A stretch of DNA of 64,000 bases from assembly GCF_017104565.1 (NCBI RefSeq), contig NZ_JAAGPD010000049.1:19041-83040 (forward strand), written 5' to 3'. Shown in pieces: positions 1 through 64,000 of the stretch (position 1 is the stretch's first letter; each line of letters starts with the position of its first letter). A model generated the notes under the pieces. The model was not told where the DNA came from. It did not search any database and worked only from the letters and a program-made list of their open reading frames with translations. The translations under genes were made by a program, and so were the position numbers. Source of the DNA: Paraburkholderia sp. Tr-20389. GTDB taxonomy: Bacteria; Pseudomonadota; Gammaproteobacteria; Burkholderiales; Burkholderiaceae.

Positions 1-909
1 AAACTCGCCCGCGTTGCCGAGCAATGCGTACCCAGGCCCATGCAGCCGCTCGACATTCGCCGAATAGCCGCCGATATGCCGCACGGGCATCAGGAACGGC
101 GCATGGCCGATCAGTCGATTCAGCGTCGGCTCGCTCTGGATCAGCGCACGCAGCTTCGCTTCTCGCTCGGCTTCAGGCACATCGAGGAACGCAGCTTCCG
201 CCACGCAACCTACCGACGAGCGCCCGTTCGCGAGCGGAATCATCCAGTACCACACGTCGCGATGCTCGGGATGCACGGCCACCGTAATCTTGCTGCGATC
301 GTGTGCTTCGACGGGAATACCGTCGCGCACGTGCGTGAAAATCGCGGCGCGGGTCGGCATGCGCGTCGGCGCTTCGAGATTCAGCAGACGCGGCAGCACG
401 CGTCCAAAGCCGCTTGCGTCGAGCACGAAGCGCGCATGTACCTGGTAGGCGTTGCCCGCTTCGTCGACGACGTCGAGCACGGGCTCGTCACCCGTTTTCA
501 TCGCGAGCACCGTGTGGCCGAAGCGCACGTCGGCGCCCTGCTCCGCCGCGCAGCGGATCAGCAGGTCATCGAAGACGGCACGCTCGACCTGATACGTCGT
601 GCCCCAACCCGTCGAATGCTTGTCGCGGAAGTCGTACGCACACGCCTGGTCGCGATACACGAAATGCGCGCCGTTCTTGTACTGGAAGCCCGCTTCGACG
701 ACGGCCTGCAGCATGCCCGCTTCTTCGAGGTAAGCCATGCTCTGCGGCAACAGGCTCTCGCCGATCGAAAAGCGCGGAAAGTGCTGGCGCTCCAGCACGA
801 GCACCGACCGCCCCGCCTTGCGCAGCAGCGCCGCAGCGACGGCGCCCGACGGTCCTGCTCCGATGATGGCCACATCCACCGCTGCGTTCATCGACGAATC
901 CATATTCAT
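1..909 (-). CDS. FAD-dependent oxidoreductase, flavin-halogenase-like (3' end off window)
   Basis: The open frame runs from an ATG at 909 off the left edge (303 codons seen). A ribosome-binding site, GAAGGAAA, lies just upstream, which supports this start over in-frame ATGs at 903 and 891. The N-terminus has the Rossmann FAD motif G17-A-G-P-S-G22 and the segment I49-G-E-S-L-L-P55. Further on are a lysine in the GFQYKNGA context (K78) and the motif W220-Y-W-M-I-P225, which fits the WxWxIP signature of flavin-dependent halogenases; K78 sits where those enzymes carry the catalytic lysine. Related flavoenzymes occur in aryl polyene clusters, where they are variously annotated as oxidoreductase or halogenase. 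A role in ring or polyene tailoring is inferred from the adjacent pigment genes. It is transcribed divergently from the methyltransferase at 1030. The C-terminal half is not visible, so halogenase versus simple monooxygenase is unresolved. Confidence 0.8.
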   Translation of the reverse strand, partial: MNMDSSMNAAVDVAIIGAGPSGAVAAALLRKAGRSVLVLERQHFPRFSIGESLLPQSMAYLEEAGMLQAVVEAGFQYKNGAHFVYRDQACAYDFRDKHSTGWGTTYQVERAVFDDLLIRCAAEQGADVRFGHTVLAMKTGDEPVLDVVDEAGNAYQVHARFVLDASGFGRVLPRLLNLEAPTRMPTRAAIFTHVRDGIPVEAHDRSKITVAVHPEHRDVWYWMIPLANGRSSVGCVAEAAFLDVPEAEREAKLRALIQSEPTLNRLIGHAPFLMPVRHIGGYSANVERLHGPGYALLGNAGEF

Positions 910-1029
910 TGAATTTCCTTCAAATAGCGTATTGCGCGCGCAACGCTTTGCATCCTTACCAGCGATTACAATGTCGCACAACCATTCCAATCAAAGACCA
1001 CCCAGCACCATCACCGTCCGGGGAATAAC
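910..1029. promoter_or_regulatory. Divergent intergenic region between flavoenzyme and methyltransferase
   Basis: These 120 bases separate two divergently read genes, so both promoters should lie here. On the plus strand a TACAAT hexamer at 967-972 is a plausible -10 for the methyltransferase, but no good -35 is seen. The minus-strand gene has a clear ribosome-binding site but no convincing -10/-35 pair. Confidence 0.3.
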
Positions 1030-1782
1030 GTGCAGTCCACCGAAACAGCCAGCGTATCGAGCGGCGTGCCCTTCGTACCGGAGACGTCGTTCGGCGTCTG
1101 GTTCCTCCGTACTCACACGTGGGAACACCACGTGCTGCGCGTCGCGATCAACGACCTCAAACGCCTGATCGACACGCCGATTCCCACGTCGCCCGTGATC
1201 GTCGATGTCGGTTGCGGCCAGGGCATTTCATTCCGGCTGCTCGCGCAAACGTTCAAACCAGAACGCATCGTCGGCATCGACTTTCACGAGCCGTCGCTCG
1301 AACTGGCGATGAACGCCGCGCGCGCCTGCCGCGATCATGCCGACACGCGCGCGACCAGCATCGACGTGCTGCATGGCGACTGCGCCAGCCTGCCGCTGCC
1401 CGATGCCAGCGCCGACATCGTGTTCTGCCACCAGACGTTTCATCATCTCGTCGAGCAGGAACGCGCGCTCGCTGAGTTCCGTCGTGTGCTGAAGCCGGGC
1501 GGCGTGCTGCTGTTCGCCGAATCGACGGATGCGTACATCAAGTCGTGGGTGATCCGCCTGCTCTTTCGTCATCCGATGCAGGTGCAGAAGAGCGCGGACG
1601 GCTATCTCGACATGATCCGTCACGGCGGCTTCGCCTTCGGTGCGCACAACGTGTCGCTGCCGTACCTGTGGTGGAGCCGCGCAAAAGACTTCGGCCTGCT
1701 GGAGCGCCTCGGCATCTACACGCCGAAGGTCGGCAAGCGCCGCGAAACCCTCGTTAACGTCGCGGCCGTCAAGACGGACTGA
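1030..1782 (+). CDS. Class I SAM-dependent methyltransferase
   Basis: A 250-residue protein starting at a GTG with GGGGAA six bases upstream. Motif I, V58-D-V-G-C-G-Q-G65, is the glycine-rich SAM-binding loop. It is followed by an acidic strand end (VGIDFHE) and the post-motif segments FCHQTFHHL and LKPGGVLLF typical of the Methyltransf_11 group. The acceptor cannot be read from sequence. It lies at the distal end of the aryl polyene cluster, facing the operon. Methylation of the aryl ring is a known tailoring step in some aryl polyenes, so the same role is inferred here. It is the only plus-strand gene of the cluster and must have its own promoter. Confidence 0.85.
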   Translation: MQSTETASVSSGVPFVPETSFGVWFLRTHTWEHHVLRVAINDLKRLIDTPIPTSPVIVDVGCGQGISFRLLAQTFKPERIVGIDFHEPSLELAMNAARACRDHADTRATSIDVLHGDCASLPLPDASADIVFCHQTFHHLVEQERALAEFRRVLKPGGVLLFAESTDAYIKSWVIRLLFRHPMQVQKSADGYLDMIRHGGFAFGAHNVSLPYLWWSRAKDFGLLERLGIYTPKVGKRRETLVNVAAVKTD

Positions 1783-1827
1783 CACGACAGGCGGCAACCG
1801 CGCACGCGCGATGCCGCCTCTTCAGCC

Positions 1828-2259
1828 TTACTTCTTCAGCGTCACCACTTCGCCCTTCAACGCGACACCAGCAATCACCGCACCCGCCCCACAGGTGAAC
1901 TCCGTCGCGCTCTCGCGCACTTCGTTCTTGTAGTTGCTCTTGATGTTGATGACGGCATTGCCGCCTTCCTTGCGCGCGCGCTCCTGAAGCTCGATCACGG
2001 CCGACAGGAACACGTGCTGGCACGCCGTCTCGTCGCTCTTGCCGAATGCGTTGGTCTTCTTGTTCGTCGCGAACTCGCCGAAGTTCTTCACGACGCCGGG
2101 ATGTTTCTGACCCGCGAAATACAGCGGAATATCGTCGCCGACTTTACCCGGCTCGCTCGTCAGCGCTTCGGCGACGGGATAGTTGGCGACGGTGTCGCGC
2201 GCGAACGCGTGCGAGGCGAGACATGCGACGACAGCTGCACAGATCAGGTGACGCTTCAT
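1828..2259 (-). CDS. Small exported protein, distal APE-operon gene (paralogue of 2287-2715)
   Basis: A 143-residue protein with a cleavable signal peptide (MKRHLICAAVVACLASHAFA, predicted cut after residue 20). The C-terminal half reads GNAVINIKS...SATEFTCGAGA and matches its upstream neighbour (NAVIGIKT...SSTEFTCGAS), so the two are tandem paralogues. One conserved cysteine lies in the TEFTCGA motif. Homologues beside pigment clusters are often labelled 'excinuclease ATPase subunit'. That name is unsupported, as the protein has no Walker motifs and is exported. It is the last gene of the long minus-strand operon, 27 bases after its paralogue, and converges with the methyltransferase. Function is unknown; a periplasmic role in pigment transfer or anchoring is possible. 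Confidence 0.8.
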   Translation of the reverse strand: MKRHLICAAVVACLASHAFARDTVANYPVAEALTSEPGKVGDDIPLYFAGQKHPGVVKNFGEFATNKKTNAFGKSDETACQHVFLSAVIELQERARKEGGNAVINIKSNYKNEVRESATEFTCGAGAVIAGVALKGEVVTLKK

Positions 2260-2286
2260 GGTTATTACCCTCGTGGTTGGATATTC

Positions 2287-2715
2287 TTATTGCGTTTCCA
2301 GCTTGACGACGTCGCCGCGCACGGCGAGTGTCGATCCGTTCAGGCTTGCGCCGCACGTGAACTCGGTCGACGAAGCCGATTCGTTGTGTTGAAAGCGTGT
2401 CTTGATGCCGATGACGGCATTCGCGTGCTGCGCGCGTGCGTAGTCGCGCAGGTCTTGCAGCGCCTTCGCGAGCGCGTTGTTGCAGTTGGCCTCGGGGCTG
2501 ACATCGGGCTTGCGCGGCACGCGCGCGGCGAACTCCTTGCTGCCGAACGACTGCTGCACCGACGCATGCGCCTGATCGCCGAAATAAAGCGCCACGTCCT
2601 GGCCGCTCTGCGTCTGGACCGAGGCCGGCATCGGCAGCGACTTGATCTTCGTGGTACAGCCCGCCTGCGTCAGCACGACGGCCGCCACCAACCCCATTGC
2701 GATTCTGTTCTTCAT
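2287..2715 (-). CDS. Putative lipoprotein, distal APE-operon gene (paralogue of 1828-2259)
   Basis: A 142-residue protein with an N-terminal hydrophobic signal ending in TQAGC (Cys20), probably a lipobox although Gln at -3 is unusual. The C-terminal half carries the same NAVIGIK...EFTCGAS block as the following gene, including the conserved Cys. The middle (DVALYFGDQAHASV) matches DIPLYFAGQKHPGV in the neighbour. It starts 43 bases after the ketosynthase stop, so it is probably in the same transcript. No enzymatic motif is seen. A lipidated and a soluble copy of one fold side by side suggests a pair acting in the cell envelope. Confidence 0.78.
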   Translation of the reverse strand: MKNRIAMGLVAAVVLTQAGCTTKIKSLPMPASVQTQSGQDVALYFGDQAHASVQQSFGSKEFAARVPRKPDVSPEANCNNALAKALQDLRDYARAQHANAVIGIKTRFQHNESASSTEFTCGASLNGSTLAVRGDVVKLETQ

Positions 2716-2758
2716 TCTTCGTATTCCCTTTGTCGTTGTTTATTGTGCGTACTACGTT

Positions 2759-3985
2759 TCAAACCCTGGCGAACATCAGGCTCGCGCAACTACCCCCGAA
2801 ACCGAACGACACCGACAACGCGCGATCGATCGTCGCTTCGCGCGTGGCTTGCACCAGCGGCAACTGTTGCGCGAGCGGCTCGATCTGTTCGATGCCCGCC
2901 GTCCCCGCGATGAAACCGTCGCGCATCATCAGCAGCGTGTAGATCGCTTCATGTGCGCCGCACGCGCCGAGCGGATGCCCCGTCAGCCCCTTCGTCGACG
3001 AAAACGGCGGCACGTCTGCGCCGAACACCGTTTGCAACGCGCGCAGTTCCTCGATGTCGCCGAGCGGCGTCGACGGCGCGTGCGCATTCACGTAATCGGG
3101 CATCGCGCCCGCTTCGTCGAGTGCGGCCTGCATCGCGCGCGCGATGCCCGGCGCGTGCGGCGACACCATGCTCGCGCCATCCGTGCCGTGGCCGAACCCC
3201 GTCAGCTCTGCGTAGATGCGCGCGCCGCGCGCGAGCGCATGATCGAGCGCTTCGAGCACGAGCACACCGCCGCCCGACGCGATCACGAAGCCGTCGCGCG
3301 CCGTATCGTAGGGTCGCGACGCGCGCGCGGGCGTGTCGTTGAAGCGGCGCGACAGCGCATGCATCGCGTCGAACATCAGCGTCATGTTGTCGTGCAGGCA
3401 CTCGCTGCCGCCTGCGAGAACGATCCGTTGACGTCCCGTTTGAATCAGTTGCATTGCCTGGCCGATCGCGAGCGCCGACGTCGTGCACGCCGACGACGGC
3501 GAATACGTGACGCCTTCGATGCCGAACACCTGCGCGACATTCGCGGAGGCCGTGCTGCTCATCGCCTGCGGCACGGTGTACGGCGGCGTTTTCTCGACAC
3601 CACGCGTGTTCGCAACGGCCATCGCCGCGTCATACGCGGACATCGTGCCGACACCCGAGCCCAGCACCGCACCGACTTCGGGCGAACGCAGCGCGGCGAG
3701 ATCGAGACCTGCGTCGTCGATGGCCTTGCGCGCCGCATGGCAGGCGAAGCGCGCGGTATCGCCCATGAAGCGTTCCAGCTTGCGGTCAAACGGCGGCTCG
3801 CCGTTCACCGACGCCACGCCCGCGACCTGCGTGCCGAAGCCGCGCTCGCGCCACGCGTCGATTCGCGTGATGCCGCTGCGCCCATCGCGCAACGCGGCGC
3901 TCACGTCGTCGAGCGTATTGCCGATGCACGACACGATGCCCATGCCCGTGACGACGACGCGTTGCAAGCCTTGCACACGCGTCAT
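2759..3985 (-). CDS. Beta-ketoacyl-ACP synthase (APE cluster, KS-1)
   Basis: A 408-residue ketosynthase of the FabB/FabF fold. The catalytic triad is visible: C167 in SSACTTS, H302 in NAHAPST and H337 in TGHPLG. The usual HGTST around the first histidine is HAPST here, so the active site is slightly divergent but complete. It would perform decarboxylative condensation of malonyl-ACP with an acyl chain. Its start overlaps the stop of the preceding ketosynthase by 4 bases (ATGA). The cluster contains three ketosynthases with active-site cysteine plus one short KS-like protein. Known aryl polyene systems use a KS/chain-length-factor pair and an additional KS, so individual roles cannot be assigned from sequence alone. 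Confidence 0.9.
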   Translation of the reverse strand: MTRVQGLQRVVVTGMGIVSCIGNTLDDVSAALRDGRSGITRIDAWRERGFGTQVAGVASVNGEPPFDRKLERFMGDTARFACHAARKAIDDAGLDLAALRSPEVGAVLGSGVGTMSAYDAAMAVANTRGVEKTPPYTVPQAMSSTASANVAQVFGIEGVTYSPSSACTTSALAIGQAMQLIQTGRQRIVLAGGSECLHDNMTLMFDAMHALSRRFNDTPARASRPYDTARDGFVIASGGGVLVLEALDHALARGARIYAELTGFGHGTDGASMVSPHAPGIARAMQAALDEAGAMPDYVNAHAPSTPLGDIEELRALQTVFGADVPPFSSTKGLTGHPLGACGAHEAIYTLLMMRDGFIAGTAGIEQIEPLAQQLPLVQATREATIDRALSVSFGFGGSCASLMFARV

Positions 3986-5208
3986 CGAACGCGCCTGAAA
4001 ATCAGCGACGTGTTGATGCCGCCAAACGCGAAGTTGTTGCTCATCACGTATTCGGCATCGATCGCACGTGCTTCGCCTCGAATGTAATCGAGCGGCGCGC
4101 AGGCGGGATCGATCTCCGTCAAATTAAGCGTCGGTGCGTACCAGTTGCGCTTCATCATTTCGATCGTCCACCACGCTTCGAGTGCGCCGCATGCGCCGAG
4201 CGTATGGCCGACGTAGCTTTTCAGCGACGAGATCGGCATGCGCTCGCCGAAGGTCTGGGCCGTTGCCTGGCTCTCCGCAACGTCGCCGCGATCCGTCGAC
4301 GTGCCATGCGCATTCACATACGCAATCGCGCTTGCGTCGAGCTTCGCGTCGTCGAGCGCGAGCTGCATCGCGCGCGCCATCGTGTTCGCCGTCGGCTGCG
4401 TCATGTGCGCGCCGTCCGAATTGCAGCCGAAGCCGACGATCTCCGCGTGGATCGTCGCGCCGCGCGCCTTCGCGTGCTCGTATTCTTCGAGTACGAGCGT
4501 CGCCGCGCCCTCGCCGACCACGAGACCGTCGCGCTTCGCGTCGAACGGACGCGGCGTCAGGTGCGGCTCGTCGTTGCGCGTGCTGGTCGCATAGAGCGTG
4601 TCGAACACGGCGACGGCCGGCCCCGACAATTCTTCCGCACCGCCCGCGAGCATCAGCGTCTGCTTGCCCATGGCGATGTTCTCGTACGCGTAGCCGATCG
4701 CCTGGCTGCCCGACGCACACGCCGACGAGGTCGGCAAGATACGTCCCTTCAGATCCCAGAACAGGCTCACGTTGACGGCCGTCGTGTGCGGCATCATCTG
4801 CACGTAGCTGTTCGACGTGACATCGGCCATCGAGCCCGATTCGAGCATCGTGCCGAATGCGCGGATCGGCTCGACGGAACCCGACGACGAGCCGTATGCG
4901 ACGCCCATGCGGCCGTCGCTGATCGATTCGTCGCCCGCGAGACCCGCGTCGGCGAGCGCCAGTTCGCTTGCGCGTACCGCGTACATCGATACCGTGCCCA
5001 TCGAGCGCGTCTTCTTGCGCGGCCAGGCGGCGGGCTGTGCGAATGCAGGCAGCGGCGCAGCGAGGCGCGTATGCAGCGACTCGAAGTAATCCCACTCCGG
5101 CATGCGCCGCACCGCGTTGCGGCCCGCCTTCAATGCCGCTTCGATCTCGTCCCAGCGGCTGCCGAGCGCCGTGACGCCCCCCATGCCCGTAATGACGACG
5201 CGCTTCAT
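3982..5208 (-). CDS. Beta-ketoacyl-ACP synthase II-like (APE cluster, KS-2)
   Basis: A 408-residue ketosynthase with canonical catalytic residues: C164 in SSACASG, H301 in NAHGTST and H335 in VGHTLGA. It starts at an ATG that shares one base with the stop of the ketoreductase and its own stop overlaps the next ketosynthase by 4 bases, so the three are translationally coupled. It is the most FabF-like of the cluster. In characterised aryl polyene clusters a KS of this kind follows dehydratase and ketoreductase genes, as it does here. It is expected to act on ACP-bound aryl intermediates in the cytoplasm. Confidence 0.92.
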   Translation of the reverse strand: MKRVVITGMGGVTALGSRWDEIEAALKAGRNAVRRMPEWDYFESLHTRLAAPLPAFAQPAAWPRKKTRSMGTVSMYAVRASELALADAGLAGDESISDGRMGVAYGSSSGSVEPIRAFGTMLESGSMADVTSNSYVQMMPHTTAVNVSLFWDLKGRILPTSSACASGSQAIGYAYENIAMGKQTLMLAGGAEELSGPAVAVFDTLYATSTRNDEPHLTPRPFDAKRDGLVVGEGAATLVLEEYEHAKARGATIHAEIVGFGCNSDGAHMTQPTANTMARAMQLALDDAKLDASAIAYVNAHGTSTDRGDVAESQATAQTFGERMPISSLKSYVGHTLGACGALEAWWTIEMMKRNWYAPTLNLTEIDPACAPLDYIRGEARAIDAEYVMSNNFAFGGINTSLIFRRVR

Positions 5209-5933
5209 CAGATCATCCCGCCATTGACGCCGATCACCTGGCGCGTCACGTAAGAGGCTGCATCCGACATCAGAAAGCTGACGACTGACGCGACTTCAGC
5301 CGGCTGACCGACACGGTTCATCGGCACGGTCTTCAATGCATGTTCGAGCGGCATGTCTTCGAGCATGCCCGTTTCGATCAGCCCCGGCGCCACGCAGTTG
5401 ACCGTGATGCTGCGCGATGCAAGTTCGACGGCCAGCGCCTTCGTCGCGCCGATCAGCCCCGCTTTCGCCGCGCTGTAGTTGACCTGCCCGCGATTGCCGA
5501 TCACGCCGGACACCGATGCGATCGTCACGATGCGGCCGCCTTTTTTCGCGCGAACCATCGGCATGGTGAGCGGATGGATCACGTTGTAGAACGCATCGAG
5601 GCCCGTTTCGATCACCACGTCCCAGTCTTCGTCGGTGAGCGCGGGGAAGGCCGCGTCGCGCGTCACGCCCGCGCTGCTCACGATGCCGTAGTAAGGGCCA
5701 TGCGCGGCGACATCCGCTTCGAGCGCGTCGCGGCACGCGGTGCGGTCGCGCACGTCGAACTGCAGCACGCGCGCCGAGCCGCCCTGCGCCGCAATGCCCG
5801 CCGTGACGGCTTCGGCTTCCGTGCGACCCGTGCGGCAATGCACGGACACGGCGAAACCGTCGGCAGCGAGCTGATAGGCAATCGCGCGGCCGATGCCGCG
5901 GCTCGCGCCCGTTACGAGAACTCGGCGGCTCAT
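5208..5933 (-). CDS. 3-ketoacyl-ACP reductase (FabG-like, APE cluster)
   Basis: A 241-residue short-chain dehydrogenase. The NADPH-binding TGASRGIG is at the N-terminus, SSAG follows strand 4, and the catalytic Ser, Tyr-x3-Lys are present in ASVSGVIGNRGQVNYSAAK. The start at 5933 is chosen because it overlaps the dehydratase stop as ATGA; a longer frame upstream is only the shadow of that gene. It would reduce the beta-keto group after each condensation, feeding the dehydratase. Gene order dehydratase-ketoreductase-ketosynthase is the standard aryl polyene core. Confidence 0.93.
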   Translation of the reverse strand: MSRRVLVTGASRGIGRAIAYQLAADGFAVSVHCRTGRTEAEAVTAGIAAQGGSARVLQFDVRDRTACRDALEADVAAHGPYYGIVSSAGVTRDAAFPALTDEDWDVVIETGLDAFYNVIHPLTMPMVRAKKGGRIVTIASVSGVIGNRGQVNYSAAKAGLIGATKALAVELASRSITVNCVAPGLIETGMLEDMPLEHALKTVPMNRVGQPAEVASVVSFLMSDAASYVTRQVIGVNGGMI

Positions 5934-6412
5934 GAACTGATACTCCCTTCGATGAACGTCTGAAAATCGCCCGGTTGAAACACCTTGATGACGGCGTCCG
6001 CATAACGCGCGCCTTGGTGATCGATCGTGCATTCGTAGGCGCTGTGGCCTTCGTCGCCGCGCAGCACTTCCTGCACGTTGACGCTCAGATGCGCGTCGCG
6101 CGCGAATGCGCTCGCGTGCGCCTTGTAGCTGCGCGTGCCGAGCAGCACGCCGGGACGCGCGCGGCCGCCCGCGCGCATGGCCAGCAACGCGATATGCGCG
6201 GCGACACCCTGCGCCATCAGCTCGATGCCGATCCACGCGGGCATCGCGCCGCTTTCGTCCGCATACCATGCGTCGCCGCGCACGGCCGTGTAGGCCGTCA
6301 GCGTTTCGTCGCCGCATGCGCTCACGCCGTCGAGCAACAGCATCGTGCCGCGATGCGGCAGGATCGTCTCGATGGGCGGAAATACTTCCTTGGTCTCAGG
6401 TGTGGCCTTCAT
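5930..6412 (-). CDS. 3-hydroxyacyl-ACP dehydratase, hotdog fold (APE cluster)
   Basis: A 160-residue protein with the COG4706-type pattern: an early PHRGTMLLLDGV motif and a later IGIELMAQGVA helix whose Glu is the likely catalytic acid. It would dehydrate 3-hydroxyacyl-ACP to the trans-2-enoyl form, producing the conjugated polyene since no enoyl reductase is present. Its stop overlaps the ketoreductase start by 4 bases and it lies 33 bases after the KS stop. A second dehydratase domain is fused to the acyl-ACP ligase at 14484-16172; aryl polyene systems commonly use two such dehydratases. Confidence 0.88.
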   Translation of the reverse strand: MKATPETKEVFPPIETILPHRGTMLLLDGVSACGDETLTAYTAVRGDAWYADESGAMPAWIGIELMAQGVAAHIALLAMRAGGRARPGVLLGTRSYKAHASAFARDAHLSVNVQEVLRGDEGHSAYECTIDHQGARYADAVIKVFQPGDFQTFIEGSISS

Positions 6413-6445
6413 GTCGTTATGTTTGTCGCGTCGCGTTCGAACCGT

Positions 6446-7627
6446 TCAGCGCGCCAGTATCAGGCTGACGTTGCTGCCGCCGAACGCGAACGAATTGCTC
6501 ATCACGTATTGCGTGCCGCCGCGTGGAATGCGCCGCTCGTTCTGCACGAGATCGAGCATGGGCAACGCCGGGTCCGCCTCGCCGTCCCACTGATGACGCG
6601 GCATCGGCACGTCGTCGCGCGCGAGCGTGAGCCACGCGAAGCCCAGTTCCGTCGCGCCCGCCGCGCCGAGCTGATGCCCCGTGAGCGGCTTCGTGCCGCT
6701 GACGGGCACGCCGTCCGCGAACACGCGCGACATCAGATGCGCTTCCATGTCGTCGTTCTTGCGCGTGGCCGTTGCGTGCAGATTCACATACGCAATCGCC
6801 GGCGGTTCGACGCCCGCATCCCTGAGCGCCTCGCGCAGCGCCAGTTCGCCGCCGACACCTTGCGGGTCCGGTGCCGACACATGATGCGCGTCGCTCGATT
6901 CGCCCGCGCCCGCCAGCCGCACCGCCCCTTCTTCGCGCGTCATCAGGAACACGGCGGCGCCTTCGCCGACGTTGATGCCGTTGCGGTTGCGGCTCATCGG
7001 ATTGGTGCGCGTGACGCTCGTCGATTCGAGTGACGCGAAGCCCTGCACCGTCAGCTCGCACAGCGTATCCACACCGCCGACGACCATCGCGTCGCACAGT
7101 CCAAGCTGTAGTAAACGGCGCGCCGACACGAAGGCTTTAGCGCTCGACGTGCAAGCCGTCGACACCGTGAACGCCGGCCCCTGCACATTCAGCGCAGCGG
7201 CCGCGAACGGCGCAGCCGTGCCGATCTCCATCTGCCGGTAGTTGAAGTCTTCGGGTAGCTGGCCCGCCTGCGCCTGATGCACGAACGCGACTTCGGCCGC
7301 GTCGATGCCCGATGTGCTCGTGCCGAGCACGATGCCGATGCGGTGCGAACCATAACGCTCGCGCGCCGCCTCGAGCTCCGGACGGATCTGTTCGAGCGCG
7401 GCGAGCAGCATGCGATTGTTGCGGCAATCGAAGCGCTTGAGCGCGGCGGGCGGCGCGATGTCGAGCGGCGTCGCGACGCGGCCCACATACGCATCGCCGA
7501 TACCCGTATGCATCAGTCCCATGCCGGGCGAATGCGCGGCGCCGAGCGCGGGCACGATCGAAGCGACGTCGCCGCCGAGCGCGTTGACCATGCCGAGCGC
7601 ATGCAGATAAACGGGTGGCAAGGTCAT
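6446..7627 (-). CDS. Beta-ketoacyl-ACP synthase (APE cluster, KS-3)
   Basis: A 393-residue ketosynthase with C159 in STACTSS, H284 in NLHATAT and H318 in TGHQLGA, so the Cys-His-His set is intact. The first histidine sits in a divergent context compared with HGTST, resembling the chain-initiating or heterodimerising KS of aryl polyene systems. The start ATG overlaps the MMPL exporter stop by 4 bases. It may pair with the short chain-length-factor-like protein at 18185-18889; that is inference from known APE biochemistry, not from this sequence. Confidence 0.9.
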   Translation of the reverse strand: MTLPPVYLHALGMVNALGGDVASIVPALGAAHSPGMGLMHTGIGDAYVGRVATPLDIAPPAALKRFDCRNNRMLLAALEQIRPELEAARERYGSHRIGIVLGTSTSGIDAAEVAFVHQAQAGQLPEDFNYRQMEIGTAAPFAAAALNVQGPAFTVSTACTSSAKAFVSARRLLQLGLCDAMVVGGVDTLCELTVQGFASLESTSVTRTNPMSRNRNGINVGEGAAVFLMTREEGAVRLAGAGESSDAHHVSAPDPQGVGGELALREALRDAGVEPPAIAYVNLHATATRKNDDMEAHLMSRVFADGVPVSGTKPLTGHQLGAAGATELGFAWLTLARDDVPMPRHQWDGEADPALPMLDLVQNERRIPRGGTQYVMSNSFAFGGSNVSLILAR

Positions 7628-10044
7628 ACGACTCTCCTTCTTTCCGGCGGCATGCCGATCGGCGCGAGCAGCACCGACACGAGAATACCGAGCGCCAGCG
7701 TGGCGCCGAAACTCTTCAGGGCGGGCATTGCGCTTAAGGCCAGCATGCCGAACGACAGCAATGTGGTCGCCGCGGACAGCAGCACGCCCGTCCAGACCGC
7801 GCCGAGATCGGCGTGATCGCGCAGGCAGCCTTCGCGCAGGAATACCGCATAGTTTGCGCCGACGCCGAGCACGAGCATGAGCGCGAGGCAGTTGAACAGA
7901 TTCAGCGGCACGCGTGCATAGCCGAACGCGGCGAGCGTCACGCCGATCGCGAGCAGCACGGGCAGCGTCGTCACGATGCCGCCGCGCGGCGTGTAGCGCA
8001 CCATCAGCAGAATCAGCACGAGCAGCAGCGCGCCCGCGAGCCAGATGCCGCTATCGATGCGATACGCGCCGAACAGCTTCGACACGCTCGCGGCCTTGTC
8101 GACGAATACGACGCCTTCGAGCGAACGCGCGGTGTCGATCAGCGCCGTCACGTTTTGCGGCGTCACACGCTGCGGAATCACGATGGCCGCGTAGCCATGC
8201 CCGCCGCGTGCATCGACCTCGCCGAGCCACAGATGACGATACGGCTGCGACCACGGCGTGGCGAGCCAGCGTTCGACCGTCAGCGGCGCGGCGTTCGACT
8301 TCGCGTAGGAAGCAAGCCACGCATCGGCGACTTCATCGCGAAAGCCCGCTTGCAGCAGCATCGAGCGAAGCGCGGCGGGATCGTTGAACACATGTTGCGC
8401 GAGGGTCGCGCGCGCATCGGCCTGACGTCGCGCCGACGGCACGAACTGCGTCACCGATTGCCAGCCGTTCACCGATTGCGCGCCGCTCAACACATCGAGC
8501 TTCGCGCCGAGCGCTTCCGCACGCTGCAACACGACTTCCTGCGACGCACCGCGCACGACGAAGAACTGCGCGGTGTTGTCGACACCGATCGCATTGCGCA
8601 CCTGATCTTCCTGCGCAACCAACGCAGGGTCGCGCTGGATCAGCAGATGGATATCGTCGTCGCTGGCGAGGCGCAGCCAGCCCGGAATCGCGATCAGCAC
8701 CAGCACACCCGCGACGATCCATGCACGTCTCCCGCCGATCGTCGCGTGCCAGCGCGCGAGCAACGTCGCGGCGCGCAGGAAGAGACGCCGTTGCGCGCGC
8801 TTCGGCCCCTTCACGAGCAGCACGGGCAGCAGCCACAGCACGGACGCGAACGCGGTGCAAATGCCGACGATCGCGAAGCACGCGATCTGCTTGAGCGCCG
8901 GGAACGGCACCCACGCGAGGATCGCGTAGCCGAGCAGGCTCGTCGCAAGCGCCACGCTCAGCGCGGCACGCACCGAGCGCGCGCCCTGCCGTGCGTTCCA
9001 GCCGCCGCGTTGCCCAGGCCCTGCGCCGAGATAAACAACGAAGTATTGAATCGAATAATCGACGGCCTCGCCGATCAGACTCGCGCCGAACACCAGCGTC
9101 AGCAGATGCAGCTTGCCGAACACGAGCATCGTCGCGGCCAGCGCGCACACGATGCCGAGCGCCGTCGACACGAAGCCGAACAGCAGCAGGCGCGGCGAGC
9201 GGAACACCCACAGCATCAGCAACGCAATGCCGCAGGCGGACGCGACGCCGATCAGGTGCACTTCGCGCTCCGATGCGCTGCGCGCCGATTCCGCATAGAA
9301 CACGGCGCCCGTGCGCGCGACGCTCGCATCGGGCCACGCCGTCTTCAGCTGATCCTGCGCCGCTGCAACGACCGACAGCACCGCGCGCTGTGTTTGCGTT
9401 TCATACGCGGAGCCCGGCAGCGTCGTGACGACGAGCACGCTCGTCGTGTCGCCGCGATGCGCGACCAGCATGTTGTCTTCGAGATCGAGATTCGACGTGG
9501 CGAGCGGCAGCGCCGACAGCCAATGTTCCAGCCAGCCGAACGGATCGTCGGCGAGTTGCGTCGCGAGCGGGCCGCGCACCGGATTGTAGAGGCGCTGCAT
9601 CAGTGCATCGCGCAGCGATGCGGTGTTGGTCGCGAGCGCGTCTCGGTCATCGCGCGTCAGCAGATTGAAGCGATACGGCATGTACAGCGCGCCGATCTGC
9701 GACATGTCGAACGGCGGCAACTCCGCCGTCACCGATGCGAACGCCCCGCTCTTCTGCAAGGCGGCGCCGAACTGCTTCGCCGCCGCCTTCGCATGATCGG
9801 CGTTCCTGCTCGTCACAAGAAACACCGTGCGATCGCCGAGCGCGTTGGCAAGCGTATCGACGGCTTTCTCCGCGACGGGATCGGCTTCCGTCGCGGGCAA
9901 CAGCGCGAGCAGGTTCGTCTCCAGCGGAGACGGCCCGATGAAGCGCCAGGCGCAGTACAGCGAAGCGACGAGCGCGAGCACGAGCCATGCGGCCCGCATG
10001 CTCCACAACTGCGTCTTCGTCCACTGTCGCGCCATCAGCATCAT
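7624..10044 (-). CDS. MMPL/RND-family exporter (APE cluster)
   Basis: An 806-residue membrane protein. A first transmembrane helix (residues about 12-30) is followed by a large periplasmic domain, a block of helices, a second periplasmic domain and a second block, the duplicated RND layout. The start at 10044 is chosen because ATGATG overlaps the LolA-like stop (ATGA); the longer frame to 10236 runs through that gene. Homologues in aryl polyene and xanthomonadin clusters are thought to move the pigment lipid towards the outer membrane. It sits directly behind the LolA-like carrier, which supports a shared export job. No membrane-fusion protein or outer-membrane channel is seen in the cluster. 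Confidence 0.9.
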   Translation of the reverse strand: MMLMARQWTKTQLWSMRAAWLVLALVASLYCAWRFIGPSPLETNLLALLPATEADPVAEKAVDTLANALGDRTVFLVTSRNADHAKAAAKQFGAALQKSGAFASVTAELPPFDMSQIGALYMPYRFNLLTRDDRDALATNTASLRDALMQRLYNPVRGPLATQLADDPFGWLEHWLSALPLATSNLDLEDNMLVAHRGDTTSVLVVTTLPGSAYETQTQRAVLSVVAAAQDQLKTAWPDASVARTGAVFYAESARSASEREVHLIGVASACGIALLMLWVFRSPRLLLFGFVSTALGIVCALAATMLVFGKLHLLTLVFGASLIGEAVDYSIQYFVVYLGAGPGQRGGWNARQGARSVRAALSVALATSLLGYAILAWVPFPALKQIACFAIVGICTAFASVLWLLPVLLVKGPKRAQRRLFLRAATLLARWHATIGGRRAWIVAGVLVLIAIPGWLRLASDDDIHLLIQRDPALVAQEDQVRNAIGVDNTAQFFVVRGASQEVVLQRAEALGAKLDVLSGAQSVNGWQSVTQFVPSARRQADARATLAQHVFNDPAALRSMLLQAGFRDEVADAWLASYAKSNAAPLTVERWLATPWSQPYRHLWLGEVDARGGHGYAAIVIPQRVTPQNVTALIDTARSLEGVVFVDKAASVSKLFGAYRIDSGIWLAGALLLVLILLMVRYTPRGGIVTTLPVLLAIGVTLAAFGYARVPLNLFNCLALMLVLGVGANYAVFLREGCLRDHADLGAVWTGVLLSAATTLLSFGMLALSAMPALKSFGATLALGILVSVLLAPIGMPPERRRVV

Positions 10045-10709
10045 TGTGCTCCTAGCAGCGAGCGCTCGCCGGGCGCCAGATCGGTGATCGCCTCGCTCTT
10101 CGCGAAGTCGATCTGCGTGACGTCGCCGTTCGCGAGCGTGATGCGCAGCGTCTGCAGGAATTCGCCGCCCGTCATCTGCAGGCCTTTGATCGATTGCGCG
10201 AGCTGCGGCTGGTTCGGCTTCAGGTCGAGCCTCCATTGCGACGGCGTGCCCTGCGCGTCGACGTCGAACTGCGAATACAGCGCGGACAGATCGCCGCCGA
10301 GCATCGCGCGCATCATCTTCGAAACCTGCGCGACGCCGCGCACGCCCTGCGCGCTCTTCGTATTGATGCGCTTGCCGTTCGCGTCGACTTCGCTCACGCC
10401 GGCATCGCCGATCACGTAGGTGGCCTTGTACGGCGTATCCACGCGCCAGATCACGCCGCGCTCGCGGAAGAACACGAGCGTGCCCGTGCTGACGAGCGGC
10501 TGCTTCATCGCGGAGAGCGTCTGCGTCTGCGTGAACTGCGCGCGCACGCCTTTGGCTTGTGCGAGTCGCGCCGCAACCTGCGACACGAGCGCCGCATTGC
10601 CGTTCTGCGCCTGCGCTTGCGTGGCTGCCTGCACGGCGCCGAACGGACTCCCGCTTGCAGCGACGAGCAGCGCCGCAGTCAACGCAGCGCGAAGATTCAA
10701 CGTGCCCAT
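10041..10709 (-). CDS. LolA-like periplasmic carrier (APE cluster)
   Basis: A 222-residue protein with an N-terminal signal peptide (hydrophobic segment about residues 5-25, ending near AVQA). It has the LolA-type sequence features VRAQFTQTQ, GTLVFFRERGVIWRVDTPYKATYVIGD and a later ALYSQFDV segment. LolA folds bind acylated ligands in a half-barrel. The start at 10709 is chosen because it gives the signal peptide and overlaps the thioesterase stop by 13 bases; the longer frame lacks a signal. It lies between thioesterase and MMPL exporter, consistent with carrying the aryl polyene lipid across the periplasm. Confidence 0.88.
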   Translation of the reverse strand: MGTLNLRAALTAALLVAASGSPFGAVQAATQAQAQNGNAALVSQVAARLAQAKGVRAQFTQTQTLSAMKQPLVSTGTLVFFRERGVIWRVDTPYKATYVIGDAGVSEVDANGKRINTKSAQGVRGVAQVSKMMRAMLGGDLSALYSQFDVDAQGTPSQWRLDLKPNQPQLAQSIKGLQMTGGEFLQTLRITLANGDVTQIDFAKSEAITDLAPGERSLLGAQ

Positions 10710-11134
10710 GCGCGCTCCAGCTTCTCGAACACGACGGGCGGTGACACGAACTGCGTTTCCTGGGTGGCGGCTTCGATCGCGACCTGGATCGTGTAGCCCT
10801 TCGTCAGCCGCGTGCCCGTCGCGCAATCGACGATTTCATAGCCTATTTTCAGGCGGTTTTCGAATTCGAGCAGCTCGGTGCGCACGTCGATCTGCTGGCC
10901 ATACGTCGCGGGCCGCACGTACTTGAGATGCGCCTCGACGATCGGCCATAGATAACCCGAGGCCTGCATCTCGCGATAGTCGTAATCGAAGGCACGCAAC
11001 AGCGCCGCGCGGCCGATCTCGAAGTACTTCAGATAGTGGCCGTGCCAGCAGACGTTCATCGCGTCGACATCATGAAACGGCACTTCGACGATCGCACTTG
11101 CCTTCAGTGTCTTGTGCGGATGGCGTTCATTCAT
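10697..11134 (-). CDS. YbgC-type acyl thioesterase (APE cluster)
   Basis: A 145-residue hotdog-fold protein. The segment VPFHDVDAMNVCWHGHYLKYFEIGRAALL carries the 4HBT signature with Asp and His in the usual catalytic positions. It would release acyl groups from ACP, or remove stalled chains. Its start overlaps the ammonia-lyase stop by 8 bases and its stop overlaps the LolA-like start by 13 bases, placing it firmly in the operon. Confidence 0.88.
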   Translation of the reverse strand: MNERHPHKTLKASAIVEVPFHDVDAMNVCWHGHYLKYFEIGRAALLRAFDYDYREMQASGYLWPIVEAHLKYVRPATYGQQIDVRTELLEFENRLKIGYEIVDCATGTRLTKGYTIQVAIEAATQETQFVSPPVVFEKLERAWAR

Positions 11135-12722
11135 GCTGCGCGCCTCCTTCGATCAATGCGCAATCGGCGATGCGCGCCGTCAACGCACGCAGATCGCTTT
11201 CGAGCGCGCGGTCTTCGTCGACGAACGGCGACAGCGCCGCGACGCTGTCCGCGAACGCGCGCAGCGGCGCGGGCACGAGCGTCGCTTCGTTGAGACGCAC
11301 ACGCAGTTTCAGCGCCTGCACGGCGGCTAGCGTGTGCGCGGCAGCGACCTGCTCCGTCAGTTCGAGCACGCGCAGGCAGTCGCGCGCGGCGATCGTGCCC
11401 ATGCTGACCTTGTCCTGATTGTGCGCTTCCGTCGAACGCGAGAACACGCTCGCGGGCATCGTGTGCTTCAGCGCTTCCGCCGTCCATGCCGACGACGAAA
11501 TCTGCACTGCCTTGAAGCCGTGATTGATCGGCGCACGCGCCGAGGTCGCGCCCGTCAGATTGCGCGGCAAACCGTTGTTGAACTTGTCGTCGACGATCAG
11601 CGCGAGTTGCCGGTCCATCAGATCGGCGAGATTGGCGACGGCCGTCTTCAACGCGTCCATCGCGAACGCGATATGGCCGCCGTAGAAGTTGCCGCCATGC
11701 AGCACGCGCTCGCCATCGGGATCGATCAGCGGATTGTCGTTCGCGCTATTGAGTTCGTTCTCGACGTCGCGTCGCACCCACGACAGCGCATCGACTGCCA
11801 CGCCGATCACATGCGGCGCGCAGCGGATCGAATAACGATCCTGCAACCGGTGGCCCGGCGTATCGTCGCGGCCCGCGAGGTCCGCGCGGATCCATGCAGC
11901 GGCATCGGCCTGGCCCGCGTGCGGCTTCGCTTCGAAAATCATCGCGTCGAAGTGCGCTGCGCGGCCGTCGAGCGCGACCGTCGACAGCGCCGTCAAACGC
12001 GCCGCCAGACGCGCGAGATGTTCGGCGCGCGCGAACGCGAGACAGGCAAGCCCTGTCATCACGGCCGTACCGTTCATCAACGCGAGACCTTCCTTCGGCG
12101 CGAGCGTCAACGGCGCGTGGCCGAGTTGTGCCCACACGCCGGCGGCATCGCGCAGCGTGCCGTCGAACATCACGTCGCGTTCGCCGACGAGCGCGGCGGC
12201 CACATACGACAGCGGCGTCAGATCGCCGCTCGCGCCTACCGAACCTTCGGACGGAATGCGCGGCAGCACGCGATGATTGACGAGATCGGCGAGCCGTTCG
12301 AGCAGCACCGGGCGCACGCCGGAAAAGCCATACGCGAGCGAGTTCAGGCGCGCGGCGATCACCGCGAGCGTTTGTGCGTCGTCGAGATACGCGCCCATCC
12401 CGCAGCCGTGATAGCGCGTGAGCTGCAGCGGCAGCGCTTCGACGAGTTCCATCGGCACGTCGACCACGCACGCGTCGCCATAACCCGTGTTCACGCCGTA
12501 CACCGTTTCGCCTGCGGCGAGATGACGGCGCAGAAAATCCGCGCCGCGCTGGATGCGCGAACGCCATGCGGGATCGCCGCTCAGCGCGACCTGCGCGCGT
12601 CCCTTTGCAATCGCGACGACCTCTTCGATCGACAGCTTGCGCCCGCCGATCGTCACCTTGCGTGACGCGGCAGCGCGTGCAGCATGCGTGTGTGCATCGT
12701 CGATCAGATCATGTTCCGACAT
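11127..12722 (-). CDS. Aromatic amino acid / histidine ammonia-lyase (APE starter supply)
   Basis: A 531-residue MIO-dependent lyase. The Ala-Ser-Gly that cyclises to the MIO prosthetic group is A164-S165-G166 in GASGDLTPLSY, followed by family residues such as NGTAVMTGLA and SANDNPL. The start at 12722 (MSEHDLID) is preferred over 12746 because it overlaps the glycosyltransferase stop by 14 bases. Substrate cannot be fixed by eye: the selectivity segment reads LTRYHGCGMG. No other histidine-degradation gene is near and it is embedded in an aryl polyene operon, so tyrosine or phenylalanine deamination to a (hydroxy)cinnamate starter is inferred, as in flexirubin clusters. Confidence 0.9.
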   Translation of the reverse strand: MSEHDLIDDAHTHAARAAASRKVTIGGRKLSIEEVVAIAKGRAQVALSGDPAWRSRIQRGADFLRRHLAAGETVYGVNTGYGDACVVDVPMELVEALPLQLTRYHGCGMGAYLDDAQTLAVIAARLNSLAYGFSGVRPVLLERLADLVNHRVLPRIPSEGSVGASGDLTPLSYVAAALVGERDVMFDGTLRDAAGVWAQLGHAPLTLAPKEGLALMNGTAVMTGLACLAFARAEHLARLAARLTALSTVALDGRAAHFDAMIFEAKPHAGQADAAAWIRADLAGRDDTPGHRLQDRYSIRCAPHVIGVAVDALSWVRRDVENELNSANDNPLIDPDGERVLHGGNFYGGHIAFAMDALKTAVANLADLMDRQLALIVDDKFNNGLPRNLTGATSARAPINHGFKAVQISSSAWTAEALKHTMPASVFSRSTEAHNQDKVSMGTIAARDCLRVLELTEQVAAAHTLAAVQALKLRVRLNEATLVPAPLRAFADSVAALSPFVDEDRALESDLRALTARIADCALIEGGAQHE

Positions 12723-14487
12723 TCGCGTCTCCGTTCGGGATTGCACCCGTTATCGCTTTTCGGGGACGCGCCCAGAAATCGAAAAAATTGAACCATTGAT
12801 ACGGTGCCTTGCGGCAATAGTGTTCGAGCCGTGACGCATAGCGCTGCGCCCATGCCGCAATATGCTGCGCGCGTTCGCGGCGCGGCAGGTCGATGCGCTC
12901 GGCGAACGGCTCGAAGTACAGCCTGTAGCGCTCGCGCTTGCGCTCATCGCGCTCTTTCAGGCAGAAGAACAGATACACCGGGCAGCCAAGCGCATGCGCG
13001 AGCACATACGGTCCCTGCGCAAACGGCGCGGTCGCGCCGAGGAATTGCGCTTCCGTCGTGCGGCCCGATTCGCGCGCGGGCACACGGTCGCCGACGATCA
13101 CCAGCAGTTCGCCTGCATCGATGCGCTCCTGCATCATCATCGACGTCTCGGGTCCGAAGTCGCTCACCTGCACGAGCCGCTTCGCAAAGTCGCTGCTCGC
13201 CGTCGACAGCACGCTGTTGAAGCGCTTCGCGTGCTCGGTATAGACGATGGCCGTGACCTTCGCGTGGCCGCCGTGCGCAGCAAGTGCGCGCGTCATTTCG
13301 AGGTTGCCCAGGTGCGCGCCGATCACGAGCGCGCCCCGGCCGCTGGTGACGAGCGCTTCGAACGCGGCGGAATCGTCGAAGACCACGTCGTCAGAATCGA
13401 TGCGGCCGGACCATGCGGCCAGTTTGTCGAGTCCGGATTGCGCGAACGCGAGCATCTGCCGGTATGCGGAGCGCCAACCGGGACGTGGCGTGCGCTCGCC
13501 TGGCGCGGCCTGTTCGAGATGCGTGAAGTAGGCGCGCGACGCGGCGCGTGCATCGCGGCCCGTCAACAGAAAATACGCGACCACGGGATGCAGCCACAGC
13601 GCGGTGAAGCGCATGCCGAACAGCTTGCAACTGAGCGCGAGCAGCGTCATGCCGAGGCGGCTGCCGCGTTCGGCGACACGCCACCACTTTGCGCCATCGG
13701 CGTTCGAACCCGACGCTGCCGACTTACGCGGCATGACCTTGTGCGCGAGCAGCATCGGCAGACGCAGCAGCATCCCGCAGACGAGCCGCGTATGGCTCGC
13801 GCTGATGCGCACGTTGTCCCACAGCACGTCGAAGTGCGACACGCCATCCGTCGCATAGACGACGCGCGTCGGAATCGCGCGGAACGCAAGACGCCGCCAG
13901 TACAGGCGCACGAGAATCTCGATGTCGAAGTCCATGCGCGTCGGCAGTTGAACGCTGTCGATCAGCGCGCAGGCGGCATCGAGCGGATAGAGGCGGAAGC
14001 CGCACATCGAATCGCGGATCGTGAACGACAGCGTTTCGATCCACACCCACACGTGCGTCAGATAGCGGCCATAGAGGCGCGACTTCGGCACGCTCTCGTC
14101 ATAGACGGGACGGCCGAGGATCACGGCGGCCGGCTCGGCGCGCGCGGCATCGAGGAAGAGCGGCACGTCGCTCGCGTCATGCTGGCCGTCGGCATCGATC
14201 TGCAACGCATGCGTGTAGCCGGCGCGCTTCGCTGCACGCAAGCCCGCCATCACGGCCGCGCCCTTACCGCCGTTGACGGGCAGACGCAGCAGCGTCATCT
14301 GCTCGCGATACTGGCAGGCGAGCTTCGCGAGCACGGCTTGCGTCGCCTCGTCGCTGCCGTCGTCGACGACGAAGATGGGCAGTTTGTGGACGAGAAGACG
14401 CTCGACGGTGCCGCCGATCGCATCCTTGTGGTTGTAGATCGGAATGACGACGCACGGCGCAAAAGCCACCTCGGCTACTTCGCTCAT
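12709..14487 (-). CDS. Family 2 glycosyltransferase - LpxL-like acyltransferase fusion (APE cluster)
   Basis: A 592-residue two-domain protein. Residues about 10-230 form a GT-A fold: VVDDGS (D42, D43) and the metal-binding D98-A-D100 in QIDADGQHD. From about residue 300 a lysophospholipid-acyltransferase domain follows, with the H-x4-E motif H392-LGNL-E397 and a later VIVGDRVP-type substrate segment. The fusion occurs in aryl polyene clusters and would attach sugar and acyl groups linking the polyene to a membrane anchor. The start ATG overlaps the ligase stop as ATGA. Few internal hydrophobic helices are seen; a cytoplasmic inner-membrane-associated location is likely. Confidence 0.9.
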   Translation of the reverse strand: MSEVAEVAFAPCVVIPIYNHKDAIGGTVERLLVHKLPIFVVDDGSDEATQAVLAKLACQYREQMTLLRLPVNGGKGAAVMAGLRAAKRAGYTHALQIDADGQHDASDVPLFLDAARAEPAAVILGRPVYDESVPKSRLYGRYLTHVWVWIETLSFTIRDSMCGFRLYPLDAACALIDSVQLPTRMDFDIEILVRLYWRRLAFRAIPTRVVYATDGVSHFDVLWDNVRISASHTRLVCGMLLRLPMLLAHKVMPRKSAASGSNADGAKWWRVAERGSRLGMTLLALSCKLFGMRFTALWLHPVVAYFLLTGRDARAASRAYFTHLEQAAPGERTPRPGWRSAYRQMLAFAQSGLDKLAAWSGRIDSDDVVFDDSAAFEALVTSGRGALVIGAHLGNLEMTRALAAHGGHAKVTAIVYTEHAKRFNSVLSTASSDFAKRLVQVSDFGPETSMMMQERIDAGELLVIVGDRVPARESGRTTEAQFLGATAPFAQGPYVLAHALGCPVYLFFCLKERDERKRERYRLYFEPFAERIDLPRRERAQHIAAWAQRYASRLEHYCRKAPYQWFNFFDFWARPRKAITGAIPNGDANVGT

Positions 14488-16172
14488 GCGCGCTCCCGGT
14501 ACACGATCACGCCCGACGAACTGTCGCGACCATCGACGCGATACGCGAACTGCACGCGCCGCCGCGCGGCATCGTGCGACAGCTTCAGGTCGAGCACGGC
14601 GCCCGGCATCACGGGTGCCGTGAACTTCAGGCGATCGACGGATTCGATTTCACGTACACCCGTCACGTGTTCGGCGGCGAGACGGATCGCCCAGTCGAGC
14701 TGCACGACGCCGGGCAGGATCGGCAAGCCTGGAAAGTGGCCTTCGAAATGCACGAGCGAAGGCGGCACGCGCAGTTCGTAATGCAGGTCGTCGCCATTGC
14801 GCGTTTCGGACAGCACTTCGAAGCCTTCGCTGCGCGGCTCGAATGCGGCAGCGACGGCCGCGACGGGCAGCTTGCCGCGCGGATCGAACGGCAACGCAAT
14901 GCGAAAGCGCCAATGACGCGGCAGCACGACCACGTCGAAATACGCGGCGAGGTGGCGGCGCAGCGTCTTCGCCAGCGCGACGCGCCCTTCGCTGCGCAGC
15001 GCTTCGCTGCCGGCTTCGTTGAGCGCGACGACGGCGCCCACGCGCTCGCGTGAGGCGCCAGCCAGCTTCACCACGGCCGCCTGCGCGACATACGGATGCA
15101 GCGCGAGACGCGCTTCGACCTCGGGCAGCGACACACGCTTGCCGTCGAGCTTGATCACGCGATCCAGACGTCCCAGCAGACGGAAGCGGCCTTCGTCGTC
15201 GAACGCGATGGCGTCGTCGGTGCGATGCCAGTCGTCGTGACCCAGATGCGCCGAGCGCACGTTCAACGCGCCGTCCTCGCCGCGCCGTACGTCGACGCCG
15301 TTGACGGGACGCCACGCCGACGTGTCGTTCTGACGGCGCCACGCGATGCCGCCCGTTTCGGTACTGCCGTAAATCTCGATCGGCGCGGCGCCGAACGCGG
15401 CCGCGTATTCAGCGGCGGCTTCGGCGGAGAGCGGGCCGCCCGATGAAAAGAAGGCGCGCGGCACGGGCGCGAGCGCCGCGAAGCCGGGCAATGCGGGCCA
15501 GCGCGACAGTTGCGCGGGCGACGACACGACCACCGTCGCGCCGCACTGGCCGATGCGCGCCTGCACATGCTGCGGTTCGATGCAGACGGCCCGGTCGAAC
15601 GCGCGCCCTGCCGCGAGCGGCCACATCACGCGAAACAGCAGCCCGTAAATGTGGTGATGCGGGACGCTCGCGAGCATCGTCGCATCGCCGACGAGTTCGC
15701 CCCACTCGCGTTCGAGCGTATGCACTTCGGCGTCGAACTGCGCGAGCGTCTTGTGGATCGGCTTCGGCGTGCCGCTGCTGCCCGACGTGTAGAGCGTGAG
15801 CGGCGCGTTCGGATCGATATGAAGCGGCAGCGCCGACGGCGGTTGCGTTGCCGCATGCGCGCGAATGTCGGCGTCGGTGAGCACGGCGTCGTACGCATCG
15901 GCGAGATCGGCGAGATAGCCGGGCGTCGAGTTCGCCGGAATCACGGGCGTCTTGCCGCACGCGAAGAGCGCGAACAACGCGCACGCGAAGTCGAACGGAT
16001 CGTCGATGCACAACGCGTAGCGACGCGCGCCGGTTTCGCGCAACTGGCATGCGATCGCGAAGACGCGCGCGCGGAACGCGGCGAACTCGATCGTGCTATC
16101 GGATTCGTCGTCGCGGCAGACGGGCACGTGTGCGGCGCGCGCGCACGACAGCAGTTCGTGCAGCGCGATCAT
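14484..16172 (-). CDS. Acyl-ACP ligase fused to 3-hydroxyacyl-ACP dehydratase (APE cluster)
   Basis: A 562-residue fusion. Residues about 10-440 are an ANL adenylating domain: the P-loop-like LTLYTSGSSGTPKP, the EIYGSTETG motif, and DGKR near the hinge. The last ~95 residues are a FabZ/FabA-type hotdog with VHFEGHFPGLPILPGVVQLDW, whose His is catalytic. In several APE clusters these are separate genes (ligase and dehydratase); here they are one polypeptide. The ligase would activate the aryl acid and load it on an ACP. The start at 16172 is chosen because it forms an ATGA overlap with the membrane-protein stop; the frame to 16220 is not needed. Confidence 0.92.
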   Translation of the reverse strand: MIALHELLSCARAAHVPVCRDDESDSTIEFAAFRARVFAIACQLRETGARRYALCIDDPFDFACALFALFACGKTPVIPANSTPGYLADLADAYDAVLTDADIRAHAATQPPSALPLHIDPNAPLTLYTSGSSGTPKPIHKTLAQFDAEVHTLEREWGELVGDATMLASVPHHHIYGLLFRVMWPLAAGRAFDRAVCIEPQHVQARIGQCGATVVVSSPAQLSRWPALPGFAALAPVPRAFFSSGGPLSAEAAAEYAAAFGAAPIEIYGSTETGGIAWRRQNDTSAWRPVNGVDVRRGEDGALNVRSAHLGHDDWHRTDDAIAFDDEGRFRLLGRLDRVIKLDGKRVSLPEVEARLALHPYVAQAAVVKLAGASRERVGAVVALNEAGSEALRSEGRVALAKTLRRHLAAYFDVVVLPRHWRFRIALPFDPRGKLPVAAVAAAFEPRSEGFEVLSETRNGDDLHYELRVPPSLVHFEGHFPGLPILPGVVQLDWAIRLAAEHVTGVREIESVDRLKFTAPVMPGAVLDLKLSHDAARRRVQFAYRVDGRDSSSGVIVYRERA

Positions 16173-16873
16173 GCCGCCTCCGAGCGCCGGGCGCGCGGCA
16201 GGATCACGAGATAGCGCCATGCGATTTCACCCACCAGCAGCACGCCGACGAGCCCATACGCAATCGCGCCGTTATACAGCGACCACGCCTCGCGCGGCCA
16301 GTACAGCGCGGTATAGAGAGAGAACACGCCATTGGCGAGGAAGAACGCACACCAGATCTGCGTCACGCGGCGCGTGTGGCGGATCGCGGGCTCGCTCAGA
16401 TTGGGCGTGCCGATGCGCGCGAATTTTTCGATCATCGTCGGGCCGCGCACGAGCGTCGCGCCGAACGCGATCAGCAAACCGAGATTCACCAGCGACGGAT
16501 AGATGCGCAGCAACAGTTCGCTGTTCGTCCACACGATGGCGGCCGACGCGACGCTCAGCATGAACGCGACGCCCCAGTCGATGCGCGTGAGCCTGCGCAG
16601 CGACGCGCCGAACGCGCCCGTTCCCGCGCAGCGCTGCAGCCACAGCAGCGCGAACAGCAGACAGCCGACGAAGCGCGGCTGGTCCCAGAACCACGCGCAC
16701 AGAATGACGGCGGGATACGCGAGCTTCGCGAGCACGCCGAGCGCGAAACCGGCCCCGCCGCGCGAGCGCTCGCCGCCGTTCACAGACTGTGACCCGGCCG
16801 GCGGCGTTTCCGCTGCGTGCGGCGTCTGCGTGTCGTCCGAAGCGCCGTGCGCGTGCGAACGTGGCGCGTGCAT
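16169..16873 (-). CDS. Polytopic inner-membrane protein, COG4648 type (APE cluster)
   Basis: A 234-residue protein with a polar N-terminal ~40 residues followed by about six hydrophobic helices (for example LGVLAKLAYPAVILCAWFW and VGCLLFALLWLQRC). Proteins of this kind occur between the ACP and ligase genes in aryl polyene clusters; their role is unknown. It starts on the last base of the second ACP stop (TGATG) and its stop overlaps the ligase start by 4 bases. No catalytic motif is seen. It might scaffold the biosynthetic enzymes at the membrane, which is speculation. Confidence 0.82.
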   Translation of the reverse strand: MHAPRSHAHGASDDTQTPHAAETPPAGSQSVNGGERSRGGAGFALGVLAKLAYPAVILCAWFWDQPRFVGCLLFALLWLQRCAGTGAFGASLRRLTRIDWGVAFMLSVASAAIVWTNSELLLRIYPSLVNLGLLIAFGATLVRGPTMIEKFARIGTPNLSEPAIRHTRRVTQIWCAFFLANGVFSLYTALYWPREAWSLYNGAIAYGLVGVLLVGEIAWRYLVILPRARRSEAA

Positions 16874-17130
16874 CAGCCCTGCGCCGCGAGCAGCGATTCG
16901 ACAGCGACGATCACGTCGCCGACCGTGCGCACCGACTTGAACTCCTCCGGCTTGATCCGGCGGCCCGTCATCTCCTGCAGCTTGATCGCGAGATCGACGG
17001 CGTCGATGCTGTCCAGATCGAGCTCTTCGAACAGGTGCGCTTCGGGCGTCACGCGTTCGGGCTCGATCGCGAAGTTTTCTTTGAAGATGGCGCGGATGCG
17101 CTCAAGGATCTCGGTGTCGGTCACGGTCAT
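16873..17130 (-). CDS. Acyl carrier protein 2 (APE cluster)
   Basis: An 85-residue acyl carrier protein. The phosphopantetheine serine lies in DLDSIDAVDL. Helix I (EILERIRAIFKENFAI) and the acidic helix II are typical. It overlaps ACP 1 by 4 bases, so the two carriers are made together. APE systems use two ACPs, one for the aryl starter and growing chain; which one that is here cannot be told. Confidence 0.93.
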   Translation of the reverse strand: MTVTDTEILERIRAIFKENFAIEPERVTPEAHLFEELDLDSIDAVDLAIKLQEMTGRRIKPEEFKSVRTVGDVIVAVESLLAAQG

Positions 17131-17426
17131 TCCCCTTTCTTTGTGGTGTCGCCCGATTCATGCGCAAGCTCGCGCTGGCTCGCCACCAGCGCCGCAAGCG
17201 TATTGATCGAGCGGAAGTGCTCTCGCGTGCGTTCATCGTTCGCCGCGATCGTCAATTGATAGTGTTTGCGCAGCACGATGCCGATTTCGAGCGCGTCGAT
17301 CGAATCGAGACCGACGCCGTCGGTATCGAAGAGCGGCGCGTCGTCGTCGATGTCGGCGGGCGTCAGGTCTTCCAGATCGAGCGCTTCGATCAGAAGCTGT
17401 TTGATTTCAAGCTTTAAAGAATCCAT
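17127..17426 (-). CDS. Acyl carrier protein 1 (APE cluster)
   Basis: A 99-residue acyl carrier protein with the modified serine in GLDSIDALEI. It is longer than usual at the C-terminus, ending in a polar tail. Its start overlaps the acyltransferase stop by 20 bases, and its stop overlaps ACP 2. It carries pantetheine-bound intermediates between ligase, ketosynthases, ketoreductase and dehydratases. Confidence 0.93.
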   Translation of the reverse strand: MDSLKLEIKQLLIEALDLEDLTPADIDDDAPLFDTDGVGLDSIDALEIGIVLRKHYQLTIAANDERTREHFRSINTLAALVASQRELAHESGDTTKKGE

Positions 17427-18201
17427 AGTCGAACAGGTGCTGGGTGATGTGTGCTTCGATGGCGCTCGTCACCGTGCGGGCAGCCAGCGCGGGCGGTTCG
17501 TCGTGCGTCGCGAATGCGTCCGTGCCGAGCGGGTCGAGCACGTTGACGCGCATGCGGAACGCACGCTCGGGCACGTTGTACCAGCGCATGCCCTTCGTGA
17601 AGGCGGGCGGATCGCAGTCCATCAGGACGGGCAGAATCGGCGCGCCGGACTTGAGCGCCATGTGCGCGAAACCGCGCGAAAACGCATGCATCCGGTTGCG
17701 CGCCGGGCTGCGCGTGCCTTCCGGAAAAATGATCATCGTGTAGCCGCGCGCGAGTTGCCGCGCGCCCGCCTCGACGAGTTCGAGGGGATCGGCGTTGCTC
17801 ACGTACTCGGCCGCGCGCACGACGCCCCAGAAAAACGGATTGCCCCAGTGCGCGCTCTTGACGACGCAGCACGCGCGCGGGGTCAGCGACAGCAGCACCA
17901 TCACGTCGAGCCAGGTCGGGTGATTCGCGACGACGATGGCCGGGTCGCTGGCCTTGCGACGCAGCGCCGCGACACCGTGCGCATCGAGTTCCATCACGCC
18001 GACCCAGCGCAGCACCGCGACGAGCGCGCGGAAGAACGCGTGAATGATCGCGGTGATCGCCAGCTGTTTCGACGCGCGATGCGGCCACAGCCAGGCAATC
18101 GGAAACAGGATCAGCGAAAAGCCGAGCCCGCAGATGCCGAATGCGGTGAACGCGAGCGCCGTCGCGATGAGACGCCAGTGGTAGTCAAGCCACGCCTTCA
18201 T
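17407..18201 (-). CDS. PlsC-type 1-acylglycerol-3-phosphate acyltransferase-like protein (APE cluster)
   Basis: A 264-residue protein with the acyltransferase H-x4-D motif in NHPTWLD and the glycerophosphate-binding FPEGTRSP. Two N-terminal hydrophobic segments (about residues 10-50) suggest inner-membrane anchoring. The start at 18201 (MKAWLDYHW) is chosen; it lies 17 bases inside the upstream KS-like gene, consistent with coupling, whereas the longer frame to 18294 adds an implausible Arg-rich tail. In APE biosynthesis such enzymes are thought to put the polyene chain on a glycerol-type lipid. Confidence 0.87.
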   Translation of the reverse strand: MKAWLDYHWRLIATALAFTAFGICGLGFSLILFPIAWLWPHRASKQLAITAIIHAFFRALVAVLRWVGVMELDAHGVAALRRKASDPAIVVANHPTWLDVMVLLSLTPRACCVVKSAHWGNPFFWGVVRAAEYVSNADPLELVEAGARQLARGYTMIIFPEGTRSPARNRMHAFSRGFAHMALKSGAPILPVLMDCDPPAFTKGMRWYNVPERAFRMRVNVLDPLGTDAFATHDEPPALAARTVTSAIEAHITQHLFDYGFFKA

Positions 18202-18889
18202 CCCAGCTCCATTCCCAGACGGCGTACTCGCTGCGCCACTGCGCGGCCGTACGCGTGTCGAGGCAGTGATGCACAGCCTGACTCTGCGTTGCAAAGAGAG
18301 TGCCCGCGGGATCCGCCGGCGCGTTTTCCGCTGTCGCGGCCGCGCGCGAGCAGGTCAGCCGCCCCGCCGGCGCGTCGTCGAGCAGGATCGCGAGCGCGCC
18401 GCCCTGCACTTCTTCTTCGATCGTTCCGTAGGCGGGATCGGCCGGTTCATCGGCATAGACGAGCAAAACGGGGGTCGAAGTGTCGGTCGCGTATTGCGCG
18501 TGCGCTTCGAGCAGCGCATAACCGAGCGTTTCGGCGCCCGCCGACAGCGCGCTCGCAGCCGAACGGTCGCCGCGCGAAATGCCGAACACGCCCGTCATCG
18601 CGTTGAGCACGGAAAGACTGAAGGAAGTCGGCGACACCGGCTCACCGGCGCTGATGTTGCGCAGGATGTCCGTGGTGCGGCGCAGCTCGCCGTGGCGCGA
18701 CGCGAACACGATCCGGACGCTGGGTTTGTCGGCGGCGCAGTCGTGCGCGACTTTCAGCGCAATGCGCGACAGCGTGCTGAGACGACGCCGCACCATCGGC
18801 TCGATAAAGCCAACGTCGGGGGCGGCGGCTGCGACGGCGGGCCACGAAGACCAGCGAGCAACCGGAATTGTCCAGTGCAGATCGGGCAT
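18185..18889 (-). CDS. Chain-length-factor-like beta-ketoacyl synthase, short (APE operon first gene)
   Basis: A 234-residue KS-fold protein of the Ketoacyl-synt_2 type. It covers only the N-terminal part of a ketosynthase and has no Cys in the region corresponding to the active site (GDRSAASALSAG), so it cannot condense by itself. Such proteins act as the chain-length-factor partner of a catalytic KS in aryl polyene systems. It is the first gene of the long operon. The ribosome-binding site is weak and no clear promoter was found upstream. Confidence 0.85.
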   Translation of the reverse strand: MPDLHWTIPVARWSSWPAVAAAAPDVGFIEPMVRRRLSTLSRIALKVAHDCAADKPSVRIVFASRHGELRRTTDILRNISAGEPVSPTSFSLSVLNAMTGVFGISRGDRSAASALSAGAETLGYALLEAHAQYATDTSTPVLLVYADEPADPAYGTIEEEVQGGALAILLDDAPAGRLTCSRAAATAENAPADPAGTLFATQSQAVHHCLDTRTAAQWRSEYAVWEWSWDEGVA

Positions 18890-19411
18890 ATCGGTGTTCG
18901 CGCGTGAAGGCTGCTGGCGCCAGAGGCGCGCCTGCCGTCGACAGCACGTGAAGCGCGCTACCCGGGCGGGGCGCGACGCCAGTTTGATGAGTCCACTTTT
19001 CTTTTAAGGAGTCACCAAAATAACGGCACGCAGCGGTGATTATTTAGGGGCGGGACGCCAAAACGGGCTTTCGTCTGGTCATTACCACGGCCGCCCGAAA
19101 TGATACAGAGCATTCTGGCCGAAATCAGCCAGAAAAGACGTATCCATCTGTATCCGTCTCTTGCGCGCGACGAAACCCCTCCGCCGCCTCGCGGAGCCAT
19201 CTACGACGGGCCTTCCCGCGGCCGGACCGTGCACGTGGACATGCGGGAAATCACCCGAAGTGTTACCGCGCATTCCCATTGGACCCGGCCACGAATACGT
19301 TAAAAAACGATAATTGCGACTGGTTTTGCAACGACCTGCTGCAAACCGGCAAAAAAGCACAAGTAAGCAGCAAGCAGCGCTCAATCTTCGCTTTTATGCA
19401 GGCTGCCGTGC
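18890..19411. other. Intergenic region upstream of the APE operon and the riboswitch promoter
   Basis: These 522 bases separate the minus-strand pigment operon from the plus-strand riboswitch gene. No credible gene was found; the frames at 19012-19384 are short, lack ribosome-binding sites and have unlike-protein composition. The local base composition is more AT-rich around 18985-19045 and 19300-19390 than the flanking genes, as expected for promoter DNA. The APE promoter must lie here but I could not identify a convincing -35/-10 pair on the minus strand. Confidence 0.4.
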
Positions 19412-19417
19412 TATACT
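19412..19417 (+). promoter_or_regulatory. -10 box of the riboswitch promoter
   Basis: TATACT (5 of 6 to consensus) ends 7 bases before the first bases of the riboswitch P1 stem, placing the start site at about 19424. The -35 is poor; TTCGCT at 19387-19392 is the nearest candidate but the spacer is 19. Confidence 0.6.
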
Positions 19418-19424
19418 CCGCCGC

Positions 19425-19576
19425 TCATTGGGGAGTAGCCGCCCCGCCTCATACCCGCGCAACGGCCAGGCTCATGGCCGGCGAGCGCAGCGTGTGTGAT
19501 TCGCGGGGGCGCCTGTCAACAGACTTGACCGTTGTGGTCATGGCAGACGCAGCCTCTGGCCTGGCGAGACCGATGA
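19425..19576 (+). promoter_or_regulatory. yybP-ykoY (manganese) riboswitch aptamer
   Basis: The conserved GGGGAGTAG is at 19430-19438 and the conserved GCGAGACC at 19564-19571. The P1 helix closes as TCATTGG (19425-19431) with CCGATGA (19570-19576), seven pairs including one G-U. The intervening ~120 bases are variable, as expected for the family. A promoter -10 lies immediately upstream. The downstream stretch 19577-19654 contains GGGCCC (19595-19600) and GGCCCGGGG (19634-19642) around the ribosome-binding site GGGGAA, so translation control by occlusion is plausible. The class is known to sense Mn2+ and often precedes UPF0016 genes, exactly as here. Confidence 0.9.
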
Positions 19577-19654
19577 TCCACTACCGCCGCTCTAGGGCCC
19601 GGCGCGTCGTGGGTCGTCGCTCGCACACATCTCGGCCCGGGGAATCTATCAAAC

Positions 19655-20227
19655 GTGGAACAAGCTTTTCTGATCTCGACCGGCGCGGTCGCGCTCGCTG
19701 AAATCGGCGACAAGACGCAACTGCTGTCGCTCGTCCTCGCGGCCCGCTATCGCAAGCCGCTGCCCATCATTCTCGGCGTGCTCGTCGCCACTCTCGTCAA
19801 TCACGCTGGCGCCGGCGCACTCGGCGCGTGGCTCGGCTCGCTCGTCACGCCCACCGTGATGCGCTGGGCGCTGGCCGCGTCCTTTATCGGCATGGGTCTG
19901 TGGATTCTCGTGCCCGACAAGCTCGACGACGCCGAAGCGAACACCAACCGCACGCACTTCGGCGTGTTCGGCGCGACCGTGGTCACCTTCTTTCTCGCCG
20001 AAATGGGCGACAAGACGCAGATCGCAACCGTGGCCCTCGCCGCGCGCTTCCACGATTTCTTCGGCGTGGTCGCGGGCACGACGCTCGGCATGATGCTCGC
20101 GAACGTCCCCGCGATCCTGCTCGGCGACCGCTTCGCGCACAAGCTGCCGACGAAGCTCGTGCACGGGATTGCCGCCGTCATGTTCGTCGTGCTGGGCGCG
20201 ATGGCGCTGATGGGCATCGGCGTCTGA
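19655..20227 (+). CDS. UPF0016/GDT1-family manganese exporter
   Basis: A 190-residue membrane protein with about six helices in two repeats. Each repeat carries the family motif: E-I-G-D-K-T-Q near residue 16 and E-M-G-D-K-T-Q near residue 115. It starts at GTG 19655, about ten bases after GGGGAA. The family (bacterial MneA-like, eukaryotic TMEM165/Gdt1) exports Mn2+ or exchanges Ca2+/Mn2+ for protons. Control by the yybP-ykoY riboswitch immediately upstream fits induction by excess Mn2+. A strong terminator follows. Confidence 0.92.
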   Translation: MEQAFLISTGAVALAEIGDKTQLLSLVLAARYRKPLPIILGVLVATLVNHAGAGALGAWLGSLVTPTVMRWALAASFIGMGLWILVPDKLDDAEANTNRTHFGVFGATVVTFFLAEMGDKTQIATVALAARFHDFFGVVAGTTLGMMLANVPAILLGDRFAHKLPTKLVHGIAAVMFVVLGAMALMGIGV

Positions 20228-20272
20228 TTGTTCGACTGCGCAGCGATTTGACAATCGCTGCCGCAAATTGCA

Positions 20273-20308
20273 ACGGCCGCATCGCTCACACGATGCGGCC
20301 GTTTTTTT
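20273..20308 (+). terminator. Rho-independent terminator after the UPF0016 gene
   Basis: A perfect stem ACGGCCGCATCG / CGATGCGGCCGT with a 6-base loop followed by seven T. It lies 45 bases after the UPF0016 stop and just before the convergent lipoprotein gene. Confidence 0.92.
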
Positions 20309-20335
20309 GCCTGAACGCGGAGAACGAAGACGCCG

Positions 20336-21028
20336 CTACTGAACCGTCTTCGCGCCCGACGCCGGCACGGGCGGCGCGGCGCTGTCGGCGGCGACTTCGT
20401 TGGACATGCCGCCCTTTCCGTCGACGGGCAGCTTCACGGTGCGCACCACGCCGTTGGCCATCGGGAAATCGGACATCGCGCTGCGCGCCAGAAACGGCAT
20501 GGCGGCGATCAGTGACGACTCCTCGTCCGTGTTGCGCGCCGTCACGTTGTACATTTCCTTGCCCGTCGCGCGATCCGTGATGCGGATGCCGAGCAGATGC
20601 GTGTACACGGGGTAGCTCTGGTTCACATAGCCCGTCGGATACGGACCCCAAGGGCCCCACGGCCCCCACGGATCGAACGGACGGCCCCAGTAGTACGGGC
20701 CCGGCCACGGGCTGTAGTAGACGGGCTGCGCGACGGTCACGGTGTCCGAGCGCATGCCGTAAGCGAGTGCCACCAGATAGTGCGCGTCGCGCTCGTCGGT
20801 CTGCCGGAACGCGTGCAGCGCGAGTTCGTTTGCGACGATCTGCTCGTACGTGGCCTGTTCGAGATTGTTCTTTTGATCCAGTGTGCGCGTGAACGCGTAA
20901 GTGCGCGTCGCGTCGCTGCCGCTCCAGTCGGAAAAGGCTGTGACCTGCGTCGTCACGTAGGTCGTGCAGCCGGCCAGCAGCGTGGCGAGCACGAGTGCCG
21001 CGTGGCGGGTCAATCGGTCGAGCTTCAT
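20336..21028 (-). CDS. DUF4136 outer-membrane lipoprotein
   Basis: A 230-residue protein with a lipoprotein signal peptide, lipobox LLAGC with Cys21. The start at 21028 is chosen because it puts the signal at the N-terminus with GAGGAC upstream. The mature part has the DUF4136 pattern (TFSDWSG-like start, ERDAHYLVALAYGM) and a central Trp/Pro/Gly/Tyr-rich stretch around PWPGPYYWGRPFDPWGPWGPWG. The domain function is unknown. It stands alone, divergent from pepN. Confidence 0.85.
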   Translation of the reverse strand: MKLDRLTRHAALVLATLLAGCTTYVTTQVTAFSDWSGSDATRTYAFTRTLDQKNNLEQATYEQIVANELALHAFRQTDERDAHYLVALAYGMRSDTVTVAQPVYYSPWPGPYYWGRPFDPWGPWGPWGPYPTGYVNQSYPVYTHLLGIRITDRATGKEMYNVTARNTDEESSLIAAMPFLARSAMSDFPMANGVVRTVKLPVDGKGGMSNEVAADSAAPPVPASGAKTVQ

Positions 21029-21223
21029 GGTCGTCCTCGTTGGCATCGTCGCCCGCATCTGCCGCGCGGGCGGCCCGATAATACGCTGACTGCGCACGAC
21101 GGTAAAAAGTTCTGTCCGCACGATCGGCCGAGGCTTTGTACAATGGTCCGATCACCCGGCGCGCTGCCCGTTGTTGCGCTGTATACAACGCGCCGGCTTC
21201 GAGCTTATTCCCGAACGCACATC

Positions 21224-23926
21224 ATGGCCGATACCGAAACGCCTCAAGTGATCCGCCGCGCCGACTACGCGCCGCCCGCCTTTCTCATCGATACCGTCGC
21301 GCTCGAGTTCGATCTCGTGCCGGAGCGCACGGTCGTCAGGAATACGATGCGCATCCGCCGCAATCCCGACGCGGTGCGCGCCACGCATCTCGACCTGATG
21401 GGCGAAGATCTGACGTTCGTCGAAGCGTCGCTCGACGGCAAGCCGTATGCAGACGTGCATGCGCACGAGCACGGCCTGACCGTCGACAACGTACCCGATT
21501 CGTTCGAACTGACGCTGACGGGCATCTGCAACCCTGCCGCGAACACCACGCTGTCGGGTCTCTATGTATCGAGCGGCAACTTTTTCACGCAGTGCGAGGC
21601 CGAGGGCTTCCGCCGCATCACGTGGTTCCTCGACCGCCCGGACGTGATGGCCACCTATACGGTCACACTGCGCGCCGACAAGGCCGCGTACCCAGTGCTG
21701 CTGTCCAACGGCAACCTGCTCGAGCAGGGCGAGCTGCCCGACGGCCGCCATTTCGCGCGCTGGGAAGATCCGTTCAGGAAGCCGAGCTATCTGTTCGCGC
21801 TCGTCGCGGGCAAGCTCGTTGCGCTGGAAGAGCGCGTGAAGTCGGGCTCGGGCAAGGAAAAGCTGCTGCAGGTCTGGGTCGAGCCTCATGATCTCGACAA
21901 GACCCGTCACGCGATGGATTCGCTGATCCATTCCATTCGCTGGGACGAAGCGCGCTTTGGTCTCGAACTCGATCTGGACCGCTTCATGATCGTCGCCGTG
22001 AGCGACTTCAACATGGGCGCGATGGAGAACAAGGGGCTCAATATCTTCAACACGAAGTACGTGCTGGCGAACCCCGAAACGGCAACTGACACCGACTTCT
22101 CCAACATCGAAGCCGTAGTCGGCCACGAATACTTCCACAACTGGACGGGCAATCGCGTCACGTGCCGCGACTGGTTCCAGCTGAGCCTGAAGGAAGGGCT
22201 GACGGTGTTCCGCGACCAGGAATTCTCCGCGGACATGGCAAGCGGCGGCAGTTCCGGCGAGGACCAGGCAGCGCGCGCAACCAAGCGCATCGAAGACGTG
22301 CGTGTACTGCGCCAGATGCAGTTCGCCGAAGACGCGGGTCCGATGGCGCATCCCGTACGCCCGGAAAGCTACGTCGAGATCAACAACTTCTACACGATGA
22401 CCGTCTACGAGAAAGGCTCGGAAGTCGTGCGGATGTATCAGACGCTGTTCGGCCGCGAAGGCTTCCGGCGCGGCATGGATCTGTACTTCAAGCGCCACGA
22501 CGGCCAGGCGGTGACCTGCGACGACTTCCGTCACGCGATGGCCGACGCGAACGGCCGCGATCTCGCGCAATACGAACGCTGGTACAGCCAGGCGGGCACG
22601 CCGCGCATCAGCGTCGATACGCATTACGACGCCGCGCAGAAGCGCTACACGGTGAAGCTCAGGCAAGGCTACGGCGACGGCTCGCCCGCTGCACGCGACA
22701 CGCAGAAGGGCCCGCTGCTGATTCCGTTTGCGATCGGCCTGATCGGCGATGACGGCAACGACATGCCGCTGCGTCTCGAAGGCGAAGCATCGGCGTCGCC
22801 GCACACCACGCGCGTGCTCGAGTTCACGCAGACCGAACAGAGCTTCACGTTCGTCGACGTCGCCGAGAAGCCGCTGCCGTCGTTGCTGCGCAATTTTTCG
22901 GCCCCCGTCGTGGTCGAGTACGACTACACGGCCGACGAACTCGCGTTCCTGCTCGCGCACGACAGCGATCCGTTCAACCGCTGGGAAGCCGGACAGCGCC
23001 TCGCAACGCGCGAGCTGCTGACGCTCGCCGAACACGCGGCAACGGGCAAGGCGCTGGAAGTGGATGACACGGTGGTCGCCGCCTTCGGCCGTGTGCTGAA
23101 CGACGAGACGCTGTCGCCGGCGTTCCGCGAACTCGCGCTGATGCTGCCGTCGGAGGCGTATCTCGCCGAGCAGATGGAAGAGTCGAATCCCGCCGCCGTG
23201 CACAGCGCGCGCCAGTTCGTTCGCAAGCGCCTCGCATCGGCGCTCAAGGGCGACTGGCTCGCGATCTACGAACGTCATCAGACGCCGGGCGCTTATGAGC
23301 CGACGCCCACGGCGGCCGGCCGTCGTGCGCTGAAGAACCTGGCGCTGGCGTATCTCGCCGAACTCGACGATCCCGCCGACGCCGTGCGTCTCGCCAAGGC
23401 GCAGTACGACGCGGCGAACAACATGACGGATCGCGCGTCGGCTTTGTCCGCGCTGCTGACCGCGGCGGCGTCGAACGGCGGCGCGGCCGCAGCCGGGGCG
23501 CTCGACGACTTCTACCGCCGCTTCGAAAACGAGCCGCTCGTGATCGACAAGTGGTTCGCGCTGCAGGCGATGCAACGCGGCGCGAAGCAGCGCCCCGTCA
23601 TCGAGATCGTGCGCAAGCTGATGACGCATCCCGCGTTCAACCTGAAGAACCCGAACCGCGCGCGTTCGCTGATCTTCAGCTTCTGCTCGGCGAACCCCGC
23701 GCAGTTCCACGCGGAAGACGGCTCGGGCTATGCGTTCTGGGCCGACCAGGTGATCGCGCTCGACGCGCTCAATCCGCAGGTTGCCGCGCGTCTCGCGCGG
23801 GCGCTGGAACTGTGGCGGCGCTTCACGCCCAGGCTGCGCGACCAGATGCGCGCGGCGCTCGAAAAAGTCGCGGCGCAGGCGAAGTCGCGCGATGTGCGCG
23901 AAATCGTCGAGAAAGCATTGGCCTGA
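21224..23926 (+). CDS. pepN: Aminopeptidase N (M1 family)
   Basis: A 900-residue M1 metallopeptidase. The substrate-binding GAMEN lies at about residue 265, the zinc motif is H301-E-Y-F-H305 with the third ligand E324, and the catalytic Tyr region follows (NNFYTMTVYEKGSEVVRMYQ). Start at ATG 21224 gives MADTETPQVI, matching usual PepN length of ~870-900; the longer frame is unneeded. It removes N-terminal residues from peptides in the cytoplasm. It is monocistronic with its own terminator. Confidence 0.97.
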   Translation: MADTETPQVIRRADYAPPAFLIDTVALEFDLVPERTVVRNTMRIRRNPDAVRATHLDLMGEDLTFVEASLDGKPYADVHAHEHGLTVDNVPDSFELTLTGICNPAANTTLSGLYVSSGNFFTQCEAEGFRRITWFLDRPDVMATYTVTLRADKAAYPVLLSNGNLLEQGELPDGRHFARWEDPFRKPSYLFALVAGKLVALEERVKSGSGKEKLLQVWVEPHDLDKTRHAMDSLIHSIRWDEARFGLELDLDRFMIVAVSDFNMGAMENKGLNIFNTKYVLANPETATDTDFSNIEAVVGHEYFHNWTGNRVTCRDWFQLSLKEGLTVFRDQEFSADMASGGSSGEDQAARATKRIEDVRVLRQMQFAEDAGPMAHPVRPESYVEINNFYTMTVYEKGSEVVRMYQTLFGREGFRRGMDLYFKRHDGQAVTCDDFRHAMADANGRDLAQYERWYSQAGTPRISVDTHYDAAQKRYTVKLRQGYGDGSPAARDTQKGPLLIPFAIGLIGDDGNDMPLRLEGEASASPHTTRVLEFTQTEQSFTFVDVAEKPLPSLLRNFSAPVVVEYDYTADELAFLLAHDSDPFNRWEAGQRLATRELLTLAEHAATGKALEVDDTVVAAFGRVLNDETLSPAFRELALMLPSEAYLAEQMEESNPAAVHSARQFVRKRLASALKGDWLAIYERHQTPGAYEPTPTAAGRRALKNLALAYLAELDDPADAVRLAKAQYDAANNMTDRASALSALLTAAASNGGAAAAGALDDFYRRFENEPLVIDKWFALQAMQRGAKQRPVIEIVRKLMTHPAFNLKNPNRARSLIFSFCSANPAQFHAEDGSGYAFWADQVIALDALNPQVAARLARALELWRRFTPRLRDQMRAALEKVAAQAKSRDVREIVEKALA

Positions 23927-23950
23927 TTCTGCGCTTTATCAGTGAAGTCG

Positions 23951-23977
23951 AAAGCCGGCACGTGTGCCGGCTTTTTT
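23951..23977 (+). terminator. Rho-independent terminator after pepN
   Basis: Stem AAGCCGGCA / TGCCGGCTT with a CGTG loop and six T, 24 bases after the pepN stop. Confidence 0.9.
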
Positions 23978-24097
23978 ATTTGCGGCTTGCCATTTCACCT
24001 ACGCCTTTCGTCCGACTCGTTTCACCAGATCATCGGGATCACACTGAACGTGTTCACATAATGGTTTACGTTTAACATGACACGTTATACACTTCCC

Positions 24098-24379
24098 ATG
24101 ATATCAACGTTCGGCGACAAGGAAACGGCCGCTGTCTTCAAAGGCATTTTCGTGCAGTCGCTGCCGCGCGAAGTGCAACTGATCGCACGCCGCAAACTGC
24201 TGTTGATCGATGCCGCAAGGTCGATCAAGGACATATTCGCACCGCCCGGCAACCGGCTCGAACTGCTGCAAGGCAGGCGCAGCGGGCAATGGAGCATCCG
24301 TATCAACGCGCAGTGGCGCATCTGTTTCCTCTACCTCGACGGCGACGCGCTCAATGTCGAAATCGTCGACTATCACTGA
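24098..24379 (+). CDS. HigB/RelE-family toxin (mRNA interferase) of a type II TA pair
   Basis: About 93 residues starting MISTFGDKETAAVF, the usual beginning of HigB-like host-inhibition proteins; an alternative ATG at 24077 would add seven residues (MTRYTLP). The C-terminal half (GNRLELLQGRRSGQWSIRINAQWRICFLY) carries the basic and aromatic residues of the RelE superfamily that contact ribosome-bound mRNA. Seventeen bases separate it from the antitoxin. No good ribosome-binding site is seen before either start. Toxin-before-antitoxin order is typical of HigBA. Confidence 0.88.
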   Translation: MISTFGDKETAAVFKGIFVQSLPREVQLIARRKLLLIDAARSIKDIFAPPGNRLELLQGRRSGQWSIRINAQWRICFLYLDGDALNVEIVDYH

Positions 24380-24396
24380 TTCGTGAGAAAGCCATC

Positions 24397-24837
24397 ATGG
24401 TCATCAAACGCTCTGAACTGAACAACGCCGACTTCTCCGACGTTTCCACCGGCGAACACATGCCGGAAACCACGCCTGGCGACGTCCTGCGCAGTGAGTT
24501 CCTCGAACCGCTCGGCATGTCGGCCCATGCGCTATCGCTGGAACTGCGCGTGCCGGCGCCGCGCATCAACGACATCGTGCGCGGCAAACGGGCCATTTCG
24601 TCGGAAACGGCCTTGCGCCTGTCGCGCTATTTCGGCAATAGCGCACACTTCTGGCTCAACCTTCAGATCGCGTACGACTTGCGCATTGCGATTGCGGAAT
24701 CGGGCGAGCGGATCGAGCGCGAGATCGAACCGCTACCGCCCTCGCGGCAACCGAAGCATGCCAGGCTGGCGCGCGAACAGCTAAAGGCCGCCGAAGACGC
24801 AGCGGCCGCCACGCGCCGGGTTGCCGGGTCGCGCTGA
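24397..24837 (+). CDS. HigA-family antitoxin, XRE DNA-binding domain
   Basis: A 146-residue protein starting at ATG 24397 with GAGAAA upstream. It has a helix-turn-helix in the segment PGDVLRSEFLEPLGMSAHALS...VPAPRINDIVRGKRAIS, followed by RYFGNSAHFWLNLQIAYDL, which is the characteristic HigA/VapI signature. It is longer than typical (~100 residues) owing to a charged C-terminal tail (ERIEREIEPLP onwards). It should neutralise the toxin and repress the shared promoter. Confidence 0.9.
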   Translation: MVIKRSELNNADFSDVSTGEHMPETTPGDVLRSEFLEPLGMSAHALSLELRVPAPRINDIVRGKRAISSETALRLSRYFGNSAHFWLNLQIAYDLRIAIAESGERIEREIEPLPPSRQPKHARLAREQLKAAEDAAAATRRVAGSR

Positions 24838-24977
24838 CGCGCCTTTGTCGTGCCGTCGTGAAGCGCGGCGATCGCGACGCCAGGCGAGCCTGCAACACGT
24901 GGATTATTTAAAGTCACGGAACCCGAACATCGAAAGGTTAAAATCGGGGAATTCCCAAGCCTCTCCGGAGTACTGCA

Positions 24978-25994
<1,017 letters not shown>

Positions 25995-26002
25995 GAAAGC
26001 AC

Positions 26003-26031
26003 TTGCCAAGTCGGAAAAGAGGCTCCATAAT
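26003..26031 (+). promoter_or_regulatory. Promoter of tRNA-Thr
   Basis: TTGCCA (26003-26008) and CATAAT (26026-26031) are spaced by exactly 17 bases, a good sigma-70 match. The predicted start is near 26038, about 38 bases before the mature tRNA. Confidence 0.75.
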
Positions 26032-26075
26032 CTCACTTCTTCGTTGCTGACGAATTAAACGAAAGCAACAACGGA

Positions 26076-26151
26076 GCCGGAATAGCTCAGACGGTAGAGC
26101 AGCGCATTCGTAATGCGAAGGTCGGGGGTTCGATTCCTCTTTCCGGCACCA
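26076..26151 (+). tRNA. tRNA-Thr (anticodon CGT)
   Basis: The acceptor stem GCCGGAA pairs with TTCCGGC, the anticodon stem GCGCA/TGCGA holds loop TTCGTAA with CGT, and the T loop reads GTTCGATTC. CCA is encoded. Length is 76 bases. An independent terminator follows. Confidence 0.95.
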
Positions 26152-26163
26152 GCAGAATCAAAC

Positions 26164-26199
26164 AAAAAGCCCAGTCCTCGCGACTGGGCTTTTTGTTTT
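26164..26199. terminator. Bidirectional terminator between tRNA-Thr and the acyl-CoA dehydrogenase
   Basis: Stem AGCCCAGTC / GACTGGGCT with loop CTCGC, flanked by AAAAA on the left and TTTTTGTTTT on the right, so it can serve the tRNA on the plus strand and the convergent acyl-CoA dehydrogenase on the minus strand. Confidence 0.88.
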
Positions 26200-26256
26200 G
26201 CGCGTCGAATTCGACGTGCGCTTCATCGCTATAGCAAAGCGAAGTGCCTTTCCCAT

Positions 26257-27396
26257 TCACCCCAGCACCGTCCGCGCGATCACCGTCCGCTGGATCTCGG
26301 ACGAACCTTCGTAGATACGCAGAATCCGCGCATCGCGAACGAAGCGCTCCAGCGGCATCTCGCGAGTGAAGCCGTATCCACCGTGCATCTGCAATGCCGC
26401 ATCGGTGACGAACGCGACCATCTCCGATGCATAAAGCTTCGCCATCGACGCATCCTGCGTGAACGGCACGCCTGCCGCGCGCTTTACGGCCGCCTGCAAC
26501 GTCAGCAGCCACGCAGCCTCGAGCCGCGTCTTCATATCAGCGATCGTCCACTGCAAACCTTGGCGGCTGGACAGCGGCTCGCCGCCCACGCGCCGTTCTT
26601 TCAACCAGCCGATGGCCGCCGACATCGCCGCTTCCGCAATGCCGAGACTCGTTGCGGCCACATCGAGCCGGCTGTTGTCGAGCACCTTCATGGCCGTCCT
26701 GAATCCGCTGCCTTCCGGGCCAAGACGGTTCGCAGCGGGAACGAAGCAATCGAGCGCCACTTCATGCGCGGGCGCGCCGCGAATGCCCATCAGCTTCTCG
26801 GCGGGCGCGACATCGACGCCCGGCGCGTGCCTGTCGACCACGAACGCGCTGATGCCCCGCGTGCCCGCATCGGCATCGGTCTTCGCATACACGACGATGA
26901 ATCCCGCCGCGTCGGCGTTCGAAATGAAGTGCTTGACGCCCGTGATCCGGTAGCCGTCGCCTTCGCGCATCGCACGTGTCGCCATGTCGGCGGGATTGGA
27001 ACCCGCGCGCGGCTCCGTCAACGCGAACGCGCCGAGCTTGTTGCCGCTGGCCGCGTCGGGCAGATAGCGATCGCGCAACGCATCGTCGCCGCCGATCAGT
27101 ATCGAATCGGTCGCGAGATAATGCGCGCCGATCATCGACGACGTCGACGCGCACGCTTTCGCGATCTCCACCAGTGACAGCACGATCGCCACCGGCGACG
27201 CCTCGACGCCGCCCCACCGCTCCGGCAGGTTCATGCCCATCACACCTAGCTCGGCGAGCTGCGCGACATGGCGCGCCGTCGACAGCTCGTCGCGGTCGAC
27301 CTGCGCGGCGCGCGGCGCGAGTTCGCTTTGCGCAAAGCGCGAGATCGCATCGGCGATTTCGAGGTCGCTGTCTTCGATACCCAGCCGCTTATGCAT
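26257..27396 (-). CDS. Acyl-CoA dehydrogenase family protein
   Basis: A 379-residue flavoenzyme with family motifs FALTEPRAGSNPADM (FAD site), a central TLQAAVKRAAG helix, and MHGGYGFTREMPLER...RIYEGSSEIQ near the C-terminus, whose Glu is the usual catalytic base. The start at 27396 (MHKRLGIE) overlaps the end of the CoA-transferase gene by 8 bases; the frame to 27522 is a shadow. It would oxidise an acyl-CoA made by the preceding CoA-transferase. The substrate is not evident. Confidence 0.92.
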   Translation of the reverse strand: MHKRLGIEDSDLEIADAISRFAQSELAPRAAQVDRDELSTARHVAQLAELGVMGMNLPERWGGVEASPVAIVLSLVEIAKACASTSSMIGAHYLATDSILIGGDDALRDRYLPDAASGNKLGAFALTEPRAGSNPADMATRAMREGDGYRITGVKHFISNADAAGFIVVYAKTDADAGTRGISAFVVDRHAPGVDVAPAEKLMGIRGAPAHEVALDCFVPAANRLGPEGSGFRTAMKVLDNSRLDVAATSLGIAEAAMSAAIGWLKERRVGGEPLSSRQGLQWTIADMKTRLEAAWLLTLQAAVKRAAGVPFTQDASMAKLYASEMVAFVTDAALQMHGGYGFTREMPLERFVRDARILRIYEGSSEIQRTVIARTVLG

Positions 27397-28639
27397 GATC
27401 CCGCTCCTCTTTGCGATTGACAGCGCTCGTCGTCGCCACACGGGCGCCGAACGCGCCACGTTCCCGCAACGACTCGATGTCTTCAGCGTCGTAACCGAGC
27501 GCTTGCAAGAGCGCGTCGGCATGTTCGCCGAGCATCGGCGCAGGCGACACGCGATTGACGCCGTATGCAGAGAACTTCACCGGCTGCGATGGCAGACGCG
27601 TCGCAGGTCTGCCGTCGCGATGCACGTCCGTCAGCAGTGCGCGATGCGTCGCGTGCTCGCTTTCGAGCGCTTCCGACAGATTGCGGATCGGCGCGACGGG
27701 AATGCCCGCGGCACCAAGCGCCGCGTTGACCTCCTCGACCGTTCGAGTACACGACCATGCCTCGATCGTCGCGCGCAGATCAGCTTCGTGCGTGCAGCGC
27801 GATGCGTCGCTGGCAAAACGCGGATCGCCCTTCAGATGCGGCGCGCCGATCGCATCCGCGAAAGCGGCAAAGAGCTTGTTGTTCAGCACCGCGACCACAT
27901 AGAAGCCATCGGCTGCGCGATATGCGCCGAACGGCGCCGACGACGGATGCCGGTTGCCAACGCGGCGCGGCGCGAGGCCGGTCGCAGCGTAGCGCGCGAC
28001 GAGCGTCGCGCTCAGGCCGAGCGTCGCATCGAACATCGACACGTCGACATGCGTGCCCTTGCCTGTCTTCTCGCGCGCGAGCAACGCGGCGAGCACGCCC
28101 CATGACGCGAACAAGCCGCTGACGACGTCCGACACCGACTCGCCGATCATCGTCGGCGCTCCGTCCGGCGAACCTGTCGCGTCCATCAGCCCGCACATCG
28201 CCTGCAGGATGATGTCGTAGGCGGGTCGATGCGATTCGGGCCCCGTCTGCCCGAAGCCCGACACGCTTGCGTACACCAGCGACGGATTGATCGCACTCAA
28301 GTCCGCGTAGCCGATCCCCAGCTTGCCGGCGACACCCGGCCTGAAATTCTCGACGACGACATCGGCGTCCGCGCACAATGCGCGCGCGAGTTCGCGCCCG
28401 GCTTCCGTCTTGAGATCGAGCACGATGCTGCGCTTGTTGCGGTTCATCGCGGCGAACAGGCCGCTTTCGCCATCCGCGCCGAATGGACCGACGACACGAT
28501 AATCGTCGCCCGCGGGCGGCTCGATCTTGATCACATCCGCACCCAGATCGCCGAGCAGCGCGGCGCAATACGGGCCCGCCAGCACACGCGAAAAGTCGAT
28601 CACGCGCAGGCCTTCCAGCGGCAGAGTCGAACGTTGCAT
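27389..28639 (-). CDS. CaiB/BaiF family III CoA-transferase
   Basis: A 416-residue protein with family signatures LEGLRVIDFSRVLAGPYCAALLGDLGADVIKIEPP at the N-terminus, whose Asp lies near the active site, and NKRSIVLDLKTEAGRELA. It transfers CoA to a carboxylic acid. It is the first gene of a two-gene operon with the acyl-CoA dehydrogenase and is divergent from a LysR regulator, so the pair likely degrades an inducible organic acid. The identity of the acid is unknown; dicarboxylates such as glutarate use similar pairs. Confidence 0.92.
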   Translation of the reverse strand: MQRSTLPLEGLRVIDFSRVLAGPYCAALLGDLGADVIKIEPPAGDDYRVVGPFGADGESGLFAAMNRNKRSIVLDLKTEAGRELARALCADADVVVENFRPGVAGKLGIGYADLSAINPSLVYASVSGFGQTGPESHRPAYDIILQAMCGLMDATGSPDGAPTMIGESVSDVVSGLFASWGVLAALLAREKTGKGTHVDVSMFDATLGLSATLVARYAATGLAPRRVGNRHPSSAPFGAYRAADGFYVVAVLNNKLFAAFADAIGAPHLKGDPRFASDASRCTHEADLRATIEAWSCTRTVEEVNAALGAAGIPVAPIRNLSEALESEHATHRALLTDVHRDGRPATRLPSQPVKFSAYGVNRVSPAPMLGEHADALLQALGYDAEDIESLRERGAFGARVATTSAVNRKEERDHA

Positions 28640-28732
28640 CGAACGCTCCTTTCATCAGAGATGAATTGATTCTGGGCGGTGGAGCCTATCAAGTAAAATA
28701 TTGAATTGAATTAGCACCTATAGGTTTTTTTG
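28640..28732. promoter_or_regulatory. Divergent LysR-type control region
   Basis: 93 bases between the CoA-transferase start and the LysR start. The stretch 28690-28730 is very AT-rich (AAGTAAAATATTGAATTGAA) compared with its surroundings. Divergent arrangement and known LysR behaviour suggest the regulator binds here to control both directions; no exact operator is assigned. Confidence 0.5.
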
Positions 28733-29680
28733 ATGCGTATCTCGTTGCGGCTTCTGCGTTATTTCACGGCGGCGGCCGAAACGGGCAGCACGACGGCGGC
28801 TGCAAAACAGCTGAACGTGTCGCAGCCCTCCATTTCCGTCGCCATTCGCGAGCTGGAAGCACTGTTCGACGACACGCTGTTCACGCGCGAGTCGGGCGCG
28901 AAGATGACGCTGACACGTTTCGGTGTGCGCAAGCTCGCGGAGGCGCATCAATTGCTGAACGCGGCCGCATCGTTCGAAGCCGACGACACCGGCAACGCCG
29001 CCGCAGGTGAAGTACAGATCGGCGTGTTCAGCACGATTGCGCCCGTCTATCTGCCCGTGCTGCTGCGCATCGCGCGCGAGCGCTTTCCCGATCTGTCGAT
29101 CCGCTTCATCGAAGGCGATCTGATGCAGCTCGAAGACGCATTGCGCAGCAGCCGGATCGAACTCGCGCTGATGTACGACGTCGGCCTGCCCGCCGATATC
29201 GAGCGCGAATGCCTCGCGGAACTCCGCCCGTATGCGCTGGTGCCGGCGTCATCGAAGCTCGCTAAAAAGACAGGCAAGCTGTCGCTGCACGATCTCGCGA
29301 AAGAGCCGCTGATCCTGATCGATCTGCCGCACAGCCGCGAGTTTCTGATGGCGCCGTTCTGGCAATGCGGACTCGCGCCTGAAGTGCGTTATCGGGCGAC
29401 CTCGCTCGAACTGGTGCGCGGCATGGTGGCGAACGGCCTCGGCGTGTCGCTGCTGATCACGCAAGGCGAAGCGAACGCGGCGTCGGCGAGTGCGATCGAG
29501 CGCCCCATTCGCGAAGAGACCATCCGTCAGCCGCTGGTGATTGCCCGGCCGGTGCGCGCGTCGCGTACCAAAGCGGCGGAACTCGTCGCGCAATGCATGC
29601 GCGACGCAGTCGACGAAGCGATGGCGAAACGCGCCGGGAAAGCCGTTCGCACGCGCCACCGCACCACTCGCCCCGATTAG
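28733..29680 (+). CDS. LysR-family transcriptional regulator
   Basis: A 315-residue regulator. The N-terminal winged helix (MRISLRLLRYFTAAAETGSTTAAAKQLNVSQPSISVAIRELE) is clear, and the rest forms the two-lobed effector domain, beginning GEVQIGVFSTIAPVYLPVLL. ATG 28733 is preferred over the TTG at 28730. No strong ribosome-binding site is seen (run of T upstream). Divergent position implies control of the CoA-transferase/acyl-CoA dehydrogenase genes. Confidence 0.92.
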   Translation: MRISLRLLRYFTAAAETGSTTAAAKQLNVSQPSISVAIRELEALFDDTLFTRESGAKMTLTRFGVRKLAEAHQLLNAAASFEADDTGNAAAGEVQIGVFSTIAPVYLPVLLRIARERFPDLSIRFIEGDLMQLEDALRSSRIELALMYDVGLPADIERECLAELRPYALVPASSKLAKKTGKLSLHDLAKEPLILIDLPHSREFLMAPFWQCGLAPEVRYRATSLELVRGMVANGLGVSLLITQGEANAASASAIERPIREETIRQPLVIARPVRASRTKAAELVAQCMRDAVDEAMAKRAGKAVRTRHRTTRPD

Positions 29681-29686
29681 TACGCG

Positions 29687-30157
29687 TCAGCGACGCCACG
29701 CATCGAGCGTCGCGGGCTGCAACAACCCGCTCGACGCCTGCCGCGCACCGCGCGCATCGATCAGCAGCGTGCGCGGCATCTCGCCATGCCAGTTGGCGTC
29801 GAGCGCGCGGCGCAGCTTTTCGGGCATCGCCTCGGCATTCGCGTAGAGCGCCGTGTGCGACGGCAGCGGCAGCGACGCGAGCACCTGCGACAGCGCCGCC
29901 GCGTTCTCGTCGATCGGATCCATTGCGACCATCGTCAGGCGCACATCACGATGCTTCTTTTGCCACTCGACGATACGCGCCGTGTTCTCGCGGCAATAGC
30001 CGCAATCGAGCGACCAGATTTCGACGATCTGCGGCTTGCCTTGCGACGCGCCAAGTACTGCGTCGACTTCCGATGCGCGCAGCGGCTGGAGATCGGCAGC
30101 GTGGGCCGAAACCGCAAGCACGCACGCCGCCAGCGTCATTAACGTTCGCTTGATCAT
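29687..30157 (-). CDS. Periplasmic thioredoxin-fold protein (TlpA-like)
   Basis: A 156-residue protein with signal peptide (residues 1-20, ending SAHA). The redox motif is C52-G-Y-C55 in IWSLDCGYCRENT. It starts with ATG overlapping the Asp-box protein stop by 4 bases, so the two are co-translated. It could keep the cysteines of its neighbour (CxCC motif) or of a metal-binding partner reduced. It is the last gene of the TonB receptor operon. Confidence 0.87.
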   Translation of the reverse strand: MIKRTLMTLAACVLAVSAHAADLQPLRASEVDAVLGASQGKPQIVEIWSLDCGYCRENTARIVEWQKKHRDVRLTMVAMDPIDENAAALSQVLASLPLPSHTALYANAEAMPEKLRRALDANWHGEMPRTLLIDARGARQASSGLLQPATLDAWRR

Positions 30158-31461
30158 TGTCCACTCTCTCCATCGACGGGCACGAGCATGTAGCCGTCGT
30201 TCTGTGTGCGCCACGACAGATAGATGCGGCCCGCGTCGTCCAGCAACTGCGGGTTGTCGCTGCCGCCCGCCGTCTGCGCCAGCGTGCGCGGCGGGCTCCA
30301 GTGCGCGCCTTCGTCGTCGGAGCGGCGCAGCATCAGGCGCATCGTGTCCCCGTCGAAGTCCTTCCATGCGAGCCACAGCGTCTTGCCGCGCGCGACCAGC
30401 GCCGCATGCGACGCCTGTTCGTCCGGCTTGCCCGTGTCGCCGAACGCCCACGGTTCGCCCATCGGTTTGCCTTCGGCGGAAAGGCGCGAATAGTAGACGT
30501 CCGCGCGTCCGTCGACCACGCTGAACCAGGCCATGTGCCGCACGCCGTCGGGCGTGATCGCGAGGGCCGGACCGTGTTCGGGACACGCTTCCATATGCCA
30601 GCCGGAAAAGGTCGCGCGGATCGGGACGACCGGCTGCGCCGCGTCGGCGGGCAGCACGGCGAGCGCGTGATCGCGGATCTGGCCTTCGAATACGTTGCGC
30701 CACATCGCCTCTACGCGGCCTTCGTTGTCTAGCGCCAGCGCGATCCGGCAGCATTCGCACGTATGGTCGGCGACCTTGCGCTCGGGCTGGAACGTCTGCC
30801 CGCCATCCGTCGATACCGCGTAGTAGACGGCCGCGCCGTCGTACCGCTTGCCCGCTTTTTTCGCGAGCGTGAGATCTCGCTTGTCGATCCACGTGACGAA
30901 GCTGCGCCCCTGCCCATCGACGATCAGCGAATCGAAGCGATGCGTGATCGGCTGACGGTCGCCGTGCACGGTGGCGGGCACGCTCCACGTCGCGCCGCCG
31001 TCCGTCGAGCGCGAAAAGCGGACCATACCCGTGTACGGCGCGTCGAGCGGCATCGACCAGGTGACGTAAATCGTCTTCGCGTCGGGACTCGCTGCGATCT
31101 TCGGACGATTCTCCGCGCTGGTATAGATCGGCTCCGGCATCGCGTTGACCGTGACGGGCGGCGTCAGCGCGAGGCGCTTGCCGTCCGCCTTGTCCGCATG
31201 CGCGACGACGACGTGCTGCCCCTCGACCCACGTTACCCACAGACGATGCTTCGAATCGAACGCTGCGCCCGTTGCGAGCGGCGTCTTCACGGCTTGCGAC
31301 GCTTTGGCCGCGCCGCCGCTCATGCTCATGCCACCGCCCTGTGTGTCCATCTGCATGCCATGCATGGCATGCGAGTCACCCGCTGCCTCGTGCGCCATCA
31401 GTGGCTGAATCAGCGAGAAGCCGGCGGCCCATGCCGCCGCCCATTTTCTTAAAGCGACCAT
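30154..31461 (-). CDS. Exported Asp-box (sialidase-like) beta-propeller protein with Met/His-rich N-terminus and CxCC motif
   Basis: A 435-residue exported protein with a signal peptide of about 23 residues. Asp-box/BNR repeats RSTDGGATW (151-159), VSTDGGQTF (216-224) and RSDDEGAHW mark a beta-propeller, but the sialidase active-site arginine triad was not recognised. Mature residues 31-48 are rich in Met and His (HAMHGMQM...MSMS), as in copper-binding proteins, and C235-E-C237-C238 lies in the middle. The start at 31461 overlaps the TonB receptor stop by 13 bases. A neuraminidase role is doubtful; a metal-binding periplasmic role fits the DUF2946 and TonB neighbours better. This is inference. 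Confidence 0.75.
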   Translation of the reverse strand: MVALRKWAAAWAAGFSLIQPLMAHEAAGDSHAMHGMQMDTQGGGMSMSGGAAKASQAVKTPLATGAAFDSKHRLWVTWVEGQHVVVAHADKADGKRLALTPPVTVNAMPEPIYTSAENRPKIAASPDAKTIYVTWSMPLDAPYTGMVRFSRSTDGGATWSVPATVHGDRQPITHRFDSLIVDGQGRSFVTWIDKRDLTLAKKAGKRYDGAAVYYAVSTDGGQTFQPERKVADHTCECCRIALALDNEGRVEAMWRNVFEGQIRDHALAVLPADAAQPVVPIRATFSGWHMEACPEHGPALAITPDGVRHMAWFSVVDGRADVYYSRLSAEGKPMGEPWAFGDTGKPDEQASHAALVARGKTLWLAWKDFDGDTMRLMLRRSDDEGAHWSPPRTLAQTAGGSDNPQLLDDAGRIYLSWRTQNDGYMLVPVDGESGQ

Positions 31462-33830
31462 TTGAGTTCTCCGTAGAACGTGCGGCCCGGATACGGGTGA
31501 AAGACGTAGTAGCGGCGGTCCGTCAGGTTGTCGATGCCGACTGACGCCAGCCAGTGTTTGCCCATCTGATAGCGCGCCTTCAGGTCGATCACGAAGAACG
31601 AACTGGTGCCGCCGTAGACGTCGGGATTGATGTCGCTGTTGTCGAGCGTGTTGTACTGGCGCCCCGAATAGCGCATCCCCACGCTGCCTTGCCACTGTTG
31701 CGTGAAGTGATAGTTCGCGAGCAGATTGGCCCGCACGACGGGAATGCGCGGAAAGCGCTTGCCGACGTACGACGGGTTCGCCGAATCGGCCAGGATGCGC
31801 GAGTTCGTCGCCGACACGTTCGCGTCGAGGTCGAGTCCGTGCAGCAGCACGTTCTGCCCGGAGAATGCGAGTTCGACGCCGCGCACCCGCACGCGGTCGA
31901 CGTTCGAGATGTTCGTGACCGTCGTCGCGCCGCTGACGGTGGTCTGGCTGTAGATCGAGTCGCGCTGGTCGCTCTGGAACACGCTCGCCCGCACGACGCC
32001 GACGCCGACATCGCGCTCAGCCGTGAAGTCCCAGTCGATTGCCTTCTCCGGACGCAGGCCCGGGTTGTTGTTGACGATCGCGTTGTTCAAGACCGTTCCC
32101 TGGAACAGTTCGGCGACGGTCGGAAAGCGCGTGCCCGTCGCGAACGACAGCCTGAACAACCAGTCCTGCGTCGCCTGCCACTGAACCGATGCCTTCGGCG
32201 ACAGCGCGTTCGCGCTGCGGTCCGCATAGCCGAAGGTCGACGCGCTGTTGCCGAGCGCGCCATCGTAGGCGTCCCAACGCTCGTAGCGCAGGCCCAGCGT
32301 CGCCAGCCAGCCCGGTGCGAAATGCCATGCGTCCTGTCCGTAGAGCGCCTGAGTACGCGTGTCGCCGCGATAGGTGCTGGCGAGCGTCGACGGCGAGCCG
32401 TTCAGCCAGTCGGATGTGTTGTAGGTCTCGTTGCGCAGGAAGTAGTTGTCGAAGTGATAGCCCACGGTGAGCGTGTGGCCCGCGTATGAAGGCGACTCCC
32501 CTTTCAGGTCGAAGGTGCGCCAGCCGGTGCCGTCGCCGTAGAAGATCGTGCCGGGGCCGCCGGCGTACGCGGCTGGCGGCGCCGTCGTCGACGAGCGCAG
32601 CACGTCGCGCGATACGTCATAGGCAGACACGATGCCCGACAGCTTCCAGCCCGAATCGAGCCGCGCGTTCAGCCCAAACGCGTAGAGCCAGTTCTCCTGA
32701 TCGCCGTTGGCGGGCGAAAACGCGGTCGGTGCGATCGTGTAGTTCTTCCCGCCGATCGTCACGTTGCCCGCATACACGGGATTGCCCGCGGCGTCCGTGA
32801 GAAACGTCTGGGCGCGGTCCTTGTAGTGGTTTTCCCAGTGGCCGAGCGTGAACGTGGCGTCGACGTGGTCGGTCAGCGCATATCCCATGCGCACGCTTTC
32901 GTTGATCTGCTCGGTGCGCTCCATCATCTGCGGGCCGACGATCACGCGCGGCTGGCCGTTCGGGCCGATGTCGGACGCCGCACCCGTCACGGCGACGGGC
33001 GTGCCTAGCTTTGCGTTGTACGTGCTGCTCGGGCTCGCGTACTGCAGCGGCTGGCTGTTGTTCTCGAGCCGGTCGAGCGTCAGGGAATACCAGAACCGGC
33101 CGACGCGATCGGCGATATGCGCCGTCTCGTGATTGCCGCCGAAGTTTTTCGAGAAGCCATACGCATCGTCGTAGTGCTGCGTGAAGAGCTGCGTGTCCAG
33201 CGACGCTTCGAGCTTCTCCGGCTTGCGTGTCGTGATCTGCACGGTCGAACCGATCGAGTTGCCCGGATACAGCGCCGAGAACGGGCCATACAGCACTTCG
33301 ACCTGCGCGATATCGTCGGGCGCGATCAACGACCAGCGCGGCGGATACGCATAGCTCGAACCCAGCAGGTTCGACAGCAGCAGACCGTCGGCATAGACGA
33401 GACCGCGTGCGCTCTGCAGTTCGTTGAAGTCGCGGCCCGCGAACACAGAGTTGCGGTCGCCCGTGAAGCGCTTGCGCACCATCACGTTCGGCGCGTACTT
33501 GAGCGCGTCTTCCGTGTTGACGATGTTGCGCGCGTCGATCTGCTCGCGCGTGACGGTTTCGACGACACCGGGCGTGTCGGGCGCGAACGCGGGCGCGGTG
33601 CGCGCGGCCGTCACGCTCACAGCCTGCAACGTGTTGGCGGATGCCGTCAACGAATTCGCGGAACTGTTCGTTACAGAAGAATGGGAGACCGAAGTATCGG
33701 ACGCGGGATGGTCGATAGCGGCACGATCGGTCGTACTTTCATCGGCCCATGCTGGATGGACGGCGAACACTGTCGCACACGCGAGCGAAAGCGGCGTGCG
33801 AGCGGACAGCGCAGCGGAAACGATGCGCAT
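31449..33830 (-). CDS. TonB-dependent outer-membrane receptor, probably for a metal (copper)
   Basis: A 793-residue receptor. After the signal peptide comes a ~50-residue Ser/Thr-rich linker, a TonB-box-like segment (LQAVSVTAART), the plug domain (EDALKYAPNVMVRKRFTGDRNSVFAGRD...GLVYADGLLL, then YGPFSALYPGNSIGSTVQITTRKP) and a 22-strand barrel ending in GELKWSL. The start at 33830 (MRIVSAALS) has AGGA upstream and gives a signal peptide. The ligand is not readable, but the operon with DUF2946 and a Met/His-rich exported protein suggests copper. No cobalamin riboswitch precedes it. Confidence 0.9.
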   Translation of the reverse strand: MRIVSAALSARTPLSLACATVFAVHPAWADESTTDRAAIDHPASDTSVSHSSVTNSSANSLTASANTLQAVSVTAARTAPAFAPDTPGVVETVTREQIDARNIVNTEDALKYAPNVMVRKRFTGDRNSVFAGRDFNELQSARGLVYADGLLLSNLLGSSYAYPPRWSLIAPDDIAQVEVLYGPFSALYPGNSIGSTVQITTRKPEKLEASLDTQLFTQHYDDAYGFSKNFGGNHETAHIADRVGRFWYSLTLDRLENNSQPLQYASPSSTYNAKLGTPVAVTGAASDIGPNGQPRVIVGPQMMERTEQINESVRMGYALTDHVDATFTLGHWENHYKDRAQTFLTDAAGNPVYAGNVTIGGKNYTIAPTAFSPANGDQENWLYAFGLNARLDSGWKLSGIVSAYDVSRDVLRSSTTAPPAAYAGGPGTIFYGDGTGWRTFDLKGESPSYAGHTLTVGYHFDNYFLRNETYNTSDWLNGSPSTLASTYRGDTRTQALYGQDAWHFAPGWLATLGLRYERWDAYDGALGNSASTFGYADRSANALSPKASVQWQATQDWLFRLSFATGTRFPTVAELFQGTVLNNAIVNNNPGLRPEKAIDWDFTAERDVGVGVVRASVFQSDQRDSIYSQTTVSGATTVTNISNVDRVRVRGVELAFSGQNVLLHGLDLDANVSATNSRILADSANPSYVGKRFPRIPVVRANLLANYHFTQQWQGSVGMRYSGRQYNTLDNSDINPDVYGGTSSFFVIDLKARYQMGKHWLASVGIDNLTDRRYYVFHPYPGRTFYGELKWSL

Positions 33831-33994
33831 GAAGAATCCTGGAAACGTGATCGAAGGCGCCATGCCGATGCCGATGTCCGACGCGATCCGCCGCATCGAG
33901 GATGCGGACTGCAGACCGGGACACGGGCACGCACGGCGGCTCGCCGCCCGCTACGCACTAGCGGCGTCGGGCGAACGAGTTGACTGAAAGCGCT

Positions 33995-34375
33995 TCAGAT
34001 CGACGAGACAGGAGGGGCGCGAGGCTGTGCGACGCGGACGCTGCGGCGCACAAAGACGGCTTCCGGCGATGCGGCTTGCGCGTAGGCAAGCGTACGGACG
34101 GGAGGCGCGATGAACGGGACACTGGCGCCAAGCGCGAAGTTGGCGGCGAAGCCCGGACAGTAGACACAGTGGGGAGCGACGACGTGCGACTTGGACGTGC
34201 TGTCGTGCGAATCACCTAGATCGACGACAACGTTCTGCGCACCGGCCGCATGACAGAGTTCGACGGAGAGCGTGCCTTGATTGCCCGGCGCACGCGCATA
34301 GCCGATGACAGGCGACAGTACATTGAGTACCAGCGCCAGCCATACGAGACTGATCCAGCGTGTCGAACGTGTCAT
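33995..34375 (-). CDS. DUF2946 protein (copper-operon associated)
   Basis: A 126-residue protein with an N-terminal signal anchor (ISLVWLALVLNVLSPVIGYA). Conserved Cys/His residues are seen in ELCHAAG and in HVVAPHCVYCPGF, the DUF2946 signature. A second hydrophobic segment precedes a basic Pro-rich C-terminus. Family members usually sit next to copper TonB receptors or copper resistance genes. It precedes the TonB receptor by 164 bases on the same strand, and is likely the first gene of the operon. Confidence 0.85.
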   Translation of the reverse strand: MTRSTRWISLVWLALVLNVLSPVIGYARAPGNQGTLSVELCHAAGAQNVVVDLGDSHDSTSKSHVVAPHCVYCPGFAANFALGASVPFIAPPVRTLAYAQAASPEAVFVRRSVRVAQPRAPPVSSI

Positions 34376-34399
34376 CGCGACTTGAAAAAGTGAGCGCGC

Positions 34400-34405
34400 A
34401 GTATA
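34400..34405 (-). promoter_or_regulatory. Probable -10 of the DUF2946-TonB operon
   Basis: TATACT on the minus strand, 25 bases upstream of the DUF2946 start, with a predicted start site near 34393. No consensus -35 is present, which would suit an activator-dependent or metal-regulated promoter. Confidence 0.45.
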
Positions 34406-34598
34406 GCAAGCGCCCGCGAGACAGTGGTTAGAGGTACTGCAATAGGGACAATCGTTAAATTGTAAACATGGCGCTTGAATCCCTGGGACCGTGTGCCGTT
34501 AAAGCAACAAAGAGAGCGCCAAAACATCGCCTGTGTGCGGCAGCGCTGGTGCGGTCAATGCACCAAAGAAGATAATGAATTCGTAAAGGAGAACCATC

Positions 34599-34748
34599 AT
34601 GGATACCAAACCGCCGAAGATTCCGACCCCCGACAAGGTGTTCAGCCCGGATCCGGAACCGGCAGGCGTTGAGTTTCTGGGCGCGGAACTGCCTGAGCAC
34701 GTTCGCGCGTTCTTTGACGAACAACGCAAGTCGTGCGACCCGAAGTAA
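34599..34748 (+). CDS. Small hypothetical protein, 49 residues
   Basis: A 50-codon frame starting at ATG 34599 with a near-perfect ribosome-binding site AAAGGAG eight bases upstream, the best in its neighbourhood. The product is hydrophilic and Pro/acid-rich (MDTKPPKIPTPDK...FFDEQRKSCDPK), with a single Cys near the C-terminus and no signal or membrane segment. It lies alone between the DUF2946 promoter region and the chorismate mutase leader. I do not recognise the family. The strong ribosome site makes it a real gene more likely than chance. Confidence 0.65.
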   Translation: MDTKPPKIPTPDKVFSPDPEPAGVEFLGAELPEHVRAFFDEQRKSCDPK

Positions 34749-35048
34749 CGGTCGACGTGCGTATTGCAGCATCGGGGTTCGCGCAGCATCTGCGTGCGCG
34801 TGGTGTTGACGCGCGTCTGTGCGCTTCGTTTAATGAGGCGTCGGGTGTTTGCGCGCGTGCGTTTTTGTTCGGCTTGCCGCTGATTTCGTTCTGCTGAGCG
34901 CCGGCGACGACGCGACATCGTCTCGCGCGCGTAGGCGTGCGTTCGTTCAGCTGAAGGTCCGTTTGCTCTTCGCCGTTCAGGCACACGTTGCGCATGCGTC
35001 ACGCATACTCACGCGCTTCGTCTATTCTTCTGTCTTTTCCTTTTCTCG
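34749..35048. other. Intergenic leader upstream of chorismate mutase
   Basis: 300 bases without a gene. It contains the sigma-70 promoter at 34806-34834 and, downstream of it, a ~210-base untranslated leader. No obvious terminator, riboswitch motif or upstream coding frame was recognised in that leader. Confidence 0.5.
34806..34834 (+). promoter_or_regulatory. Sigma-70 promoter upstream of chorismate mutase
   Basis: TTGACG (34806-34811) and TTTAAT (34829-34834) with exactly 17 bases between, each 5 of 6 to consensus. Predicted start near 34841. Confidence 0.7.
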
Positions 35049-35075
35049 ATGCAGCCGCATGCTGCAGCACGCTCA

Positions 35076-35672
35076 ATGACCCGTCCGAATCTCATCGGCG
35101 CGCTCGGCGCGATCCTGCTTTGTTCGACGCTCGCTTTCGCGCCCGCATCCGCCCGCGCCGACGGCGACGACACATCCCTCACGAATCTGATCGCGCTCGT
35201 GTCCCAGCGGCTCGCGCTGGCCGAGCCCGTTGCGCGATACAAGTGGGCGCATCATCAGCCGATCACCGATACACCGCGTGAACAGGCGCTGCTGGCCGAC
35301 GTCGAGAAGCGCGCCGCGCGCGCGGGCGTCGATCCAGCGTTTGCACATGCATTCTTCCAGGATCAGATCGATGCGAGCAAGGACGTGCAGAACGCGCTGT
35401 TCGACACGTGGCGCACGACCCGGCCGCCCGAAGGCGCTGCGCCCGATCTCGCGACGAGCCTCCGGCCGCAACTCGACAAGCTGACGCAATCGCTGATCGC
35501 TGCGCTTGCGCGCGTGCAGACGCTGCGCGCGCAGGATGATTGCCCGACCCGGGTGGCGCGCGGCATCGACAACTGGAAATCCCTCACCCGCTACGACAAC
35601 ACCCGTAACGCCGCGCTGACGCGGGCGCTCGGGCATGTGTGCGAATCGGGCGGAGTCGGGGCGACGGGTTAG
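35076..35672 (+). CDS. Secreted chorismate mutase (AroQ gamma type)
   Basis: About 198 residues from ATG 35076 (MTRPNLIGALGAILL), which puts a signal peptide at the N-terminus with cleavage near SARA; an in-frame ATG at 35049 would add nine residues. Mature features of the periplasmic AroQ fold are LTNLIALVSQRLALAEPVARYKW, with the active-site Arg and Lys, and FFQDQIDASKDVQ. The C-terminal half forms the extra helices with two cysteines. It converts chorismate to prephenate outside the cytoplasm. Its biological role in proteobacteria is unclear. The stop overlaps the convergent exonuclease gene stop by two bases. Confidence 0.9.
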   Translation: MTRPNLIGALGAILLCSTLAFAPASARADGDDTSLTNLIALVSQRLALAEPVARYKWAHHQPITDTPREQALLADVEKRAARAGVDPAFAHAFFQDQIDASKDVQNALFDTWRTTRPPEGAAPDLATSLRPQLDKLTQSLIAALARVQTLRAQDDCPTRVARGIDNWKSLTRYDNTRNAALTRALGHVCESGGVGATG

Positions 35673-36847
35673 GCGGCGTCGGCGGGCGCTGCTGCGGGAG
35701 TGACGGCGCTAGTGGTCTGCATAACCGGACGGCTCAGCGGCAGCACATGTAGACCGCGCGACAGATGCGACTGGAGGATGCGCCACGTCGACAGTTCGAA
35801 CGCGCCCGGCACGCTGGCGGCGAGCAGCGTCGCGGCCTCGGCGAGCGACGGCGCGTGCCCCAGATAGCGCCATCTGTCGACGATATGAAAGACTCGCGCG
35901 CCTTCTGCCGCGTCCCGTTCTTCGAAGACGATTGCGCCGTCGTAGGGCCAAGGTGCGTCGACGGGATCGCCGCGGCTCACGCGCGGCACGCGATTGTTCG
36001 GTGGACGCAACGCGGCGATCAACTGCGCTTCGGCGAGCAGCGCACCAATTTCGCCCCCCGTCGCGCGCCACTCCACACGCCGCACCTGCTGCGCGAGCTT
36101 CGTCTCTTTCGATGAACGGCGTTCGCCCGTCAGATGCGACCGCAAACGCTGACGTACCCGCACGCTGCGTCCGACATAGAGCGGCGCGTCGCTCTCGCCA
36201 TAGAACGCGTATACGCCGCAACCTGCGGGTGCCGTGTCGATCAGGTCTTCCGTGATGTCTCCCGCCAGCCGGAAACGTCGCATCGTCTTGTCGATCTGCG
36301 CGCGTAGTACGTCCACAGGAACGAGGCCATGCAGGCGCTGCCAGAACTGCCAGAGCAGATCGGCGTCGGCAAGTGCGCGGTGCCGGTCCGAAGGCACGAG
36401 CGCATGCCGCTCGACCAGCGCGTCGAGACCGTGGCGCTTTTCGGCGGGAAACAACGCCCGCGACAGGCGCACAGTGCACAGCACGTCGGGATTGAACGCG
36501 AAGCCGGCCCGCTGGAACTCGCTGCGCAGGAAGCCGCGATCGAAGCTCGCGTTGTGCGCGATGAAAAGCTTGCCGTCGAGCCGCGCGAACAGATCGGCGG
36601 CGATGGCTTCGAACGTCGGCGCGCCGCGCACCATGTCGTTGGTGATGCCCGTCAGTTGCTGGATGAACGGCGGGATCGGCTGACCGGGGTCAACCAAGGT
36701 GGTCCAGCTGGACGCACCATTCGGCCCCACTTCCACGACGCCGACTTCCGTGATTCTGTGATCGCCTACGGAGCCGCCCGTGGTTTCAAGGTCGACGAAA
36801 ACAATCGGCACATCGAGCGCCGGCTCAGACAGAAACGGTTCGGACAT
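35669..36847 (-). CDS. DEDDh 3'-5' exonuclease fused to GIY-YIG (UvrC/Cho-like) domain
   Basis: A 392-residue fusion. Residues about 12-175 form a DnaQ-type exonuclease: VFVDLETTGG (motif I, Asp and Glu), LFIAHNASFDRGFL (motif II) and HRALADADLLWQF (motif III, His and Asp). From about residue 205 a GIY-YIG nuclease follows, with GCGVYAFYGESDAPLYVGRS. The combination resembles proteins annotated as DNA polymerase III epsilon-like with a Cho/UvrC N-domain. It probably acts in DNA repair. It stands alone and converges on the chorismate mutase gene. Confidence 0.9.
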   Translation of the reverse strand: MSEPFLSEPALDVPIVFVDLETTGGSVGDHRITEVGVVEVGPNGASSWTTLVDPGQPIPPFIQQLTGITNDMVRGAPTFEAIAADLFARLDGKLFIAHNASFDRGFLRSEFQRAGFAFNPDVLCTVRLSRALFPAEKRHGLDALVERHALVPSDRHRALADADLLWQFWQRLHGLVPVDVLRAQIDKTMRRFRLAGDITEDLIDTAPAGCGVYAFYGESDAPLYVGRSVRVRQRLRSHLTGERRSSKETKLAQQVRRVEWRATGGEIGALLAEAQLIAALRPPNNRVPRVSRGDPVDAPWPYDGAIVFEERDAAEGARVFHIVDRWRYLGHAPSLAEAATLLAASVPGAFELSTWRILQSHLSRGLHVLPLSRPVMQTTSAVTPAAAPADAA

Positions 36848-37112
36848 GAGAAAAACAGAAGATGCTGGACGTGGCAGAAGTATGCCCTATCGGCGGCAAG
36901 GCTTGCGCGCCATCTCAATCAATGGATATTGGCGAGCGATCACTTCGCCTGGCGAGGAATATCTTTATTCCGCACATCCGCCATAAATAAACCATCAATC
37001 AGGGATTACACCGATTAATGAATCGACGAAAGTAATCGCCGAAAACGTTTACGCACCGGCGGTTATTACCAGACGCCCCGGCTCATGCATTAATACGGCG
37101 CGCGACGGGCAA
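36848..37112. other. Gene-free spacer between exonuclease gene and cold-shock terminator
   Basis: 265 bases, AT-richer than the flanks (for example 36960-37060). It must contain the promoter of the minus-strand exonuclease gene. No gene, repeat or recognised element was seen. Confidence 0.4.
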
Positions 37113-37139
37113 TAAAAAACCCCCGCAAAGCGAGGGTTT
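37113..37139 (-). terminator. Rho-independent terminator of the cold-shock gene
   Basis: On the minus strand, AACCCTCGC pairs with GCGGGGGTT (one G-T pair) around loop TTT, followed by six T. It lies 28 bases after the CspA stop. Confidence 0.85.
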
Positions 37140-37167
37140 ATCCTGGGAGCCAACGGCTCGACAGCAA

Positions 37168-37371
37168 TTACAGCGGCTGGATGTTCGCAGCCTGGCGACC
37201 CTTCGGGCCAGCCTTCACGTCGAACGACACGCGCTGGTTCTCCTTCAGCGACTTGAAGCCATCCGCGCGGATCTCCGAGAAGTGCGCGAAGAGATCTTCG
37301 CCGCCCGCGTCGGACGTGATGAAGCCGAAGCCTTTAGCATCGTTGAACCATTTGACGATACCAGTTTCCAT
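37168..37371 (-). CDS. cspA: Cold-shock protein, CspA family
   Basis: A 67-residue single cold-shock domain. RNP1 is KGFGFI and RNP2 is LFAHF, with the usual start [18 protein letters not shown]. It binds single-stranded RNA or DNA and acts as an RNA chaperone. The upstream 406 bases are gene-free and AT-rich, consistent with the long untranslated leader known for temperature-controlled csp genes. A dedicated terminator follows. Which paralogue (A, D or E) cannot be told. Confidence 0.96.
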
Positions 37372-37777
37372 GTTCCACTTTCCTCGATTTGAATAAGTCA
37401 GGCGATGCCGTTAATGCCGATTACGATCAACGAGTCCGAAAAGCCGAAATATATGCAGCGCACGCTATTAACGTTCGGTCATCGAAAATCCAGCACGGCA
37501 TTTATACGGGGAAGCGACTCCATGCGTCAAGCGGTTTCAAATCGAATCCTGGATGCCCGTCAAATGACTGGTTAAAGCGAACGCAGAGTCGGTTATTAAT
37601 CAGCAGATACGGAATTGATTCGGTCTGCATTGCCGACTCGAAGGTGCTATAACAAATAGAGATCAGAAAGTTTTTCCGACATGTAACAAATCGTGTTTTT
37701 CGTAAGTGTTTTCACGAGTTGTTAAGGTGCATTCTGAACCGCAAGATTTTGCCAGCAGTTTGCAATTGGAGAATGCC
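37372..37777. other. Divergent region: probable CspA leader and promoter of the 37778 gene
   Basis: 406 bases between two divergent genes. On the minus strand it probably encodes the 5' leader of the cold-shock mRNA. The 87-codon frame at 37389-37652 on the plus strand is antisense to that leader and lacks a ribosome-binding site, so it was not called. No precise promoter could be fixed. Confidence 0.45.
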
Positions 37778-38020
37778 ATGCTGTTCGACACCCTTCGCCG
37801 CCTCGCAGCCCACCTGTTCCACTCCACGAAGGGCGCGCCGCTCTCCGACACCACGGCGCAACGCGCGTCGGCACTGGAGTTCGACCCAATGTGGCATGGC
37901 GATCATTGGCAGAACCTGCTGTCTTCCCCAATGGACGCGCGCCACTATGTGATCGAAGATTGGAGCCTGACGCCGGGACTCGAATTCGCGCCCGTCGGTG
38001 CAGATGGAAAGCATCAATAA
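37778..38020 (+). CDS. Hypothetical protein, 80 residues
   Basis: ATG 37778 with GGAG six bases upstream. The product (MLFDTLRRLAAHLFHSTKGAP...) starts with an amphipathic helix and continues with a Trp-rich polar part (FDPMWHGDHWQN, DWSLTPGLEFAP). No signal peptide, membrane helix or known domain is recognised. It is followed by a minus-strand terminator at 38040, so its own termination signal is not evident. It may be a lineage-restricted Burkholderiaceae protein. Confidence 0.65.
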   Translation: MLFDTLRRLAAHLFHSTKGAPLSDTTAQRASALEFDPMWHGDHWQNLLSSPMDARHYVIEDWSLTPGLEFAPVGADGKHQ

Positions 38021-38039
38021 ATGACGCTGTAAGCAGGGC

Positions 38040-38126
38040 AAAAAAAAGCGCGACTCTTGCGAAGTCGCGCCGACAAAGGTTTGGAGATCTTTTTCGTCAA
38101 CGAAAAAGTCTGCTTCGAAAAGCAGA
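38040..38126 (-). ncRNA. Candidate trans-acting small RNA
   Basis: A compact ~87-base minus-strand transcript is predicted from three signals. A -10 box TATACT lies at 38133-38138. Two hairpins follow: 38126-38109 (7 pairs, loop TTCG on the RNA strand) and 38108-38089 (about 9 pairs). An unpaired 18-base linker 38088-38071 reads ATCTCCAAACCTTTGTCG, then a terminator stem of 8 GC-rich pairs (38070-38063 with 38055-38048) and eight T (38047-38040). There is no coding frame with a ribosome-binding site. The exposed CTCC could pair with Shine-Dalgarno sequences. It lies upstream of, and divergent from, the porin gene. The family is unassigned. Confidence 0.78.
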
Positions 38127-38132
38127 GATTTC

Positions 38133-38138
38133 AGTATA
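38133..38138 (-). promoter_or_regulatory. -10 box of the candidate small RNA
   Basis: TATACT on the minus strand, six bases before the first base of the first hairpin. The -35 region (near 38156-38161, CTAATC) does not match consensus, so an activator may be needed. Confidence 0.6.
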
Positions 38139-38543
38139 GCGCCGGTGACGAATTTGATTAGCGTCGACTCTTGCAATCTACTATTGCAAAGCTGGCAACA
38201 ATCGCAATTTGGCGATTTTCGCGTTGTTTCCGCACGTCGTTTCATGTCGTAATTGAACAACGCGCAAAGGTTGACACATAAGGCCGATACTCGCCAATCG
38301 GCCGGAATCCCTTTATCGATAAGGCCTTCCGGCATCTTCCTGATAATTTCCTATCCCGTAATACTTTATTGCTAATTTCGGAACGGCCATCTGGCAGGCG
38401 GCGTCTCTACACTTTGCCTACCCGGAAACGAACGCACGTCGGTCACCGTGCGTAGTTCACGCGATTTGCCTCTCGCAGCAACCGCGTGGAGTTTCCTTCA
38501 AGCCTGGGTTTCCAAAACCCATCCTGTTCTCGGAGTTACAAAG
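38139..38543. other. Divergent regulatory region between the small RNA and the porin gene
   Basis: 405 gene-free AT-rich bases. It contains TTGACA at 38271-38276 without a properly spaced -10, a GATAAT at 38342-38347, a TAATAC at 38359-38364, and a perfect ten-base palindrome TTATCGATAA at 38313-38322 inside a longer imperfect inverted repeat. The porin ribosome site GGAG is at 38532-38535. The palindrome could be an operator; this is not proven. Confidence 0.45.
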
Positions 38544-39707
38544 ATGAAAAAGACTCTCATGGTCGCGGCCCTGTCGGGCGTATTTGCAACGGCGGCGCAT
38601 GCGCAAAGCAGCGTCACGCTGTACGGCCTGATCGATGCCGGCATCACCTACACGAACAACCAGGCAACTGCGCCCGGCCAAGGCCACAGCAACGTCCAGA
38701 TGACGAGCGGCTCGGTGAACGGCAGCCGTTTCGGCCTGCGCGGCGCTGAAGATCTCGGCGGCGGCCTGAAGGCTATCTTCACGTTGGAAAACGGCTTCGG
38801 CATCAACGACGGCACGATGAAGCAGAGCAGCCGTCTGTTCGGCCGTCAGGCGTTCGTTGGTCTGGCAAGCGACCAGTTCGGCGCTGTGACCCTCGGCCGT
38901 CAATATGACAGCATGGTCGACTACGTCGGTCCGCTGGCACTGACGGGCACGCAATACGGCGGCACGCAGTTCGCCCACCCGTTCGACAACGACAACCTGA
39001 ACAACTCGTTCCGCGTCAACAACTCGGTCAAGTACCAGAGCGCGAACTACGCCGGCTTCAAGTTCGGCGCGTTGTACGGCTTCTCGAACCAGGCTGACGG
39101 CTTCGCGAACAACCGTGCGTACAGCGCCGGCGCGTCGTACAGCTTCGCAGGCTTCAACATCGCTGCTGCTTACCTGCAACTGAACAGCAACGGCGCGACG
39201 GGCGCAGCTGCTGCATTCAACGGTTCGGGCGCAGTCACGGGCGACAACACGTTCTTCGCTGGCCGCCAGCAGACGTGGGGCGCAGGCGCGAACTACACGT
39301 TCGGCCCGGCAACCGTCGGCCTCGTGTACTCGCAGACGAACCTGTCGCAATGGGCTGGTATCAACCAGGGCGCATCGGGCAACCAGGGTCTGCAGAATCG
39401 CTTTGGCGGCGACAGCGGCCACTTCCAGAACTACGAAGCGAACGCACGCTACGCTCTGACGCCGGCTATCAGCGTCGCTGGTTCGTACACGTACACGCGT
39501 GCAAGCATCGCTGGCGAGCACCCGCACTGGAACCAGTTCAACCTGCAAACGGCATACGCGCTGTCGAAGCGTACGGACGTGTACCTGCAGGGCGAATACC
39601 AGCAAGTCAGCGACAACTCGGTCGTCAACGCCAACATCAATGGCCTGAACGCTTCGGCGAACGAGAAGCAAGTTGCTGTGACGGCTGGCCTGCGTCACCG
39701 CTTCTAA
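38544..39707 (+). CDS. Gram-negative porin (Omp32/OpcP type)
   Basis: A 387-residue outer-membrane porin with signal peptide (MKKTLMVAALSGVFATAAHA, cut after residue 20) and the opening QSSVTLYGLIDAGITYTNN typical of betaproteobacterial trimeric porins. The barrel ends in GLRHRF with C-terminal Phe, the BAM recognition signal. Loop 3 carries acidic residues. ATG 38544 with GGAG nine bases upstream is chosen; the frame from 38448 is longer than needed. Codon usage is restricted to preferred codons, in line with high expression. It forms a general diffusion channel. Confidence 0.96.
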   Translation: MKKTLMVAALSGVFATAAHAQSSVTLYGLIDAGITYTNNQATAPGQGHSNVQMTSGSVNGSRFGLRGAEDLGGGLKAIFTLENGFGINDGTMKQSSRLFGRQAFVGLASDQFGAVTLGRQYDSMVDYVGPLALTGTQYGGTQFAHPFDNDNLNNSFRVNNSVKYQSANYAGFKFGALYGFSNQADGFANNRAYSAGASYSFAGFNIAAAYLQLNSNGATGAAAAFNGSGAVTGDNTFFAGRQQTWGAGANYTFGPATVGLVYSQTNLSQWAGINQGASGNQGLQNRFGGDSGHFQNYEANARYALTPAISVAGSYTYTRASIAGEHPHWNQFNLQTAYALSKRTDVYLQGEYQQVSDNSVVNANINGLNASANEKQVAVTAGLRHRF

Positions 39708-39730
39708 GCATCAGCAGTATTTGCAGCATG

Positions 39731-39760
39731 AAAAAGGCGCCGCTTGCGGCGCCTTTTTTT
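39731..39760. terminator. Terminator between porin and greB
   Basis: Stem AAGGCGCCGC / GCGGCGCCTT with a two-base loop, flanked by A5 on the left and T7 on the right, so it can end both the porin transcript and the convergent greB transcript. Confidence 0.9.
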
Positions 39761-39816
39761 CGTTCGTGCCGGACGACTCAGACCAGCCGCATGTCTGACG
39801 ACATCTGAAGGGCGAG

Positions 39817-40389
39817 CTAAGCCTCCTCCTCTTCGCGCGTCGGATAGCTCACGTCGAGCACGTCGATCGGCTGCGCACCGGCCGGCGTGTGCAGCGTGAC
39901 CTGATCGCCGACCTTTGCCTTCAGGAGCGCACGCGCGATGGGCGAAATCCAGCTGACGTGCCCTTCGTCCAGATTCACCTCGTCGATGCCGACGATCTTC
40001 ACGGTATGCGTCTCGCCGTCTTCCGTCGCGTACTCGACGGTCGCGCCGAAGAACACCTGATCGGTGTTCTCCTGCCGGCTGCTGTTCACCACCTCGGCCA
40101 GGTCGATACGCTTCGTCAAAAAGCGGATGCGCCGGTCGATCTCGCGCAGCCGCCGTTTGCCGTAGATGTAATCGCCATTCTCCGAGCGGTCGCCGTTCGA
40201 CGCCGCCCACGACACCAGCTTCACGACTTCCGGCCGCGCCTCGTCGATCAGATGCAGCAGTTCGTCGCGCAGACGCCGATAGCCCGCCGGTGTGATGTAG
40301 TTCTTCGCGCCCGCAGGCATCTCGGGTTGGGCGGCGTCGAGGTCGTCGTCGTTCTCGTCAGTCGATTCTTTGACAAAGGCTTTGTTCAT
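39817..40389 (-). CDS. greB: Transcription elongation factor GreB
   Basis: A 190-residue protein. The N-terminal coiled coil (ITPAGYRRLRDELLHLIDEARPEVVKLVSWAASNGDRSENGDYIYGKRRLREIDRRIRFL) carries the tip acidic residues that enter the RNA polymerase channel, and the C-terminal FKBP-like domain follows (FFGATVEYATEDGE...ISPIARALLKAKVGDQVTLHTPAG). The SENGDYIYGKRRLREIDRR pattern is GreB rather than GreA. It rescues backtracked polymerase by stimulating transcript cleavage. A disordered acidic N-terminal extension of ~25 residues is present. Confidence 0.94.
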   Translation of the reverse strand: MNKAFVKESTDENDDDLDAAQPEMPAGAKNYITPAGYRRLRDELLHLIDEARPEVVKLVSWAASNGDRSENGDYIYGKRRLREIDRRIRFLTKRIDLAEVVNSSRQENTDQVFFGATVEYATEDGETHTVKIVGIDEVNLDEGHVSWISPIARALLKAKVGDQVTLHTPAGAQPIDVLDVSYPTREEEEA

Positions 40390-40490
40390 GATGGTTCAGC
40401 GTTGAAGCGGACATCCGGATCTCTAGCCTACATGATACGGCTGTTGTCACAAATTTCGGGGTTGCCCCTTCCCTTTTTCCGAGACCTTGC

Positions 40491-40496
40491 TATAAT
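40491..40496 (+). promoter_or_regulatory. -10 box of the tRNA-Arg unit
   Basis: A perfect TATAAT fourteen bases before the first mature tRNA base. No good -35 at 16-18 bases was found. Confidence 0.6.
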
Positions 40497-40509
40497 CTCA
40501 TTTCTGCGT

Positions 40510-40586
40510 GCGGCTGTAGCTCAGTTGGATAGAGTACTTGGCTACGAACCAAGGGGTCGTGGGTTCGAATCCTGCCAGCCGCGCCA
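40510..40586 (+). tRNA. tRNA-Arg (anticodon ACG), copy 1
   Basis: The acceptor stem GCGGCTG pairs with CAGCCGC. The anticodon stem CTTGG/CCAAG holds loop CTACGAA with ACG, read as ICG after deamination. CCA is encoded. Length 77 bases. Identical to copy 2. Confidence 0.95.
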
Positions 40587-40595
40587 CTTTTTTCG

Positions 40596-40626
40596 AGGGC
40601 CTTCCTCCAGGAAGGCCCTTTTGTTT
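40596..40626 (+). terminator. Terminator after tRNA-Arg copy 1
   Basis: Stem AGGGCCTTCC / GGAAGGCCCT with loop TCCA then TTTTGTTT. It nearly matches the terminator after copy 2. Confidence 0.85.
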
Positions 40627-40678
40627 CAGCGGGTCGTACGCAGCATCAGGCGTTACCCGAGCAGTTCAAGTTTAGCGT

Positions 40679-40755
40679 GCGGCTGTAGCTCAGTTGGATA
40701 GAGTACTTGGCTACGAACCAAGGGGTCGTGGGTTCGAATCCTGCCAGCCGCGCCA
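40679..40755 (+). tRNA. tRNA-Arg (anticodon ACG), copy 2
   Basis: Identical to copy 1 over all 77 bases including CCA, 92 bases downstream. The four preceding bases GCGT are also shared. No separate strong -10 was seen before it, so it may depend on read-through from copy 1 or a weak promoter. Confidence 0.95.
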
Positions 40756-40760
40756 CTCAT

Positions 40761-40795
40761 AAAGGGCCTTCCAACCGGAAGGCCCTTTGTCTTTT
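40761..40795 (+). terminator. Terminator after tRNA-Arg copy 2
   Basis: Stem AAAGGGCCTTCC / GGAAGGCCCTTT with loop AACC, followed by GTCTTTT. Confidence 0.85.
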
Positions 40796-40831
40796 CCAGC
40801 CCTGCTTTTCCAATCCGATGATCGCGCCGAC

Positions 40832-41320
40832 TCAGCGCGGCGCCGACTTGATATCCCCGATCTCGCCATCCGGCCTGGGCAGTTCGTTCTCGATGCCGAC
40901 AGGCGACTGCTCGCCGATCGGCGTCGAACGCGTGCCGAACAGCGACTGCGGCTGACGCACCACTTCGTCGACGGTCTCGCCGAACTGGCTGATCACGAAC
41001 GCCCTCAAGAGCGCGGCGCGCAGCGATTCGCCGTGCGCCGACACCGTCCTGTGACCGCCCTCGAAGTCCGCGACACAGTGCGCCGCGCCATCGCGCGTGC
41101 GCTCGCGCACTTCGAGCCGCTGTGCGCGCTCGAGCACGACAGCAGCAGCCTCCCACGACGTAGAAGGCGTGAAGCGTCCATCCCACGGACGTCCGCGATC
41201 ATTCCCGCGTATCGAGACGACACTGCCGCTGTCGGTAAAGTGGATTTCGCGCACGAAGTCGTGCAGGCTGCGGGCGACCCAGTAGTCGAGCGCCATGCCG
41301 GAAAGATCGGCTACGTTCAT
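40832..41320 (-). CDS. DUF2591 (phage NinX-like) protein
   Basis: A 162-residue protein starting MNVADLSGMALDYWVARS (ATG 41320; a longer frame to 41344 is not needed). The start motif LDYWVAR, the central W near FTPSTSWEAAAVVLER and the RAALLRAFVISQFGETVDEV end match DUF2591, a family named after phage NinX proteins but common in Burkholderiaceae chromosomes. The function is unknown. It stands between the tRNA-Arg genes and spoT with no other phage gene nearby. Confidence 0.8.
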   Translation of the reverse strand: MNVADLSGMALDYWVARSLHDFVREIHFTDSGSVVSIRGNDRGRPWDGRFTPSTSWEAAAVVLERAQRLEVRERTRDGAAHCVADFEGGHRTVSAHGESLRAALLRAFVISQFGETVDEVVRQPQSLFGTRSTPIGEQSPVGIENELPRPDGEIGDIKSAPR

Positions 41321-41405
41321 CGCGTTGTTCCTGTAGACAGGCAAAGGCTCGGGCGCCTTCGTGCAACCAGGTGCAAGCGATGCGCCCGCCTTTCAACTTC
41401 CGATT

Positions 41406-43790
41406 TCAGTAATCGGCGCGCTCGCGATCGATCCGCATGCCGCCGTCGTGATGACGATGCCCTTCTTCGCTCGGCCGTTCGCGCGCGATGCGCATCACGT
41501 CGAGATTGGTCCGTACACGGCGCATCACGTTGGCGAGATGCACGCGGTCGCTGACCTGGATGACGAAGCGCAGCACCGTCGATTCCTGCGACTGATCTTC
41601 GTCCATCGCGATGTGGACGATGTTGGCGTCGGCCGACGTGATATCGGCGGCGGCGCGCGCGAACACGCCCTTGGTGTTCTTTACCAGCACCTTGATCGCG
41701 ACGTCGAACAGGCGGCCCGGCTGCGGCGCCCACGCGACGTCGATCCAGCGGCCCGGATCGCGCCGGTGAATACGCTGCGCGACGCGGCAATCCGTGGTGT
41801 GGATGGCCATGCCGAGACCGATGCCGATGTAGCCCATGATGTCGTCGCCGGGAATCGGACGGCAGCACGCGGACAACTGCACCGACATCCCTTCCGTACC
41901 CGTGATGACGACGGGCGGCGCATTCGGCGTCGGATGCTCGGAGCGCGGATGGTCGTCATCGCCTTCGTGGCCTTCGCGGCCGTTCATCAGCACTTCGATA
42001 CGCTTGGCCATCACGGCGGCCACGCGCCGGCCGAGACCGATATCCGCGAAGATTTCCTGGCGGTTCTTGTTGCCCGTCCACAGCACGAGCTTGTCCCACA
42101 CTTCCGGCGTGACGTCGGACAGCGCGAGCCCATAACCCTTGAGCGACTGATCGACGAGACGCTCGCCGAGCTGCACCGACTCGTTCAGGCGCATCGTCTT
42201 CAGGTAATGACGGATCGCCGTACGCGCCTTGCCTGTGCGCACGAAGCCGAGCCATGCGGGGTTAGGCTTCGAATACGGTGCCGTGATCACTTCGACGATA
42301 TCGCCGCTCTTCAACTCGGTACGCAGCGGCAGCAGTTCGTTGTTGATCTTCACCGCGACGCACTGGTTGCCCAGGTCGCTGTGGATCGAATACGCGAAGT
42401 CCAGAGCCGTGGCACCGCGCGGCAGCGCCATGATCTTCGACTTCGGCGTAAACACGTAGACGGCATCCGGGAAGAGGTCGATCTTCACGTGTTCGAGGAA
42501 TTCGCTCGAATCGCCGACTTCGCTCTGGATGTCGAGCAGCGACTTGAGCCACTGATGCGCGCGCTTCTGCACATCGTTCAGATCTGCGCCGCCGTTCTTG
42601 TACAGCCAGTGCGCCGCGACGCCCGCTTCCGCGATCTCGTGCATCTTGCGCGTGCGCACCTGGAACTCGATCGGCGCGCCGAACGGGCCGACCAGCGTGG
42701 TATGCAGCGACTGATAGCCGTTGACCTTCGGAATCGCGATGTAGTCCTTGAACTTGCCCGGCACAGGCTTGTAGAGCGCATGCAATGCGCCCAGACATGT
42801 ATAGCATTCGAGCGGGCTTTCGACCACGACGCGGAAACCGTACACGTCGAGCACCTGCGAGAACGACAGCTGCTTGTCGCGCATCTTCTTGTAGATGCTG
42901 AAGATGGTTTTCTCGCGACCGGTGACTTCGGCATCGAGCTTCGCGTCGGCAATGGCGCGCTGCACCGATTCGAGAATCTTGCCGACCACTTCGCGGCGAT
43001 TGCCGCGCGCAGCCTTCACCGCTTTTTCCAGCGTCGCGTAACGGTGCGGATTGAAGTTCGCGAAGCTCAGGTCCTGCAGCTCGCGATAGGTGTTGTTCAG
43101 GCCGAGCCGGTGCGCGATGGGCGCATAGATGTCCAGCGTTTCGCGCGCCACGCGGCGGCGCTTTTCGGGCGGCACGGCACCGAGCGTGCGCATGTTGTGA
43201 AGCCGGTCCGCGAGCTTCACGAGAATCACGCGCACGTCGCGCGCCATCGCGAGCAGCATCTTGCGGAAGTTTTCCGCCTGCGCTTCTTCGCGGCTGCGGA
43301 ACTCCATCTTGTCCAGCTTCGACAACCCGTCGACCAGTTCCGCGACCTTCGCGCCGAAGCGCTCCGCGAGCTCGGTCTTGGTCACGCCCTGATCTTCCAT
43401 CACGTCGTGCAGGAGCGCAGCCATGATCGACTGCGCGTCGAGCTTCCATGCCGCGCACGTTTCCGCGACGGCAACAGGATGCGTGATATAGGGTTCGCCG
43501 CTTTGACGATATTGCCCGAGGTGAGCTTCGTCGCTGAAGTGGAAAGCCGCTTTGACTTCCTTGATCTCTTCCGGGCTCAAATAGCCGGAGAGCGCAGTTG
43601 TCAGCTTGGCGATGGAGACGACGTCATGCCGGCGCGGCTGCTCCGGCGTGGCGGTCGGTCCGAACAGGTGGCGAAACGATTGTTCGAGGACCGCGTCGAT
43701 GTACTTGCGTGCAGACGATGGCGAGTCGCTATCGTGTTCGTGGGCAGCGTGATCCACTTCCGTGGCGGATGGCGAGGGATTGGTGCTCAT
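41406..43790 (-). CDS. spoT: Bifunctional (p)ppGpp synthetase/hydrolase SpoT/Rel
   Basis: A 794-residue protein. Domain order: an N-terminal HD hydrolase (YITHPVAVAETCAAW; ALLHDVMED, the HD pair intact), the synthetase (FKDYIAIPKVNGYQSLHTTLVGPFG), a TGS domain (DLFPDAVYVFTPKSKIMALPRGATALDFAYSIHSDLG), a helical/CC region (SACCRPIPGDDIMGYI) and a C-terminal ACT domain. Intact HD residues indicate ppGpp hydrolysis as well as synthesis. The start at 43790 gives MSTNPSPS; the longer frame is not needed. It forms the standard block with rpoZ, gmk and yicC, all on the minus strand. Confidence 0.96.
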   Translation of the reverse strand: MSTNPSPSATEVDHAAHEHDSDSPSSARKYIDAVLEQSFRHLFGPTATPEQPRRHDVVSIAKLTTALSGYLSPEEIKEVKAAFHFSDEAHLGQYRQSGEPYITHPVAVAETCAAWKLDAQSIMAALLHDVMEDQGVTKTELAERFGAKVAELVDGLSKLDKMEFRSREEAQAENFRKMLLAMARDVRVILVKLADRLHNMRTLGAVPPEKRRRVARETLDIYAPIAHRLGLNNTYRELQDLSFANFNPHRYATLEKAVKAARGNRREVVGKILESVQRAIADAKLDAEVTGREKTIFSIYKKMRDKQLSFSQVLDVYGFRVVVESPLECYTCLGALHALYKPVPGKFKDYIAIPKVNGYQSLHTTLVGPFGAPIEFQVRTRKMHEIAEAGVAAHWLYKNGGADLNDVQKRAHQWLKSLLDIQSEVGDSSEFLEHVKIDLFPDAVYVFTPKSKIMALPRGATALDFAYSIHSDLGNQCVAVKINNELLPLRTELKSGDIVEVITAPYSKPNPAWLGFVRTGKARTAIRHYLKTMRLNESVQLGERLVDQSLKGYGLALSDVTPEVWDKLVLWTGNKNRQEIFADIGLGRRVAAVMAKRIEVLMNGREGHEGDDDHPRSEHPTPNAPPVVITGTEGMSVQLSACCRPIPGDDIMGYIGIGLGMAIHTTDCRVAQRIHRRDPGRWIDVAWAPQPGRLFDVAIKVLVKNTKGVFARAAADITSADANIVHIAMDEDQSQESTVLRFVIQVSDRVHLANVMRRVRTNLDVMRIARERPSEEGHRHHDGGMRIDRERADY

Positions 43791-43865
43791 GGTCGCCTCC
43801 GTTGCGATAGTGCCTGTCTGCACGCGTGGGGTGAGTTACATGACGTTCAAACGTTGAAGCGTGCC

Positions 43866-44069
43866 TTAGACGGGCACCTTCTTCAGCATTTCGACGCCGA
43901 CCTGGCCGGCCGCGATCTCACGCAACGCGACCACCGTGGGCTTGTCGCGGCTTTCGATTTTCGGCGTGTGACCTTGAGCGAGCTGACGTGCGCGATAAGT
44001 CGCGGCAAGCGCCAGTTCGAAACGATTCGGGATCTGTTTCAGACAGTCTTCGACGGTAATGCGGGCCAT
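43866..44069 (-). CDS. rpoZ: RNA polymerase omega subunit
   Basis: A 67-residue protein, [31 protein letters not shown]..., the standard betaproteobacterial omega. It helps assemble RNA polymerase and forms part of a ppGpp site. Position between gmk and spoT is conserved. Confidence 0.96.
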
Positions 44070-44131
44070 GTTGAAAATTCCTTCTCTGTATGTTGGTTAT
44101 TCTACCTTATGTCCTTGCGACCTCGCCCGTA

Positions 44132-44818
44132 TCACGCGTGCGGCAAGTGAATGCCGAGCTGCATGAAGAGGTCCGTATGGCGCGCGTATTGCGATGCGAA
44201 GCGCGAGCGCGTGGCCGACACGAGGCATTGCAGTTCGGCGAGCGCGCGATCGAAGTTCTCGTTGATCACGACATACTCCGCTTCCGCTGCGTGCGCCATC
44301 TCGCTGCCCGCTGCGAGAAGACGTCGCGTGATCACATTCGGCTCGTCCTGGCCGCGCTTTTTCAAACGCTCTTCGAGCGCTTCCAGCGACGGCGGCAAGA
44401 TGAAAATCTCGACGGCATTGCGGAACTGCTTCTTCACCTGCTGCGCGCCTTGCCAGTCGATTTCGAGCAGCACGTCATGGCCGCTTTTCATCTGCTCTTC
44501 GATCCACACGCGCGAGGTCGCGTAGTAGTTGCCGTGCACTTCCGCGCTTTCGAGAAACTCGCCTGCGTCGTGACGCTGCACAAAGTCTTCAACGGTCGTG
44601 AAGTGATAGTGCTCGCCGTCCTGCTCCTTCGGACGAGGCTGGCGCGTGGTGTACGAAATCGACAGACGGATCGCCGCGTCTCGCGCGAGCAGCGCGTTGA
44701 CGAGCGTCGACTTGCCCGCGCCCGACGGCGCGACGACCATGAACAGGTTGCCGGGATAAACGCCTGCGTACGGATTGCGTTTCGGTTCGGGCTTGGATTC
44801 GGCTTTGGGTTCGGACAT
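44132..44818 (-). CDS. gmk: Guanylate kinase
   Basis: A 228-residue kinase with P-loop [10 protein letters not shown] and GMP-binding segments [11 protein letters not shown] and [14 protein letters not shown] polar Lys/Glu/Pro-rich N-terminal extension of ~20 residues precedes the core. It phosphorylates GMP to GDP. It lies in the yicC-gmk-rpoZ-spoT block. Confidence 0.96.
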
Positions 44819-44834
44819 GCTGGTGAGACTCCCG

Positions 44835-45758
44835 TTACTCCAGGTTTTGTACTTGTTCGCGCATCTGTTCGATGAGCAGCTTGAGCGTCATCGATGAATC
44901 AGCGAGTTCTTTCGCGGCCGCCTTCGAGCCGAGCGTGTTCGCTTCGCGGTTCAGCTCCTGCATCATGAAGTCGAGACGCTTGCCGACCTTGCCGCCCTTC
45001 TGGATGACGTGGCGCGTTTCGTTCAGATGCGCGGTGAGGCGCGACAGTTCTTCGGCGATGTCGATGCGGATGCCGTACATCGTCACTTCCTGACGGATGC
45101 GCTCGGCGATCTCTTCGCGCGACACGATCGTCGCAGCCGTATCCGGCGCGGCAATGCCGAGCGCTTCCTGCAGACGTTCGACGATCTTCTGCTGATGCTT
45201 CGCGATCAGCTCCGGCACGAGCGGCGTGATCTTCGTGACGATCGCTTCCATTTCGGTCACGTTGTTGAGCAGCATCGTCGCGAGTTGCGCGCCTTCGCGT
45301 GCACGCACGTCGATCAGATCGGTGATCGCCTGCTTGCCGCATTCGAGCACGGCATCGCGCAGCACTTCCGGCGACACGCCGCTCTCCGCGAGCACGCCCG
45401 GCCAGCGCAGGATTTCGCCCGTGCGCAGACGGCCCGCATCAGGAAACGCTTCGAGCACGGAACGCTCCAGCACTGCGAGTTGCGCGAGCGCGTCGCGATT
45501 GAGCGCACCCGCATTGGCCGACTGCTCGCTGCGCTGCAGGTTGATGCGGATATCGACCTTACCGCGCGACAGCTTGTTCATCAGCATTTCGCGCAGCGTC
45601 GGTTCGCACACGCGCACGTCTTCCGGCATGCGGAAGTTGAGATCGAGAAAGCGCGAGTTCACCGTGCGCAATTCGACGGATACGCTGACGCCTCCGGTGC
45701 CCGATGCTGCTGCGAGTTCGCGCGTGGCGCTCGCATAGCCAGTCATACTGTAGATCAT
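44835..45758 (-). CDS. yicC: YicC-family endoribonuclease
   Basis: A 307-residue protein. The start at 45758 ([11 protein letters not shown]) is the conserved YicC beginning; upstream residues in the frame are not part of it. The N-terminal YicC_N domain includes [21 protein letters not shown] and the C-terminal DUF1732 ends [29 protein letters not shown]. Family members cleave RNA and contribute to stress survival. It precedes gmk by 16 bases. Confidence 0.92.
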
Positions 45759-46069
45759 GATAGGTCTCGCAATTGCGGCCGCGCGAAGGTGCATCAGGTG
45801 CATCACATCGCACGACCAGGGATTCGAGTCGCCCGGCGTGTACGAGACGCGAGGCGGGGAACGCGCATTATCCCATTTTTGGCGGATGGACCTGCCGGAG
45901 GTGGCCTACGGGTAAGCCCGGGCAGACGGCGCTTCGAGCGCATTGATGCGCGTTGTGTCATCTGGCATGCGAGCCGCGCGGCATCGCATTGCGCGGCGCG
46001 GGCGGTGCCGGCGCGATCGGCGGTAAAATTGCAGTTTCCTTCCGCCCTCTTTCCCCCTTTATTCCGACG
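45759..46069. other. Divergent promoter region between yicC and rph
   Basis: 311 bases without a gene. On the plus strand a TAAAAT at 46024-46029 is a plausible -10 for rph, 40 bases before its start. No regulatory element or repeat was recognised on either strand. Confidence 0.45.
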
Positions 46070-46810
46070 ATGAACGACATCACGAAACGCCCCAGCGGCC
46101 GCACCGCCGATCAGCTGCGCGACGTGCGCATCACGCGCCATTACACGAAGCACGCGGAGGGCTCCGTGCTGGTCGAATTCGGCGATACCAAAGTGATCTG
46201 CACGGCGAGCATCGCCGAGAGCGTGCCCGCCTTCCTGCGCGATCGCGGCCAGGGCTGGCTGACGACCGAGTACGGCATGCTGCCGCGCGCGACGCACACG
46301 CGCAGCGACCGCGAAGCCGCGCGCGGCAAGCAGACCGGCCGCACGCAGGAGATCCAGCGCCTGATCGGCCGCGCGCTGCGCTCCGTATTCGATCTCGAAC
46401 GCCTCGGCACGCGCACGCTGCACATCGATTGCGACGTGATCCAGGCCGACGGCGGCACGCGCACGGCGAGCATCACGGGCGCGTTCGTCGCTGCGCACGA
46501 CGCAGTCGCGAAACTGCTCGCAACGGGCCGTATCGAGAAGTCGCCGATCACCGACTACGTCGCGGCTATTTCGGTCGGCGTGTTCGACGGCATGCCCGTG
46601 CTCGATCTCGACTATGACGAAGACTCGCAATGCGATACCGACATGAACGTCGTGATGACGGGTGATGGCGGCTTCGTCGAAATCCAGGGCACGGCGGAAG
46701 GCGTGCCGTTCTCGCGCGACGAAATGAACAAGCTGCTCGATCTGGCGCAAGCCGGTATTGCGACGCTGATCGCAAAGCAGAAGGAAGCATTGGAGTTGAA
46801 GGGTGAATGA
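46070..46810 (+). CDS. rph: Ribonuclease PH
   Basis: A 246-residue phosphorolytic exoribonuclease with family segments [39 protein letters not shown] and [21 protein letters not shown]. It trims tRNA 3' ends. ATG 46070 is chosen from homologue starts. It overlaps rdgB by 8 bases. Confidence 0.96.
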
Positions 46811-47426
46811 TCGTCAGGACAACGCGCTGCGCAAGATCGTGCTGGCGTCGAACAATGCGGGCAAGCTACGCGAATTCGCCGCGCTGTTCGGCACGGCGGG
46901 CATCGAGCTGATTCCGCAAGGCGCGCTGAACGTGCCGGAGGCGGAAGAGCCGCATCCCACGTTCGTCGAGAACGCGCTGACGAAGGCGCGTCACGCATCG
47001 AAGCTGACGGGCCTGCCCGCGATCGCCGACGATTCCGGCCTGTGCGTGCGCGCGCTGCGAGGCGCACCCGGCGTGTATTCGGCGCGTTATGCGCAGCTTG
47101 CGGGCGGCGAGAAGAGCGATGCCGCAAACAACGCCCGCCTCGTCGACCAGTTGAAAGATACGAACGACCGGCGCGCGTATTACTTCTGCGTGCTCGCGCT
47201 CGTGCGCCATGCCGACGATCCGGAGCCGCTGATCGCCGAAGGTCGCTGGCACGGCGAGATTCTCGATGCGCCGCGCGGCGCGAACGGCTTCGGCTACGAC
47301 CCGTACTTTTTCCTGCCCGCGCTGAACGCGACGGCTGCCGAACTGGAGCCTGCCGTGAAGAACGCGACCAGTCATCGCGCGCTTGCGCTGCAGCAGTTGT
47401 TCGCGCGACTGAAGGAGGAAGCGTGA
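46803..47426 (+). CDS. rdgB: XTP/dITP diphosphatase RdgB
   Basis: A 207-residue Ham1-family pyrophosphatase starting at GTG 46803 inside the end of rph. Motifs: [32 protein letters not shown], and [23 protein letters not shown] with the metal-binding residues, then [11 protein letters not shown]. It removes non-canonical purine triphosphates. Translational coupling with rph and hemW is evident. Confidence 0.96.
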
Positions 47427-48637
47427 GCCAGGCATCGACGGTCGGCGTCAACGTCGTCAAGGCGTTCACCTCGCCGGGCAGCATCCGTCTGACTTCGCTG
47501 CCGCCGCTCGCGCTGTACGTGCATTTTCCGTGGTGCGTGCGCAAATGTCCGTATTGCGATTTCAACTCGCATGAGTCGAAGGGCGGCACGTTCCCCGAAG
47601 ACGAGTATCTCGACGCGGTGCGCAGCGATCTCGAACAGTCGCTGCCGCTCGTCTGGGGACGGCAGGTGCATACGGTGTTCATCGGCGGCGGCACGCCGAG
47701 CCTGATGTCGGCGAAAGGACTCGACCGGCTGCTGTCGGACGTGCGCGCGCTGCTGCCGCTCGATGCCGACGCCGAGATCACGCTCGAAGCCAATCCCGGC
47801 ACGTTCGAAGCCGACAAGTTCGCGCAGTTTCGCGCAAGCGGTGTGAACCGGCTGTCGGTTGGCATCCAGAGTTTCAATGAAGCGCATCTGAAGGCGTTGG
47901 GCCGCATTCACGATTCATCGCAAGCGCGCCACGCCGTCGAAGTCGCTGCGAACACGTTCGACAACTTCAATCTCGATCTGATGTTCGCGCTTCCGAAGCA
48001 GACGCTGGCGGAATGTCAGGCGGATATCGAAACGGCGCTGTCGTACGCGCCGCCGCATCTGTCGCTGTATCACCTGACGCTGGAGCCGAACACACTGTTC
48101 GCGAAGTTTCCGCCGTCGCTGCCCGACGACGATTCGTCCGCCGACATGCACGACTGGATCCACGAACGCACGCGCGAAGCGGGTTATGAGCGCTATGAGG
48201 TGTCGGCCTATGCGAGGCCGCACCGGCAGAGCAAACACAATCTGAACTACTGGCGCTTCGGCGACTATCTCGGCATCGGTGCGGGCGCGCATACGAAGCT
48301 GTCGTTTCCAAATCGCATCCTTCGGCAGATGCGCTACAAGCATCCCGCGACCTTCATCGAAGAGGCGCGCTCGGGCAATGCCGTGCAGGAAGAGCATGAA
48401 GTCGGCGCGCGCGACCTGCCCTTCGAGTTCATGCTGAACGCGCTGCGGCTGGTGGAGGGTTTCCCCGTGCATCGGTTCATCGAGCGCACGGGCCTGCCGA
48501 TGACATCGATCGAGCCCGCCCTGCAGGAAGCGGAACGCCGCGGACTGATCACGCGCGACTTCGAGAAGATCGCGCCGACGCCGCTCGGCCAGGCATTCCT
48601 CAACGATCTGCAGGCGCTCTTTCTGAAGGATTCGTGA
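47423..48637 (+). CDS. hemW: Radical SAM haem chaperone HemW
   Basis: A 404-residue radical SAM protein. It starts at GTG 47423 (GTGA overlap with rdgB) after AAGGAGGA. The 4Fe-4S motif is C-V-R-K-C-P-Y-C near residue 39, followed by FIGGGTPSLM and a HemN C-terminal domain (FEFMLNALRLVEGFP). HemW-type proteins bind haem and deliver it to cytochromes; they are often mislabelled as oxygen-independent coproporphyrinogen oxidase (HemN). Confidence 0.92.
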   Translation: MSQASTVGVNVVKAFTSPGSIRLTSLPPLALYVHFPWCVRKCPYCDFNSHESKGGTFPEDEYLDAVRSDLEQSLPLVWGRQVHTVFIGGGTPSLMSAKGLDRLLSDVRALLPLDADAEITLEANPGTFEADKFAQFRASGVNRLSVGIQSFNEAHLKALGRIHDSSQARHAVEVAANTFDNFNLDLMFALPKQTLAECQADIETALSYAPPHLSLYHLTLEPNTLFAKFPPSLPDDDSSADMHDWIHERTREAGYERYEVSAYARPHRQSKHNLNYWRFGDYLGIGAGAHTKLSFPNRILRQMRYKHPATFIEEARSGNAVQEEHEVGARDLPFEFMLNALRLVEGFPVHRFIERTGLPMTSIEPALQEAERRGLITRDFEKIAPTPLGQAFLNDLQALFLKDS

Positions 48638-48679
48638 TCCGCTTCATGGTTTGTTGCCCGGTCGTGAAGCGTTCCAGGT

Positions 48680-48685
48680 TACAAT
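48680..48685 (+). promoter_or_regulatory. -10 box of tRNA-Ser
   Basis: TACAAT nine bases before the mature tRNA end. A TTGCCC lies at 48654-48659 but the 20-base spacer is too long. Confidence 0.5.
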
Positions 48686-48694
48686 TTCGGGCTC

Positions 48695-48784
48695 GGAGGG
48701 TTGGCAGAGCGGTTGAATGCACCGGTCTTGAAAACCGGCAAGGCTTTACGGCCTTCGTGGGTTCGAATCCCACACCCTCCGCCA
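48695..48784 (+). tRNA. tRNA-Ser (anticodon TGA)
   Basis: The acceptor stem GGAGGGT pairs with ACCCTCC. The anticodon stem CCGGT/ACCGG holds CTTGAAA with TGA. A long class II variable arm (CAAGGCTTTACGGCCTTC) is present and CCA is encoded. Length 90 bases, as expected for tRNA-Ser. Confidence 0.95.
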
Positions 48785-48967
48785 GCTTTCTTCTTCTGGA
48801 CCGTCAGGTCCGTCGCCTTCCCCGCCCACCGCACGACTCATCGCGCTGATCCAACGCATGACGGGATGGCGCTCATGCGCGCTACCACTCACATCCGTAC
48901 CAACGATCATTGAATCGCAACACGCATCGTCTACGCTTAACATACATCAGGCGTACGAGTTATCGCG

Positions 48968-49474
48968 ATGTCCACCCTCTCGCTTCCCAGCCGCATCCAC
49001 CCGACGTTCAAGCGAGCCGCGGCACTCGCATTTGCGCTGCTCGGCACGGCTTGCAGTTTCACTGTGACGCCGCCGCAGCCAGCCGCCGCCGTCGCGCCGC
49101 CCATCGCTGCGATCAACAGCCAGACGCTCGACCAGTACCGTACGGCCGTCGCGCAACGCATCCTCGAACGCAACCCGTCGTACGTGCTGCGCGGTACGCC
49201 GCAAGCGATGCTGCGCTCGCTCGTCGTGGTGTCGTTCGTCGTGGATCGCAACGGACAGATCGTCGCGTCGAACGTCTATCGCACGAACGGCGACGACGAA
49301 GCGGAGAGCACCGCGCTCGCCACGCTGCGACGCTCCGCGCCGCTGCCGCTGCCGCCGTCGAAACTGCTGAACGGCAAAGGTCAGGTCGAACTGTTCGAAG
49401 ACTGGCTCTTCAACGACAACGGCAAGTTCCAGTTGCGCACGTTCGCATCGCCGCAAGCACAAACAATCGATTGA
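48968..49474 (+). CDS. Exported TonB-C-fold protein
   Basis: A 168-residue protein with an N-terminal signal, probably lipidated at Cys29 (ALLGTACS). The mature part has a TonB C-terminal-like pattern: RSLVVVSFVVDRNGQIVASNVYRTNGDDEAESTALATLRRSAPLPLPP. Such domains occur outside the ExbBD system in stand-alone envelope proteins. No ExbB/ExbD partner is nearby. The function is unknown. Confidence 0.78.
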   Translation: MSTLSLPSRIHPTFKRAAALAFALLGTACSFTVTPPQPAAAVAPPIAAINSQTLDQYRTAVAQRILERNPSYVLRGTPQAMLRSLVVVSFVVDRNGQIVASNVYRTNGDDEAESTALATLRRSAPLPLPPSKLLNGKGQVELFEDWLFNDNGKFQLRTFASPQAQTID

Positions 49475-49982
49475 GTTTGTGCGAAGACGCGTCGATGCCG
49501 GCGTCAGCGCCGGATGCCGGCGACGTTGTCTTCGCCGAATATCGAGCGAAATCCGAACGCTTGAACGAACCCGCGAACAGCAAGACGCAACGCCTTGCTG
49601 CCCGCCCGCCGTCCTCGCTATAATTTTTTAAATATTCACCGGAATCTCCGGCACTTGCTGCGCGCCGCCTGCTCATCCGCTCGCGTCGCGCAGTCCGACC
49701 GTCACGTTGCCGCGCCACCCGCGCGCGCGTCCGCCCGGTTTGCTTCGCGCTTCGCTTACGCCGCTTCATCCAGTCAAAGACCAGGACGTCGCTCGTGAGC
49801 CTGTCAGCGCACCGCAAGCTGTCGATTCGTTGCACATGCAACGTCTCGCGTCGCGAATCCGCCCGAACCGCCGTTGCACCGCCGTTCGTGCGATTGCGTG
49901 CGCTCCCGCTTCGCCACACACTCAGATACACAAAGGCGCACCGCCCGCCCCGCGGCTGCGTCACGACATTTGGAGACCCTGC
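49475..49982. other. Long leader region upstream of the MFS gene
   Basis: 508 bases without a convincing gene. TTGCTG (49595-49600) and TATAAT (49619-49624), spaced 18, form a promoter with start near 49631, leaving an untranslated leader of about 350 bases before the MFS start. Frames in the leader (49707 onward, 49595-49798) lack ribosome-binding sites. A short inverted repeat CCGGAatcTCCGG lies at about 49638-49650. No known riboswitch motif was recognised. Confidence 0.45.
49595..49624 (+). promoter_or_regulatory. Promoter upstream of the MFS gene
   Basis: TTGCTG -35 and a perfect TATAAT -10 with an 18-base spacer, within a low-GC stretch. Confidence 0.6.
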
Positions 49983-51290
49983 ATGTCCACATCGCCCCTT
50001 TCCAGCGCGCAGCCCGGCGCGGGCCGCCAGAGCAGCGCCTCGCGCGTGATCTTCGCGAGCTTCATCGGCACCGCGATCGAGTTCTACGACTTCTACGTCT
50101 ACGCGACGGCCGCCGCGCTCGTCATCGGCCCCGTGTTCTTCCCGCACGGCTCGGCGACGGCTCAGGCGCTGTCGGCGTTCGTGACCTTCGGCATTGCGTT
50201 CATCGCCCGGCCGATCGGCTCGTTCCTGTTCGGCCACTTCGGCGACCGCATCGGCCGCAAATCGACGCTAGTCGCGTCATTGCTGGTGATGGGCCTGTCG
50301 ACGACGCTGATCGGCTTCGTACCCGGCTACGACTCGATCGGCAGCCTCGCGCCGATCCTGTTGTGCGTGTTGCGCTTCGGCCAGGGCATCGGCCTCGGCG
50401 GCGAATGGGGCGGGGCCGCCCTGCTCGCCACCGAGAACGCGCCCGCCGGCAAGCGCGGCTGGTTCGGCATGTTCCCGCAGCTCGGGCCGTCGATCGGGTT
50501 CCTCGCCTCCAACGGCCTGTTCTTCGGCCTCGCGCTGTCGCTCTCCGACGAGCAGTTCCGCAGCTGGGGCTGGCGCGTGCCGTTCATCGTCAGTGCGGTG
50601 CTGGTCGCGCTCGGTCTGTACGTGCGCCTGAAAATCGCGGAGACGCCGGCCTTCCAGGCGGCGATCGACCGGCAGGAACGCGTGCGCGTACCCGTTGCGA
50701 CGCTGCTCGGCCGTCATCTCGGGCCCGTGCTGCTCGGCGCGTTCGCGATGGTCGTCTGCTACACGCTGTTCTACATTTCGACAGTGTTCTCGCTGTCGTA
50801 CGGTGTGTCGGCGCTGCACATCTCGCGGCAGAGCTTCCTCGGCATGCTGTGCGTCGCCGTCGTCTTCATGGCGCTCGCGACGCCGCTGTCCGCCTGGGCC
50901 AGCGACCGCTTCGGCCGCAAGCCGGTGCTGATCGTCGGCTGTATCGCGGCGATCCTGTCGGGCTTCACGATGGCGCCGTTGCTCGGCAGCGGCTCGATGC
51001 CCCTCGTGCAGTTGTTCCTCATCATCGAACTGTTCCTGATGGGCGTTACGTTCGCACCAATGGGCGCGTTGCTGCCCGAGCTGTTCCCGACCAACGTGCG
51101 TTACACGGGTGCGGGCGTCGCGTACAACCTGGGCGGGATTCTCGGGGCGTCGGTGGCGCCGTATATCGCGCAGATGCTCGCGGCGCAAGGCGGGCTGTCG
51201 TGGGTCGGCCTGTATGTGTCGGCGGCCGCCGTGCTGAGCCTGGTCGGCGTGGCATGCATGCGTGAGACGCGCGACACACAGCTGATGTAA
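49983..51290 (+). CDS. MFS metabolite:H+ symporter (MHS family)
   Basis: A 435-residue transporter with twelve predicted helices. The N-terminal VIFASFIGTAIEFYDFYVYATAAALV and the loop GHFGDRIGRKSTLV (RxGRK) are characteristic of the MHS group that includes ShiA, ProP and KgtP; GGEWGGAALLATENAP is also diagnostic. It imports a small organic acid or zwitterion with protons. The substrate is not assignable. Start ATG 49983 with TTGGAGA upstream. A terminator follows and it is monocistronic. Confidence 0.94.
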   Translation: MSTSPLSSAQPGAGRQSSASRVIFASFIGTAIEFYDFYVYATAAALVIGPVFFPHGSATAQALSAFVTFGIAFIARPIGSFLFGHFGDRIGRKSTLVASLLVMGLSTTLIGFVPGYDSIGSLAPILLCVLRFGQGIGLGGEWGGAALLATENAPAGKRGWFGMFPQLGPSIGFLASNGLFFGLALSLSDEQFRSWGWRVPFIVSAVLVALGLYVRLKIAETPAFQAAIDRQERVRVPVATLLGRHLGPVLLGAFAMVVCYTLFYISTVFSLSYGVSALHISRQSFLGMLCVAVVFMALATPLSAWASDRFGRKPVLIVGCIAAILSGFTMAPLLGSGSMPLVQLFLIIELFLMGVTFAPMGALLPELFPTNVRYTGAGVAYNLGGILGASVAPYIAQMLAAQGGLSWVGLYVSAAAVLSLVGVACMRETRDTQLM

Positions 51291-51311
51291 CTCTCGCTGA
51301 CTATTCAACGC

Positions 51312-51349
51312 AAACGGCCCCGGCGCGATGTTCCGCGCCGGGGCCGTTT
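51312..51349 (+). terminator. Rho-independent terminator after the MFS gene
   Basis: Stem AACGGCCCCGGCGCG / CGCGCCGGGGCCGTT with loop ATGTTC and a short T run. Confidence 0.9.
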
Positions 51350-51510
51350 TGCTTCGTGGCGTGATCGAAAGCCGAACCCGATCCTGTCGCGCACCTGTCG
51401 ATTCGTTGAAGGCCGCAAGAACGAGTACAGGGAATCTCCCCGGCTTGCCGCACTTTTCAGCCTGCCTATACTCGAACAAGTAGAAGGCTTGGCTGGATGG
51501 GGAGGAATCG

Positions 51511-51690
51511 ATGAACTTTCATCTAAATAACGCGGACATCGTCGTCATCATCGCGCTGGCGCTGCTCGGCTCGCTGTTGCTCGCGTTCCGTTTCAAGCCG
51601 GCGAGCTGGAAAGGTATCGTCGTCGAAGCCATTGCCGCGAACCTGGCCGCCATCGCCGCCGTCGTCGCGTTCGAAATGCTGGTGGCCTGA
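51511..51690 (+). CDS. Small membrane protein, 59 residues
   Basis: A 60-codon frame starting at ATG 51511 after GGGGAGGAA, a strong ribosome-binding site. Two hydrophobic helices are predicted (IVVIIALALLGSLLLAF and VVEAIAANLAAIAAVVAFEML), separated by a short basic hairpin RFKPASWKG. No family recognised. Similar two-helix microproteins often modulate larger membrane complexes; that is speculation. Confidence 0.72.
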   Translation: MNFHLNNADIVVIIALALLGSLLLAFRFKPASWKGIVVEAIAANLAAIAAVVAFEMLVA

Positions 51691-51757
51691 GCGGCCAGTC
51701 GTAGTGGTTCAGATGCTGATAGCCGGCACGGAACGGCCACCAGCATCTCTCGTCCGA

Positions 51758-51874
51758 TTAGCGGTAGTAGTAGCCGTGATGGTGATAGCCGCCGCCGTCC
51801 GGCACCACGATACAGCCACTCAGCGATGCAGCCAGCAGCGCGCCCGTCACCAAAGCCAACATCAAGCGTTTCAC
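51758..51874 (-). CDS. Tiny lipoprotein, 38 residues
   Basis: A 39-codon frame starting at GTG 51874 after AAGGGAG. The sequence is a lipoprotein signal (KRLMLALVTGALLAASLSGC, lipobox LSGC with Cys21), then IVVPDGGG and a His/Tyr-rich tail (YHHHGYYYR). It closely resembles the 37-residue lipoprotein at 55263-55376 (GCVVVP..., YYHP). The function is unknown. Confidence 0.75.
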   Translation of the reverse strand: MKRLMLALVTGALLAASLSGCIVVPDGGGYHHHGYYYR

Positions 51875-52515
51875 GTCGTTCTCCCTTAGAGTCAGTATCG
51901 TTTTATTCGAGCGAACCCCGAATGACCTCGATTGGACACGAACCCGTCAGGGGTGAGCGTTGCAATTTGTAAGCGTTCACTGCGCCCGTGTTACAGGCTG
52001 GGAAAGGCTTTGCCGTGCGAAGAGACGTCGAAAGGACGGACAAGCGACATGTCGGCAAGCCAGCCAATACGCATCGGGCCCGCCCGGAAAGCCTTGGCGG
52101 GCAAGGCATCGGCGGCTCGGCCTCGCGCAGGACTGCGAGCGATGCCAAAACGCGTGAGCCGCGTTACGGAAGGCCGAAACAATAGCGACAGTTTTAACAG
52201 GCGTGTAATGAGCGAACGCGCGTTGCGAACGAAGAAACCCGACGGGTCGCGATAACACAAGAGGACAGCCGCGGCCGAACACGGGCGACGGCTCTTCGCA
52301 CAAACCGAAGAAAAAGAACAAAAATGATTGAACTTGTTTGCGCCGGTTCGGTCTCTACGGATGTTGTACCGGTTTGTTCTGCAGGTTTCCTCTCGGTCCG
52401 CGCGCTTCAGGCGCGGGCTTTTCAGAGGCGTCTCGCGACGGCGTCCGAAATTGGGCGAACTGCGCGTACGCCTCTTTTCTTTTTTCTTCGGCTCACGCCC
52501 CGCTCATCGGCCTCA
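51875..52515. other. Gene-poor region before waaC
   Basis: 641 bases in which no frame has both a ribosome-binding site and protein-like composition. Several overlapping frames of 65-114 codons are open in all registers around 51930-52320, which reflects few stops rather than coding. A TATAAT-like promoter was not found. A possible weak hairpin lies near 52398-52416 (CCGCG..CGCGG). What it does is unknown. Confidence 0.4.
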
Positions 52516-53526
52516 TCAGGCCGCTGCCACCGACTCGCCCTTGCCGCCGCCGACCGTCAGCGGGTCGGCGTGTACGTGATCGATGGCGGCCAGCGCTTCG
52601 GCGACGGGCGGCACGGAATTCCCGTCCCCAATCGAAACCGAGCGGAACGGCACGTTGTTCTCAAACGTTTCCCGCGACGTAGCGATGAAGATCATCACCG
52701 TGCGCTTGCCCAGCGCGTGCGCCAGATGGACGAACCCCGTATCGACGCCGATCACGAAGTCCGACGCTGCGATCACCTGGGCGATGCCCGTCACGCTCAG
52801 TTGCGGCAGCAGCTCGGCGCCTTCCACTTCGTCGACGATGGCGAGCCCCTCGCTGCGCTCGGCAGCCGAGCCCCACGGCACCACCACATGAAAACCGCGC
52901 CGCACGAGTTCCCGGGCAATTGCAATCCAGTGTTCCGCCGGCCACTTCTTGTCGTCCTTCGAAGCCGCGTGGAACAGCATGGCGAGCGGCCGCCCGCCCG
53001 TATCGACGATCGGCTTGGCGGGCGCGGGAATCCGCAGGTTGTAATCGGGCGGGGTATCGAGCGGATAGCCGAGCGCCGTGCTGACGGTTTCGCGCATGCC
53101 GCTCCACGCATTACGGTCGCGTGGCGGCACGAACCGGCCGGTGTACGCGAACGCAGCGCCGCGCTCGCCGAGATCCTTGTTGCGATAGCCGAGTCGGCGG
53201 CGCGAACGCGACAGGAACGCGATGATCGCGCTCTTGTAGACGCCGTGGATATCGACGGCCACGTCATAGCGGTGCGCACGGAGTTCACCGATGGACTGCG
53301 CAATTGCCTGGAAATCCGCCCAGCGCCGCGCCTTCTTGAAGCGGCGCAAGGGCGCGCAAAGCACGCGGTCGATGCCCGGATTCCAGCGCGCGATTTCGGC
53401 GAATGACTCGTCAACCGCCCAGTCGACCTCGACGCCCGGAAAAGCGCGCTTGAGATCGGAGACGATCGGCTGCGCCTGTATCACGTCGCCCATCGAGGTG
53501 ACCTTGACGATAAGGATTCGCTTCAT
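52516..53526 (-). CDS. waaC: Lipopolysaccharide heptosyltransferase I
   Basis: A 336-residue GT9 family enzyme. The start at 53526 (MKRILIVKVTSMGDVIQAQPIV) is the conserved beginning; the longer frame is not needed. Motifs: FHAASKDDKKWPAEHW and GVDTGFVHLAHALGKRTVMIF near the ADP-heptose site. It adds the first heptose to Kdo2-lipid A at the inner face of the inner membrane. It is not in a waa cluster here. Confidence 0.92.
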   Translation of the reverse strand: MKRILIVKVTSMGDVIQAQPIVSDLKRAFPGVEVDWAVDESFAEIARWNPGIDRVLCAPLRRFKKARRWADFQAIAQSIGELRAHRYDVAVDIHGVYKSAIIAFLSRSRRRLGYRNKDLGERGAAFAYTGRFVPPRDRNAWSGMRETVSTALGYPLDTPPDYNLRIPAPAKPIVDTGGRPLAMLFHAASKDDKKWPAEHWIAIARELVRRGFHVVVPWGSAAERSEGLAIVDEVEGAELLPQLSVTGIAQVIAASDFVIGVDTGFVHLAHALGKRTVMIFIATSRETFENNVPFRSVSIGDGNSVPPVAEALAAIDHVHADPLTVGGGKGESVAAA

Positions 53527-53721
53527 TGATTGCCCGTTTTTGGCTGCTCGGCCCAATCAGCAATTTTAGCCGAGCAACCTGGGATTTGCCCGCAAAATGG
53601 GCAGCGGGAAATCTTGCCGGAGCCGCTCTTCCGTTACCAGAGGTTACTTCCCTTGACAGGGACAGCCGCGCGCCGAGCAAGGCCCAGCAGGCTTTCAACT
53701 CGTTTGCGCCGCGCCGCCGAC

Positions 53722-53727
53722 TATAAT
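53722..53727 (+). promoter_or_regulatory. -10 box of the ClC transporter gene
   Basis: A perfect TATAAT with a predicted start near 53734. An ATG at 53738 would be almost leaderless, so the start at 53786 is preferred. No matching -35 was found. Confidence 0.5.
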
Positions 53728-53785
53728 TGTCCCCAATATGGCCTGTCTGCCGGGCCGTTACCCGTCTATTCCCAGCCCGACTTCC

Positions 53786-55195
53786 ATGTCACGGACACCT
53801 CTGCTGTCCTCGAGCATCGGCCGGCGCGTGCGGCGTCTGTGGCGCCAGTACGGCATCTTCTGGCTGGGCGCGATCGCCGTCGGCCTCACGGCTGTTTTTT
53901 ATGCGCGGCTGATCGATTTCGGCTACAACGCTTTCCTCGATTTGCAGAAGCAGCACCGCTGGCTCACGCTGCTGTTGACGCCCGCTGTCGCAGCATTGTC
54001 CGTCTGGCTGACGCGGCGCTTCTTTCGCGGCGCCGAGGGCAGCGGCATCCCGCAGGTCATCGCGACGCTGCATTCGAACACGAGCACAGCCGGCGCGCGG
54101 CTGCTGACCTTTCCCCTGCTGCTCGGCAAGATCCTCGTGTCGTTTCTGGCGATCTTGGGCGGCTTCACGATCGGGCGCGAAGGGCCGACCGTGCAAGTCG
54201 GTGCGGCGCTGATGTTCAACCTGCGCCGCCTCTACCCGCGCTCGAACGCGCTGATCGAACGACAACTGGTGCTGGCGGGCGCCGCGGCCGGTCTGTCGGC
54301 GGCATTCAACACGCCGCTCGCGGGCATCGTGTTCGCGATCGAAGAACTCACGCGCAGCTTCGAAGCGCGCACCAGCGGCGTGCTGATCACGGCCATCATC
54401 ATCGCGGGCATCATCGCGCTCGGTCTCAACGGCAACTACACGTATTTCGGCACGATCGACATCGGCGCGGATTTCCCCAAGCTGCTTGCCGTCGCCGTCG
54501 TCATCACGGGAATCGTCACGGGCATCGCGGGCGGCCTGTTCGGCTGGCTGCTGCTCAACACCGAACGCTGGATTCCCGAACGGCTGCGCCGCCTGAACAA
54601 CGAGCGGCCCATCGCGTTCGCCGCGCTGTGCGGCCTGGTCATTGCGGTAATCGGCCTGGCGTCGGGCGGCACGACCTTCGGCAGCGGCTATGCGGAAGCG
54701 CGCGGCCTGCTCTACGGCACCGAGCATCTGTCGGTGTTCTACCCGCTGCTCAAGATGGCATCGATGATCGGCTCGTACCTGCCGGGCATTCCGGGCGGCA
54801 TCTTCGCGCCGTCGCTGTCGATCGGCGCCGGCTTCGGCAACGTGCTTCACATGATCTTCAGCGACATGCAACTGCCGATGCTGATCGCGCTCGCGATGGT
54901 CGGCTATCTGGCCGCCGTGACGCAGTCACCGATTACGTCGTTCGTGATCGTGATGGAGATGATCAACGGACACGCGCTCGTGATTTCGTTGATGGCGACC
55001 GCGCTCGTATCGAGCCGGATTTCGAGCGTATTCGCGCCGCCGTTATACGAGGCGCTGTCGAAGCGCTACATGGTGGCGGCCGCTTTGGCTTCTGAGGCCA
55101 GTGCTTCTTCTCCGGAAGTCCGAGCTGAACAACCCGACGAAGCCGAAAGTCCTCGCGACGATCCGCTCACGACGCGCGGCGAAGCAAAAGAATGA
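53786..55195 (+). CDS. ClC-family H+/Cl- exchange transporter
   Basis: A 469-residue ClC protein. Selectivity motifs: G85-S-G-I-P89, G130-R-E-G-P134 with gating Glu132, and GIPGGIFAPSL. The proton glutamate is conserved in FNTPLAGIVFAIEEL (E187), so it is more likely an H+-coupled exchanger than a channel. The start at 53786 (MSRTPLLSS) is chosen over ATG 53738. The C-terminal ~40 residues are hydrophilic and acidic with no CBS domain. Confidence 0.92.
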   Translation: MSRTPLLSSSIGRRVRRLWRQYGIFWLGAIAVGLTAVFYARLIDFGYNAFLDLQKQHRWLTLLLTPAVAALSVWLTRRFFRGAEGSGIPQVIATLHSNTSTAGARLLTFPLLLGKILVSFLAILGGFTIGREGPTVQVGAALMFNLRRLYPRSNALIERQLVLAGAAAGLSAAFNTPLAGIVFAIEELTRSFEARTSGVLITAIIIAGIIALGLNGNYTYFGTIDIGADFPKLLAVAVVITGIVTGIAGGLFGWLLLNTERWIPERLRRLNNERPIAFAALCGLVIAVIGLASGGTTFGSGYAEARGLLYGTEHLSVFYPLLKMASMIGSYLPGIPGGIFAPSLSIGAGFGNVLHMIFSDMQLPMLIALAMVGYLAAVTQSPITSFVIVMEMINGHALVISLMATALVSSRISSVFAPPLYEALSKRYMVAAALASEASASSPEVRAEQPDEAESPRDDPLTTRGEAKE

Positions 55196-55213
55196 GTTCG
55201 TGTTTCGACCAAC

Positions 55214-55249
55214 AGAAAAAATCGGGCGCGTTCCATCGAACGCGCCCGA
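55214..55249 (-). terminator. Terminator of the 55263-55376 lipoprotein gene
   Basis: On the minus strand, TCGGGCGCGTT pairs with AACGCGCCCGA (11 perfect pairs, 6-base loop) and is followed by a run of T (55215-55221). The hairpin starts 14 bases after the lipoprotein stop. Confidence 0.88.
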
Positions 55250-55262
55250 CCTCCCACAATCG

Positions 55263-55376
55263 TCAGTACACCATGATGCCGACCGGATGGTAGTACACCG
55301 GACGGGCGGGCACGACGACGCAACCGGCCAACGTGACCGCCAGCACGACGATCGCGAGCAAGGTTCTTTTCTTCAT
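55263..55376 (-). CDS. Tiny lipoprotein, 37 residues
   Basis: A 38-codon frame: signal MKKRTLLAIVVLAVTLAGC with lipobox LAGC (Cys19), then VVVPARPVYYHPVGIMVY. ATG 55376 is chosen as the natural signal start; AAGGGAG lies upstream. It resembles the lipoprotein at 51758-51874. A dedicated terminator follows, so it is its own transcription unit, presumably expressed. The function is unknown. Confidence 0.78.
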   Translation of the reverse strand: MKKRTLLAIVVLAVTLAGCVVVPARPVYYHPVGIMVY

Positions 55377-55498
55377 GTGATGACTCCCTTGATGGTTGCG
55401 ATAAGCGCGCTCTCGGGCGCGTTCTGAGAACAGGCAGCCTGCCGCAAGCAATGCCGTCGACGCGCGTCGGCGCCGCCCGTTCGATGCTCAGTCACGCA

Positions 55499-55810
55499 TC
55501 ACGCCCAGTGGCCCTGGACCCAGCGCCAGTTCGGACCATGCGCGATCCAGTGGCCCGGCACCCAGTGATAGCCGACACGCTCGGCCTGCCAGTGACCGGG
55601 CACCCAAGCGTAACGGCCGTGATCCCAGCGCCAGTGCCCCTTGTCCCACACATAGCCCGTGCGCGGCGCGGGCACGGCTTCGAAGCGCTCGACGGGCGGC
55701 GCGCTCGGCGCCACGACGATCACTTCCGCAGCCGACGCCGAAGCAGCGGCAGACAGACCGGACATCACGAGCACCGCGGAAGCGGCGAGCAGACGAATCG
55801 ACTTGTTCAT
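55499..55810 (-). CDS. Exported WxxGxW-repeat protein
   Basis: A 103-residue protein with a signal peptide (residues 1-27, cleavage near SASA/A). The mature part carries four repeats: GYVWDKGHWRW, YAWVPGHWQ, YHWVPGHWI and WRWVQGHWA, the YXWXPGHW family (also called BcpO-related). The repeats are rich in Trp and His. Located in the periplasm or envelope. The function is unknown; it stands alone upstream of minCDE. Confidence 0.88.
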   Translation of the reverse strand: MNKSIRLLAASAVLVMSGLSAAASASAAEVIVVAPSAPPVERFEAVPAPRTGYVWDKGHWRWDHGRYAWVPGHWQAERVGYHWVPGHWIAHGPNWRWVQGHWA

Positions 55811-56071
55811 GTTTTCACCTCTTGTGTGAGCACCGAATGACGGCGTTGCCGGTTCAATGCGCGAGGTGACGAAAAAGCTGACAGCGGGCGTGTTACCGCG
55901 TGCCCTCAAGTGCAACGGATTATTTCGGGGACGTTCCGCGAGAAGCGGAGAAGCGCCATGCAGGCGGAAGAGATGCGTTCGAAGGACGCAGACACGACAA
56001 TGCGCGCCACCTGCCGACAGTGACGCGCATCGCGCGAAAAGAGATACAACCGGCGAGAAGCCTGAAACCGC

Positions 56072-56326
56072 TCAGGCCTGCGGAATCTCGATCTTGACCT
56101 CGAGCACTTCGAGGTCGTCGTGACGTTCGAGATTCACGCGGATATCGTCGTCCGAGATCTTCACGTACTTCGAGATCACGGCGACGAGTTCACGTTGCAA
56201 CGCGGGCAGATAATCGGCAGGCGCTTTGCCGCCGACGCGCTCATGCGCGATGATCAGCTGCAGGCGTTCCTTCGCTATCGACGCGGACTTCTTTTTCTCG
56301 CCCAGCAAAAACGAAAGAATCGACAT
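56072..56326 (-). CDS. minE: Cell division topological specificity factor MinE
   Basis: An 84-residue protein: N-terminal [30 protein letters not shown] drives MinD binding and membrane contact, and the C-terminal part dimerises. It makes MinCD oscillate. Last gene of minCDE, 15 bases after minD. Confidence 0.97.
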
Positions 56327-56341
56327 CAGGTACGCCTCCCT

Positions 56342-57157
56342 TTACTTGGTGCCGAAGAGGCGCTGCAACAGGCCCGGCTTCTGGTAATCGGTAAAGCGCA
56401 GCGACTTCTGCTCGCCGAGAAAACGCGACACGACGTCCTTGTACGCTTCGGCGACATCCGTACCGTCGAGGTGCACCGCCGGCAGGCCCTGGTTCGACGC
56501 ATGCAGCACGGCTTCCGATTCCGGAATCACGCCGATCAGGTCGATGCGCAGGATTTCCTGGATGTCCGTCAGCGACAGCATCTCGCCTTCGCTCACGCGC
56601 TTCGGGTTGTAGCGCGTGATCAGCAGGTGTTCCTTGATGGGATCCTTGCCTTCGATCGCGCGCTTCGTCTTCGACGACAGGATGCCGAGAATGCGGTCCG
56701 AGTCGCGCACCGACGACACTTCCGGGTTCGTCACGATCAGCGCCTCGTCGGCGAAGTGCATCGCGAGCAGTGCGCCCGACTCGATGCCCGCCGGCGAATC
56801 ACAAACGATGTATTCGAAGTCCATCGCGATCAGGTCGTTGATGACCTTCTCGACACCTTCCATCGTCAGCGCGTCTTTATCGCGCGTCTGCGACGCGGGC
56901 ATGATGAACAGGTTCTCGCACTTCTTGTCCTTGATGAGCGCCTGGTTCAGGTTCGCTTCGCCCTGGATCACGTTGATCAGGTCGTACACCACGCGACGCT
57001 CGCAGCCCATGATGAGATCGAGATTGCGCAGACCGACGTCGAAATCGATCACTGCCGTTTTCGAGCCGCGCAACGCGAGCCCGGAGGCGAAGCTCGCGCT
57101 CGTGGTCGTCTTGCCTACGCCACCCTTGCCCGAAGTCACCACAATGATTTTTGCCAT
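56342..57157 (-). CDS. minD: Septum-site determining ATPase MinD
   Basis: A 271-residue ATPase with the deviant Walker A KGGVGKTT near residue 11, and a C-terminal amphipathic membrane-targeting helix (QKPGLLQRLFGTK). It binds the inner membrane in the ATP form and recruits MinC. Confidence 0.97.
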   Translation of the reverse strand: MAKIIVVTSGKGGVGKTTTSASFASGLALRGSKTAVIDFDVGLRNLDLIMGCERRVVYDLINVIQGEANLNQALIKDKKCENLFIMPASQTRDKDALTMEGVEKVINDLIAMDFEYIVCDSPAGIESGALLAMHFADEALIVTNPEVSSVRDSDRILGILSSKTKRAIEGKDPIKEHLLITRYNPKRVSEGEMLSLTDIQEILRIDLIGVIPESEAVLHASNQGLPAVHLDGTDVAEAYKDVVSRFLGEQKSLRFTDYQKPGLLQRLFGTK

Positions 57158-57246
57158 TACCCTTTACCTTGTGTTCGTCAATTCGTCTATTGAGTCCGGC
57201 GGGAGTTCCATCGCGCGACACACGCACGGCGTGTGCGGCGTACGCA

Positions 57247-58095
57247 TCAGGTGAGCCGCAGCGGTTCGATCATCAGCTTTTCTTCGTCGAGCCAGATCTG
57301 CACCGGCTTGCCGTGCACGTCGGCCGGCAGCGGGTTCTCGGTCGTCCGGTAGATGCCCGCGATCGAGATCAGTTCCGCTTCGAGACACGTGCAGAAAATG
57401 CGCGCGTCGTGATTGCCGTGCACGCCCGCAAGCGCGCGGCCGCGCAACGGCGCATAAATATGGATGTTGCCTTCCGCGATCACTTCGGCGCCGTTGCTCA
57501 CCATGCCGAGCACGACGAGATCGCCCTTCGCGTAGATGCGCTGGCCCGAGCGCAGCGGCTTGTCGATCACCGTCGTCTGCGACGAGGTGCCGATGCGAAC
57601 GCCCTCGGCTGCAGCCAGGGGCGCGCCGTCTTCCTGAGCAGAAATAGGCAGTTGCATTTGCACTTGCGCATTCGATGCCGCATCCGCCTGCGGTGCCGCG
57701 TCGACCTTCGGTGCGGCAGCGCCAGGCTTGCCGGCCGCTTCTTCGCCCGCTTCGTCGCCATTGCTCTTGCTGCCGCGCGGGTCGCGCGCATCGAGCAGCG
57801 GCAGCCCGGCTTCGCTCGCCCACTCATGCTGCGCGCTGTCCGCAACGACGCCGATGGGACGCATACGCACGCTGCCCAGCAGCGTGGCGATCTCCGCGAG
57901 CGGCACACGCTCGTTTTCTGCAAGACGGCGCACGTCGATCGCGACGGTATCGTTCGCGAAGAATTCGGGCGTCGCCTCGAAGCGCCGGGTCAGTTCGGCA
58001 CGCATTTCAGCGAGGTCGGTCGTCTTGACGACAAACAGCAGCGTGTCGACCGCGCCACTGCGCAGTTCAAAGAATGGCGATTTCCTGGGCGACAT
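57247..58095 (-). CDS. minC: Septum site-determining protein MinC
   Basis: A protein of 282 residues from ATG 58095 ([20 protein letters not shown]); a TTG at 58107 would add four. The N-terminal FtsZ-inhibitory domain is followed by a ~60-residue Ala/Lys/Gln-rich linker and a C-terminal beta-helix ([41 protein letters not shown]) that dimerises and binds MinD. A TAAAAT hexamer at 58120-58125 may be its -10. First gene of the min operon. Confidence 0.95.
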
Positions 58096-58296
58096 AGCGT
58101 TCGGCAAAAAATTTTGCGTATTTTACAGGCGTCCAGGCGAACGGTGAGCTTTTTTGCCAATAAGTCTTCACGCGACAGGAAAATGCCGCGCGCGTGCTGA
58201 GTCCGGGGCGGACCGATCGACAAAGACTGGGAAAAATGGCGCGTCTGCCGGCGGCCCGAAGGAGCCGCGAGACATTGCAAAGAAAGGTCAGCCGGA

Positions 58297-58839
58297 CTAC
58301 CCGCGTGCGCTGCCGTCCGATGACGACGCTTGCGGCACGTGCCGCACGAGCAACGTCTGGAGCTGGTCCGGCGCGCGCGGAATACGCTCGTGCTCGCCTG
58401 TCGGACCGAAGCCGAGACGCTCGTAAAAGCGCATCGCGTTGCGATTTTCGTCGGCGATCCACGCGTAGATTTCGGTGGCACCCGCTGCCGCGAGCCACTC
58501 GCTCGCTGTGTTGACGAGCAGTTCGCCGCCGCGCAGATGCCGCACGGCGGGTGCGACCCACAGCTCGCTGACGAACGCGCGATGCGACGGCGCGTCCTCG
58601 AAGCAGGCGCCGATCAGACCCGCGGGATGCCCTTCCGTGTACAGGATGAACGACGTCGACGCCGCCGACGCGGCGTGCCGCGCGGCCGTCGCTTCGAACG
58701 TGGACGCATCGGCCGACAGCGCTTCTTCCAGCGTCTCGCCGAAAGCGTAAGGCGCTTCGCGTAGCGAAGCCGTACGAAGCTCGCGGAAGACGACGCCCTG
58801 ATCGGCTGCGATGCGGCGAACGGTCAGTGAAGGACTCAT
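58297..58839 (-). CDS. GNAT-family N-acetyltransferase
   Basis: A 180-residue protein with the acetyl-CoA binding core SELWVAPAVRHLRGGELLVNTASEWL (V/I-x-x-x-x-R-G/x-x-G/A like) and the YERLGFGPTGEHERIPRAPDQ C-terminal strand. Substrate unknown. It is divergent-looking but lies on the same strand between map and minC, with no obvious operon partner. Confidence 0.88.
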   Translation of the reverse strand: MSPSLTVRRIAADQGVVFRELRTASLREAPYAFGETLEEALSADASTFEATAARHAASAASTSFILYTEGHPAGLIGACFEDAPSHRAFVSELWVAPAVRHLRGGELLVNTASEWLAAAGATEIYAWIADENRNAMRFYERLGFGPTGEHERIPRAPDQLQTLLVRHVPQASSSDGSARG

Positions 58840-59037
58840 GCGGTCGAAAATCCCTTATGTCATCCGGGTGGAGCGCTAGCGCGTAGCTTTAACCGAACCG
58901 GCGCGTGAGTCAAATCTTTAATTCGGCGCAGTGCGAGCCAGCGCGCATGGGTTGACAGGCAAGCGTAAAAGCGGCACACGCGCGTGCAGGACGGCCGCAA
59001 ACGGTTGCGAGGCGCCCTTCCCGCGCACAGCCTCGTT

Positions 59038-59823
59038 TCACGGCGCCTCGTAGCGCCCCGTGCCGTCGGGCCACGGCGTGAGCAGCTCGTAGCCGTCGTC
59101 CGTGACGGCTACCATGTGCTCCCACTGCGCTGACAGCGAACGGTCTTTGGTGACGACCGTCCAGCCGTCGCGCATCACCGTCGTACCCGCGCGTCCCGCG
59201 TTGATCATCGGTTCGATCGTGAACACCATGCCCGGCTTCAGGCGTACGCCCTGCCCCGGCTGGCCGTAGTGCAGCACCTGCGGGTCTTCGTGATAGACCT
59301 TGCCGATGCCGTGCCCGCAGTAATCGCGCACGATCGAAAAGCCCTCGCGCTGTGCGATCTTCTGGATGGCATGGCCGACGTCGCCGAGCGTCGCGCCCGG
59401 CTTTACCTCACGGATGCCCGCGAGCATCGCCTCATAAGTCGTGTCGATCAGTTGCTGTGCGACCGTGCTCGGCTGGCCGACCGTGTACATGCGGCTCGTG
59501 TCGCCGAAGTAGCCGTCCCTGATGACGGCCACGTCGATGTTGATGATGTCGCCGTCCTTGAGGACCTCGCTGCGATCGGGAATGCCGTGGCACACGACGG
59601 AATTGACCGACGTGCAGACCGTCTTCGGAAAGCCCATGTAGCCGACGTTCGCGGCAATCGCCTTCTGCGTGTTGACGATGTAGTCGTGGCAGATCGCGTC
59701 GAGTTCGCCCGTCGAAACGCCGGGCTTCACGTGTTCGCCGATCATGGCGAGCACGTCGGCGGCGAGCCGGCCCGAGATGCGCAGGCGGGCGATGTCTTCT
59801 GAGGTTTTGTAGGTGATGGCCAT
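59038..59823 (-). CDS. map: Type I methionine aminopeptidase
   Basis: A 261-residue metallopeptidase. Metal-binding residues occur in GDIINIDVAVIRDGYFGDTSRMY (two Asp), GHGIGKVYHEDPQV (His), EPMINAG (Glu) and near QWEHMVAV (Glu). Start ATG 59823 gives the usual MAITYKTSEDIARLRISGRLAADVL. It removes initiator Met from nascent proteins. The 190 bases upstream hold only a possible promoter. Confidence 0.95.
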   Translation of the reverse strand: MAITYKTSEDIARLRISGRLAADVLAMIGEHVKPGVSTGELDAICHDYIVNTQKAIAANVGYMGFPKTVCTSVNSVVCHGIPDRSEVLKDGDIINIDVAVIRDGYFGDTSRMYTVGQPSTVAQQLIDTTYEAMLAGIREVKPGATLGDVGHAIQKIAQREGFSIVRDYCGHGIGKVYHEDPQVLHYGQPGQGVRLKPGMVFTIEPMINAGRAGTTVMRDGWTVVTKDRSLSAQWEHMVAVTDDGYELLTPWPDGTGRYEAP

Positions 59824-60014
59824 GTCGAAAAGCGTTGGCGGCATACATGGCGCGGCCGTCGTGCGACGGCAAAGGCGGGCGTTGCACGCGCTCGCAGCGC
59901 AGCGCATCAGGCACGGAATGGCCCGCATCGCAGCCATGCGTCCAGTTGTCGATGAGGCCATTGTACAGAGTCTGCCCGCGCGGCCGCTCCCGACCCCGCA
60001 GTGCGCGCCGCCGT

Positions 60015-60611
60015 TCAACCCGGCGACGCGCTCCGGATCGCCGCCGCGATATCGCGGCTCACGGCGGCGAGCGCCCGGCTGTGCGCCGCGACCAACGCCG
60101 CGTCGTCCGCGCCCTGCAACGGCTCGCGCACCGTCGAGCGGCCCGTCAGCAGCGCCGTGCGGCCTGTCACGCGCACGGTCCACAATGCATCGACGGCAAC
60201 GGCTTCGCCGGGCATCGAATCGAACTGCACGATATCGACGCGCACGCGGCACGCCTCCGTGCCCGCCACCGTTTGCGACGACACCGACACCTGCTTCGAG
60301 CCGAGCAGCCGCGTCAGATCGGCGGCGATCACGTCGGCGACACCGCTTTTGAGCGGCTCGCCCCAGCGCGCGAATTCGTTGAGCCTCACTTCGTTGCCCG
60401 ACACGCGCGTGACGAGTTGCGGACGGTCGACCAGTTCGGGGATCGTCACCGGCCCGACCACCACCGACACGGACAGCGGCGCGCCCGCGCTTTCGAGCGT
60501 CGAATCCGGGCTCAACGTATAGAAATTCGAGCGCGGCGACGCGCAGCCCGCCAGCAGCGCAATGCACACGACCGACAGCGAGGCGCAACATGCGAACGTG
60601 ATTCGCTTCAC
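60015..60611 (-). CDS. pqiC: Membrane integrity-associated transporter lipoprotein PqiC
   Basis: A 198-residue lipoprotein with lipobox ALLAGC (Cys23) and the ABC-auxiliary fold of PqiC (YTLSPDSTLESAGAPLSVSVVVGPVTIPELVDRPQLVTRVSGN). It forms a periplasmic/outer-membrane ring that docks with PqiB. It overlaps pqiB by 4 bases (ATGA). Confidence 0.9.
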   Translation of the reverse strand: MKRITFACCASLSVVCIALLAGCASPRSNFYTLSPDSTLESAGAPLSVSVVVGPVTIPELVDRPQLVTRVSGNEVRLNEFARWGEPLKSGVADVIAADLTRLLGSKQVSVSSQTVAGTEACRVRVDIVQFDSMPGEAVAVDALWTVRVTGRTALLTGRSTVREPLQGADDAALVAAHSRALAAVSRDIAAAIRSASPG

Positions 60612-62212
60612 TTTGCGTCCTCCTGTTTGCCGCGCAGCAACGCTTCCGGATGGCGCTGCAGATAATCGGAAAGCGCGCGGAACGACGCCGCCGTGCGCGC
60701 GAGTTCCCGGATCGCATCGCTCGTGTCCTGCTGCAGCGTCGAGTCGGGCGCCAGTGCGCTGTTGGCCGAGTTGAGCGTCGTCTGCGCCGCCGACAGCGTG
60801 CTCTTCGCCTGCGGCACGACCTGCGTATTGAGGCTCTGCATCAGCGTGCCCATATCGGCGAGCGTCTGCTCCGCGTTCTTGCCGATCTGCTCGAGCGGCA
60901 GCTTGTTGACGCGCGCGACGATCCGGTTGATCGACTCCTGCAGCGATTGCAGCCCGCTCGGCTCGGTCGGCAGTTCGGCGGGCGTGCGGCTCCAGTCGAT
61001 GGCCGTCTTCGGCGCGTTCGGGAAGAAGTCGAACGAAACATACAACTGCCCCGTCAGCAGGCTGCCCGTTTTCAGTTGCCCACGGAAACCGCGCGACACG
61101 AGGAAATCGGCAATCGCCTTCGGATCGCTGAACGCTCGACCGCTCTCCGGCTTGCCGTCCGCGTAGCGGGAGGTGAAGCGCTCCGGATAGAACTTGATCT
61201 CGACGGGAATGCTGATCTGTTTCGTGACAGGATCGAAGCGCGTGTAGATCGCCGATACTTCGCCGAGCACGATACCGCGGAAATCGACCGGCGCACCCAC
61301 CGTCAGTCCGCGCACCGATTCCTTGAAGTTGAGCACGTAGGTATCAACGATGCGGTCCTGCACCTTCATCGCGTCGGCACGCGTCGCGAACAGCGTGAAC
61401 GGCGTGCGTGCCGGGGCTGCGGGCTCCGCGAGCGACGACGGTGGCGTTTCGAACGCCAGGCCGCCGATCAGGATCGACACCAGCGACTGCGTGTTGATCT
61501 TCACGCCTTCCGTGCCGAGCGAAACATCGATGCCGCCCGCTTCCCAGAAGCGCGAATCGCTTTTCACATAGCTGTCGTACGGCGCGTTGACGAAGATATG
61601 CAGCGTGATGCCGCCGCCGTCCTTGTCGAGTTCGAACGCCGTCACCTGCCCCACTCGCAGCCGCCGGAAATAGACGGGGGAGCCGACATTCAGCGACGCC
61701 AGATTCGATGTCTTCAGTACGAACTCGCGCCCGGGCACGTCGCTCGCGAACACGGGCGGATTTTCGAGCCCGGTGTAGTCGCGTCTTTGGTGCTTCGCAT
61801 GGCCGATGTCCATGCCGATGAACGCGCCCGACAGCAGCGTGCTGATACCCGACACGTTGCCGCCCGCCACGCGCGGCCGCTCGACCCAGAAGCGCGTGTC
61901 GTCGACGAGCATGTTGGTGGCGTTGGGCGTCAGTTCCGCCGTCGCGACGACGCGCTTGTAGTCCTTCGACAATGCGACCTTTTTCACGACGCCGATATCG
62001 ACGTCCTTGAACTTGATCTTGGTCTTGCCCGCTTCGAGCCCTTCGCCCGTCATGAAGCTGATCGTGATGGTCGGCCCTTGCGAGAGCGCCGCCTGCACCG
62101 CGAGCCAGATGCCGACTCCGACAGCCGCCATGGGCACGAGCCAGATCCACTGGATGCGCCAGCGTTTCTTCGGTACGCCCGCTGCGCCGGGCAGGTCGGT
62201 GGGCCGGTTCAT
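60608..62212 (-). CDS. pqiB: MCE-domain lipid transport protein PqiB
   Basis: A 534-residue protein with one N-terminal transmembrane helix (IWLVPMAAVGVGIWLAVQAAL) and three MlaD/MCE domains in series, starting ISFMTGEGLEAGKTKIKFKDVDIG, then GREFVLKTSNLASLNVGSPVYFR and VLNFKESVRGLTVGAPVDFRG. The C-terminal ~130 residues form a long coiled-coil rich in Gln/Asn/Leu that builds the tunnel. It bridges inner and outer membranes for lipid movement. Confidence 0.95.
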   Translation of the reverse strand: MNRPTDLPGAAGVPKKRWRIQWIWLVPMAAVGVGIWLAVQAALSQGPTITISFMTGEGLEAGKTKIKFKDVDIGVVKKVALSKDYKRVVATAELTPNATNMLVDDTRFWVERPRVAGGNVSGISTLLSGAFIGMDIGHAKHQRRDYTGLENPPVFASDVPGREFVLKTSNLASLNVGSPVYFRRLRVGQVTAFELDKDGGGITLHIFVNAPYDSYVKSDSRFWEAGGIDVSLGTEGVKINTQSLVSILIGGLAFETPPSSLAEPAAPARTPFTLFATRADAMKVQDRIVDTYVLNFKESVRGLTVGAPVDFRGIVLGEVSAIYTRFDPVTKQISIPVEIKFYPERFTSRYADGKPESGRAFSDPKAIADFLVSRGFRGQLKTGSLLTGQLYVSFDFFPNAPKTAIDWSRTPAELPTEPSGLQSLQESINRIVARVNKLPLEQIGKNAEQTLADMGTLMQSLNTQVVPQAKSTLSAAQTTLNSANSALAPDSTLQQDTSDAIRELARTAASFRALSDYLQRHPEALLRGKQEDAK

Positions 62213-63558
62213 TCCCGGTTCCTCGTATCCCAGATGAGCCGTGGATCGAACGACATTGCGGCGAACATCGTCAGCACGACGACGGCGCCGAACGCGATCG
62301 CGGCGGGACCGGCGCGCACCGTGGCGAGTGCATTGAACTGCACGAGCGCGGTAAGGACGGCGATCACGTAGATATCGAGCATCGACCAGCGCCCGACCAG
62401 TTCAACGATCCGGTAGATGCGCGCGCGCTGATCCGGCTGCCACGTAGACCGGAAATTCGCCGAGGTTGCGAGAAAGCCGATCGCGAGAATCTTCAGCATC
62501 GGCACCGCGATACTCGCGATAAAGACAAGCACCGCGAGCGGCCACGAACCCGACGTCCACAGATACACGACGCCGCTCATGATCGTGTCCTTCTGCGCGC
62601 CGAACAGCGAACTCGTGTCCATCACGGGCAGGATGTTGGCGGGGATGTAGAGGATGATCGCCGCGATCAGGCAGGCCCACGTGCGCGCGAGGCTATCGGG
62701 CTTACGCAGATGCAGATGCGCGCCGCAGCGCGGACAGTGCCCGGGATGTACGGGCCGGTGCACGGCCGCATGCACGTTCGCGTAGTCGCGTTCGTCGCTG
62801 GCCTGCGCGGGCGCGACGCGGGTCAGCAAACCGCAGTCATGGCACACGCACAGGCCGCACGCGGCGGCCGTCGCGGCGGGAAACGGCGTGTCGCTGTTGA
62901 AGTCAGGACCGGCGTCGGGCACGCCTTCGAGGCGCATCCACAGGTCGCGCACATCGAACGCGGAGGCGGCCGCCGCGAGCATCAACATCAGCGCGCCGAA
63001 CGACCACAACGCCGGCCCCGTCACTACCGACGCGATATGCGCGAGCTTCACCAGCGCGACCAGCAGGCCGAGTATCAGCACTTCCGTCATGCCCCATTCC
63101 TGCGCGACGCGCAGCGTGCGGAACACGGCGTCCGCGCGATACGGCGTGCGTCCGAGGCGCAGCGGCAGCAGCAGCCACACGAGGCCGAGCGCCTGGCACG
63201 CGGGCATCAGCATCGTCGTGATGAAGATGAGCGCCGACAGCGGCCACATGCCGTCCTGATACAGCACGCGCACCGCGCCGAACATCGTCGTTTCGACGAG
63301 ATCGCCATTCACCGCCAGACCGACGATCGGGAACGCATTCGATATCACCCACAACACGCACGCGGCGAGCGCATAGGCGAGCGTGCGGTCGAGGCTGTTC
63401 GCGTGACGCCGGTACAAGGTCGCGCGGCAGCGGCAGCAACGCAGCACGCCCTCGGGCGGCACGGTGCTTTCAAGCTGGAGCAGATCGCATTCGGGACAGG
63501 CGATCACAGGCGTGCGCGCGGCGTGGCCCAGATAGGTGGAGGTGGCCGTGTCGCTCAT
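62209..63558 (-). CDS. pqiA: Paraquat-inducible membrane protein PqiA
   Basis: A 449-residue membrane protein with two homologous halves, each starting with a zinc-ribbon-like Cys cluster (ACPECDLLQL..CCRCRATLYR and CHDCGLLT..HCPRCGAHLHLRKPDS) followed by about four helices. It starts and ends with 4-base overlaps to the outer-membrane factor and pqiB. It is the inner-membrane partner of the MCE transport system. Confidence 0.95.
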   Translation of the reverse strand: MSDTATSTYLGHAARTPVIACPECDLLQLESTVPPEGVLRCCRCRATLYRRHANSLDRTLAYALAACVLWVISNAFPIVGLAVNGDLVETTMFGAVRVLYQDGMWPLSALIFITTMLMPACQALGLVWLLLPLRLGRTPYRADAVFRTLRVAQEWGMTEVLILGLLVALVKLAHIASVVTGPALWSFGALMLMLAAAASAFDVRDLWMRLEGVPDAGPDFNSDTPFPAATAAACGLCVCHDCGLLTRVAPAQASDERDYANVHAAVHRPVHPGHCPRCGAHLHLRKPDSLARTWACLIAAIILYIPANILPVMDTSSLFGAQKDTIMSGVVYLWTSGSWPLAVLVFIASIAVPMLKILAIGFLATSANFRSTWQPDQRARIYRIVELVGRWSMLDIYVIAVLTALVQFNALATVRAGPAAIAFGAVVVLTMFAAMSFDPRLIWDTRNRE

Positions 63559-64000
63559 TTCACTTCCTGCACGGTGCCGTTCGTGCCGTTCACGGGCTGC
63601 GATGCATCGCCCGCATGCGCGGCCTGCTGGGTGGTCATGCCTTCAGCCGTGACCACCCAGCCACCGCCCATCGCCTTGTACAGACTCACATACGACACCA
63701 TCACACCCGCCTGGGTCTGCGTCTCGCTCAGCTGCGCGTTGAACAGGCTGCGCTCGGCATCGAGCACCTCGATATAACTCGTATAGCCGCCTTCGTACCT
63801 GAGCCGCGCCAGATGTGCATAGGTCGCCAGCGCCTGTACCTGGCGGCCCTGCACCTCGAACTGCTCGCGCAGCTTCTGCGACGAGATCAGCGCATCGTCG
63901 ACTTCCTGGAACGCCACCTGGATCGCCTTGCGGTACGAGTACAGCGCCTGCTGCTGCACGGCCTCGGCCTGCTTCACCTGACCGGCGATCGCGCCGCCCT
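63555..64000 (-). CDS. TolC-like outer-membrane efflux factor (NodT family), C-terminal part
   Basis: The open frame continues past 64000, so only the C-terminal ~148 codons are seen (the gene's start lies to the right). It reads AVQQQALYSYRKAIQVAFQEVDDALISSQKLREQFEVQGRQVQALATYAHLARLRYEGGYTSYIEVLDAERSLFNAQL, the second helical-hairpin repeat of the TolC fold with its characteristic RYxxGxxSYxEVLDAxR. A low-complexity tail (VNGTNGTVQEVK) follows. It is co-transcribed with pqiABC (ATGA overlap), placing an efflux channel gene in front of a lipid-transport operon. Confidence 0.9.
   Translation of the reverse strand, partial: GGAIAGQVKQAEAVQQQALYSYRKAIQVAFQEVDDALISSQKLREQFEVQGRQVQALATYAHLARLRYEGGYTSYIEVLDAERSLFNAQLSETQTQAGVMVSYVSLYKAMGGGWVVTAEGMTTQQAAHAGDASQPVNGTNGTVQEVK

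Follow-up and report, generated by a model that had tools for sequence, protein, structure and literature searches.

The window, meaning the whole 64 kb stretch analysed here, carries on its minus strand a small RNA (sRNA) gene that is almost certainly the orthologue of NcS25 (RF02869), predicted to repress a BCAL3473-type porin encoded elsewhere in the genome. The RNA is already known and functionally characterised as NcS25, and its occurrence in a Paraburkholderia-like genome is ordinary. What this analysis establishes is the family identity, the conserved context, and the predicted pairing in the window's genome and in most relatives tested. We infer the start site of ncS25, repression in the window's organism, and help by Hfq.

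Direct reading of the minus strand confirms the outline drawn by a first-pass annotation of the sequence: a TATACT -10 element; two perfect hairpins; a linker containing CTCC; and a terminator with eight T (Table 1). The linker spans 17 nt, or the 18 bases originally given when the terminator's outermost G-U pair is left uncounted. The GC-rich terminator stem extends over 38071-38047, with the U8 tract at 38047-38040. The minimum-energy fold consists of the two hairpins and the terminator stem-loop, with a free energy of -31 kcal/mol (z -3.19), and 1 of 200 shuffled sequences is equally stable. When both strands of the window are scanned for two abutting perfect hairpins of at least 7 bp followed by a terminator, this is the single place found.

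Table 1. Features of the ncS25 locus and copies of a related RNA; positions refer to the window unless a locus is named.
Feature	Position	Strand	Basis or remark
ncS25 sRNA gene	38040..38126	-	full-length RF02869 match (107.8 bits) covers 38126-38039; predicted fold
Hairpin 1, perfect, 7 bp, tetraloop	38109..38126	-	direct reading, fold and alignment
Hairpin 2, perfect, 8 bp, tetraloop, abuts hairpin 1	38089..38108	-	direct reading and fold
Single-stranded linker between hairpin 2 and terminator, holds CTCC	38072..38088	-	direct reading and fold
AAGAUCUCCAA, perfect 11-nt complement of the Shine-Dalgarno region of the predicted target porin	38081..38091	-	core in the single-stranded linker
Intrinsic terminator stem-loop and U8	38040..38071	-	fold
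-10 element TATACT	38133..38138	-	all six bases 90% or more conserved across 141 distinct upstream sequences
Conserved upstream elements: GATTGTTG (38203-38196), GCAATAG (38187-38181), GATTG (38178-38174), TAAT (38160-38157)	38157..38203	-	
Divergent Porin_4 gene in the position of BCAL3008, not predicted as a target	38544..39707	+	domain match and conserved context
Hypothetical gene of 80 codons that converges on ncS25, in the position of BCAL3007	37778..38020	+	
Cold-shock (CspA-type) protein gene, downstream context	37168..37371	-	domain match and conserved context
Second NcS25-like RNA, copies in other genomes of the genus	L241:1501-1577(-), L242:1501-1577(+), L243:1501-1577(+), L274-L285		

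The family assignment comes from a covariance search, which the first-pass annotation had proposed as a check. Against Rfam release 15, the RNA matches RF02869 (ncS025, 'Burkholderia sRNA 25') at 107.8 bits with an E value of 1.5e-18, over model positions 1-85 of 85; the gathering score is 46 bits, which makes the window sRNA a member. It is present as a single copy in this genome. The earlier description of the RNA as unannotated fails, as this curated family comes with published transcript evidence, a deletion mutant and a target. Three other families are rejected. RF02278 (Betaproteobacteria toxic small RNA) resembles the window sRNA as a double-hairpin RNA with CU-rich stretches, as described in the available part of PMC5688073; it scores 17.5 bits, short of the 50 required by its gathering score. 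RF00519 (suhB/mmgR) shows a partial likeness along the linker and terminator, at 19.4 bits (E 0.25) against a gathering score of 41. The score for RF02871 is far under its gathering score. Elsewhere in the window, a yybP-ykoY manganese riboswitch is found at 19418-19598 on the plus strand (59.3 bits).

In the available parts of the published accounts, NcS25 of Burkholderia cenocepacia is an 84-nt RNA located by dRNA-Seq and seen as a Northern band, whose assignment rests on a deletion mutant, and is conserved across Burkholderia, Paraburkholderia and Pandoraea (PMC5688073, PMC10117139). It lies between BCAL3007 and the porin gene BCAL3008, and a gene for an RNA-binding cold-shock protein is found further out (PMC10117139). 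Here, too, the order is divergent porin, then small hypothetical gene and CspA. Length, three-hairpin fold, linker seed and terminator are likewise shared with RF02869 and with NcS25 of B. cenocepacia J2315, and, as in J2315, the best predicted target is a porin paired across the Shine-Dalgarno (SD) sequence and start codon. The differences are limited to small changes of sequence, and the terminator loop of the window sRNA is 3 nt longer than in the Rfam consensus. A terminator shared between NcS25 and its downstream gene is also described (PMC10117139, available part). In contrast to that bidirectional terminator, the plus strand at 38047-38071 has no clear T tract here, and transcription of the small convergent gene may continue across ncS25 in antisense. 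A profile search with that gene returned no Pfam match.

The neighbourhood is conserved among relatives. Where the flank is long enough, a divergent porin is detected at all ncS25 loci but L005 (141 of 142); the small gene is detected at 139 of 145, being absent from four g11 loci, L221 and L240; and the cold-shock gene is found at 125 of 138, being absent from the g11 loci L218-L220 and L236 and from nine others. These counts are of loci rather than of independent genomes, and they leave out four of the fetched loci, L239 and L241-L243, which do not represent ncS25. Genus g11 is presumably Pandoraea, for which a different gene is reported at the place of the cold-shock gene (PMC10117139, available part). 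An RF02869 match (E <= 0.001) occurs in 163 of 299 sampled genomes of the family (153 above the cut-off), distributed over 8 of 25 genera, and in none of 14 control genomes. The exact core pattern of ncS25 is found in 84 stretches, all from Paraburkholderia or Burkholderia sp., and a plasmid search gave a single record, in which the matching 109 bases carry a porin annotation.

Analysis of porin leaders points to one target in the window's genome. There are 58 Porin_4 matches, and the leaders of all were read, with start codons assigned by a simple rule before the duplexes were ranked. Porin L170 (contig C66; start codon at L170 1483) is first of the 58 by both duplex energy and cofold gain. 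Its duplex energy is -45.7 kcal/mol, as compared to a mean of -26.4 (sd 6.0) for the 58 leaders, and none of 1000 dinucleotide-shuffled sRNAs pairs with L170 as well as ncS25 does. Its linker complement is the longest as well, at 11 nt, ahead of others of 9, 9 and 8. The leader, TTGGAGATCTTTCG then ATGAAAAAGTC, pairs from -14 on in two blocks: an 11-nt perfect block with the sRNA linker; and a 14-bp block, including G-U, over the start codon, formed by sRNA nt 17-30 (38110-38097), which run from the 3' end of hairpin 1 into hairpin 2, over its 5' arm and loop. This position, from -14 through the start codon, agrees with the BCAL3473 interaction, which spans -14 to +16 according to the available part of PMC10117139. 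GGAGA upstream of ATGAAAA occurs at 34 places in the genome, and of these L170 alone has GGAGATC. The pairing position, together with similarity and COQ7 linkage among relatives, suggests that L170 may be the equivalent of BCAL3473.

The earlier proposal of a trans-acting, porin-connected sRNA with a CU-rich anti-Shine-Dalgarno seed is right. Its statement that the targets were open is superseded by BCAL3473 in B. cenocepacia and by the equivalent pairing predicted here with a porin elsewhere in the genome; target prediction, another of its suggested checks, places one distant porin first among the 58 leaders. The target could not be seen in the first pass because it lies outside the window. 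In B. cenocepacia, deletion of NcS25 raises BCAL3473 83-fold in planktonic and 27-fold in biofilm cultures, and native NcS25 complements this effect while mutated NcS25 does not (PMC10117139, available part). Repression in that species has been shown to depend on the region of interaction.

In the proposed mechanism, transcription from approximately 38126 to the terminator would yield an RNA of ~84-87 nt. The AUCUCCAA linker would act as the seed on the SD sequence of the BCAL3473-type porin mRNA (C66, L170), and hairpin 2 would then open and pair across the start codon (AUGAAAAAGUC). The resulting two-block duplex, covering -14 to about +11, would block translation initiation and probably expose the porin mRNA to degradation. 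Enteric bacteria repress porins with the sRNAs MicF, MicC, OmrA/B and RybB, whose seeds fall on the translation start region of the porin mRNA. The action proposed for ncS25 is similar, in a different bacterial class; no sequence relationship is claimed.

The predicted pairing can be followed in the best L170 relatives from 25 ncS25-bearing genomes (30 loci). A COQ7 gene adjoins the porin, as at L170, in 17 of these loci, one each in 17 of the genomes. Where the COQ7-linked porin and the sRNA were both read, the cognate SD complement is at least 7 nt in 14 of 16 genomes; the exceptions, G242 and G143, have 6 nt each. The ncS25 copy of G242 (L222) is apparently one base short in the seed, and its SD pairing with the COQ7-linked porin leader is reduced. 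The remaining 8 of 25 genomes have no COQ7-linked porin among the fetched loci, and the best porin match has an SD complement of at least 7 nt in only three of these (G078, G130 and G013), so that target conservation is not shown for this group. In the g11 genomes, sRNA and leader are complementary over the spacer and across the start codon as well, and the strongest energies among the relatives tested belong to two of these three genomes. Swapping partners between the 16 genomes changes the duplex energy from -40.1 to -38.1 kcal/mol, a mean cost of ~2 kcal/mol; this small cost indicates that the sequences are mainly conserved and weakly co-varying.

Structural conservation was assessed with RNAalifold on 97 distinct rows. 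The 13 consensus pairs are formed in 99.2% of cells, as compared to a mean of 96.7% and a maximum of 97.3% in shuffles and 56-81% in slid versions. There are 51 double-change cells in 5 of the 13 pairs (shuffle mean 15, maximum 26), 40 of them from one terminator pair. Hairpin 2 is absent from the consensus of this diverse alignment, and its maintenance rests on single folds. Among 99 distinct sequences, 96 fold into exactly three hairpins and 92 leave the seed open (at least 5 of 6 bases).

The location of ncS25 invites the proposal that it base-pairs with and regulates the adjacent divergent porin. This adjacency is conserved at 141 of 142 loci, and the leader offers a 10-bp match, with G-U, at GAUGAAAAAG over the start codon, along with a 4-bp match at GGAG. 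The 10-bp run had been missed when the match was put at only six bases; the accompanying conclusion, that the match is at chance level, holds. The adjacent porin ranks 47 of 58, 929 of 1000 shuffled sRNAs pair with it equally well, and BCAL3008 mRNA shows no significant change in the NcS25 deletion mutant in the available part of PMC10117139. The neighbour, which had not been regarded as the evident target in the first pass either, is rejected here, and its regulation through base pairing with ncS25 is very improbable. The label 'major porin' given to it is unsupported, as it is a Porin_4 protein, one of 58 in the genome; in B. cenocepacia, the suggested major porin is BCAM1931, not the NcS25-adjacent BCAL3008 (PMC10117139, available part). 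Alternatively, the hairpins could be part of the small convergent gene, at its 3' end, with no independent sRNA, in keeping with the shared terminator described for NcS25 (PMC10117139). The plus-strand stem lacks a following T tract, ncS25 has its own conserved -10 and upstream elements, and the orthologue has a published dRNA-Seq start and deletion-controlled Northern band (PMC10117139, PMC5688073, available parts), which together leave this explanation next to no probability.

A broader regulon deserves more weight, in which NcS25 would repress several porins, L170 plus, for example, L193, L184, L179, L150 and L190, through complements to the linker, the start-codon block, or both. L193 (-40.2) and L184 (-40.0) come next after L170 in duplex energy, and L179 and L193 in cofold gain; linker complements reach 9 nt in L179 and L150 and 8 nt in L190. 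In Burkholderia, the top 100 CopraRNA predictions include 14 porins, although qPCR of five porins in the B. cenocepacia deletion mutant found BCAL3473 alone changed (PMC10117139, available part). Repression of several porins is thus possible and on balance doubtful, and NcS25 acting on the BCAL3473-type porin L170 is the preferred reading.

Upstream of ncS25, most bases of the four boxes in Table 1 (-77 to -31) are 80-100% conserved in the 141 sequences, with a few at 50-60%. A scan of 37950-38560 for the sigma-70 consensus reported no promoter; the -10 is clear and there is no -35 consensus. The boxes were matched to no regulator. They are possibly activator or UP-type sites, and an activator-dependent ncS25 promoter is a reasonable guess. 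Altered ncS25 levels, tabulated for some conditions in the available part of PMC5688073, count for an activator site, whereas the available part of PMC10117139, where NcS25 is called constitutively expressed and is unchanged under nitrogen depletion and in a LysR knock-down, counts against one. A further conserved block, GCGTTG (-137 to -132; window 38258-38263, minus strand), is followed by moderately conserved sequence and may belong to the regulatory region of the porin.

Three genomes contain a second, weak RF02869 match of 29-35 bits. Of 78 genomes of the genus, 42 contain a pattern built from these matches (up to 2 mismatches), and none contains the reversed control pattern. The second RNA is absent from the window's genome, both in the pattern search and with model R1, which gives nothing above 28.5 bits there. 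R1 matches in 89 of 120 family genomes (17 of 25 genera), and only ten matches exceed 75 bits, two of these in another genus, g14; the many near 25-30 bits are not counted as members, and the low matches include the L170 leader in antisense (28.5 bits) and ncS25 of the window's genome (28.0 bits). Beside each of the 15 aligned copies lies a gene that resembles a hybrid histidine-kinase gene carrying HATPase and response-regulator domains, and the three copies tested lie away from the ncS25 porin.

This second RNA is ~75 nt and resembles ncS25 in layout, with a start-codon-like hairpin, the linker GUCUCCAAA and a terminator. Three copies have fold z-scores of -3.60, -1.98 and -1.67, less convincing than the ncS25 fold, and the three copies scanned fall under the RF02869 cut-off with no other Rfam family at E <= 0.1. 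A target pattern gives one match each in 7 of 8 genomes, always the RNA's own antisense strand, and none in the window's genome, which leaves the second RNA with no predicted target. No title among those listed in a literature search refers to it. Common descent with NcS25 is plausible. In genus g18, the sole RF02869-like match of genome G017 (L239:1501-1580, plus strand; 38.6 bits) has neither the ncS25 neighbours nor the kinase, and folds very stably (z -4.85); this RNA could be a third relative of NcS25.

The scientific gain is one further genome that retains the predicted NcS25-porin pairing. The result amounts to a correct rediscovery, in that the raw sequence alone gave the outline of a genuine sRNA, nearly base-exact. 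Two parts may be new, namely the second NcS25-like RNA of the genus and the conserved promoter boxes upstream of ncS25. Tentatively, NcS25 may be one of at least two sibling sRNAs of the genus, the second of which may use this two-block geometry on porin leaders or related ones, and the ncS25 promoter may be activator-driven. If this less than likely proposal is true, porin repression by ncS25 would be regulated rather than constitutive.
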